DNA of 33,908 nucleotides, from NCBI RefSeq assembly GCF_000337595.1, contig NZ_AOIL01000052.1:1-33908 (forward strand), in the 5' to 3' direction. Source of the stretch: Natrialba taiwanensis DSM 12281. GTDB taxonomy: Archaea > Halobacteriota > Halobacteria > Halobacteriales > Natrialbaceae. Every line of letters starts with the position of its first letter. The stretch's first letter is position 1. The position numbers were made by a program, and so were the translations under genes. The notes beneath the pieces were generated by a model. That model saw nothing but the letters and a program-made list of their open reading frames with translations. It was not told the DNA's origin and made no database searches. Below, in pieces: positions 1 through 33,908 of this stretch.

Positions 1-35
1 TCCCTCGCGCCATCAGAGATGTGTATAAGAGACAG
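1..35. other. Sequencing adapter remnant (454/Nextera)
   Basis: Bases 17-35 are exactly the 19-bp Tn5 mosaic end used in Nextera libraries, and bases 1-16 match the 3' part of the 454 primer-A tail that was joined to it in early kits. This is library sequence left on a contig end, not a transposon of the organism. Genomic sequence starts at about 36. The stretch 36-179 shows no gene. Confidence 0.93.
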
Positions 36-179
36 GTACCGAGACGGACGACAGCGGATAGTCCCCTGACAGAGAGCCAGCCACCCTGAACGCAGACACC
101 AGCACAGAACACACCAACCCCTTCCTTTTCGGTTCCCGATTCCGATCGTCCGACCCGCTCGGACCCATCAGTCAAAGGG

Positions 180-186
180 TATAAAT
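180..186 (+). promoter_or_regulatory. TATA box of the tRNA-Arg gene
   Basis: TATAAAT lies 36-42 bp before the mature 5' end of the tRNA, at the distance expected for an archaeal promoter giving a short 5' leader that RNase P removes. Confidence 0.6.
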
Positions 187-221
187 TGGCCTGACGAATA
201 CGAACGTGATGACGAACTCGT

Positions 222-325
222 GGGCACGTAGCTCAGTCCGGACAGAGCGTCGGACTTCTATCCTCATTGGGATTGCAATGGGGGAAGCCATCCGATGGTC
301 GTGGGTTCGAATCCCATCGTGCCCG
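222..325 (+). tRNA. tRNA-Arg (anticodon UCU) with intron
   Basis: A full cloverleaf can be read. The acceptor stem is GGGCACG (222-228) with CGTGCCC (318-324) and discriminator G325. The anticodon stem is TCGGA (250-254) with TCCGA (291-295). The anticodon TCT is at 257-259, and a GGTTCGAATCC T arm follows. CCA is not encoded, as is usual in archaea. The anticodon loop is interrupted between positions 37 and 38 by 29 nt, so the mature tRNA is 75 nt. It would read AGA codons (and AGG by wobble). Confidence 0.95.
261..289 (+). other. Archaeal tRNA intron (BHB type, position 37/38)
   Basis: The junctions fold into a textbook bulge-helix-bulge. The central 4-bp helix pairs CUUC (255-258) with GAAG (284-287). 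The two 3-nt bulges are UA^U (259-261) and CC^A (288-290). The outer helix is the anticodon stem. The inner helix is CCUCAUU (262-268) with AAUGGGG (277-283), which contains one G-U pair. This is the substrate form of the archaeal splicing endonuclease EndA. Confidence 0.92.
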
Positions 326-345
326 TTATCTGCGAACGACGTGAG

Positions 346-385
346 CAGTAACGGCACCGGGATTCGAATCAGGGAGGCGTTACTG
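346..385. repeat. Inverted repeat containing an antisense tRNA 3'-end fragment
   Basis: CAGTAACG (346-353) and CGTTACTG (378-385) are perfect inverted arms 24 bp apart. Inside, 353-370 read on the minus strand resembles a tRNA T arm and acceptor end (GATTCGAATCCCGGTGCC). It is not a complete tRNA. Together with the direct repeat just downstream it looks like debris of tRNA-targeted recombination. Confidence 0.5.
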
Positions 386-392
386 TGACCGT

Positions 393-414
393 GGTTCGAA
401 TCCCATCGTGCCCG
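393..414 (+). repeat. Partial copy of the tRNA-Arg 3' end (att-like)
   Basis: These 22 bases are identical to 304-325, the T arm and acceptor 3' half of the tRNA-Arg gene, 89 bp downstream. A short direct copy of a tRNA 3' end is the usual product of a tyrosine integrase recombining into the gene (attL/attR). No integrase gene remains between the copies, so this is probably a scar or a deleted element. A short open frame without a start codon (about 415-534) follows it. Confidence 0.6.
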
Positions 415-562
415 TGCGAAAACTATCTCCGCGTTGCGGGACTGCTCGACGAGAACGGCACCCGACGAGACAACCATCACATTCGCAGTCGCCACGTTGG
501 CGAGGGGAATAGCGTCTTGAACGCGTGGAATTGAATTACGACCGATAAATACGGAGAGTGGA

Positions 563-1042
563 TTAGCTGAAGTCCCAACTCCCAGTAGAGACCTGGCTTT
601 CTGCGCTCCCGTCTTGTGCTACGACAGTGAGTTCACCAGCCGAATCCAGCGTGTAATCGGAGGTGGAACCGTCAGTAGAGAACCCGCTGAAGTTAGACGT
701 ACTATTAGACAACGTCGCTGATTCGCCCGCAGCGTTCACGTCTAACTCGATTTCAGCCACATTGTTGAAATCATCACTACGAATGATGAAGGTACTCGCA
801 TCTTGCGGGTCCTCAATAGAGACATCAATTGTCCCGTCATCGTTGGCAACGTCCGTTCCAACAATTGCGTTCACTGGACCCTCACCTACACTATCGCCCA
901 TGTCAAGCACGAACGCTGCGATCACGGCTGCAAGAATGACAGTTATTGCAACCATGAGAATGACACCAATAACGGGCGAGACGGCGCGCTCCTCTTCGTT
1001 GCCGATCAGTTTGACTCGATATTTCGCAAGGTCCATTGTCAT
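563..1042 (-). CDS. Archaeal type IV pilin
   Basis: The 159-residue protein has a class III signal peptide of the haloarchaeal pilin family: a charged N terminus, then RAVSPVIG at about residues 19-26 and an unbroken hydrophobic H-domain of about 25 residues. The prepilin peptidase PibD would process it before assembly into adhesion pili. The rest is Ser/Thr/Asp-rich and acidic, as expected for an exposed pilin head. It starts 6 bp after the stop of the upstream paralogue, which shares the N terminus and the C-terminal ELTVVAQDGSAESQ motif, so the two form an operon. An ATG two codons later (1036) aligns better with the paralogue and may be the real start. Confidence 0.9.
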   Translation of the reverse strand: MTMDLAKYRVKLIGNEEERAVSPVIGVILMVAITVILAAVIAAFVLDMGDSVGEGPVNAIVGTDVANDDGTIDVSIEDPQDASTFIIRSDDFNNVAEIELDVNAAGESATLSNSTSNFSGFSTDGSTSDYTLDSAGELTVVAQDGSAESQVSTGSWDFS

Positions 1043-1048
1043 TTTGTG

Positions 1049-1516
1049 TTAGCTGAAGTCCCAACTTGCCGTTGCAATTTGACTCTCTGCACTTCCATCC
1101 TGCGCCACGACGGTCAATTCACCTTCTTCCTCACTAATCTCGTGCACGTTGGCGTTATTACTAATCTCGGACTGCTCAGAGGAATCCGGATTGTAATAGA
1201 ATGTGTCCGATTCGCCAGCAGAGTTCGAATCGAGTGTTGTCTCATCGATATTGTCTCCTCGGACAACAAATGAACTAGCGTCCTGAGGGTTTTCAATAGA
1301 AACTACGATGCGCTGTTCGCCAGTGTCTACATCTGTGCCAGCAAGTTCGTTCACTGGTCCCTCGCCCATACTATCGCCCATGTCCAGCACGAACGCCGCG
1401 ATCACAGCTGCGAGGATGACCGTTATTGCGACCATGAGAATAACACCAATAACAGGCGATACGGCGCGCTCTTCTGCGTTACCAGTCAGCTTGGCTCGGT
1501 ATGTTGTAAGATCCAT
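1049..1516 (-). CDS. Archaeal type IV pilin (paralogue)
   Basis: It encodes 155 residues from the ATG at 1516; a GTG at 1543 would add nine polar residues and is less likely. The prepilin signature RAVSPVIGVILMVAIT and the hydrophobic H-domain are nearly identical to the next gene, while the central head (about residues 65-125) differs. A pair of pilins with conserved N and C ends and divergent middles suggests duplication followed by diversification of the exposed surface, giving pili of mixed or switchable composition. It is the first gene of the operon. Confidence 0.9.
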   Translation of the reverse strand: MDLTTYRAKLTGNAEERAVSPVIGVILMVAITVILAAVIAAFVLDMGDSMGEGPVNELAGTDVDTGEQRIVVSIENPQDASSFVVRGDNIDETTLDSNSAGESDTFYYNPDSSEQSEISNNANVHEISEEEGELTVVAQDGSAESQIATASWDFS

Positions 1517-1675
1517 CGTTTGCTTTTGGTTCTGTTTACGCACCCATCAACGGTGAGAAGACGTATTCTGGGCGCCCTGGGAGGCACCCGGCGACGTTTG
1601 AGGGATTGGAGATCGTCGCCTTTTCGTCGTCTTCTCGCCGTCTTCCGGTGCTGATAGCAACCAGTAGAGTACCGG

Positions 1676-1684
1676 TATATATAA
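1676..1684 (-). promoter_or_regulatory. Probable TATA box of the pilin operon
   Basis: TTATATATA on the minus strand lies about 160 bp before the first pilin start, inside an AT-rich patch. This implies a 5' untranslated leader of roughly 130 nt. No other good TATA element is closer. Confidence 0.4.
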
Positions 1685-1732
1685 CTAATCGATAGTGTAC
1701 CCTTTCGAGTCACATCAGGAACCCTATGGGTT

Positions 1733-1813
1733 TCAGATCTGATAATCAAGGCTATATAGAGAAGTTACAACACCACCTTGAACCCGCGCTATCTTGCATT
1801 CTCAGATCTGATA
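1733..1813. repeat. Two copies of a palindrome-bearing 12-mer
   Basis: TCAGATCTGATA occurs at 1733-1744 and again at 1802-1813. Each copy contains the perfect 10-bp palindrome TCAGATCTGA, and a TATA-like GCTATATAGA (1751-1760) lies between them. The layout fits paired operator sites around a promoter, but the controlled gene is unclear. It could be the pilins on one side or the decayed frame at 1886 on the other. Confidence 0.4.
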
Positions 1814-1885
1814 GTGCTAGCGGCAGGATTTTTGTCTCTGCGCTGCTGGCACAGATGAACTGAAACCAGTCGGTGATCGACGAGC

Positions 1886-2119
1886 ATGAACTCGCACGCC
1901 GACGATGGTGGTACGGTGGTCACAGCACCGACCACTTGCGTCGCGTCAGGAGTAACGGCTGCAACCGCGTTTATTGCTGTGGAATTGCGATTCCAATAAA
2001 GACTGAACGTGAGAATCGATGCACTGACCATCGTTCAGTTCTGGCATCGGTTGTACGACGCCGAAAATCAACGCCGGCTTGCTGGTCCATCAATGGCCAA
2101 TACAGAGTTCACCAAATGA
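1886..2119 (+). pseudogene. Small frame interrupted by an in-frame TAA
   Basis: From ATG 1886 the frame reads 37 residues (ending FIAVELRFQ), hits TAA at 1997-1999, then continues in the same frame for 39 codons (containing IVQFWHRLYDAENQRRLAG) to TGA at 2117. Both halves look like protein, and the second has no ATG start. The simplest reading is a small gene broken by one nonsense mutation. Chance open frames cannot be excluded at this length. No family is recognised. Confidence 0.3.
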
Positions 2120-2160
2120 TCGAAGCCACGGGACAGATACACCGGTGGAGAGGAGAGCGA

Positions 2161-2391
2161 CTAGCGGCTAGCCTCGAACCGCTGGAGCACAACAACCACC
2201 CTGTAGAGAAGATACGTCACGGCCAAGCCAATCCCCATCCAGAACCACGCGACAACGATTCCGCTGTCCGCTTCCTGTCCGCCGCCGAAAATACCGATTG
2301 CTGTACAGACGACAAGGATACTGATCACTACCTGTCGAATGTGAGAATTCTGATCGGTGGCCATACGTCCGGCATTCTGTTCGATTGCCAT
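2161..2391 (-). CDS. Small two-helix membrane protein, unknown function
   Basis: It encodes 76 residues from the ATG at 2391; upstream in-frame starts add only a Val/Ile-rich tract. A polar N terminus (residues 1-18) is followed by two hydrophobic segments, about 20-36 and 44-68, separated by a short Gly/acidic loop (FGGGQEADSG), and a short basic tail. The two-helix hairpin with a cytoplasmic N terminus is common among haloarchaeal small proteins of unknown role. It stands alone in a gene-poor stretch. No family can be named. Confidence 0.55.
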   Translation of the reverse strand: MAIEQNAGRMATDQNSHIRQVVISILVVCTAIGIFGGGQEADSGIVVAWFWMGIGLAVTYLLYRVVVVLQRFEASR

Positions 2392-2433
2392 CACTATTAC
2401 GATAACTACAACGTCAACGACGGAAACAAACAC

Positions 2434-2928
2434 CGATGGTTCGGTGTGGAAGGCGACACTCCGCTTGAGAGCTGAACTCGGGGACTAATGACCGTTTGGC
2501 AGCCGGGATACCGCTGTCAATCGAACGCAAATCCGGCTGCGGAGACTGCAAGCCCAGCCGCGAAAAAGGGGAAACCGGGTTCGACAGCAAACTCGAGAAG
2601 TGTAAAGTGAAGTCCAAAGATCGTTAGTTTGAGCCCCGTCTGGTGGCCATCGAGTGGTGGTATTACGCCACGTACTCAGTTCCACTCACACCAGTATTCG
2701 GATTTCGACCGGCAACAGAGGTTGTGGCAGGCGGCTCCTGCTCGTGAGAACGCCGAGCCGCGGTGTCAACTGAGACGGCTCTGAGCGGCCGCTCGCTCGT
2801 CAAGCGACTCTTCGGCTGGAAGTAAACTGTCTCTCCGCGTTTCTCAGCGTACGCATGCAGCTGCTTTTGCGAGTTCAGTTCGTTCGATCCGCGCGTCGCC
2901 GGAGAGCAATCGCGGCGCAAATCGACGG
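2434..2928. other. Gene-poor stretch with possible decayed frames
   Basis: No convincing complete gene is seen here. On the minus strand a frame ending at 2517 reads LTIFGLHFTLLEFAVEPGF then AAGLAVSAAGFAFD. It resembles the end of a small membrane protein but has no start codon. On the plus strand a 30-40 codon frame (about 2630-2748) reads VAIEWWYYATYSVPLTPVFG. The 89-codon minus frame at 2663-2932 overlaps the next gene by GTGA, but its basic composition is unlike a haloarchaeal protein. These are best read as remnants. Confidence 0.3.
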
Positions 2929-3429
2929 TCACGCGGTGGACGACGAGGCCCGGTGAAAACCGATGCGGACGATGCCGTCGGCGAGTTCGTCCGTCGACTG
3001 TATCCGGTCGGTTCGGTACGTCGTCTCCTGGTCGAGATCGGCCTCGAACGGCGGAAAAAAGAGCACTCGTTCCTGCGTGTTCTCGTATCGAATGAGGCGT
3101 GTATCGTAATCGCTCCAGTAGAGGTCCCCCAGAAACGTCTCGCCTTCCTGAACCGAAACGGCGGGTTTGTATTCGAGGGAGGAAGAGACCACGCGAAAGC
3201 GCGCAGCGGGATAGAAGTCGTTTCCGTAGAGTCGAGCCTGGAAGTCGGGTTCAGGTTCGGATTCGGCCTCGGGTTCAGCTTCAGATTCCGGTTCCGATTC
3301 AGAACTAGATCCGGATTGCGCCGAGACGCGCGTAGCCCCGATCGATTCGGAGACGAGCGCACCGAGGAGAAGTGACCCGGTTCGCACGACCGATCGTCGT
3401 GAGATGGAGTGATAGCCTGGGTTTGACAT
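2929..3429 (-). CDS. Tat-exported protein with an acidic repeat linker, unknown function
   Basis: It encodes 166 residues. The N terminus has a twin-arginine signal (SRRSVVRTG, then the hydrophobic SLLLGALV) with no lipobox cysteine, so the product is probably secreted or loosely attached. Residues about 38-62 are a low-complexity Ser/Glu/Pro linker (SESEPESEAEPEAESEPEPD) encoded by imperfect hexanucleotide repeats. The C-terminal ~100 residues (from LYGNDFYPAARFRVVSSS) look like a small beta-rich domain ending in RIGFHRASSSTA. No domain family is recognised. The repeat-coded linker is a likely site of length variation. Confidence 0.7.
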   Translation of the reverse strand: MSNPGYHSISRRSVVRTGSLLLGALVSESIGATRVSAQSGSSSESEPESEAEPEAESEPEPDFQARLYGNDFYPAARFRVVSSSLEYKPAVSVQEGETFLGDLYWSDYDTRLIRYENTQERVLFFPPFEADLDQETTYRTDRIQSTDELADGIVRIGFHRASSSTA

Positions 3430-3742
3430 AGTTGTCTCGCCGGTTGCCCGGTACTGCGTCGGTCTCGATCGCGCGAGTTCACTTATTCGCCGGTCGAGAG
3501 GACCTCACTGCTGGTACACGTCGGAACTGCATAAACGGCGACGATGAGAGTACAGGGCAGCGTAGTGGCCGGCGGGGCGTTCCTGCGCCGGGCGAACTCC
3601 TCACTGTCGGGTTCAGGAGAGAGCTGTTCGTGCGGTCTCGGTGGCAGCACTGTCCGGACGATCGGTCTAGTAACACGGATGTCACGTGGTTGGTCCCGCG
3701 TCTCTGCAGGCTTCATACGTCGCGGTAACATAGTGTAACTAC
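3430..3742. other. Intergenic stretch, no supported gene
   Basis: Open frames exist on both strands (for example minus, from ATG 3716 to 3483, 77 codons). Their composition is Arg/Pro/Thr-rich and not acidic, and no motif is visible. The stretch must hold the promoters of the two divergent flanking genes. No clear TATA box was found. Confidence 0.4.
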
Positions 3743-4378
3743 ATGAGCGACGAGACGACACCATCGAGTTCGGTGCCGGTAACGCCGGAGCGCCCCGACA
3801 GCCCGGTCCACATGCAGGGTACCGATCACATCACGATCTGGGGAAGCAACGCCGAGGACACGATCGAGTTCTATCGCGACCTGCTGGGAATGCCGCTGGT
3901 GCTTCGCCAGCCGAATCTCGACGATCCCTCGCAGACGCACCTGTTCTTCGATACGGGCGACGGGCGGATTCTGACGTTCTTCGTCAGCGACGACCGGCCA
4001 TCGAACCGGCGCGGGCAGCGCGGCGGCGTCGGAGCCGTCCACCACCTCTGTTTCAGCGTCGATCCCGACGAGTACGAGGAGACGATGGCCGCACTTGAGG
4101 ACGCGGGCCACCAGTACAACGTCTTCGACCGGGGCATCTTCCACTCGATCTACACGTCGGACAACAACGGGCTCGTCATCGAACTCTCGGCGGACAAGTA
4201 CGAGATTCCGAACGACCGCCGCGGCGAGGTGCTGGCGAAAGCCCAGGAACTGCGCGAGTCCGACGGTGCCGAGTACGCCAAGGACGAGCACCTCCGCGGG
4301 GCTATCGAGGAACTGGGACTCGAGGTGGTCGAGAACGACTTGCCCGACGCGAGTGCGGGCGTCGGTGGTCTGGAATGA
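3743..4378 (+). CDS. VOC-family (glyoxalase/extradiol dioxygenase-like) protein
   Basis: The 211-residue protein carries one vicinal-oxygen-chelate domain with the paired beta-alpha-beta-beta-beta modules: TDHITIWGSNAEDTIEFYRD at residues 27-46, then VHHLCFSV and LVIELSAD. The probable metal ligands are His29, His100/101 and Glu147. Such proteins bind Fe2+ or Mn2+ and act as ring-cleaving dioxygenases or glyoxalases. Its TGA overlaps the ATG of a serine esterase gene (ATGA), so the two are translationally coupled. The same pairing occurs in bacterial MhqO/MhqE-MhqD quinone and catechol detoxification loci, so a role in removing electrophilic aromatics is plausible. The substrate is not shown. 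Confidence 0.85.
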   Translation: MSDETTPSSSVPVTPERPDSPVHMQGTDHITIWGSNAEDTIEFYRDLLGMPLVLRQPNLDDPSQTHLFFDTGDGRILTFFVSDDRPSNRRGQRGGVGAVHHLCFSVDPDEYEETMAALEDAGHQYNVFDRGIFHSIYTSDNNGLVIELSADKYEIPNDRRGEVLAKAQELRESDGAEYAKDEHLRGAIEELGLEVVENDLPDASAGVGGLE

Positions 4379-5052
4379 GTGACGCGAGCGACGGTATCGA
4401 CGGTCCCCATCAGGACCAGCCGCTCGTCACGGCCGGCACCGAACTCGGGGACGCCACGGCCGCGGTGATCCTGGTTCACGGACGGGGTGCGACCGCCCGG
4501 AGCATCGTCCAAATGGGGCAGGAAGTCCACCGCGAGGGTGTCGCCCTCCTCGCACCGCAGGCCGAGCGCAACGAGTGGTATCCGAACTCCTTCCTGGCTC
4601 CCGTCGAGTCGAACGAGCCGGGCCGGTCCTCGGGTCTACAGGCGATCCGGGATGCGATCGAGACGGCGACCGACGCCGGGATTCCGACCGAGCGCGTCCT
4701 GGTGCTCGGCTTCTCGCAAGGGGCCTGTCTCGCGAGCGAGTTCGTCGCGCGCAACCCCCGACGGTACGGCGGGCTGGCGGCGCTGAGCGGCGGCCTCATC
4801 GGTGACGAAATCGAGGCCGACGACTACGCGGACACCGACGGCGACCTCGACGGAACGCCCGCCTTCCTCGGCTGTAGCGACGTCGACCCGCACATTCCCG
4901 AGGAGCGAGTTCACGAGACGGCGCGCGTTCTCGAGGCGTTAAACGCGGACGTCACCGAGCGCATCTACGAGGGGATGGGCCACGGGGTCAACGAGGACGA
5001 ACTCGATGCCGTCGCGGAGCTGGTCGCTGAACTCGTCTCGGCGTCGCAGTAA
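4375..5052 (+). CDS. Alpha/beta-hydrolase esterase (phospholipase/carboxylesterase, MhqD-like)
   Basis: The 225-residue protein is full length for the phospholipase/carboxylesterase family. It has the oxyanion-region ILVHGRG (32-38), the nucleophile elbow GFSQG with Ser114, the acid Asp171 in SDVDPHIP, and the base His203 in GMGHGV. It would hydrolyse small esters in the cytoplasm, as no signal peptide is present. Its ATG overlaps the stop codon of the upstream VOC gene, giving a two-gene operon. In Bacillus the related MhqD acts with ring-cleaving VOC enzymes in hydroquinone resistance. That function is inferred here only from family and context. Confidence 0.87.
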   Translation: MSDASDGIDGPHQDQPLVTAGTELGDATAAVILVHGRGATARSIVQMGQEVHREGVALLAPQAERNEWYPNSFLAPVESNEPGRSSGLQAIRDAIETATDAGIPTERVLVLGFSQGACLASEFVARNPRRYGGLAALSGGLIGDEIEADDYADTDGDLDGTPAFLGCSDVDPHIPEERVHETARVLEALNADVTERIYEGMGHGVNEDELDAVAELVAELVSASQ

Positions 5053-5166
5053 GGTTTCCTCGTCGACCCGGTTTCGAGTGCAGTACCCGTCGTATCCGTT
5101 AGCAGCGACGACGTTCCGATTGACGCGGACTGGGGCTTATGCTGCTCTCCGTACTAGCACCAGCTA

Positions 5167-5688
5167 ATGGCCTCGAACCGATCGGGACGGCGCGCGTTCG
5201 TGGCACGCACTGGTCTGGTGGTCGTGGGAGCGGTCAGTGCTGGCTGTCTCGGATGGGGAGGCGACTCGACGGGCGACGCCGAGACCGACGAGTCGGAGCC
5301 GGTCGTCGACGTGGCGGAAGCGACGACAAACGACACCGATCCCGAGACCTGGGCGTCCGTCTCGACGGTCCGACTCGACGCCTTCGTCGGCGGCTGGGTC
5401 GGCGTCGAACCCGCACACATCGACCGCGTCGAGAATCCGACGCTCGTGCTCCTCGAGGGACGGGAGTACGAGTTCACCTGCGAAAATCGGGATAACGTCA
5501 AGCACAACCTTGCGATTTACGACGCGGCCGAGGAGGTCGTGGATGAACTCGCGACGGGCGTCGTGGCTGACCGTGGCGAGACGGCGAGTCTCACCGTCGA
5601 AGCGACGGCGGAGATGACGACCTATATCTGCGAGCATCAGCCGGTGATCCAGCGGGGAGAGATTGAGGTTATCGATCCGGACCGGTGA
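5167..5688 (+). CDS. Tat lipoprotein with cupredoxin-like domain
   Basis: The 173-residue protein has a twin-arginine signal (GRRAFVARTG, residues 7-16) and a lipobox with Cys27 (VSAGCLG), so it is exported folded and lipid-anchored outside the membrane. After an acidic linker, residues ~78-170 look like a cupredoxin: LVLLEGREYEFTCENRD, then KHN with His113, and a C-terminal TYICEHQPVIQRGEIEV strand with Cys155 and His157. Halocyanins and plastocyanins usually have a Met axial ligand after the second His. None is evident here, so it may be a variant copper site or a metal-free relative. It stands alone. Confidence 0.7.
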   Translation: MASNRSGRRAFVARTGLVVVGAVSAGCLGWGGDSTGDAETDESEPVVDVAEATTNDTDPETWASVSTVRLDAFVGGWVGVEPAHIDRVENPTLVLLEGREYEFTCENRDNVKHNLAIYDAAEEVVDELATGVVADRGETASLTVEATAEMTTYICEHQPVIQRGEIEVIDPDR

Positions 5689-5836
5689 CGGTGTGAGCGT
5701 GTGCGTTCGCGTGAGTGCGAATATGAGCGTGAGTGGGGCCGGAATTCGGGGCCGATGACGGGTCGAATGTGAGGACCTATTGGCGGGATGACTGATGGAC
5801 ACTACGTAGCAGACTGCTGTGGTACGACGGTCGGCT

Positions 5837-6616
5837 ATGGCACAGTCACAGATGCTCGAAGACGACGTAACGATTGTAACCGGCGGATCGAGCGGCAACG
5901 GACGTGCAATCGCGCGTCAGTTCGCGACGGAGGGATCGGATATCGTCGTCGCGGATATTCGAGACTCGCCGCGCGAGGGCGGCACGTCAACGCACGAGTT
6001 GATCGAGGAGGAAACGGACGCCGGCGCGGCGTTCGTCGAGTGCGACGTGACGAGCGTCGACGACCTCGAGAACGCCGTCGACGCGGCCGACGAGTTCGGC
6101 GGCGTGACCGTGATGGTGAACAACGCCGGGATCTTCCACGGGGAGGAGTTCCTGGAGACCAGCGAGGACGACTTCGATCGGATGATGGACATCAACGTCA
6201 AAGGGGTCTACTTCGGGGCGCAGGCGGCGGCGAATCGGATGGTTGAGGCTGACGGCGGCCGCATCATCAATCTCTCGTCGATCGCCGGCCTCGAAGGAGC
6301 GGGCGATTTCGTCACCTACTGTGGGACGAAGGGGGCGATTCGCCTGCTGACTTATGCGATGGCGGCGAAGTTGGGTCCGAAGGGTGTTCGCGTGAACACG
6401 ATCCATCCCGGGCTGATCGAGACGACGATGACGACCGACGATGTCGAAATCTTCGGGACGGAGGCGGAGTCGGGATACCTCGAGACGATACCCTCACGCC
6501 GGTCGGGTCAGCCCGAAGACGTGGCAGACGCGGCACTGTACCTCGCGAGCGAACTCTCGTCGTACATCAACGGCGAATCGCTCGTCGTCGACGGCGGGCT
6601 GACGAATACGCAGTGA
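5837..6616 (+). CDS. Short-chain dehydrogenase/reductase
   Basis: It encodes 259 residues from the ATG at 5837; an in-frame GTG at 5819 would add six basic residues and is less likely. Classical SDR motifs are complete: TGGSSGNG (15-22) for the dinucleotide, NNAG (95-98), Asn120, Ser147/148, and the catalytic Tyr161-x3-Lys165 (YCGTK). Asp40 at the end of beta-2 (IVVADIRD) suggests NAD(H) rather than NADP(H). The closest subfamilies by eye are glucose 1-dehydrogenase and 3-oxoacyl reductase FabG, but the substrate cannot be read from the sequence. No operon partner is present. Confidence 0.88.
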   Translation: MAQSQMLEDDVTIVTGGSSGNGRAIARQFATEGSDIVVADIRDSPREGGTSTHELIEEETDAGAAFVECDVTSVDDLENAVDAADEFGGVTVMVNNAGIFHGEEFLETSEDDFDRMMDINVKGVYFGAQAAANRMVEADGGRIINLSSIAGLEGAGDFVTYCGTKGAIRLLTYAMAAKLGPKGVRVNTIHPGLIETTMTTDDVEIFGTEAESGYLETIPSRRSGQPEDVADAALYLASELSSYINGESLVVDGGLTNTQ

Positions 6617-6642
6617 GTCGGCTGTCTGTCAATGGGGGACGA

Positions 6643-7059
6643 CTACCGAACGATTGTCACCGGCATCGGGGCCCGGCGGGCGATCCGCTCTGCAACGCTG
6701 CCGAGAAGCACTCGAGAGACGCCAGACCGGCCGTGGCTGCCGACGACGATCTGATCGACATCGTTCTCCACCGCGAACGAGACGATCTCCCGATCCGGCC
6801 GCCCGACGGCGGTCTCGGTCGTGAACTGGACGTTCTCGCTGTTTGCGAGTTCAGCGGCTTCTTCGCGGAGCGTGTCGGCGGCGGGGTCTTCTTCCTCCGT
6901 GAGGAGGTCCTGGGCGTAGTTGATGCTTGCTCCGGTCGAGCCGTCAGCGGCTTCGACGACGCGCAGCAGGATGATTTCGTCGTCCGTATGGGTGGTAAAT
7001 GCGTACTCCGCGGCCTGCTGTGCTGGAGCCGAACCGTCGTAGGCGACGAGGATTGTCAT
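6643..7059 (-). CDS. Universal stress protein (UspA family)
   Basis: The 138-residue protein is a single Usp domain of normal length. It has the N-terminal strand MTILVAYDGS and the ATP-binding signature GSHGRSGVSRVLLGS (107-121), so it is of the nucleotide-binding type. These cytoplasmic dimers accumulate under stress, and their partners are usually unknown. It converges on the dehydrogenase gene, with 26 bp between stops. A second, distinct Usp gene lies at 26697. Confidence 0.92.
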   Translation of the reverse strand: MTILVAYDGSAPAQQAAEYAFTTHTDDEIILLRVVEAADGSTGASINYAQDLLTEEEDPAADTLREEAAELANSENVQFTTETAVGRPDREIVSFAVENDVDQIVVGSHGRSGVSRVLLGSVAERIARRAPMPVTIVR

Positions 7060-7160
7060 CGGTATCTGTTCGTATCGTTCCCGGAGCGTATAAAAACGGC
7101 TGTCGTCAGAGATGTGCAGAAGAGAGGGGTGGTATCGCTTTCGAAGCGGGACAAGGTCGA

Positions 7161-8402
7161 TTAGCGATTGCCGGTCTCGCGTCCGGTGCTGCCGTCCATG
7201 GCCGGATCGGACCCGAGCGAGAGTCGCACGAAGATCGGGACCGTGACGATTGCGATGGCGATTTCGAGGCCGCCGACGACGAGAAACGCCAGGTCGTAGC
7301 TGTAGGTGCTGGCGACGGTGCCGCCGACGAGAAAGCCACCGAGGAAACCGAGGCTGCCGGCGAGATTGAATCCGGCCATTGCGAGGCCACGCTCGCGTTC
7401 GGACGCGAGATCAGTCACGAGCGCCATCGTTGCCGGGGAGACCAGCGCGCCGAGAATGCCGACAACGACCATCGCCACGGCAGCAGTGCGTACCGACGGG
7501 GCGATGCCGACGCCGAGGATACCGAGCCCGTAGCACGCCGACCCGGCGACGATCGGAATCGTTCGGCCGATGCGATCCGAGAGCGATCCCATCGGATACT
7601 GGAGCAGGGCGAACGGCGCGAAGAAACACGCGAGCAAGAGCCCGGTCGTCCCGGCGTCGAGATTGAACACGTCCTGGAAGTAAAGCGTCCCCACGAGAGC
7701 GAAAAAGCCCGCCGTCATCCGATCAATGAAGCCGAACGCGTAGGGGATCGACAGCGTCGGTCGACGGCGGACACCCTCGAGCAGCGCCCGCGCGGTCCGG
7801 CTCGTTTCGGGCGTTCGGTCGGCGAGTCTGGAGACGAGCGCGCCGACGAAGACGAGCAGTCCGGCCGCGACGAGCAACGGTGCGACCGGATCGAGTTCGG
7901 TGAGTTGGCCGCCGATCGGCGCGCCGAGGGCCGCCCCGAGGCCGATGGCGATGCCGGCCGCTCCCATGTTGCGGCCGTGGCCGCCCTCCAGATCCATCAG
8001 CATGGTCATCGTGAGCGAGAACGCGCCGATGGTCATCGCGCCCTGGAAGACCCGCAGGAGGAGGACGGCACTGAAGGGGATCGATCCGAGGGCAGGGACC
8101 GCCGCGAGGGTGGCGTAGCCGACGGCTCCGGCGAGCGCGCTCGCGACGATAAAGGGGGTTCGCCGACCGCTCATATCGCTTATTGCGCCCCAGACGCCGA
8201 CAAACGCGACGTAGGCGGCGAACTCGGCGACGAGGAACCACATGCTCGCGTCGAGCGTCGTCGCGGTGAGTCCCGAACTCGTCGTGTCCGCGCCCAGCAC
8301 GGAGACGAGCGTGCCGATGCCGGGGTAGAGTAACAGTTGGGAGAACAACACGGCGAAGACGACACCCGCGAGCACCAGTCGGTCACGATCACTCGAGTGC
8401 AC
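7161..8402 (-). CDS. MFS transporter
   Basis: The 413-residue protein, starting at GTG 8402, has about 12 hydrophobic segments in two halves. The loop between helices 2 and 3 carries GAISDMSGRRTPF, and the matching second-half loop reads GSLSDRIGRT. These are the major facilitator A-motif (GxxxDRxGRR). The family covers drug/H+ antiporters and metabolite transporters, and the substrate cannot be told. It is transcribed divergently from the lipoprotein gene at 8600 and stands alone. Confidence 0.9.
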   Translation of the reverse strand: MHSSDRDRLVLAGVVFAVLFSQLLLYPGIGTLVSVLGADTTSSGLTATTLDASMWFLVAEFAAYVAFVGVWGAISDMSGRRTPFIVASALAGAVGYATLAAVPALGSIPFSAVLLLRVFQGAMTIGAFSLTMTMLMDLEGGHGRNMGAAGIAIGLGAALGAPIGGQLTELDPVAPLLVAAGLLVFVGALVSRLADRTPETSRTARALLEGVRRRPTLSIPYAFGFIDRMTAGFFALVGTLYFQDVFNLDAGTTGLLLACFFAPFALLQYPMGSLSDRIGRTIPIVAGSACYGLGILGVGIAPSVRTAAVAMVVVGILGALVSPATMALVTDLASERERGLAMAGFNLAGSLGFLGGFLVGGTVASTYSYDLAFLVVGGLEIAIAIVTVPIFVRLSLGSDPAMDGSTGRETGNR

Positions 8403-8599
8403 GCTGGCTCCTTCGGACTACGACCCTATGAAGCCGTCCGTCTCGGTTCCGTCGTCGCGGGACGTCATCTCGGTGCGATCGGTCCGACGCGTCGGCGGGA
8501 CCGCTCCGTCGTGTGCAGCCCTCAAGACGACTGTCAACGGACTATTGCTTTACGGCTCACACCGACGGGTTTTCGTCGGTGGAGGACGCTTCAAGAACG

Positions 8600-9268
8600 A
8601 TGACATACACGCGTCGACGCCTGCTGGCGATGGGTGGGGCGACCGCAACAGCGGCCCTGGCTGGGTGCTCCGGGCGGCTCGAAGGAACGCTCTCCGCGGG
8701 GCCAGCAACCGTCTCCGCGGACGCACGAGCAGAAACCGGCTACGACGAACACACCGTCGAAGAACTCGTCGTCGAACGGACGGTCGGCCGATTCGGTATC
8801 GAGCGGACGATCGAAGCGACCAACTGGTACGCCGAGTACGACCGCGCAATCGCCCTCGATAGTCTCGGCCTGACACGCGCACAAGCAGCAGTTACTGCGG
8901 TACTCACCACACCACAGGTATCCGTTCTCGGGCGAACGTTCAACCCCGTCGGCGATCTCTCGACGGCCGAACTCGTCACCATGATCCAGAACCGGTACGA
9001 CGGACTCGAGTCCGTCGAGTTCGAAGACGAGACGACCCACTCGATACTCGGGTCCGAGACGACCGTCGATCGGTACGTGGCGGAGGCGCGCCTGATCGAC
9101 GCCGGGGCGACGGTCGACGTGTACCTGCAGGTGTCCGAACCGGTCGAACACGACGAGGACTTCGTGATCTGTATCGCCGTCTATCCGCAGGCACTCGGAT
9201 TCGAAGCGGAATCGGACGCGGTCGAAACGATGTTCGAGGGCCTCGAACACGACGCAGAGGGCGACTAG
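8600..9268 (+). CDS. Tat lipoprotein, DUF6517-like
   Basis: It encodes 222 residues from the ATG at 8600. The in-frame upstream extension to 8513 lacks a signal peptide, while this start places TRRRLLAMGGATATAALAGC at the N terminus, a twin-arginine signal with lipobox. The body has the pattern ATVSADARAETGYDEHTVEE, TNWYAEYDRAIAL, TTPQVSVLGRTFNPVGDLST and YLQVSEPVEHDEDFVICIAVYPQ. I recognise this as the haloarchaeal DUF6517 family, exported and lipid-anchored, with no known function. The domain number is from memory and was not searched. Confidence 0.8.
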   Translation: MTYTRRRLLAMGGATATAALAGCSGRLEGTLSAGPATVSADARAETGYDEHTVEELVVERTVGRFGIERTIEATNWYAEYDRAIALDSLGLTRAQAAVTAVLTTPQVSVLGRTFNPVGDLSTAELVTMIQNRYDGLESVEFEDETTHSILGSETTVDRYVAEARLIDAGATVDVYLQVSEPVEHDEDFVICIAVYPQALGFEAESDAVETMFEGLEHDAEGD

Positions 9269-9323
9269 CGAAGGCGCGGCCGACGGTGAACTCGTCTCGC
9301 GGCGAAGCGACAGGCGGCGACTG

Positions 9324-9342
9324 CGTGCTATATGTCAGCACG
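9324..9342. promoter_or_regulatory. Dyad around a TATA-like element upstream of metY
   Basis: CGTGCT (9324-9329) and AGCACG (9337-9342) are perfect inverted arms flanking ATATGTC. The centre resembles a TATA box about 70 bp before metY, so this could be a distal promoter with a repressor site. Confidence 0.3.
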
Positions 9343-9385
9343 TCCAGCGGATTTTGCCGTTACTGCGACGCATATGTGGATGGAG

Positions 9386-9399
9386 TAGTATGCATACTA
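9386..9399. promoter_or_regulatory. 14-bp perfect palindrome before metY (candidate operator)
   Basis: TAGTATGCATACTA is a perfect 14-bp palindrome ending 3 bp before the metY ATG. A TATA-like CATATG (9371-9376) sits 27-32 bp before the ATG, so a leaderless transcript would place the palindrome between TATA box and transcription start, the usual position for archaeal repressor sites. The regulator is unknown; a methionine-responsive repressor is inference. Confidence 0.45.
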
Positions 9400-9402
9400 A
9401 AC

Positions 9403-10743
9403 ATGAGTGACGACGCGAGCGACGGGACCGACGCCGAGTTCAGTGCGGACGGATTCGGTACGCGAAGCGTCCACGCCGGGCAGGAGGCGGATCCGGAGAC
9501 GGGTGCGCGAGCGCCGCCGATCTACCAGACGACATCCTACACCTTCCCCGACGCGGACACGGCGGCCGAGCGCTACGCCCTGGAGGACGACGGCTACATC
9601 TACTCGCGGATCAGCAATCCGACGGTCGAGACCCTCGAAGACCGCCTCGCCTCGCTCGAGGGCGGCGCTGGTGCGGTCGCGACCGGCAGCGGCATGGCCG
9701 CGCTCGACTCGGCGACGCTGATCCTCGCCGAGGCGGGCGACAACGTGGTCTGTTCGACCGATACCTACGGCGGGACGACGGCTTACTTTTCGAAGACGGC
9801 GACGCGACGGGACATCGAACCGCGATTCGTCTCGACGCTCGAGTACGACGCCTACGCGGACGCGATCGACGAGAACACCGCCTTCGTCCACGTCGAAACG
9901 ATCGGGAACCCCTCGCTCGTCACGCCCGACTTCGAACGCGTCGCCGCGATCGCCCACGAGCACGGCGTGCCGCTGGTCGTGGACAACACCTTCGCCACGC
10001 CGGCACTGTGTCGGCCGCTCGAACACGGCGCGGACGTGGTCTGGGAGTCCACGACGAAGTGGCTCCACGGCTCGGGAACGACGGTCGGCGGGGTCCTCGT
10101 CGACGGCGGCTCGTTCCCCTGGGGTGAGCACGGCTACGACGAAATCGCCGGGCAGAACCACGCCTACCACGACGTCGATTTCTCGCGGGACTTCCCCGAG
10201 GCCCCCTTCGCCGCCGCGGCCCGGTTCCGATCGCTGCGGAGTCTCGGGAACCAGCAGTCGCCGTTCGACGCCTGGCAGACCCTCCAAGGGCTCGAATCCC
10301 TGCCGCTTCGGGTGGAGAAACACTGCGAGAACGCTACCATCGTCGCCGAGTACCTCGACGACCACGACGACGTGGCCTGGGTCACCCACCCCGGTCTGGA
10401 GTCGCACCCGACCCACGACAACGCCACAAACTATCTGGCCGACTACGGCGGCATGGTCGCGTTCGGCCTCGAAACCGGCTACGACGGCGGCAAGACCTTC
10501 TGCGAGAGCGTCGAACTCGCCGGCTTCCTCGCCAACATCGGCGACGCGAAGACGCTCGTGATCCACCCCGCCAGCACGACCCACGGCCAGCTCTCCCCCG
10601 ACGAACAGGAAGAAGCCGGCGTGACACCCGACCTCGTCCGCATGTCCGTCGGCATCGAAGCCCCCGAAGACATCCTCGCGGATCTCGACCAGGCCATCGA
10701 AGCCGCGACACGAACACCGACGGGAGGGCACCCGCACACATGA
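9403..10743 (+). CDS. metY: O-acetylhomoserine sulfhydrylase
   Basis: The 446-residue protein is a PLP-dependent enzyme of the Cys/Met metabolism family. It would make homocysteine from O-acetylhomoserine and sulfide in the cytoplasm. Visible motifs are the MetY-type N terminus [20 protein letters not shown] (18-37), Ser-Arg-Ile-Ser-Asn-Pro-Thr (68-74), ETIGNP (165-170), VVDNTFATP with Asp194, and the Schiff-base Lys219 in ESTTKWLHG. The ATG at 9403 is chosen because upstream sequence is not conserved-looking and contains the palindrome. Its TGA overlaps the metX ATG, and the two genes form the direct-sulfhydrylation methionine operon. Confidence 0.94.
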
Positions 10744-12002
10744 CGAGAGACACCGTCGACCTCGGCGAGTTCACCTTCGAATCCGGCGAGTCGATTCCCG
10801 AACTCGAGGTGGCCTACGAGACCTACGGCGAGTTCACCGGCGACAATGCGGTGCTCATCTGCCACGCGCTGACCGGGAGCGCCCACGTCGCGCGCCGGCC
10901 GGACGCCGGTGACGAGACCGCGGGGCAGGCGCGGGCCTGGTGGGGCGACGTAGTCGGCCCCGGAAAGGCGATCGATACGACCGAGTACTACGTCGTCTGT
11001 GCGAACGTGCCGGGCTCGTGCTACGGAACGACCGGCCCCGCGAGCACGAACCCCGAAACGGGCGAGCCCTACGGCACCGACTTCCCGCCGGTGACGGTCG
11101 GCGACTGGACCCGCGCCCAGCGCCGACTGCTCGATGAACTCGGCGTCGGTCGCCTCCACGCCGTCGTCGGCGGCAGCGTCGGCGGGATGAACGTGTTGGA
11201 CTGGCTCCGGCGGTATCCGGACGACGTTGGCCGGGCGGCCGCCGTCGCGACGGCGGGACGACTCGACGCGCAGTGTCTCGCGATCGATACGGTCGCGCGA
11301 CGGGCGATCACGAGCGATCCCGACTGGAACGGCGGCCACTACTACGGGGTCTCCGAAAGCGAAGCGAACGGCGGCTCGTCGGGGGAGTCCAACGGTGACG
11401 GCGGTACCGGACCCAAGGACGGCCTCGCTCGGGCGCGCCAGCTCGGACACATCATGTACCTCTCGAAGGCGTCGATGGCGCAGAAGTTCGGTCGGCGCTC
11501 GGCCGGCCGCGAAACGGTTCGCGAGGAGCCGCCGGATCCGGCGGCCGCGTTCTTTCCCTACCGCGAGGTCGAATCCTACCTGGACTACCAGGCCGAAAAG
11601 TTCGTCGACCGCTTCGATGCGAACAGCTATCTCTACCTTACGCGCGCAATGGACGATTTCGATCTCTCGACGGGCTACGAGTCCGATACAGCCGCACTCG
11701 CCGCCTTCGAGGGCGAACTGCTGCTCCTGTCGTTTACCGCCGACTGGCACTTCACCGTCGACCAGGCCGAAGCGCTCGCTGAATCGGCTCGCGACGCCGC
11801 TCTCGATGTCGCACACCACGTCATCGAATCCGACCACGGCCACGACGCCTTCCTCGTCGAACCCGAGACGGTCGGGCCGCCGCTGTCGGCGCTCCTGGCT
11901 GACGGGCTTGCAGGACGACCGATTACGGACACCGCCGAGTCGAACGCATCAGCGCCGTCCGAAACGTTCGCCCCCGTTCACACGAGTCTGTTTTCACAGT
12001 GA
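10740..12002 (+). CDS. metX: Homoserine O-acetyltransferase
   Basis: The 420-residue alpha/beta-hydrolase-fold acyltransferase makes O-acetylhomoserine from homoserine and acetyl-CoA, the substrate of the MetY encoded just upstream. The core motifs are CHALTGSAH (41-49), the nucleophile elbow GGSVGGMN with Ser146, Asp335 in SFTADWHF, and His368 in DHGHDAFL. An acidic, Gly/Ser-rich insert (about residues 204-227) lies in the lid region and looks like a haloarchaeal surface loop. The ATG overlaps the metY stop (ATGA). The family also contains succinyltransferases, and acyl preference was not tested. Confidence 0.93.
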
Positions 12003-12344
12003 TTCCCGACCGCTGCGCTCGGTCGCTGCGGTCATGAGGTCGATGAACTCGTCCGGGAGATCGGTCGTGCGGACTGTCAGGGTTTGTGGGCGTGTCCGAA
12101 CGATGGAGAGCGGCGAAAGCGATACATGGACGAGTTCAAACCGAGTCGACAGTCCAACGACTGCTCACGTCGAAAGACGAAGTGCGAGCACGTACGTGAC
12201 GATAATCGCCGCAACGAAGAGGAGAATCTGTCCCTGCAAGAGGAAGAAGAACGCGCCGAGTATCCCGATCGGATACACGAGCGTACTACCGAGACTGCGG
12301 TCCGGAGAGTAATCGCTCGGAAGTTCTTCGGTCTCTGCTGCCAT
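11994..12344 (-). pseudogene. Small membrane protein gene with an in-frame TGA
   Basis: From ATG 12344 a 59-residue frame encodes a polar N terminus and two hydrophobic segments (STLVYPIGILGAFFFLLQG and ILLFVAAIIVTYVLAL), ending LRLST at TGA 12165-12167. The same frame then stays open for 56 codons with strong coding character (STRFELVHVSLSPLSIVRTR then LTVRTTDLPDEFIDLMTAAT) to TGA 11994. The second part has no early start codon. The best reading is one 116-residue protein, two helices plus a soluble domain, interrupted by a CGA-to-TGA change. A functional 59-residue protein (12165-12344) or readthrough is possible. The 3' end reaches into the metX stop region. A TATA-like AAATATAAAC lies upstream. 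Confidence 0.6.
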
Positions 12345-12496
12345 ACGTACCGGTATGCGTGCCGAACTAATATGTGTTTATATTTTCACAACTACCTATG
12401 CGTCGGGGGTCCGTTCTAGCGAGGAGACGGTACCGTCGAATGCCGTTCGAGGAACAAGCGACGAGAACGTGGATAGACGGTTCGAAACTAGGCTTT

Positions 12497-12505
12497 TTTA
12501 TATAT
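12497..12505 (+). promoter_or_regulatory. TATA box of the lipoprotein gene
   Basis: TTTATATAT lies 24-32 bp before the ATG at 12529, the spacing of a leaderless haloarchaeal transcript. This supports that start over the upstream in-frame extension. Confidence 0.65.
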
Positions 12506-12528
12506 CACGTTCGCTGGTGTATTCGTAC

Positions 12529-13560
12529 ATGACTAACAGCGGATCGCGGAGCGACCGCGGAAACGGTAGTGAGAAGCGCAGACGGTTGCTATCGAAACGG
12601 CTCGCCCTCTTTGGCGTCGTCGCCGTGCTCGTACTGACGGCCGGTTGTCTCGGCGTCCTCGGCGGCGGTGACGGCGAACCCGCCGAGCACGCGCCTGCGG
12701 GCAGCAACATGCTCTTGCACGTGGACGCGGACGTGTTGAGCGACGAGGACAACCAGCAACTGGTCGACGCGTTCGCCTCCGTGGAAGACGAGAAGGCGGT
12801 CGACGATCAGGGAGACGTCGTCAGCGAGTTCGAGAACGAAACGGGACTCGACATCCGCGAGGCGAATCAGTTCCTGCTGTTTGCAAACACCGAGGAGGGT
12901 CCCGTCGACGAAAGCGGCGGCATCATCGTCTACAGCGACTGGGAAACCGATGCCGTCATCAGTGCGATCGAGGAGGAAGACGAGACGGAGTACGAGCAGA
13001 CCGAGTTCGAGGGCGAGGGCGTCCTCTACGAACCGGCTGAAGACCCCGAGTACGGAGCGCCGCAGTACGTCGGCGACCTCGGTGACGGCCGGTTCGTCTT
13101 CGGACCAAAAGCACCCGTTCGCGGAGCGCTCGAGGTCGAATACGGCGATGCAGACCCGGTCTCCGGCGACGTGCGGGAGGCCTACGACGAAACGCGGGAC
13201 GGACATGTGACCCTGGCGATGTCGCTTCCCGACGGGTCGGTTCCGGAAAACGATCCGATGACCCCCAACGTCGATGTCAGCGCCTTCCAGAACGTCAGCG
13301 TCATCACCGGCGTCTACGACACGGACGGCGGCGAGGCCGGCATCGAGATGGGAATCCACGCCGACAGCGAGGACGACGCACTCGACGTGAAAGACGTGGT
13401 CGACGGCGCGATTTCGATGTTCAGCGGCTCCACGACGAACGACGATCTCAAGGACACCCTCCGCGAGATCGAGGTCGAACAGGATGGCACGACCGTCGAC
13501 GTCTCGTACTGGAACGACATCGACGAACTCGTCGAGTTGATCGAATCGAACGACCTGTAA
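12529..13560 (+). CDS. Secreted lipoprotein, unknown function
   Basis: It encodes 343 residues from ATG 12529, supported by the TATA box just upstream. A basic N terminus is followed by a hydrophobic stretch and a lipobox with Cys (VLVLTAGCLG, around residue 41), so the mature protein is lipid-anchored outside. The signal has Arg/Lys runs (EKRRRLLSKRL), but whether it uses Tat or Sec is unclear. The mature part is very acidic and begins EHAPAGSNMLLHVDADVLSD, a pattern shared with several haloarchaeal lipoproteins whose role is unknown. No catalytic motif or metal site was found. Confidence 0.8.
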   Translation: MTNSGSRSDRGNGSEKRRRLLSKRLALFGVVAVLVLTAGCLGVLGGGDGEPAEHAPAGSNMLLHVDADVLSDEDNQQLVDAFASVEDEKAVDDQGDVVSEFENETGLDIREANQFLLFANTEEGPVDESGGIIVYSDWETDAVISAIEEEDETEYEQTEFEGEGVLYEPAEDPEYGAPQYVGDLGDGRFVFGPKAPVRGALEVEYGDADPVSGDVREAYDETRDGHVTLAMSLPDGSVPENDPMTPNVDVSAFQNVSVITGVYDTDGGEAGIEMGIHADSEDDALDVKDVVDGAISMFSGSTTNDDLKDTLREIEVEQDGTTVDVSYWNDIDELVELIESNDL

Positions 13561-13669
13561 GTCAGTTCGAGCGAGAAAGAGAAACAGAAAAAGAGAGAAC
13601 AGTACCGTTCCCGCTGCTATCGAACGTGAAAGCAGCGGTTACCGAACAGTACCGGCCTGCAACTCGCTT

Positions 13670-14059
13670 TTAATCGGCTGCGTTACGCTGTCCGTGTTGC
13701 CTGCGTCCCGGATCGGCCTGCGCGTACTGATCGATGACGCTGTAACTCGGCCGTCGTCGAGCAGCCCACCGTCGCAGGTCACTCCCGAGCAGGTCGAGGC
13801 CGGTCGCTCGCATGAACCGCCGTGCAGGCGGCGATCGAATCATCGTAATCAAGGCCCACATCGTTCCCGCCGTGAACGATCCCATCGCCGAGAACGTCAT
13901 CCCGAGCGTCAGGAACGTCGCCGAGTAGACGTACCCGATCGTCATCGACGGAATGCTCGTCCCGAGGGGCACTCGTGAACTCGGGTTCAACAGCGTCGGC
14001 CCGAGAAAGACGATAGAGAGGCCGCTTCCGATCATGAAGACGAAGTCTTGCCACATCAT
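13670..14059 (-). CDS. Small integral membrane protein, unknown function
   Basis: It encodes about 129 residues starting at one of two adjacent ATGs (14059 or 14056). Three hydrophobic segments are visible: FVFMIGSGLSIVFLGPTLL, IGYVYSATFLTLGMTFSAMG and a weaker one around FTAGTMWALITM. A basic C-terminal tail of about 50 residues (SPPARRFMRATG, later RRWAARRRPSYS) would be cytoplasmic. It resembles conserved haloarchaeal membrane proteins of unknown role. It shares its strand with serB, but the gap of about 97 bp leaves co-transcription open. Confidence 0.7.
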   Translation of the reverse strand: MMWQDFVFMIGSGLSIVFLGPTLLNPSSRVPLGTSIPSMTIGYVYSATFLTLGMTFSAMGSFTAGTMWALITMIRSPPARRFMRATGLDLLGSDLRRWAARRRPSYSVIDQYAQADPGRRQHGQRNAAD

Positions 14060-14155
14060 CAAACACGCTTACTCGATTGTGAGTTAAAACTCTCTCGATC
14101 GGGAAATAAGCAGTTACAACCGACATTCGTGCTGAATCGAGGTACCAGATCCGAA

Positions 14156-14800
14156 CTAGGAACGGTCGAGAACGGCCTCCGAAACCAGCGTCTCTTCGAC
14201 GGCCGCCATCGAGGAGACGGTAACATCGCAGTGCGGTTCAACGGCCGGTTTCGGCTCGAATCCGATCGCGAGCGACGCAGCCTCGAGCATCGGTAAGTCG
14301 TTCGCGCCGTCGCCGACCGCAACGGTGCCCGCGAGCGAGACGCCGACCGTCTCCGCGAGTTCAGCGAGCGCATCGTCCTTGGTGCCCTCGATCAGCGGAC
14401 CGTCGACCTCGCCGGTCAGTTCGGCTTCGGTTACCGGCAAGCGATTCGAGACGATGTGATCGACGGTTACGCCCTCGCGCTCCAGTGCGGCCGCGACGCC
14501 GCGTTCGAAGCCACCGGTGAGAATCGCCGTCGTCACGCCGGCCTCGTTCAGCGTCTCGATGAGATCGGCCGCCCCCGGTCGGAGTTCGACCTGGTCGAAG
14601 GCGGCGGTCGCGTCGGCCTCCGAGAGCCCCTCAAGCAGGGCGGCTCGCTCGCGGAGACTCGTCGCGTACCCGATTTCGTCGTTCATCGCGCGATCCGTGA
14701 TTTCGGCCATCTCGTCGGCGACGCTCCGGCGCTCGCCGAGGAGCACCGTCATCTCCGAATCCGAGAGCGTCCCGTCGAAGTCGAAAGCGACGACTGTCAT
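14156..14800 (-). CDS. serB: Phosphoserine phosphatase
   Basis: The 214-residue HAD-superfamily phosphatase carries out the last step of serine synthesis, releasing phosphate from phosphoserine. All four HAD motifs are present: DFDGTLSD with Asp7 (nucleophile) and Asp9, Thr95 in ILTGG, Lys141 in EGTKDD, and GDGANDLPM (163-171). The helical cap lies between motifs I and II. The length fits the SerB core without an ACT domain. The pathway's first gene, serA, lies 6 kb away on the other strand beyond an ABC importer operon. Other HAD phosphatases cannot be wholly excluded, but context supports SerB. Confidence 0.88.
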   Translation of the reverse strand: MTVVAFDFDGTLSDSEMTVLLGERRSVADEMAEITDRAMNDEIGYATSLRERAALLEGLSEADATAAFDQVELRPGAADLIETLNEAGVTTAILTGGFERGVAAALEREGVTVDHIVSNRLPVTEAELTGEVDGPLIEGTKDDALAELAETVGVSLAGTVAVGDGANDLPMLEAASLAIGFEPKPAVEPHCDVTVSSMAAVEETLVSEAVLDRS

Positions 14801-15017
14801 TGCCCGCCGATTGTGGCCGGTCGGATAAACCAGTTCAGGTTTCGGGCAGGTTTGACGCAGTGTTGGAAACCGGCCACCTGCGGAGTCCCATCGAAAGAGG
14901 CACCGAAACGCCCCGTCCCGGGCGGTAGAACACGCCCCAATCGAGTCACGTCAGGTGTCGAGAACCAAACCAGAACATTCACAAGTGCACTTTCAATACA
15001 CAAACTTAGATTGTATA

Positions 15018-15146
15018 ATGCGCGAAATCGACCCGAGACCCGACGTTCACAACCAGACGGAAACCGACAGTAGCGCCGACCCCTCACGACCACACGGCGA
15101 TATTCCCCAACTGTTCCGGATTTCCCGACGAGGACCATCCGAATAG
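15018..15146 (+). CDS. Possible 42-residue upstream frame
   Basis: ATG 15018 to TAG 15144 encodes a short charged peptide (starting MREIDPRPDVHNQTETDSSA) that ends 11 bp before the ABC binding-protein start. It could be a leader peptide or simply untranslated leader, since GTATAATG at 15013-15020 may itself be a TATA box for the operon. No conserved motif is visible. Confidence 0.2.
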   Translation: MREIDPRPDVHNQTETDSSADPSRPHGDIPQLFRISRRGPSE

Positions 15147-15157
15147 AGACGAAGACA

Positions 15158-16708
15158 ATGACTGCAGACCTCTCACGACGACACCTCCTCTCCAGCGTTG
15201 GTGGCGTTGGATTCGCCGGTCTCGCCGGCTGTGCCGAAACCGAGTTGGGCGATACCGAAACCGCGTTCACGATCGTTCCCGGTTCGGATCCGACCGGAGC
15301 CGGCGACTCCTGGGATAACTGGGGCGGGATGACTCCCTACTGGACGCGCGTCGTCGAACCGCTCGTCTGGGGAACCGAGGATATGCAGCCCCAGCCGTGG
15401 CTCGCTACCGACTGGACCGCAACCGACGAGACCACCTGGGTGTTCGAACTCCGCGAAGGCGTGTCGTTTCACAACGGCGCGGAACTGACCGCTGACGATG
15501 TCGTTCATTCCTTCGAGGAGGACATCCTCACCGAGCGCGGCGACTTCGTCCACGGCTGGCTCCACGTCGAACCCGGAGGCGTCGACCGCATCGACGACTA
15601 CACTGTCGCGTTCGAGACGACCGACCCCTTCCCTGGCTTCCCCGGCACGATCGCACACAACATGATCGACATCCAGCCCCCCGAGGCCGACCGCCGGGCC
15701 GGCGACATCATCGGCACCGGGCCGTTCGAACTCGCGAAAATGGATCAGGGCCAGCAGCTCCGCGTCGAACGCTTTCCGGACTACTGGGGCGGCGAGCCAG
15801 CCCCGACTGAACTCGCGTTCCGGGCCGCCGAGGACGCGACGACGCGAACCGACCTGCTCGAGGCCGGCGAGGTCGACCTCGTCTACGAACCCGCAACGAG
15901 CCGTATTTCCGGATTCCGCGATCGCGACGACATCCGGATCGAAACTCAGCAGTCCTCCGGCTCTCGATTCGTCTCGATCAACATTCACCGAGCGCCGACC
16001 GACGACACCGATCTACGGCGAGCGCTCAACTACGCGGTTTCCCAGTCGGAAATCGTCGACACCGTCCTCGAAGGCATCGGCGAACCCGCACACGGACCGA
16101 TCTCGACGGTCATCGACTGGGCTGCAGACGAATCGCTACCGCGCTATGACCGGGATCGAGACACGGCGCGCGAACTCGTCTCGCAATCATCTTACGACGG
16201 CGAGGCGCTCACCTGCCTCGTCGAAACCGATATGGACGACGGCCGGACGCTCGTCCAGATCCTACAAAAAGCGTTCAAGTCGATCGGGGTCAGCCTCGAT
16301 ATCGAAGTGCTCGAGAAAGCGTCGCTACAGGACCGCACCGATCGCGGCGAGTTCCATCTCAAACTCGGCGAATCCCAGTCGAACAGCCCGGCGGCGGACT
16401 ACATCATGTGGGAAAACTTCCACACGATGGGCATCGAGAACAAAGACCTGTACGAAGCCGAGGGAACGGGACTGTACAATCTCGGCGGGGAGGTCGATGA
16501 CCTGATCGAAACGGGATTCCAGTCCTACGATGCAACGGAAACCCGCGAGTCCTACATCGCCGCACAGCGTGCGATTATGGATGCAGCGGTTGTCATTCCC
16601 CTCTTCTACGAAGAATACGTCGTCGCCGCAGACGCCTCCATCGATGGGCTCGACCTGCACCCGATCGACAAGTTCGCCCAATGGGGCGACCTGACACGGA
16701 CAGCATAA
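15158..16708 (+). CDS. ABC transporter substrate-binding protein, family 5 (peptide/nickel type)
   Basis: The 516-residue protein is exported by Tat (LSRRHLLSSVGG) and lipid-anchored at Cys25 (LAGCAE). It shows the SBP_bac_5 pattern: PLVWGTEDMQPQPWLATDW, the WVFELREGVSFHNGAELTAD block, GTGPFELAKMDQGQQLRVER and RRALNYAVSQSEIVD. Outside the membrane it would capture oligopeptides, dipeptides or a nickel chelate and deliver them to the permeases encoded next. Some stretches (DFVHGWLHVEPGGVDRIDDY) remind me of NikA-type haloarchaeal proteins, but the ligand cannot be fixed by eye. It is the first gene of a tight four-gene operon. Confidence 0.9.
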   Translation: MTADLSRRHLLSSVGGVGFAGLAGCAETELGDTETAFTIVPGSDPTGAGDSWDNWGGMTPYWTRVVEPLVWGTEDMQPQPWLATDWTATDETTWVFELREGVSFHNGAELTADDVVHSFEEDILTERGDFVHGWLHVEPGGVDRIDDYTVAFETTDPFPGFPGTIAHNMIDIQPPEADRRAGDIIGTGPFELAKMDQGQQLRVERFPDYWGGEPAPTELAFRAAEDATTRTDLLEAGEVDLVYEPATSRISGFRDRDDIRIETQQSSGSRFVSINIHRAPTDDTDLRRALNYAVSQSEIVDTVLEGIGEPAHGPISTVIDWAADESLPRYDRDRDTARELVSQSSYDGEALTCLVETDMDDGRTLVQILQKAFKSIGVSLDIEVLEKASLQDRTDRGEFHLKLGESQSNSPAADYIMWENFHTMGIENKDLYEAEGTGLYNLGGEVDDLIETGFQSYDATETRESYIAAQRAIMDAAVVIPLFYEEYVVAADASIDGLDLHPIDKFAQWGDLTRTA

Positions 16709-16709
16709 C

Positions 16710-17660
16710 ATGGACGACGCCACGTACCTCCTCCACCGGCTTGGAACGTCGATCATCGTCCTCCTCGGCGTTTCGGTCGTCACCTACGGGCTGCTCTTTC
16801 TCACGCCCGGCGATCCAGCCGAGGTGATCCTTACCCAGCAACTCGACCGCCAGCCCTCCGCGGCCGAAATCGAGTCGTTTCGGGCGACCCACGGCATGGA
16901 CGACCCGATTCCGGTCCAATACGTGAACTGGGTAACCGACGTACTCCGGGGCGATCTGGGCACCTCCTACTACAGCGATACGGCGGTGTCGACGCTCATC
17001 GTCGACGCGCTCCCGCTGACGATCGAACTCGCCGTCGCCTCGCTGCTCGTCGCGCTCGCGATTGCGATCCCGACCGGCGTCTTGAGCGCCGTCCACCGCG
17101 GCTCGGCGATCGACTACGCGAGTCAGCTCGGCGCGCTGGTCGGCGTCTCGATGCCGAACTTCTGGCTCGGCTATCTACTCATCCTCGTGTTCGCGTTGAC
17201 CCTTGGGTTCCTCCCGGTCGCAGGCGCAGGCAGTTACGGCCAGCTCGTCCTGCCCGCGATCACGCTCGGTACCGGGATGGCCGCCGTGCTGACGCGACTC
17301 ATCAGGAGTTCGATGCTCGAGGTGCTGGATGAGGCGTACGTCGATACCGCACGCTCGAAAGGGCTGCGCAAGCGGATCGTCCTCTACAAGCACGCGCTGC
17401 GGAACGCGCTCGTTCCCGTGGTGACGATTCTCGGTGTCCAACTCGGATCGCTTCTCAACGGGGCCGTCGTCGTCGAAATCGTTTTCCAGCGGCCGGGACT
17501 CGGAATGTTACTCGTCGACGCGGTGTTCGAACGAAACTATCCGGTCGTGCAGGGGATCACGCTCGTCACGGCGGGTATCTTCGTCGGAACAAACGTGCTC
17601 GTCGACCTCAGCTACCGGTACCTCGATCCGCGGGTGGAACTGGGAGGTGAGACGGCGTGA
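16710..17660 (+). CDS. ABC transporter permease (DppB/NikB type)
   Basis: The 316-residue protein has six hydrophobic segments and the BPD_transp_1 loop EAYVDTARSKGLRKRIVLYK followed by HALRNALVPVVT, which docks on the ATPase. The N-terminal helix (LLHRLGTSIIVLLGVSVVTYG) and the GDPAEVIL periplasmic region are typical of the first permease of peptide/nickel importers. It starts 1 bp after the binding-protein stop, and its own stop overlaps the next start (GTGA). Confidence 0.92.
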   Translation: MDDATYLLHRLGTSIIVLLGVSVVTYGLLFLTPGDPAEVILTQQLDRQPSAAEIESFRATHGMDDPIPVQYVNWVTDVLRGDLGTSYYSDTAVSTLIVDALPLTIELAVASLLVALAIAIPTGVLSAVHRGSAIDYASQLGALVGVSMPNFWLGYLLILVFALTLGFLPVAGAGSYGQLVLPAITLGTGMAAVLTRLIRSSMLEVLDEAYVDTARSKGLRKRIVLYKHALRNALVPVVTILGVQLGSLLNGAVVVEIVFQRPGLGMLLVDAVFERNYPVVQGITLVTAGIFVGTNVLVDLSYRYLDPRVELGGETA

Positions 17661-18574
17661 GCGGCGTGAGCGGCGTGCTCGGGTCGGTCGGAACCACCGT
17701 TCGCCGTCGTTACCGGGCCCTCCGAACCTCCCGCAAGGTGGCTGCGTTCTGTGCGAATCCGCTCAACGTTGTCGGGCTCGCACTCGTCGTCGCGATCGCG
17801 GTCGCCGCGGCCGTCGGCCCGTTCATCGCACCGTACGACCCGACGACACAGCAGCTGACGAACAGGCTACAGCATCCTTCGCTGGCGCACCCGCTCGGAA
17901 CCGACCAGCTCGGCCGGGACGTGCTCTCGCGACTCCTCCACGGTGCGCGGCTCTCGCTCAGTATCGCCGTCGCCGTCACCGGAATCAGACTGACTCTTGG
18001 GACGACGATCGGCCTGCTCGCGGGCTACGCCGGCGGCTGGACCGACGAGTTCTTGATGCGACTGGTGGACGTGCAACTCGCGTTTCCGGGACTCGTTCTC
18101 GCGCTCGTAATCGCCGGGATTCTCGGTCCGAGCCTGCGGAACGTGATGCTCGCACTCGCGCTCGTAGGATGGGCGTCCTACGCTCGTCTCGTTCGCGGAA
18201 CCGTCCTCACGACGAAAGAGCGCAACTTCGTCCGAGCGGCGCGGCTGCTGAACGTCTCCCGGTTTCGGATCGCGACGCGACACCTCCTCCCGACCGTCGC
18301 CGGTCCCGTCGTCGTCCTCGCGACGCTGAACATGGGAACGGTCATCCTCGGCACCGCCGGCCTCTCGTTCATCGGCCTCGGCGCACAGCCGCCGACCGCC
18401 GAGTGGGGGACGATGCTTTCGGACGGCCGTCACCACCTCCGGAGCGCCTGGTGGATCGCGAACGTTCCCGGCGTCGCGATCATGCTCACCGTGCTCGGAT
18501 TCACCCTCCTCGGCGACGGCCTTCGGGACGTGCTTGATCCGAAACGCGATGCAACGATCGAAAAACTATCCTGA
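17657..18574 (+). CDS. ABC transporter permease (DppC/NikC type)
   Basis: The 305-residue permease starts at GTG 17657, overlapping the upstream TGA. A second in-frame GTG at 17666 lies in a small repeat (GCGTGAGCG), so the exact start is uncertain. It has six hydrophobic segments, the DppC signature HPLGTDQLGRDVLSRLLHGA, and the ATPase-docking loop ERNFVRAARLLNVSRFRIAT. It pairs with the preceding permease to form the channel. The ATPase gene starts 2 bp after its stop. Confidence 0.92.
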   Translation: MSGVSGVLGSVGTTVRRRYRALRTSRKVAAFCANPLNVVGLALVVAIAVAAAVGPFIAPYDPTTQQLTNRLQHPSLAHPLGTDQLGRDVLSRLLHGARLSLSIAVAVTGIRLTLGTTIGLLAGYAGGWTDEFLMRLVDVQLAFPGLVLALVIAGILGPSLRNVMLALALVGWASYARLVRGTVLTTKERNFVRAARLLNVSRFRIATRHLLPTVAGPVVVLATLNMGTVILGTAGLSFIGLGAQPPTAEWGTMLSDGRHHLRSAWWIANVPGVAIMLTVLGFTLLGDGLRDVLDPKRDATIEKLS

Positions 18575-18576
18575 TC

Positions 18577-20739
18577 ATGCAACAACCGAGAAAGACCGCG
18601 TCGGAGTCGACGCATTCGACGCCCGCGTTCGATACCGACGACACAACCCACACTGCCTGTACAGCCGAGTCGACAACCGATCTCCTCACCGTCGAGGGCC
18701 TCCGGGTCCAGTTTCCGTCCCCCGACGAACCCGTTCGGGCCGTCGATGGCGTCTCCTTCGGCATTGCCGACGGCGAAATCGTCGGCCTTGTCGGCGAAAG
18801 CGGCTGTGGCAAGTCCGTCACCGCTCGTTCGATCATCGGACTCGACCCACCGGAGGCGGCCGTCCGCGGCTCCATCGAACTCGACGGTACTGACGTGACC
18901 GCCGCGAGCGAGCGACAGCTCCGCCGACTCCGCGGAGATACCGTTTCGATGGTGTTCCAGAACTCGATGGAGACGCTCAACCCCGTCCTCGATATCGGTG
19001 AACAGATCGCCGAATCGACCAAGGTCCACGACCACCCCGACTCACAGCGTCTGCTCGATTACCTTCACGCACCCCTGTTCAGCAGCCGCGCCGACTGGCA
19101 CGAGCGCCGCGAACACGCGGCCGATCTCCTGGATCAGGTCGGCATCGCCAGCCCCGAAGAGCGCGTCGACGACTATCCGCACGAACTCTCCGGCGGCCAG
19201 ATCCAGCGCGTCGCGATCGCACTCGCACTCGCATCGGACCCCGACTTGCTCATCGCCGACGAACCCACGACCGCGGTCGATGCAACCACGCAGGCACAAC
19301 TTCTCGATCGATTTCGCCACCTCAACGACACCCGCGGGATGGCACTGCTCCTGATCACGCACGATCTCAGCGTCGTCGCCGAACTCTGTGACCGAGTCGT
19401 CGTCATGTATGCAGGGCAGGTAGTCGAAACCGGACCCGCAGGACGCGTTCTCCGCGATCCGAGCCATCCCTATACCCGGGCGTTGCTCGACTGTCTCCCA
19501 CAGCGCGTCGACCGCAACGAACGGTTGCCGACGATCGAGGGAGCAGTCCCCGACCCGACCGACGACCGTTCCGGATGTCCGTTCGCGCCGCGGTGTGAAC
19601 GTGCGACCGACGACTGCCGACACGGCGACGTACCGACGATCGATCTCGGAGACGGCCGCGGCACTGCGACTTGTTACGATGTCGACGATAGCCGGCCAGC
19701 GGCCCCCTACAACCGACCCGGGATCACCGTCACCGCCGCTTCGGACGAGTCCGATCCGACTCGAGAACCGACGCCCGCCGCCGAAACGCCCGCCGCCGAA
19801 ACGCCGAGTTCAGAATCGACGGCGCGCTCGTCGACAAGAGAGAAAACGCGACCGGAATCGACGGCCGACGGCGACCGGGAGCCGCTCGTCGAACTCGAGG
19901 GCGTCACGAAGCAGTACGCGACGGCGAACGGGCTCATCGATCGCCTGTTCGGAGCCACCGCTACGCGACGTGCAGTCGCCGATGTCGACCTCGAGATACG
20001 CGCGGGAGAGACGCTCGGCCTCGTCGGCGAAACCGGCTGCGGGAAAACGACGCTCGCCGAACTCGTCACCGGGCTGGAGACGCCGACGGCCGGCGAGATT
20101 CGGTTCGGCGGGGACCCAGTAGGGGGCGTCGAGAGCCGCTCGGCCGAGACGCTCGCCGATGTCGGCGTCGTGTTTCAGAACCCGCGGTCGAGTCTCAACC
20201 CGCGACTGACCGTCGAGCAACTCGTCGCCGAACCGTTGCGCAGTCGGGGATGGTCGACGGACCGTCGCAGAGAGCGCGTCCGGACAGTTCTCGATCGGGT
20301 CGGGCTCTCGGAGCATCGCGCAAGGAGCTATCCGCACGAACTCTCCGGCGGACAGGTCCAACGCGTTGCGATCGCACGTGCGATCACTCCCGATCCGACG
20401 CTGGTCGTCCTTGACGAACCGGTTTCCGCACTCGACGTGTCCATTCAGGCCCGCATCCTCAACCTCCTCTCGAAACTGCAAGCCGAGTTCGGACTGACAT
20501 ACCTATTGATCTCCCACGACCTGGCCGTCGTCGAACACGTCGTGGATCGCGTCGCGGTAATGTCCCGCGGCGAATTGGTGGAGATCGGCCCCGTCGACCG
20601 GGGGTTCGATCAGCCGACACACCCGTACACGAAGACATTGCTCGCCTCGATTCCATCGCTTTCGCCCGAGGAGACAGCCGGTGTCAGACCGTCCGCGTCC
20701 GACGGCGTCAGTAGCTCTCTCGACCGACCGACGCGGTAG
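18577..20739 (+). CDS. Fused double-ATPase of peptide/nickel-type ABC importer
   Basis: This 720-residue protein joins the two ATPases (DppD- and DppF-like) that are usually separate. Domain 1 has Walker A GESGCGKS (73-80), signature LSGGQ (204-208), Walker B LLIADEP (224-230) and His262, then the OppD/DppD C-terminal element with Cys334, 340, 347 and 366 (CPFAPRC type). A Pro/Ser/Thr/Glu linker of about 60 residues with an AAETP repeat follows. Domain 2 has GETGCGKT (484-491), LSGGQ (589-593), LVVLDEP and SHD. The N-terminal ~35 residues are a polar extension. Both sites look catalytically intact, so one polypeptide could power the importer encoded upstream. Confidence 0.93.
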   Translation: MQQPRKTASESTHSTPAFDTDDTTHTACTAESTTDLLTVEGLRVQFPSPDEPVRAVDGVSFGIADGEIVGLVGESGCGKSVTARSIIGLDPPEAAVRGSIELDGTDVTAASERQLRRLRGDTVSMVFQNSMETLNPVLDIGEQIAESTKVHDHPDSQRLLDYLHAPLFSSRADWHERREHAADLLDQVGIASPEERVDDYPHELSGGQIQRVAIALALASDPDLLIADEPTTAVDATTQAQLLDRFRHLNDTRGMALLLITHDLSVVAELCDRVVVMYAGQVVETGPAGRVLRDPSHPYTRALLDCLPQRVDRNERLPTIEGAVPDPTDDRSGCPFAPRCERATDDCRHGDVPTIDLGDGRGTATCYDVDDSRPAAPYNRPGITVTAASDESDPTREPTPAAETPAAETPSSESTARSSTREKTRPESTADGDREPLVELEGVTKQYATANGLIDRLFGATATRRAVADVDLEIRAGETLGLVGETGCGKTTLAELVTGLETPTAGEIRFGGDPVGGVESRSAETLADVGVVFQNPRSSLNPRLTVEQLVAEPLRSRGWSTDRRRERVRTVLDRVGLSEHRARSYPHELSGGQVQRVAIARAITPDPTLVVLDEPVSALDVSIQARILNLLSKLQAEFGLTYLLISHDLAVVEHVVDRVAVMSRGELVEIGPVDRGFDQPTHPYTKTLLASIPSLSPEETAGVRPSASDGVSSSLDRPTR

Positions 20740-20798
20740 TTTTTGCCACCCGTGTCGACAACGGAAGGGTTTACCTGCTCCGCCCGATTGTCTCGCGC

Positions 20799-22385
20799 AT
20801 GAACGTGCTCGTCACGGACCCCATCGCGGATGCGGGTCTTGACGTACTCAGAGACGCCGGCCACGAGGTCGAAACGGGCTACGAACTCGAGGGCGAGTCC
20901 CTTCTCGAAGCGGTCTCGAACGCCAACGGACTCATCGTTCGCTCCGGGACCGAGGTGACCGAAGAGGTCCTCGACGCAAACGACGACCTCGTCATCGTCG
21001 GCCGCGCCGGCATCGGCGTCGACAACATCGACATCGACGCCGCAACCGACCACGGCGTCATCGTCGCAAACGCACCGGAAGGCAACGTTCGCGCCGCCGC
21101 AGAGCACACCGTCGCCATGACCTTCGCCGCCGCCCGCTCGATCCCCCAGGCCCACATCCGCCTCACGGACGGCGAGTGGGCAAAAAGCGAGTACCTCGGC
21201 GCCGAACTCGACGGCAAAACCCTCGGCGTCGTCGGCCTCGGCCGCGTCGGTCAGGAAGTCGCCAAAAAACTCGACTCGCTCGGCATGGACATCGTCGCCT
21301 TCGACCCCTACATCTCCGAGGAACGCGCCGACCGCCTCGGCGCCGAACTCGTCGAGTTCGAAGACTGCCTCGAGCGCGCCGACTTCCTCACCATCCACAC
21401 GCCGCTGACCCCCGAAACCGAAGGCATGATCGGCGAGGCTGAACTCGATCTGCTCGACGGCGGGTACGTCATCAACGTCGGCCGCGGCGGCATCATCCAG
21501 GAGGACGCACTCGCCGCGAAGGTCGAAGACGGAACGCTCGCCGGAGCAGCGCTTGACGTGTTCGCGGAGGAACCGCTGCCCGCCGAGTCGCCGCTGCTCG
21601 AACACGACGACGTTATCGTCACGCCCCACCTGGGTGCTTCGACCGAGGCCGCCCAGGAGAACGTCGCGACCTCGACGGCCGAACAGGTCAACGCAGCCCT
21701 CTCCGAGGAGCCGGTCGCGAACGCGCTCAACGCCCCTTCGATCGACGAGAGCGCGTTCCCCCGCGTCGAACCGTACATCGAAATCGCTGAGACCGCCGGC
21801 AAGGTCGCCGCCCAGTTGCTCGACGGCCGCATCGAAACCGTCGAAGTCACCTACGAGGGCGAGATCACCGACGAGGACATCGAGTTCGTCACGGCGTCGG
21901 CGCTGAAGGGCGTCTTCGAACCGCTCGAGTGGCAGGTCAACGCGGTTAACGCGCCCCAGGTCGCCGAGGATCGCGGCGTCGACGTAACCGAATCGAAAAC
22001 CCACCAGGCCGCGGACTTCCAGAGCTTGATCTCCGTAACGGTCGGTAACGACGAGGACGAAATCTCCGTCGACGGAACGCTCTTCGCCGGCGACGACCCG
22101 CGGATCGTCCGCGTCGACGGCTACCGGGTCGACGCCATCCCGCACGGAAAGATGGTCGTCACGCGCAACACGGACGAACCGGGCGTTATCGGCCTAATCG
22201 GTTCCGTCATGGGCAAACACGGGGTCAACATCGCCGGCATGTTCAACGCCCGCGAAGCCCACGGCAGCGAGGCCCTGACGGTGTACAACGTCGACAGCCA
22301 GGTTCCCGACGCGGCGAAGGACGAACTCAACGAGGATGGGCGAATCATCGGCGTCGACTACATTACGCTGAACGGCCAGAACTGA
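20799..22385 (+). CDS. serA: D-3-phosphoglycerate dehydrogenase
   Basis: The 528-residue long-form (type I) enzyme catalyses the first step of serine synthesis, oxidising 3-phosphoglycerate with NAD+. Features are the NAD-binding GLGRVG (146-151) followed by Asp169, the catalytic Arg229 (NVGRGG) and His277 (TPHLGAST) with a Glu near 258, an intervening domain (~310-450), and a C-terminal ACT domain (TRNTDEPGVIGLIGSVMGKH, then GVNIAGM) expected to bind serine as a feedback inhibitor. GGTTTACC about 27 bp before the ATG may be the TATA element of a leaderless transcript. A run of T after the ABC gene stop separates it from that operon. Confidence 0.95.
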   Translation: MNVLVTDPIADAGLDVLRDAGHEVETGYELEGESLLEAVSNANGLIVRSGTEVTEEVLDANDDLVIVGRAGIGVDNIDIDAATDHGVIVANAPEGNVRAAAEHTVAMTFAAARSIPQAHIRLTDGEWAKSEYLGAELDGKTLGVVGLGRVGQEVAKKLDSLGMDIVAFDPYISEERADRLGAELVEFEDCLERADFLTIHTPLTPETEGMIGEAELDLLDGGYVINVGRGGIIQEDALAAKVEDGTLAGAALDVFAEEPLPAESPLLEHDDVIVTPHLGASTEAAQENVATSTAEQVNAALSEEPVANALNAPSIDESAFPRVEPYIEIAETAGKVAAQLLDGRIETVEVTYEGEITDEDIEFVTASALKGVFEPLEWQVNAVNAPQVAEDRGVDVTESKTHQAADFQSLISVTVGNDEDEISVDGTLFAGDDPRIVRVDGYRVDAIPHGKMVVTRNTDEPGVIGLIGSVMGKHGVNIAGMFNAREAHGSEALTVYNVDSQVPDAAKDELNEDGRIIGVDYITLNGQN

Positions 22386-22414
22386 GCCTGACGCTGAGCG
22401 GCCAGATCTAAGCC
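22365..22414 (+). repeat. Tandem duplication spanning the serA stop codon
   Basis: 22365-22388 (the last codons and TGA of serA) and 22391-22414 match at 20 of 24 positions, with a 2-bp spacer. The second copy keeps a stop-like TAA. It looks like an old slippage or unequal-crossover duplication of the gene end. Confidence 0.6.
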
Positions 22415-22473
22415 GCGTTACACTCGATAGCCGGCGTTTGTATTCGAATCGCTGCTCCGTCGATCGTTGAACG

Positions 22474-23430
22474 TTATTCTGACTGCGTTTCCTGGTCCTG
22501 GTCCTGATCCTGTTTCGCCGACGGCGACTGCTCCGGCGTCTCCGGCGGTTCCGGTGCCGACCCCGTGATCGTCACCGTCCGCCCCTCGACGCTGCTCTCG
22601 TGAACGTCGCTCGTAATTCCCTCGAGTTCAGCCACGACCTCGTCGGTCAGGTCGGTGTCCGGCTCGAGGATGAAGACCCAGGTCATGGTATCCGCCATCG
22701 GCGTCTCGCTGGAGACGCCCCAGATGTATATTTCGTCGAGCGTGACTGCATCGCCCGCTGGAGCGTTGTATTCGCCGGTAACGGTCGTCTCGTGTGGAAG
22801 TTGTCTGAAGAGGTGCGTGAACTCCTGGTCGACATCTTCGAGGCGGTCGTGCTCGCCGTTGTGGGCGTCGATCCGCTCCTCGTAATCCGGCCCGACGACG
22901 ATGGTCTCGTTGCTCACCGCGATGTCGCGCCGTCCCGACGAGTTCGGAATCGCGCCGTCGATGACGGCGAAGTCCGCGTACTCCTCGACGAACTCGTACT
23001 CGTCGTCGCCCTCGACGCCGTCGACGATGGCCTGCTTGTCGAACGAGCCGAAGAAGACCTGCGTGAGCGACTGGATCAGGTGTGCATCGACGGTGTCGGC
23101 GGAGACGCCGAAGTAGTCCGGGAAGACGGAGGAGAAATCAGTGTCCTCGGGGAACGATTCGGTGTAGTCGAAGCGCCGGTTACCGCCGTTGAACGGGTCT
23201 GCGTCGGTCAGCCACGTTCGGAAGGCGGCGGCCTCGTCCCAATTAGCGTCGATGTCGCGGTCTGGGATGTCCCGGTCGAGGCCGTCCTGTTCGCCGTTGC
23301 CGTCAGTACTGTTCCCGTCATCTTGATTGTCGTTTCCGGTATCGTCGGAGTCGTTACTGCCCATACAGCCCGCCAGTCCGACTGCGAGAAGCCCGATGAC
23401 GCCGCGGCGCGTGACCGTTGAAGATGCCAT
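22474..23430 (-). CDS. Tat lipoprotein, unknown function
   Basis: It encodes 318 residues from ATG 23430; a start six codons upstream is possible but would push the signal inward. The N terminus has TRRGVIGLLAVGLAGCMG, a twin-arginine signal with lipobox Cys. Residues ~25-60 are an Asn/Asp/Gly-rich acidic spacer. The folded part is acidic and carries no motif I recognise, and the last ~25 residues are a Pro/Gln/Asp tail ending in an alternating QDQDQDQ tract. It converges on serA. The product should be surface-anchored, and its role is unknown. Confidence 0.8.
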   Translation of the reverse strand: MASSTVTRRGVIGLLAVGLAGCMGSNDSDDTGNDNQDDGNSTDGNGEQDGLDRDIPDRDIDANWDEAAAFRTWLTDADPFNGGNRRFDYTESFPEDTDFSSVFPDYFGVSADTVDAHLIQSLTQVFFGSFDKQAIVDGVEGDDEYEFVEEYADFAVIDGAIPNSSGRRDIAVSNETIVVGPDYEERIDAHNGEHDRLEDVDQEFTHLFRQLPHETTVTGEYNAPAGDAVTLDEIYIWGVSSETPMADTMTWVFILEPDTDLTDEVVAELEGITSDVHESSVEGRTVTITGSAPEPPETPEQSPSAKQDQDQDQETQSE

Positions 23431-23548
23431 GTCTCTGGTAGGCGTCAATTACGGGCAGACGGATAATGACTCGTGACTGTCTATCCGCGTGAGAACGTCC
23501 GTAATGTTAAGGTGTCTCGTAGCGCTGCAGGCGCTGGTGGGGCGCGAA

Positions 23549-23577
23549 CGCGGACCGCACATCGGGCGCAGTCCGCG
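23549..23577. other. Strong GC-rich hairpin
   Basis: CGCGGAC (23549-23555) pairs with GTCCGCG (23571-23577), and GCAC/GCGC inside the loop can pair further. It lies in the 5' region of the minus-strand lipoprotein gene and 60 bp before the candidate RNA gene. It could be a leader hairpin or a separate terminator-like structure. Confidence 0.4.
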
Positions 23578-23608
23578 CCGAGCGACGTTCCGAGCGGGTA
23601 ACAGTAGG

Positions 23609-23614
23609 TATAAG
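23609..23614 (+). promoter_or_regulatory. TATA box of the candidate ncRNA
   Basis: TATAAG within GGTATAAGCC lies 25-30 bp upstream of the first paired base of the cloverleaf-like structure at 23639, the spacing expected for an archaeal transcription start there. Confidence 0.55.
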
Positions 23615-23638
23615 CCGCTATAGATCAACAATTAGACC

Positions 23639-23717
23639 GGAAGCCACACTCCGGAGTGGGGACAACCGCGCAAGCGGAAATGTCCCGGGTGCTAGGCCCA
23701 CCCGAGACGTGGCTTCC
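23639..23717 (+). ncRNA. Candidate structured RNA with cloverleaf-like fold
   Basis: A compact four-helix design can be read. H1 is GGAAGCCAC (23639-23647) with GTGGCTTCC (23709-23717), 9 bp. H2 is ACT/AGT around CCGG, inside the palindrome ACTCCGGAGT. H3 is GGGACA (23659-23664) with TGTCCC (23681-23686), capped by CCGC-GCAA-GCGG, a GNRA tetraloop. H4 is GGGTG (23687-23691) with CACCC (23699-23703), with a 7-nt loop. Five bases (GAGAC) then return to H1. It resembles a tRNA in outline but lacks the canonical T loop, anticodon arm and invariant bases. A TATA box sits at the right distance. The H1 3' strand can alternatively pair with GAAGCCA at 23734-23740, as in a switching leader. I do not recognise it as RNase P, SRP or a known riboswitch; an H/ACA guide is possible. 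Confidence 0.5.
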
Positions 23718-23763
23718 AAGTTTGCACCACTTCGAAGCCATGACCTGGTTCATTCTACCGGGA

Positions 23764-23769
23764 TATAAA
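23764..23769 (+). promoter_or_regulatory. TATA box before the small-protein pair
   Basis: TATAAA lies 22-27 bp before ATG 23791, the geometry of a leaderless transcript that starts at or next to that ATG. The box is flanked by CGGGA and TCCCG, which form a small dyad around it. Confidence 0.5.
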
Positions 23770-23790
23770 CGTCCCGACAGATTGACGAAT

Positions 23791-23889
23791 ATGCGGGAGA
23801 ATCAGTGGCATCCGCCGGGTTTGAATCTGACAAGAATAAGAGAAATACGGCCAACAGCTGCGAAGGATCGAGGTGAGTTCAATGGGTGA
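23791..23889 (+). CDS. Possible leaderless 32-residue protein or leader peptide
   Basis: ATG 23791 opens a 32-codon frame (MRENQWHPPGLNLTRIREIR then PTAAKDRGEFNG) ending TGA 23887-23889. A TATA box sits at leaderless spacing. The peptide is basic, unlike typical haloarchaeal proteins, which weakens the coding case. Its end overlaps the start of the zinc-ribbon gene by 8 bp, so translation through it could couple to or regulate that gene. Confidence 0.35.
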   Translation: MRENQWHPPGLNLTRIREIRPTAAKDRGEFNG

Positions 23890-24052
23890 TCACGATCCAC
23901 CCGATGACGGTGAGCGGCCGAACGTCCTCTCACTGTCTGCCTGTCCGGTGTGCGGCGGGTCGATCACCCGCGTAACCGTTCACAGCCCCTCCAAGGCCGT
24001 TTCGACCCCGTGTGGCTGTCAGTTTCCGCCCGCCGGTCTCGAGTTCGAGTAG
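23882..24052 (+). CDS. Small zinc-ribbon-like protein
   Basis: The 56-residue protein has two cysteine pairs, CPVCGG (21-26) and CGC (44-46), spaced to bind one zinc in a rubredoxin-like knuckle. The N terminus is acidic (MGDHDPPDDGERP) and the end is hydrophobic/acidic. A Shine-Dalgarno-like GAGGTGAG (23870-23877) precedes the ATG at proper distance, which is notable where most transcripts look leaderless and supports its being an internal cistron. Haloarchaea encode many one-domain zinc-finger proteins below 60 residues, several linked to growth or biofilm regulation, but none can be equated with this one. hisI follows 126 bp downstream. Confidence 0.7.
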   Translation: MGDHDPPDDGERPNVLSLSACPVCGGSITRVTVHSPSKAVSTPCGCQFPPAGLEFE

Positions 24053-24178
24053 CCGGTCGCATCCACAGTATCCACAGCCAGTTGGTACCGAACGGGTTCG
24101 GGTATCCAGTACTCGCGTGCACGATGTCCGATCGGTAGCGGCAAAAGACCTATCGCCCCAACGGCCAACCCATCACTT

Positions 24179-24592
24179 ATGAAGGACGATGCCGACATCG
24201 CGGTCGAGTTCGACGACGACGGACTCGTTCCCGCCGTCGCACAGGACGCCGAAACGGGCGACGTACTCATGCTCGCGTACGTCTCCCAGGAAGCGCTCGA
24301 TCGCACGCGGGAAACCGGCCGCGCACACTACTACTCGCGCAGCCGAGACGAACTCTGGGAGAAAGGGGCAACGAGCGGTCACGTCCAGACTGTACGGGAG
24401 GTACGCGTCGACTGCGACGCCGATACTCTCCTCTATCTGGTCGAGCAGGACGGCGGCGCGTGCCACACCGGCTACCGCTCGTGTTTCTACCGGACCATCG
24501 AGGGCGATGTCGTCGGCGAACGGGTGTTCGACCCGGATACCGTCTACGACGCGGACGCAGACGGCGAGGAAACGACCGAAACCGAGGGCTAA
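24179..24592 (+). CDS. hisI: Phosphoribosyl-AMP cyclohydrolase
   Basis: The 137-residue monofunctional HisI catalyses the third step of histidine synthesis, opening the adenine ring of phosphoribosyl-AMP. Diagnostic blocks are [12 protein letters not shown] (29-40), [13 protein letters not shown] (58-70), the Mg-binding VDCDAD (77-82) and the Zn-binding [12 protein letters not shown] with Cys95 and Cys102 (the third zinc Cys is Cys79). No HisE domain is fused. An acidic tail ([14 protein letters not shown]) follows the core. The next gene begins 9 bp later and is probably co-transcribed. No other his gene is in the window. Confidence 0.95.
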
Positions 24593-24601
24593 CACGGGCG
24601 A

Positions 24602-25762
24602 ATGAGTGAACGCGTCCACCCCACCGCCGACGTCGGCGACGAGACACCCACGCCCCTCGAAGCACTCGAAGCGGCCAGAGAACGGCTCGAGCAGGCAAAT
24701 CGGCGCATCGAGGACCACGGCAGCGACGCCGTCACCGAGGCCGCCGAAGCCTACCGCAACGCGGACGAACTCCTGACCGAGTACGTCGACCGAGCCACCG
24801 GGACCGGCCGCGAGAACTTCCAAGCCTACGTCGAACTCGAGGGCCAGTTCTCGACGCTGGTCGAAAGCCTCCCCGACGACCTGAAAGCGCGCGCGGCGTT
24901 CGACGACGCACTCGACGCGATCGACAAACGCCGTCTCAGCGAAAGCGACTTCGAACGCGCACACGACGCACTCGAACCCGCCGCCCAGTACGCCGACCTG
25001 CTCGACGAACGCGAAGCCGCCCGCGAGGCCCTCGACGACGCCCGAACCGTCGCCGCCAAGCGCCGCCGCGAACTCGACGACGAGATCGGCGAGCGCAAAC
25101 GACTCGTTGAACTCGGGACCGCCGATCTCGATGCTCCGGTCGAGCGGTTGCGAGACCCGATCGAGCACTACAACGAGGCGGTCCGCGAGGCGTTCTCGGC
25201 GTATCTACACGAGACGTCGGCTCGCGATGTCTTCACCCTCCTCCAACGAAGTCAGTGGTACCCCTTCGTCGAGTTCAGACAGCCGCCCGCAGACCTGCGC
25301 GAGTACGTCGAAGAGAGCGCCGACGGCGAGGACACGATTCCGGAACTGCTCGAATTCGCCGACTACTCGCGGTCGAAACTCGAGCACTACGTCGAGAGCG
25401 CGGACGTGCTCAAACGTCGGGTTGCGACCCAGCAGACCTATCTCGACGGAATCGACGCCGAGCCGCTGACCGTCGAGTGGCCGCCCGGTCCCGCCGGCGC
25501 GCTCCGACGCCGAGTCCGGGAGTATCGCCCGTTCGTCGCCCGCGTCGCCGACGAGGAGACGGTCGATCGACTCCGAGCGGTCCGCGAGTGCACCTTCGAG
25601 GACGAGTACGACCGCCTCCAGACGGCCGCTCAGGCGGTCGTTCGGCTCACGCCCGACGAGCGCGAGCAGCTCGCAAGCGGCGCACTCGACGCTGAACTCG
25701 AGGCGCTACGAGAGGAGCAGGCCGCGCTCGAGGCCGCACTCGAGGTCGACGATCCGGTGTAA
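24602..25762 (+). CDS. Haloarchaeal coiled-coil protein, unknown function (DUF7118-like)
   Basis: The 386-residue protein is soluble and almost wholly helical. Heptad-rich segments run at about residues 18-45 (LEALEAARERLEQANRRIE), 85-170 (AFDDALDAIDKRRLSESDFE through RRRELDDEIGERKRLVE) and 340-385 (ending LEALREEQAALEAALEV). A central block (FTLLQRSQWYPFVEFRQPP) looks conserved rather than coiled. It occurs next to hisI in the likely operon here. I associate the pattern with a haloarchaea-only family annotated DUF7118, from memory. Function is unknown, and no nucleotide-binding motif was seen. Confidence 0.78.
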   Translation: MSERVHPTADVGDETPTPLEALEAARERLEQANRRIEDHGSDAVTEAAEAYRNADELLTEYVDRATGTGRENFQAYVELEGQFSTLVESLPDDLKARAAFDDALDAIDKRRLSESDFERAHDALEPAAQYADLLDEREAAREALDDARTVAAKRRRELDDEIGERKRLVELGTADLDAPVERLRDPIEHYNEAVREAFSAYLHETSARDVFTLLQRSQWYPFVEFRQPPADLREYVEESADGEDTIPELLEFADYSRSKLEHYVESADVLKRRVATQQTYLDGIDAEPLTVEWPPGPAGALRRRVREYRPFVARVADEETVDRLRAVRECTFEDEYDRLQTAAQAVVRLTPDEREQLASGALDAELEALREEQAALEAALEVDDPV

Positions 25763-25856
25763 CGCGGTTCGAGACTGCGGCTGTGACGGGGTTTGAAACA
25801 CAGTCTCGCTTAGTGAGCAGTGAGTATCGGAGATCGATCATCGAGAAGCGAGAAGT

Positions 25857-25877
25857 GAGCATCGAGCATCGAGCATC
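25857..25877. repeat. Three tandem GAGCATC units
   Basis: Three perfect 7-bp units lie directly beyond the stop of the XRE gene, inside a patch of related GAGAAGC/GAGATC words from 25830. It is probably slippage-prone intergenic sequence. Confidence 0.6.
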
Positions 25878-25879
25878 GA

Positions 25880-26107
25880 TCAGTCGTCAGGACTCGTCCC
25901 GTTTTCCGCCGCGAGTTCACCCGGCTCGAAAATGTCCTCGATCGGGCAGTCGAAGTACGCGGCGAGTTCGAACGCGAGTTCGAGCGAGGGGTCGTAGCGC
26001 TCGCGTTCGATCGCGTTGATCGTCTGCCGGGTGACGTCGACGGCCGCGGCGAGGTCGCCCTGGCTCAGGTCGGCCCGTTCGCGGCGGGCCCGGAGGTCGT
26101 TTTGCAT
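25880..26107 (-). CDS. XRE-family transcriptional regulator
   Basis: The 75-residue single helix-turn-helix protein starts at ATG 26107 (MQNDLRARRERADLSQGDLA). The Cro/CI HTH is complete: LSQGDLAAAVDVTRQTINAI with recognition helix TRQTINAIERER, then the closing helices SLELAFELAAYFDCPIEDIF. It resembles the small YozG/Xre regulators often paired with DUF2178 membrane proteins. It starts 4 bp after the stop of the membrane-protein gene upstream, so both share one promoter, which carries a dyad. Autoregulation is therefore likely but inferred. Confidence 0.9.
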   Translation of the reverse strand: MQNDLRARRERADLSQGDLAAAVDVTRQTINAIERERYDPSLELAFELAAYFDCPIEDIFEPGELAAENGTSPDD

Positions 26108-26111
26108 ACTG

Positions 26112-26516
26112 TTACGCTCGGAACCGGACGTACGTGTACGTACCGCCCCAGAGCAACCAGAACGCACACCACGCCCAGAAGACGGAGAGGAGCTCCGAAC
26201 TCCAGGTAAACCGCCCGAGGAGTTCGAGCGTCCACAGCGAGACGAAGACGGCGAAGCCGCCGAATCCGATCGCCGTCAGGACGAGGTCGCTCGTGCGAGC
26301 GGCCAGCGCCTCGTCGCGTTCGTCGTAGACCGGCTGCGGTGACGCTCGCGGGATCGTGACACCGACAACGAATGCGGCGACGTAGACGACGGTGCCGATC
26401 AGCGCCTCGCCGACGGCGAGCCCGAGGAGGAGCGCGGCGATGCCGACGATGTAACTCGCGTTCGACGCTCTACGGTACGTCCGGGAACTGAACTCGGAAG
26501 TTGGGAGTGCGGTCAT
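26112..26516 (-). CDS. Four-helix membrane protein (DUF2178-like)
   Basis: The 134-residue protein has four hydrophobic segments: SYIVGIAALLLGLAVGEALI, GTVVYVAAFVVGVTI, VLTAIGFGGFAVFVSLWTLE and LLSVFWAWCAFWLLWGGTYT. Between helices 2 and 3 lies the cytoplasmic motif PVYDERDEALAARTSD, typical of the DUF2178 proteins that accompany small XRE regulators. It is the first gene of the pair. Its biochemical role is not known; a membrane sensor or modulator of the regulator is an inference from context. Confidence 0.82.
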   Translation of the reverse strand: MTALPTSEFSSRTYRRASNASYIVGIAALLLGLAVGEALIGTVVYVAAFVVGVTIPRASPQPVYDERDEALAARTSDLVLTAIGFGGFAVFVSLWTLELLGRFTWSSELLSVFWAWCAFWLLWGGTYTYVRFRA

Positions 26517-26548
26517 GGGTGGTCTCGGCGGGAACGGTGGAAAGCTCC

Positions 26549-26571
26549 CTTTACAGTAAAGGATGTTTTAC
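26549..26571. promoter_or_regulatory. Candidate operator of the membrane protein/XRE operon
   Basis: CTTTAC-A-GTAAAG (26549-26561) is a perfect 6-bp dyad with a 1-bp centre, followed at 26566-26571 by another half-site, TTTTAC. It lies 33-55 bp upstream of the membrane-protein start, with a TATA-like GTAAAA on the minus strand at its far edge. This is where a small Xre-type repressor would be expected to bind. Confidence 0.5.
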
Positions 26572-26696
26572 ACCCATATGAAACTATCCACTAGTCGGAT
26601 TTCTGTCAGTGGATCGACCCCGGACGAGACCACCAAAGGTGGGCAGAATCGACGGCCGAGCACGGAGTTTTCACCGTCGGTCGCGTAGCGTCGGCC

Positions 26697-27143
26697 ATGA
26701 CTCGCCACCTGCTCGTTCCGATGGACGACTCCGAACCGGCTCGCGCAGCCCTCGAGCACGCGCTCTCGATATTCCCCGAGGACGAACTCACGGTTTTGCA
26801 CGCCGTCGATGAACTCGAGGCCGGCTATGGCGGCGAGCCGTCGGCCGCCACTGCCGCCGTCAACGAGGGCAACGAGAGCGACGAGTTCGAGCCCGAGTTC
26901 TTTGCGACTGTCCGATCGATGGCTGCAGAATACGACCGGAGCGTCGAAACGGCCGTCGTCGAGGGTACGTCGGCAGCAGCGATCCTCGAGTTCGCTCGCG
27001 AGGAGGGCGTCGATCAGATCGTCATGGGAAGCGAGGGGCGATCGGGTGTTTCCCGGATGTTGCTCGGGAGTATCGCGGAAGGGGTTGCCCGTCGGTCGAC
27101 GGTTCCGGTGACGGTCGTTCCGGGAGGAGAGACTGACGAGTGA
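26697..27143 (+). CDS. Universal stress protein (UspA family)
   Basis: The 148-residue single Usp domain starts with the strand RHLLVPMDDSEPA and has the nucleotide-binding signature GSEGRSGVSRMLLGS (111-125). The central acidic insert (NEGNESDEFEPEF) is a haloarchaeal trait. It is distinct from the Usp gene at 6643 (different loop residues) rather than a recent duplicate. It precedes the HPP-family gene by 95 bp on the same strand and may be co-transcribed; Usp domains often accompany membrane transporters in haloarchaea. Confidence 0.92.
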   Translation: MTRHLLVPMDDSEPARAALEHALSIFPEDELTVLHAVDELEAGYGGEPSAATAAVNEGNESDEFEPEFFATVRSMAAEYDRSVETAVVEGTSAAAILEFAREEGVDQIVMGSEGRSGVSRMLLGSIAEGVARRSTVPVTVVPGGETDE

Positions 27144-27238
27144 CGAACGGACGGCGTCTAACAGGCAAGTGACGACCTGAGAGACGACGGACCGCCGAAA
27201 ATCGGCGGGTTTTCCACGGCACAGCCCAATCGAGACGT

Positions 27239-27748
27239 ATGGACGACAGGACGGGGACGACGCTACACACCGGCCTGCTTATCCTGACGACCGCCGTGAT
27301 TGCGTGGATATCTGGACTGCCAATGTTGTTCCCGAGTCTCGGTCCGTCGGCGTTCGTCCTCGCACTCTTTCAGGACAGCGACGCCACCTCGCCGCGGCGG
27401 GTGATCGGCGGGCACGCGATCGGCGTCGCCGCCGGATTACTGGCGTATCACCTGCTCGCGACCGGCGTCTCGATGACGAGTTCACCGCCGCCGGGGTCGA
27501 TCGAGGGGCTTCGCCTCGCGGGGAGTGCCGTCCTCGCGACGATGCTCACGGCGGGCGGGATGCTCGCAACCGATACCCGCCATCCGCCCGCGTGCGCGAC
27601 GACGCTGATCGTTTCGCTCGGCCTCCTCTCGACCGTCTTCGAGGGGGTATTGATCGCGCTCACCGTCGTCGTTCTCGTCGTCGCACACCAACTCCTCCTC
27701 GCGACCGAACGCGCGGGTGCGCGATACGAAAAGCGGCTCCGGTCGTGA
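27239..27748 (+). CDS. HPP-family integral membrane protein
   Basis: The 169-residue protein has four or five hydrophobic segments and the family's two marks: FPSLGPSAFVLALF (residues 31-44) and the name-giving His-Pro-Pro in DTRHPPACATTLIV (about 112-125). HPP proteins sit in the inner membrane, and plant and cyanobacterial members have been implicated in nitrite transport, but archaeal substrates are unknown. It ends convergently with the adenylate-forming homologue. Confidence 0.85.
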   Translation: MDDRTGTTLHTGLLILTTAVIAWISGLPMLFPSLGPSAFVLALFQDSDATSPRRVIGGHAIGVAAGLLAYHLLATGVSMTSSPPPGSIEGLRLAGSAVLATMLTAGGMLATDTRHPPACATTLIVSLGLLSTVFEGVLIALTVVVLVVAHQLLLATERAGARYEKRLRS

Positions 27749-27764
27749 GGACGCACTCCCGCGT

Positions 27765-29186
27765 TCAGCGGCGGGCGTAGCGTCCGTCCTCGTCGCGGGC
27801 GAACAGTTGGCCGGTGTCGAACCAGCCGTCGACGAACTGACCGGCGGCCGACGGGTCCGCATCCGTCGCGTCGGATTCCGCCGTCTCGTGCTCCCGTTCC
27901 GTCTCCGCTCTCGTATCCGCCTTACTTTCGCTACCGACGGGCGGCGCGCGTTCGTCGGCGACGATCGGTCCCGTCACCTGCAACCGGCCGGTCCCCGCTC
28001 CCACGAGTTCGGTGTCGCCGTCGTCGACCAGTCGCACGCGGCAGTCGAGCACCGGTCGGCCGACCGCGCCTGGGACGGACTGGGCGTCCGCTCGCTCGCC
28101 GTCTGGCGTCTCCCGGTTGCGCTCGACCGACTGCGCGAGAACGGTCGGACATTCGAGGCGACCGTAGGCCCGCGAAACGGCGATTCCACTCGCGTTCGTG
28201 TTCCTGCGCTCACTTTTGTTCCCGTTCCCGTTTCCATTCCCGTTCTCAGTTCCGGGAGCAGTACCGGAGACCTCGCGGTAGGGCTCGAGAACGTCGTCTT
28301 CGACCGTCGCATCTGCGATCACTCGCTCGATCGATCCGATCGCGTCGTCGAACGCCGGTTCGGCCGCGAGATCCCGGAGCGCCGGCGTGCGTCCCGCCAG
28401 CAGCGTCGCGTTCTCGGCCGCGATCGCCGTCAGCGCGTCGCCAGGATCGAACGCTCGATCGAGCAGCAGTTGACCGCCGGCATAGAGGAGGGGAAGCGCG
28501 AGCCGAAGCAGCCCGTCCGGCGTCGACAGCGGCGCGACGAGCGGTGCTACGTCGTCCTGCGTGATCCCCCACGTCACGAGCGCCGTGATGCAGTTCCACT
28601 CGAGCGTCCGCGCGGAGAACGCGGCAACCGGCTGGCCGCCGTCACCGTGCAAGCACAACAGCGGGTTCGACGCGTCGGATTCGTCCCGCCAGTCCGCCTC
28701 GGGGGAGACGGTCGTCAGTTCTTCTAGCGTCACCGACTGATCGAACGGAATCGAGCGGACCAGATCGCGCTGAGCCGGCTCCGCGACGACGAGTTCGGGA
28801 TCGATCGCGTCGAAGGGGCGTTCGACGGTCACCGGCGTCAGGAGGTGCGAGATCGGGGCGAGCGTCGCGCCGAGTCGGCGGCAGGCAAAGAGGAGCGCAA
28901 GCGAGAGCACGCGGTTGCGCGAGACCAGACAGACGGTATCGCCGGGGCCAATATCGAGCCCCGAGAGCCGGGCACCCGCCCAGTCGGCGAGCGTCGAGAG
29001 ATCGCCGTAGGTGAGCCGCTCCTCGCTGATCGTCTCGGCGGGCGCGTACAGCCGTTCCTCCGAGATGTCGACGACGGCCGTTCGGTCGGGAAAGCGTTCG
29101 GCCCGTCGCGAGAGCGAAAGGGTCACGAGAGCAGGAACAACGCTTGCAGCCGTAATACGAGAGGGGTCATTCGCAAGCACGAGCAT
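27765..29186 (-). CDS. Degenerate adenylate-forming enzyme homologue (ANL superfamily)
   Basis: The 473-residue protein aligns by eye with the N-terminal domain of acyl-CoA synthetases: RAERFPDRTAVVD (28-40), LTYGDLSTLADWAGARL (58-74), GDTVCLVSRNRVLSLALLFA and RLGATLAPISHLLTP. Key motifs are altered. The ATP P-loop (YTSGTTGxPK) reads LHGDGGQPV (179-187), YGxTE reads YGRLE (341-345), and the invariant Asp of the TGD motif is Gln460 in DGWFDTGQ. The chain stops 13 residues later, so the C-terminal lid with its catalytic Lys is missing. A Gly/Asn repeat (~314-323) and a charged insert (~418-448) interrupt it. MenE is one possible ancestor. It may be a non-catalytic partner or a decaying gene, but the frame is intact. 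Confidence 0.72.
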   Translation of the reverse strand: MLVLANDPSRITAASVVPALVTLSLSRRAERFPDRTAVVDISEERLYAPAETISEERLTYGDLSTLADWAGARLSGLDIGPGDTVCLVSRNRVLSLALLFACRRLGATLAPISHLLTPVTVERPFDAIDPELVVAEPAQRDLVRSIPFDQSVTLEELTTVSPEADWRDESDASNPLLCLHGDGGQPVAAFSARTLEWNCITALVTWGITQDDVAPLVAPLSTPDGLLRLALPLLYAGGQLLLDRAFDPGDALTAIAAENATLLAGRTPALRDLAAEPAFDDAIGSIERVIADATVEDDVLEPYREVSGTAPGTENGNGNGNGNKSERRNTNASGIAVSRAYGRLECPTVLAQSVERNRETPDGERADAQSVPGAVGRPVLDCRVRLVDDGDTELVGAGTGRLQVTGPIVADERAPPVGSESKADTRAETEREHETAESDATDADPSAAGQFVDGWFDTGQLFARDEDGRYARR

Positions 29187-29210
29187 CGTCCGCAGTGCGT
29201 CGCCGGCCGC

Positions 29211-30014
29211 TTACAACCCGTCCGCCGGCGAGTCCGCCTGCGATTCCAGAAATCCGAGCAACAGATCGTTCGCGTCTCGCGAGCGCTCGACGAACGCGAG
29301 GTGGCCCGCCCCCTCGAGTTCGGTGAACTCGCCCCGCGGCACTCCCCGGGCGAGTTCGCGTCCGGCCGTGGGCGCGACGAGGTCGTCCTCGCTCCCGTGG
29401 AACACCCGCGTCGGCTGTGTCACCTCGACGAGCCACTCCGTCGCGTCGAACTCGCCGAGGGCCGCACGCTGTGCCTCCCAACCCGCCCGGTCGGCGTCGC
29501 CGTCGGCCCGCCAGTCGACGATCCCCTCGACCGCATCGGGTTGGGCGGCTCTGAACTCGTCCGAGAGGGCCGCCTCCAGCGAGTCACGGATCGCCTCGCG
29601 ATCGGTCGGCGGCGCGAACAGGGCATCGAGACTGAACTCGTCGCCGCGAGCCGCGGTGCCGAACAGCGAGAGCGTCGCGACGCGATTCGTGGTTCGGGCC
29701 GCCGCGAGCGCGATCGCGCCGCCGAGTCCGCAGCCGACGAGGTGGGCATTGTGGATATCACACTCCGCGAGGACCGCCTCGAGATCGGCGACGAGTTCGG
29801 ACATGGCGTACGGAGCCGGCGGGGCGTCCGAGCGACCGGTTCCCCGGAGGTCCCAGACGACGGTTTCGAAGGGGCCGGTGAGCGCGGCGTGTTGCCACCC
29901 CCAGAGCCAGCCGCCGAGGCCGGCCTCGGGGACGAAGACGACGGGGGTGTCGCCCGCGGTATCGCCCTCGCGGTGGTAGTACAGCGAGACGCTCCCGTTC
30001 GATGCGGTCGGCAT
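29211..30014 (-). CDS. Alpha/beta hydrolase with altered nucleophile elbow
   Basis: It encodes 267 residues from ATG 30014; an upstream in-frame extension to 30143 has no conserved look. The fold is clear: VVFVPEAGLGGWLWGWQHAA (26-45), VVWDLRGTGRSDAPP (52-66), the elbow region LVGCGLGGAIAL (92-103), the acid region HGSEDDLVAP with Asp210, and GAGHLAFVE with His238. The elbow normally reads GxSxG; here the Ser position is Gly96. Acid and His are kept. It may be a non-hydrolytic lyase or dioxygenase type, use another residue (Cys95 is adjacent), or be a pseudoenzyme. It lies 24 bp before the adenylate-forming homologue and probably shares its transcript. Confidence 0.78.
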   Translation of the reverse strand: MPTASNGSVSLYYHREGDTAGDTPVVFVPEAGLGGWLWGWQHAALTGPFETVVWDLRGTGRSDAPPAPYAMSELVADLEAVLAECDIHNAHLVGCGLGGAIALAAARTTNRVATLSLFGTAARGDEFSLDALFAPPTDREAIRDSLEAALSDEFRAAQPDAVEGIVDWRADGDADRAGWEAQRAALGEFDATEWLVEVTQPTRVFHGSEDDLVAPTAGRELARGVPRGEFTELEGAGHLAFVERSRDANDLLLGFLESQADSPADGL

Positions 30015-30233
30015 AGCTACTGCAAGACGACGCACGAGAGTGAAAGCGGCGATTTCGAGTGAAAACGGCGGCGAAATAGAAGCAGATTGATACGTGTCGT
30101 CGAGACGAATAGCGTATGGCCACCGACGACCGACCGGATCCATGCAGTCGATCGACTGCGAGGATCGTCAATAGCAGGTCGCAGTCGTTCGAGCGAAGCC
30201 AATCGACGAACAGAGAAGACCCGAGTGATCTCG

Positions 30234-33014
30234 TTACGCGTCCAGGACCTGCCGCAATACGTCCGGCGCATCCGCAAGCGCCGCATCCAGATCCGCAACG
30301 TTCGGCCCGCCGCCCTGGGCGAAGTCTGCCGGACCGCCGCCGCCGCCGCCGACCTTCGCGGCGAGTTCACCAACGACCTCGCCGGCGTTGACGGCGACGT
30401 CGTCCGGAACCGCGACGACGAACTGGGCACCGCTTTCGCCGCTGCCGAGGACGGCGATACTCCCCTCCTCGGCGATGGCGTTCGCGGTCGCGCGCAGTTC
30501 GTCCACGTCGGTATCGAGTCGGTCGACGACGGCCGTCCGATCGCCGACCTCGAACTTGTCGCCGCCGCCACCGCCGCCGGCGCGGGCGGCCGCGAGCTGT
30601 TCCGTCAGGTCGTCGATCTGCTTGCCTCGATCCTTCCACTCCTCGAAGAACCGCTCAGCAGTGTCGGGAACGTCCTCGGGGGAGACGTCGAGCGTCTCGG
30701 CGGCCTCGTAGAGGGCGTCCTCGTTAGCCTGGGTCGCCTCGAGTGCGGCCTCGCCTGCTGCGAAGGTGATCCGCTCGACGCCGTCTTGCACGCGCTCGGT
30801 GGTCAGGATCTTGATCGCGCCGATGTCGCCGGTTCGGTCGACGTGCGTGCCGCCGCAGGCCTGCACGTCGTCGGCGACGTGGATGAGCCGGATCTGCTCG
30901 CCCGGCGGGATGCCGCCCTGGTAGAGGTCGAAGCCGTATTCGGATTCGGCGTCGTGGCGGTCGGGCCACTCCTGGGAGACCGACGTGTTGTCCATCACGA
31001 GTTCGTTCGCGATGCGTTCGATCGCCTTGACGTCGTCGCGAGAGATGCGGTCGTAGTGGCGCAGGTCGATCCGCGAGGAGTCGACGCCCTTCTGGGCACC
31101 GGCCTGGCGGACGTGCTCGCCGAGGACCTCGCGCGCGGAGTGGATGATGATGTGCGTCGCCGTGTGGTGGCGCATGAGTTGGCGGCGACGGCCGGCGTCG
31201 AGTTGGCCGTTGACGAACTCGCCCTTGCCGAGTCGCTCGTCGGTGCGGTGGAGGATGACGCCGTCTTCGATCTGTACGTCGCGGACGTCGACGGTCGCGT
31301 CGTCGGTCGAGAGCGTCCCCTTGTCGGCGGGCTGACCGCCCCCTTCGGGGTAGAACATCGTCTGGTCGAGGACGACATCGTAGCCGTCCTCGCGTTCGAA
31401 GACGTCGAGGACGACGGCCTCGAACTGGGTTCGCTGCTGGTCGTCGTAGTAGAGTCGTTCCGTCTCGGGGAGGTCCGCGAAGCGCTCATCTTCCTCGTCG
31501 GCCGCCTCCTCGACCGTCTCGGGGGTATCATGGCGTTTGGCGACGAGACTGTAGAAGTCGTCGGGGACGGCGACCTCGGCACCGGCCTCTGCGGCGATCT
31601 CCTCGACCATGTCCGGCTGGATGCCGTGGGAATCGTAGAGTTCGATCAGTTCCTCGGTGGGAATCGGCTCGCCCTTCTTGGCGTACTCCTCGGCGAGGCT
31701 CTCGACGCGGCGGCCGCCGCGTTCTAAGGTCTCGCGGTACTTCTCGACCTCGGTGCGGACGATGTCGCGGATGGTGTCGCGGTTCTCGTACTCCAGGCGC
31801 TCGGCCTGCATGTCGACGAGTTCATCGAGCGGCGCGTCGACGCCGACGGTGTCACAGAGGCGCTTGGTGCGCCGGAGAACCATCCGGGCGAGGTAGCCGG
31901 TGCCGACGTTCGAGGGGACGATGCCGTCACCGAGCATGTACGCGAGGGTGCGGGAGTGGTCGGCGATGGCGTAGATGTCCTCGAGGGGTTCCATCAGGTC
32001 CTCGAGTTCGCCGGCGTCGACGTCGAGTTCGGCCGCGATGTCGCCGCGGGCGGTTTCCATGTCCTCGGCCTCGTCGATGTCCATGTGGCCCGCGAGTTTG
32101 GCGGCGCGGTGGATGAGCGCCTCCTCGTCGTCGGAGTGGTCGATCCCCGCGTTGTCCTTTAGGAACTCGATCATGTCGGGGTAGACGGCCTCGTAGACCG
32201 TCGGGGTTCCCTGGGACACCCAGGTCCACCGTTCCAGGCCATAGCCGGTGTCGACGATGTAGGTGTCCATGTAGGAGTAGCGGTTCCCGTCTTTCATCTC
32301 GAACTCGCCCTCCGAGTCCTGCTCCATGCACATGAAGACCAGCGTGGCGAGTTCGACGCCGCGGTAGATGACCTCGATCGCGGGGCCGGCGTTGCCGCCG
32401 CCGACCCACGGATCCTCGATGTAGATGACCTCTTCTAAGTCGACGCCCATCGAGTCGAAGAACTCGTCGCAGAGTTCGACGGTATGGTCCTTCCAGTAGA
32501 CCTCGCCCTGGTAGGCGTACTGGTCGGGATCGTCCAGATCCTCGCGAGCGTTGAACGCGTGGTGGGCCATCATTTCGAAGGCCATGGTGTGGCGGCCAGT
32601 CTTCCCGACGTTGTCGATGTCCTGCATCCGGATGCAGGGCTGGGAGACGGTGAGCGGGTTCGCCGGCGGCGGCGTCTCGCCACTGGTGACGAGCGGTTGG
32701 AAGTCGTAGATCGACGCCTGGGTCAGCAGGACATCGTCTCGCCAGCGGTTCGCCGCGACCGGATACGGGTCGATCCGTTCGTGGTCGTGGGTTTCGAAGA
32801 ACGAGAGGAACGCCTCGCGCATTTCCGTGAGGTTGTAAGCCTCATCGAAGCCGGGATTGTCGATGAAGTCGTACTCCTCGCAGGGCGGTTCCCCGCAGGT
32901 TTCCCGGTCGTGGTCGCGCGTCCAGAAGTGCGCACCACAGGAGGGACACTCCTTGCGGACGAATCCCTCCGTCTCGAAATACTCGAGACGATACTCCTCC
33001 TCAAGTGCACTCAT
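30234..33014 (-). CDS. alaS: Alanyl-tRNA synthetase
   Basis: It encodes 926 residues from ATG 33014; an ATG further up adds a stretch with no family likeness. It charges tRNA-Ala and clears mischarged Ser/Gly. Archaeal features include the N-terminal cysteine set CPSC...C...C (23, 26, 40, 45) expected to bind zinc. The class II core motifs lie in ~60-330 ([37 protein letters not shown]). The editing domain has HHTATH (about 615-620) and CGGTH (about 718-722). The C-terminal DHHA1 domain has a glycine tract ([16 protein letters not shown]). TTTTAC about 27 bp before the ATG may be its TATA element. It is monocistronic. Confidence 0.96.
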
Positions 33015-33314
33015 TATACACGTGTTGGCCATGCAGGGCGTAAAACAGTTCCGCAACGTTCATTGTGCGAGAATCGCCTTGCCGTCTGCCGGTTCGTAAG
33101 AATCCGAGACTGTTCAGTTATTAGTTATGTCGAGTACAAATAAGTCATAGTGAGATAAATTATCCGGAGAGAGCACGTTCCCGAATAGTCGACGGCACGT
33201 GGATCTGATAATGGCAGAAATATATATTGTTAAGGAAGAGAGACACTCAGCAGAATCTTTATCGTGGTGATACGGACAGTACGAATAGACGATCAGTCAG
33301 AGGGCACCACGACG
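33015..33314. promoter_or_regulatory. Divergent intergenic region between alaS and the GAF-type regulator
   Basis: The 300-bp AT-rich stretch holds both promoters. On the plus strand a strong TATA run (AAATATATATTG, 33213-33224) lies about 90 bp before the regulator start. On the minus strand a TTTTAC element precedes alaS. No open frame of coding quality or RNA structure was seen. Confidence 0.5.
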
Positions 33315-33891
33315 ATGGGGAACGAGACATCACGACACCGACCGCAGACGATCCTCTACGTGGCCGCAACCGACGAGGCGGCCCGGAGCGGAGCGACGGC
33401 GCTCGAACGGGTTCCTGCAGGGCCAAAGCGGGCCGTCCGGCCGACGACATCCGTCGAGCGCGTTCGAAACTGGGCTCCGAACGTCGATTGCGTCGTCTTC
33501 GCCGAAACGCCGACGACCCCCGCCGGCGCGCACCTCCTCGAGGTCGCCGACGCCTGCGGGTCGACTCCCCTCGTGCTCTTCAGCGAGTCCGCCTACGGCG
33601 CGACCGCCGCCCGTTCGACCGACGGCATCGACGGCTACGTCCGCCGTGACACTGACAACGCCATCGCGCATCTCGCCGACGAACTCACCTGGCTGTGCTA
33701 CGGCGACGACAACGCGGTCACGGCAGCCGAATCCACGACGCTGTCCACACAGGCGAGTTCAGTTCTCGCGGCCGCCGCCGATCTGATCGCACGCCGCGAC
33801 CGGGACCGCTTGCTCGAGCGCCTTGTCGAGGCCACCGTCGAGGCGATAGACACCGACCGGTGCTGGATCGCGACCGTCAACTTCATTGCTC
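33315..33891 (+). CDS. N-terminal part of a receiver-like/GAF regulator (truncated by window end)
   Basis: ATG 33315 opens a frame of 192 codons that is still open where adapter sequence begins, so the gene is cut by the contig end. Residues ~12-115 have the alternating pattern of a response-regulator receiver (ILYVAATDEAAR, VDCVVFAETPTTPAGAHLLE, PLVLFSESAYG, DGYVRRD). No Asp is at the phospho-acceptor position (the strand reads VVFAET), so it is a pseudo-receiver. From about 140 (ASSVLAAAADLIARRDRDRL then LERLVEATVEAIDTDRCWIA) it begins a GAF domain. The order matches haloarchaeal Bat/HTH-10-type regulators, which end in an HTH that would lie outside this window. Confidence 0.72.
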
Positions 33892-33908
33892 AGATCGGAA
33901 GAGCGTCG
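33892..33908. other. Illumina adapter remnant
   Basis: AGATCGGAAGAGCGTCG is the start of the standard Illumina read-through adapter. It was carried into the contig end and appears as codons of the last gene. The genomic sequence stops at about 33891. Confidence 0.93.

Follow-up and report, generated by a model that had tools for sequence, protein, structure and literature searches.

The locus described here raises the question whether a compact structured RNA, predicted between a TATA box and two small open reading frames of Natrialba taiwanensis DSM 12281, is an RNA gene in its own right or the beginning of a messenger. The window, i.e. the whole stretch of DNA analysed, is 33,908 nucleotides long (contig NZ_AOIL01000052.1). 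The preliminary description of the locus had proposed a 79-nt unit closed by a 9-bp helix, with a GNRA-capped arm, a 5-bp/7-nt arm and a small palindromic arm, preceded by TATAAG at a suitable spacing. Most of this geometry was recovered: GGAAGCCAC pairs with GTGGCTTCC to close the unit, the TATA box and the 5-bp/7-nt arm (P3) lie where they were expected, and the GCAA-capped arm (23666-23677) sits, in the window copy, within a 6-bp stem (23659-23664/23681-23686). The palindromic arm holds for the window copy only, since CTCCGGAG is found in no other of 143 copies, and two Natrialba orthologues carry CTCCAGAG in its place. Rather than being a stand-alone non-coding RNA, the 79-nt unit (23639-23717) forms the 5' end of a structured leader. 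The design shared by the aligned copies consists of the TATA box, the P1 5' strand, P2, P3, GAGAC, the switch strand and P4, followed by a pre-ATG strand running into the ATG, by P5 and by a small zinc-ribbon gene (Table 1). In the window GAAGCCA (23734-23740) runs on into the ATG, and the start of the zinc-ribbon gene precedes the stop codon of the upstream open reading frame (uORF) by 5 nt, counted to the first base of this stop. The neighbour of the window copy is hisI, as it is in two other Natrialba.

Table 1. Parts of the leader and the reading frames behind it, window copy.
Feature	Position	Strand	Remark
TATA box (TATAAG)	23609..23614	+	30 nt 5' of the P1 helix; putative promoter
P1 5' strand GGAAGCCAC	23639..23647	+	transcript probably starts about here
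P2 arm (GGGACA/TGTCCC)	23659..23686	+	inner GCAA-capped hairpin in the window copy
P3 arm (GGGTG/CACCC, 7-nt loop)	23687..23703	+	
GAGAC joint	23704..23708	+	directly 5' of the switch strand
Switch strand GTGGCTTCC	23709..23717	+	fold A: 3' side of P1; fold B: 5' side of the start-codon hairpin
P4 stem-loop (AAGT/ACTT)	23718..23733	+	within fold B; variable sequence, self-complementary
Competing strand GAAGCCATG	23734..23742	+	includes the uORF start codon (23740-23742)
uORF (relay ORF), 49 aa MTWFILPGYKRPDRLTNMRENQWHPPGLNLTRIREIRPTAAKDRGEFNG	23740..23889	+	unannotated; stop overlaps the zinc-ribbon gene start
P5 hairpin CGGGATATAAACGTCCCG	23759..23776	+	inside the uORF
Small acidic zinc-ribbon protein, 56 aa (CPVCG...PCGC)	23882..24052	+	profile A9 match at 23927-24052

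Known RNA classes did not account for the element. In Rfam release 15 no family reached the gathering threshold at the locus and none matched 14 relatives, the best sub-threshold match at the locus (E = 0.71) lying on the opposite strand, so that the failure to match known RNAs noted previously is borne out, and the strong Rfam match which had been named beforehand as speaking against novelty was absent from window, locus and relatives. A tRNA, already judged not to be of the canonical type, is rejected, as neither ARAGORN nor Rfam detects one at the locus. The suggestion of an H/ACA-type guide found no support either, given the absence of an Rfam match and the fixed position before a start codon. 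As to a new haloarchaeal ncRNA, the family is indeed one that Rfam does not match, but the RNA runs on into coding sequence. A possible likeness of the P4/GAAGC end to CRISPR repeats was discounted, as P4 differs from copy to copy. No description of the leader was found among the top-ranked open-licence PMC papers, which is no proof of its absence from print.

The element is repeated in the genome of origin and throughout the family. A DNA search with 23600-23760 matched 16 of 41 genomes and gave 20 matches within the genome of the window itself. With R1, a covariance model built on 16 short-type copies, 18 strong copies (66 bits or more) were counted in this genome, and matches were obtained in 77 of the 125 genomes of the family and in 22 of its 29 genera, with at least 26 copies in the richest case. 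Across 342 genomes of the order R1 matched 51 inside the family and, weakly, 13 outside it. Matches of the model on the reverse strand overlap true matches and were excluded from copy counts, and all counts from genome searches are lower bounds, since the searches were pre-filtered and the candidates scored per genome were capped. A pattern scan detected at least 110 stretches in genera including Natrialba, Natrinema, Halovivax, Halostagnicola, Halopiger and Natronorubrum, all of which we take to be Natrialbaceae, and in addition in Haloparvum sedimenti. Some copies are plasmid-borne. Virus-borne spread was considered and rejected, three leader patterns having no match in viral contigs and two leader queries none in phage, although other variants could still occur in viruses.

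The position of the element with respect to promoter and start codon is constant. Directly 3' of P4, GC(C)ATG is found in 134 of the 143 distinct copies and ACCATG in six, three being without an assigned ATG, which gives a fixed placement before an ATG in 140. After removal of sequences more than 90% identical, the 140 copies were reduced to 88, of which 79 have a TATA-like motif (control windows 9/88); in 62 of the 79 it lies 30-31 nt before the P1 5' strand. From CCCGG to GTGGCTTCC the core is almost invariant in Natrialbaceae. A profile built from the leader-linked zinc-ribbon proteins, for which 150 of 189 candidates were scored, identified 14 genes in the genome of origin, and all 14 are downstream of an R1 leader. 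Of the four remaining leaders of this genome one (L036) precedes another zinc protein, two (C20 and C34) have no four-cysteine ORF and one (C12:198012) looks decayed. The element has a fixed place in the 5' leader of one gene class, as expected of a cis-regulatory RNA.

The competing pairing, which the preliminary description held to be equally good, was confirmed for the window copy, in which the best folds paired upstream and downstream differ by 0.5 kcal/mol. According to the computed structures the switch strand makes either P1, which closes a three-way junction (fold A), or the start-codon hairpin (fold B), and the two are mutually exclusive. The leader with the start of the uORF (23636-23790) has a fold z of -4.8, with none of 200 shuffles equally stable, and a shorter piece of the leader a z of -4.0. 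At minimum free energy 23708-23716 is paired with 23734-23742 in this longer stretch (fold B), while 23636-23735 alone folds as A. Fold A is the minimum in 50 of the 88 non-redundant copies, the other 38 having fold B; the median of the energy difference (eA-eB), calculated with standard parameters for 37 °C and not for molar KCl, is -0.6 kcal/mol, and 52 of the 88 are within 3 kcal/mol. By computed energy the folds are nearly isoenergetic in Natrialbaceae. When 3' halves were exchanged between the 80 copies sharing the switch strand, the real copies had a narrower spread (3.44) than any of the 30 chimera sets (3.71-4.59), although with 47 of the 80 lying within 3 kcal/mol they fell inside the chimera range of 34-50; shuffling P4 and the pre-ATG strand moved the mean eA-eB to -6.4. 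The calculated probability of an unpaired AUG drops from 0.53 in fold A to 0.09 in fold B, with A more open in 82/88 copies. At the level of sequence and computed energy there are two exclusive, conserved folds which touch the initiation region.

Fold A is supported by strong covariation in two alignments. A4 comprises 103 R1 matches, of which 98 are distinct and three rows are reverse-strand or partial; A8 comprises 56 sequences from chosen places, matched by the second model described below (R2-type), 52 of them from other families and four from Natrialbaceae (L245, L247, L249 and L256). In the 98 distinct rows of A4 two-sided changes occur in 13 of 27 pairs, with 134 cells against 30.8 +/- 4.4 in shuffled alignments (0/500), and sliding the partner strands abolishes the signal. 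P1 (helix 1) is paired in 96.6% of cells and has two-sided changes in 3/9 pairs, compensatory changes being recognisable by eye in L060, L058 and L077; P2 has them in 4/6 pairs, P3 (helix 3, six pairs in the alignment and five in the window; 99.1% of cells paired) in 3/6 and P5 (helix 4; 95.8%) in 3/6. In the 56 rows of A8 the corresponding figures for fold A are 21 of 24 pairs and 266 cells against 78.4 +/- 7.0 (0/500), with a covariation score of 0.531 versus 0.170. In both alignments the compensatory changes, whose absence had been named in advance as an argument against the structure, are abundant and include G-U intermediates. The helices of fold A are compensated as those of a cis-regulatory RNA would be, with the qualification that A4 and A8 favour fold A because both were fitted to its structure.

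For fold B the columns are less telling. Within Natrialbaceae they say nothing, because the helix is nearly invariant there, and swapping strands between copies of the family does not separate real from swapped pairs (7.17 against 7.18). In A8 the column signal is weak: 19 cells against 12.0 +/- 2.5 shuffled (1/500), five two-sided pairs against 4.4 (241/500), and a higher covariation score after sliding by -1 column. Swaps made sequence by sequence across families are clear. Between switch strand and pre-ATG strand the R2-type set (n = 54, two of the 56 rows being dropped for lack of an ATG) scored 17.3, none of 1000 swaps exceeding 14.6, and with the 22 distinct pre-ATG strands 17.5 against at most 14.7. 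The R1 matches outside the family (n = 24; the ATG was chosen by eye, and six of 30 loci without an assigned ATG were left out) scored 18.9 against a maximum of 16.0 in 300 swaps, and with 15 distinct strands 18.8 against 16.9 in 1000 swaps. By eye, most of these outsiders follow the same pairing rule with other helix sequences: GGTCTTCC pairs with GAAGACC-ATG in L194 and relatives, GCGGTCGTT with AACGAACCGC-ATG in L190, L201 and L214, and CCTCCGTA with TACGGAAGCC-ATG in L198. The upstream, switch and pre-ATG strands change together across families, which supports both folds, B through the per-sequence swaps. P4 is self-complementary beyond chance (mean stem 4.57 versus 3.69 swapped, maximum 3.92 in 200 swaps).

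The second covariance model, R2, extended the family of leaders to the order. It matches 95 of 293 genomes of the order and 43 of 87 genera, 31 of the 95 belonging to the family of the window, and 12 of the 28 genomes of the Haladaptatus family; sequences were taken from 40 places in matched genomes. In a control set of 196 genomes of the phylum eight matched, all from the same order, the number of genomes from outside the order among the 168 unlisted ones not being given. Both models match some of the same places, e.g. G118:C1 near 1072700. The 1.7 kb surrounding L194 have matches on 13 Haladaptatus plasmids, in most of which a SWIM zinc finger protein is annotated beneath the match, and SWIM or CxxC patterns are present in 26 of 54 R2-type first ORFs. 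Of the 28 without a zinc pattern two are cut by contig ends, five are shorter than 30 aa and at least four are Cys-rich and were missed (L195, L196, L250 and L276). Much of the core that is invariant in Natrialbaceae is absent from this set, and its helix sequences vary. R2-type leaders favour fold A (median -3.5 kcal/mol; 22/54 within 3 kcal/mol). For the AUG itself fold B brings no further burial, the unpaired probability being 0.60 in either fold; over the 7 nt before it the unpaired probability goes from 0.71 in A to 0.20 in B, in 51 of 54 sequences.

R2-type loci (L194-L277) show an imperfect inverted repeat, often ACC...TACGTAG...GGT, which follows the TATA-like box and lies about 26 nt 5' of P1, with 7.25 matching positions in 53 sequences against a maximum of 6.43 in 1000 swaps; it is a possible operator for a DNA-binding regulator. 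On contig C7 of genome G233 ten matches of at least 26 bits (L190, L201, L207, L212-L216) lie between about 20,000 and 158,000, with at least four different switch-strand sequences, forming a local cluster of diversified switches. L244 (G306) and L245 (G004) come from draft genomes of two different families and yet have the same leader sequence, and the Haloferax volcanii plasmid pHV2 (NC_001375.1) matches L245 with 99.8% identity; contamination of a sample may lie behind this.

In Natrialbaceae the start codon at the end of the leader belongs to the uORF and not to the zinc-ribbon gene. A four-cysteine ORF is found downstream in 114 of the 143 copies, 26 others being without a recognised zinc ORF and the remaining three without an ATG. 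When the nearest start is taken and distances are counted from the first base of the stop of the uORF, 109 of the 114 zinc ORFs begin at -11 to +4 nt (69 at -1, 26 at -5, eight at -8, two at -11 and four at +4), and the other five 79-253 nt away; counting the first ATG only, 91/114 start at the uORF stop. The first stops of frames +1 and +2 meet the zinc start in 2/114 and 0/114, and after a 90% identity filter the uORF stop meets it in 70 of 74. Leaving aside 18 of the 88 non-redundant copies, in which no zinc ORF start was recognised between -12 and +4, gives a set of 70, in which the uORF has a median length of 39 aa (range 28-116). Between its start and stop frames +1 and +2 contain a stop in 60/70 and 69/70, frame 0 being open by construction; an unconstrained frame would therefore seldom reach the zinc gene. 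A Shine-Dalgarno-like motif precedes the uORF in 11/70 and the zinc ORF in 45/70, and the median pI is 11.3 for the uORF and 4.3 for the zinc protein. In 14 orthologous pairs, a small sample in which not all pairs are independent, pN/pS is 1.30 for the uORF versus 0.30 for the zinc protein. A function of the uORF peptide was rejected on these figures; the peptide is unconserved, and a ribosome relay is therefore suggested. The arrangement looks like translational coupling, and suggests that the uORF is kept for being translated and not for its product.

Some of the 26 copies in which no zinc ORF was recognised carry variants; in L111, for instance, a zinc ribbon comes after a domain resembling HalOD1 (PF18545, E = 0.0016, a match that does not reach the curated cut-off). 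Leader and uORF without a zinc ORF behind them were found in L004, L023, L128, L131, L156, L163 and others, the six named being Natribaculum, Natrinema and Halopiger copies with a long uORF.

Taken together, the leader is probably a cis-acting bistable RNA switch at the mRNA 5' end which gates translation initiation, a reading that we hold with fair confidence from the comparison of sequences. The wider proposition, that it represents an order-wide archaeal class with at least 20 copies per genome in some lineages, acting in Natrialbaceae through a relay ORF, seems to us only somewhat better than evenly balanced. Judging by the spacing from the TATA box, RNA polymerase would start at P1. P1, P2 and P3 would form first, and fold A would be complete before the competing strand is transcribed. 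With P1 closing the three-way junction with P2 and P3 the start region downstream would be freer; in fold B the P1 3' strand would re-pair with the pre-ATG strand and bury the initiation region. Since the folds are nearly equal in computed stability in Natrialbaceae, a modest signal could decide between them, and one that holds fold A would be expected to keep the start open. In Natrialbaceae the gated start would be that of the relay uORF, from which ribosomes would be passed to the zinc-ribbon gene by translational coupling, a hand-over proposed because the uORF stop overlaps the zinc-ribbon start; at most R2-type loci it would be the start of the regulated gene itself, often a SWIM or CxxC zinc protein. 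As trigger we would favour a trans-acting protein on the P2/P3 side, then ionic strength or temperature and last a small molecule. Because helix sequences vary across families, a conserved small-molecule pocket is slightly disfavoured, whereas a protein that recognises shape, or direct physical sensing, becomes somewhat more likely.

Three proposals concern what sets such a switch. Ribosomal proteins bind their own leaders, and the zinc protein downstream might likewise bind the RNA ahead of it, the two folds being the ON and OFF states; this autoregulation is a tentative idea which we think rather unlikely. It would agree with the leader standing before every zinc-ribbon gene found by the profile (14/14), with the SWIM or CxxC patterns of 26 R2-type first ORFs, and with a weak similarity between the zinc-ribbon profile and one chain of PDB 9fhl, a small zinc finger (E = 0.06); another chain of this entry is named aS34, so that it is presumably an archaeal ribosome. 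It agrees less well with the 28/54 first ORFs in which the patterns were unmatched, even if at least four are Cys-rich, and with the Natrialba copies C20 and C34, which have the leader and no four-cysteine ORF. A ligand-free physical sensor, in which salt or temperature would shift the balance of A and B directly, is quite unlikely in our view. The near-zero median difference and the spread narrower than that of chimeras in Natrialbaceae would suit it, but the energies stem from one temperature and standard-salt parameters, the R2-type set leans to fold A, and the conserved P2/P3 architecture seems more elaborate than a mere thermometer requires. Distinctly unlikely, too, is a riboswitch for a small molecule or a metal ion such as zinc, with the three-way junction as aptamer. 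Riboswitches usually have a P1 with a switching 3' strand, a multi-branch domain and an expression platform, and the leader shows this layout together with the almost invariant core of Natrialbaceae; that core, however, is largely unshared by the R2-type set with its varying helices, and no Rfam class matched.

Two further explanations deny that the leader is a switch. A stand-alone small RNA or guide, whose 3' part would precede genes by chance, might account for the compact stable fold with a TATA box of its own, but it is very improbable in view of the ATG at a fixed place in 140/143 copies, the preservation of both switch-strand pairings across families and the conserved P5 hairpin lying within an ORF. 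Many copies per genome, some of them on plasmids, could also suggest a MITE-like mobile repeat, or DNA operator palindromes instead of a functional RNA. This we consider extremely improbable, as the changes are compensatory with G-U intermediates, the boundaries follow promoter, leader and gene, and the window copy keeps its hisI neighbour in two other Natrialba. Of the possibilities raised initially, the switching leader for the small proteins downstream is the one which is well supported. The preliminary description had not noticed the multiple copies, the start codon on the competing strand or the overlap of uORF and zinc-ribbon gene.

Parts of the arrangement have counterparts elsewhere. 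In Mycobacterium tuberculosis a B12 riboswitch upstream of ppe2 controls a short uORF whose stop overlaps the gene start (AUGA), reinitiation being reported as the main route (PMC11260477). As in the haloarchaeal leader, an RNA switch is combined there with a short uORF overlapping the real gene; ppe2, however, is a single gene of a bacterium with a known ligand, whereas the haloarchaeal leader is archaeal, has many copies per genome and a different layout. The Brz/Brb and Bp4/OE2447F pairs of Halobacterium salinarum consist of a small acidic zinc-finger gene and an overlapping small basic ORF, which for OE2447F lies upstream with a 7-bp overlap; transcription of OE2447F starts about 134 nt before its start codon, leaving little or no leader before the 45-codon bp4 ORF (excerpts of PMC3184054). 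Overlapping small ORFs for an acidic zinc-finger protein and a basic peptide are found here too, but the excerpted text mentions no structured leader, contains 'secondary structure' 0 times and treats the basic peptide as a functional protein (PMC3184054), while selection on the peptide is not seen in the haloarchaeal uORF (pN/pS 1.30 in 14 pairs). The archaeal leaders of the ribosomal proteins S15, eL15 and L4 are likewise archaeal cis-regulatory RNAs found by covariation; as far as the available sections go they precede other genes, and it is by this and by the lack of an Rfam match at the haloarchaeal loci, not by a comparison of structures, that they are set apart (PMC7247131). The C(P)XCG small zinc-finger proteins of Haloferax volcanii are of the same general kind as those behind the leader, and in the accessible text 'operon', 'upstream' and 'overlap' occur 0 times each (PMC11241148).

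The haloarchaeal leader is best read as a bistable switch of translation start that belongs to a new class, apparently widespread and not described before. If so, few families of cis-regulatory RNA in archaea would be as rich in copies, and one common signal would govern a whole set of small zinc proteins, which suggests a route for their co-regulation. The covariation is strong, the spread in Halobacteriales wide, and the two-state mechanism testable in genetically tractable organisms, Haloferax volcanii carrying on pHV2 the 99.8% identical stretch mentioned above. The uORF would be a natural case of a reading frame apparently kept open for ribosomes and not for a peptide.

Some minor observations concern individual copies. 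The P3 loop (23692-23698 in the window) differs between paralogues of one genome while its stem is almost fixed, and could be a copy-specific address. No intramolecular partner was found for it in six regions tried, and a pseudoknot was rejected, since even for the best region, P4, 16/300 swaps scored at least as high, uncorrected for the six regions. In Natrialba copies such as L039, L043 and L045 GGTAG...CTACC flanks the TATA box, which is not so in the window copy. The draft contigs of L039, L043 and L128 contain, at the leader or zinc gene, short duplications with N at the junction, which are probably assembly artefacts. Elsewhere in the window, the sole Rfam match is an intron-containing tRNA at 222-325 on the forward strand (61.2 bits), missed by ARAGORN; it looks like an Arg tRNA, with what appears to be TCT in the anticodon loop, followed by the intron.
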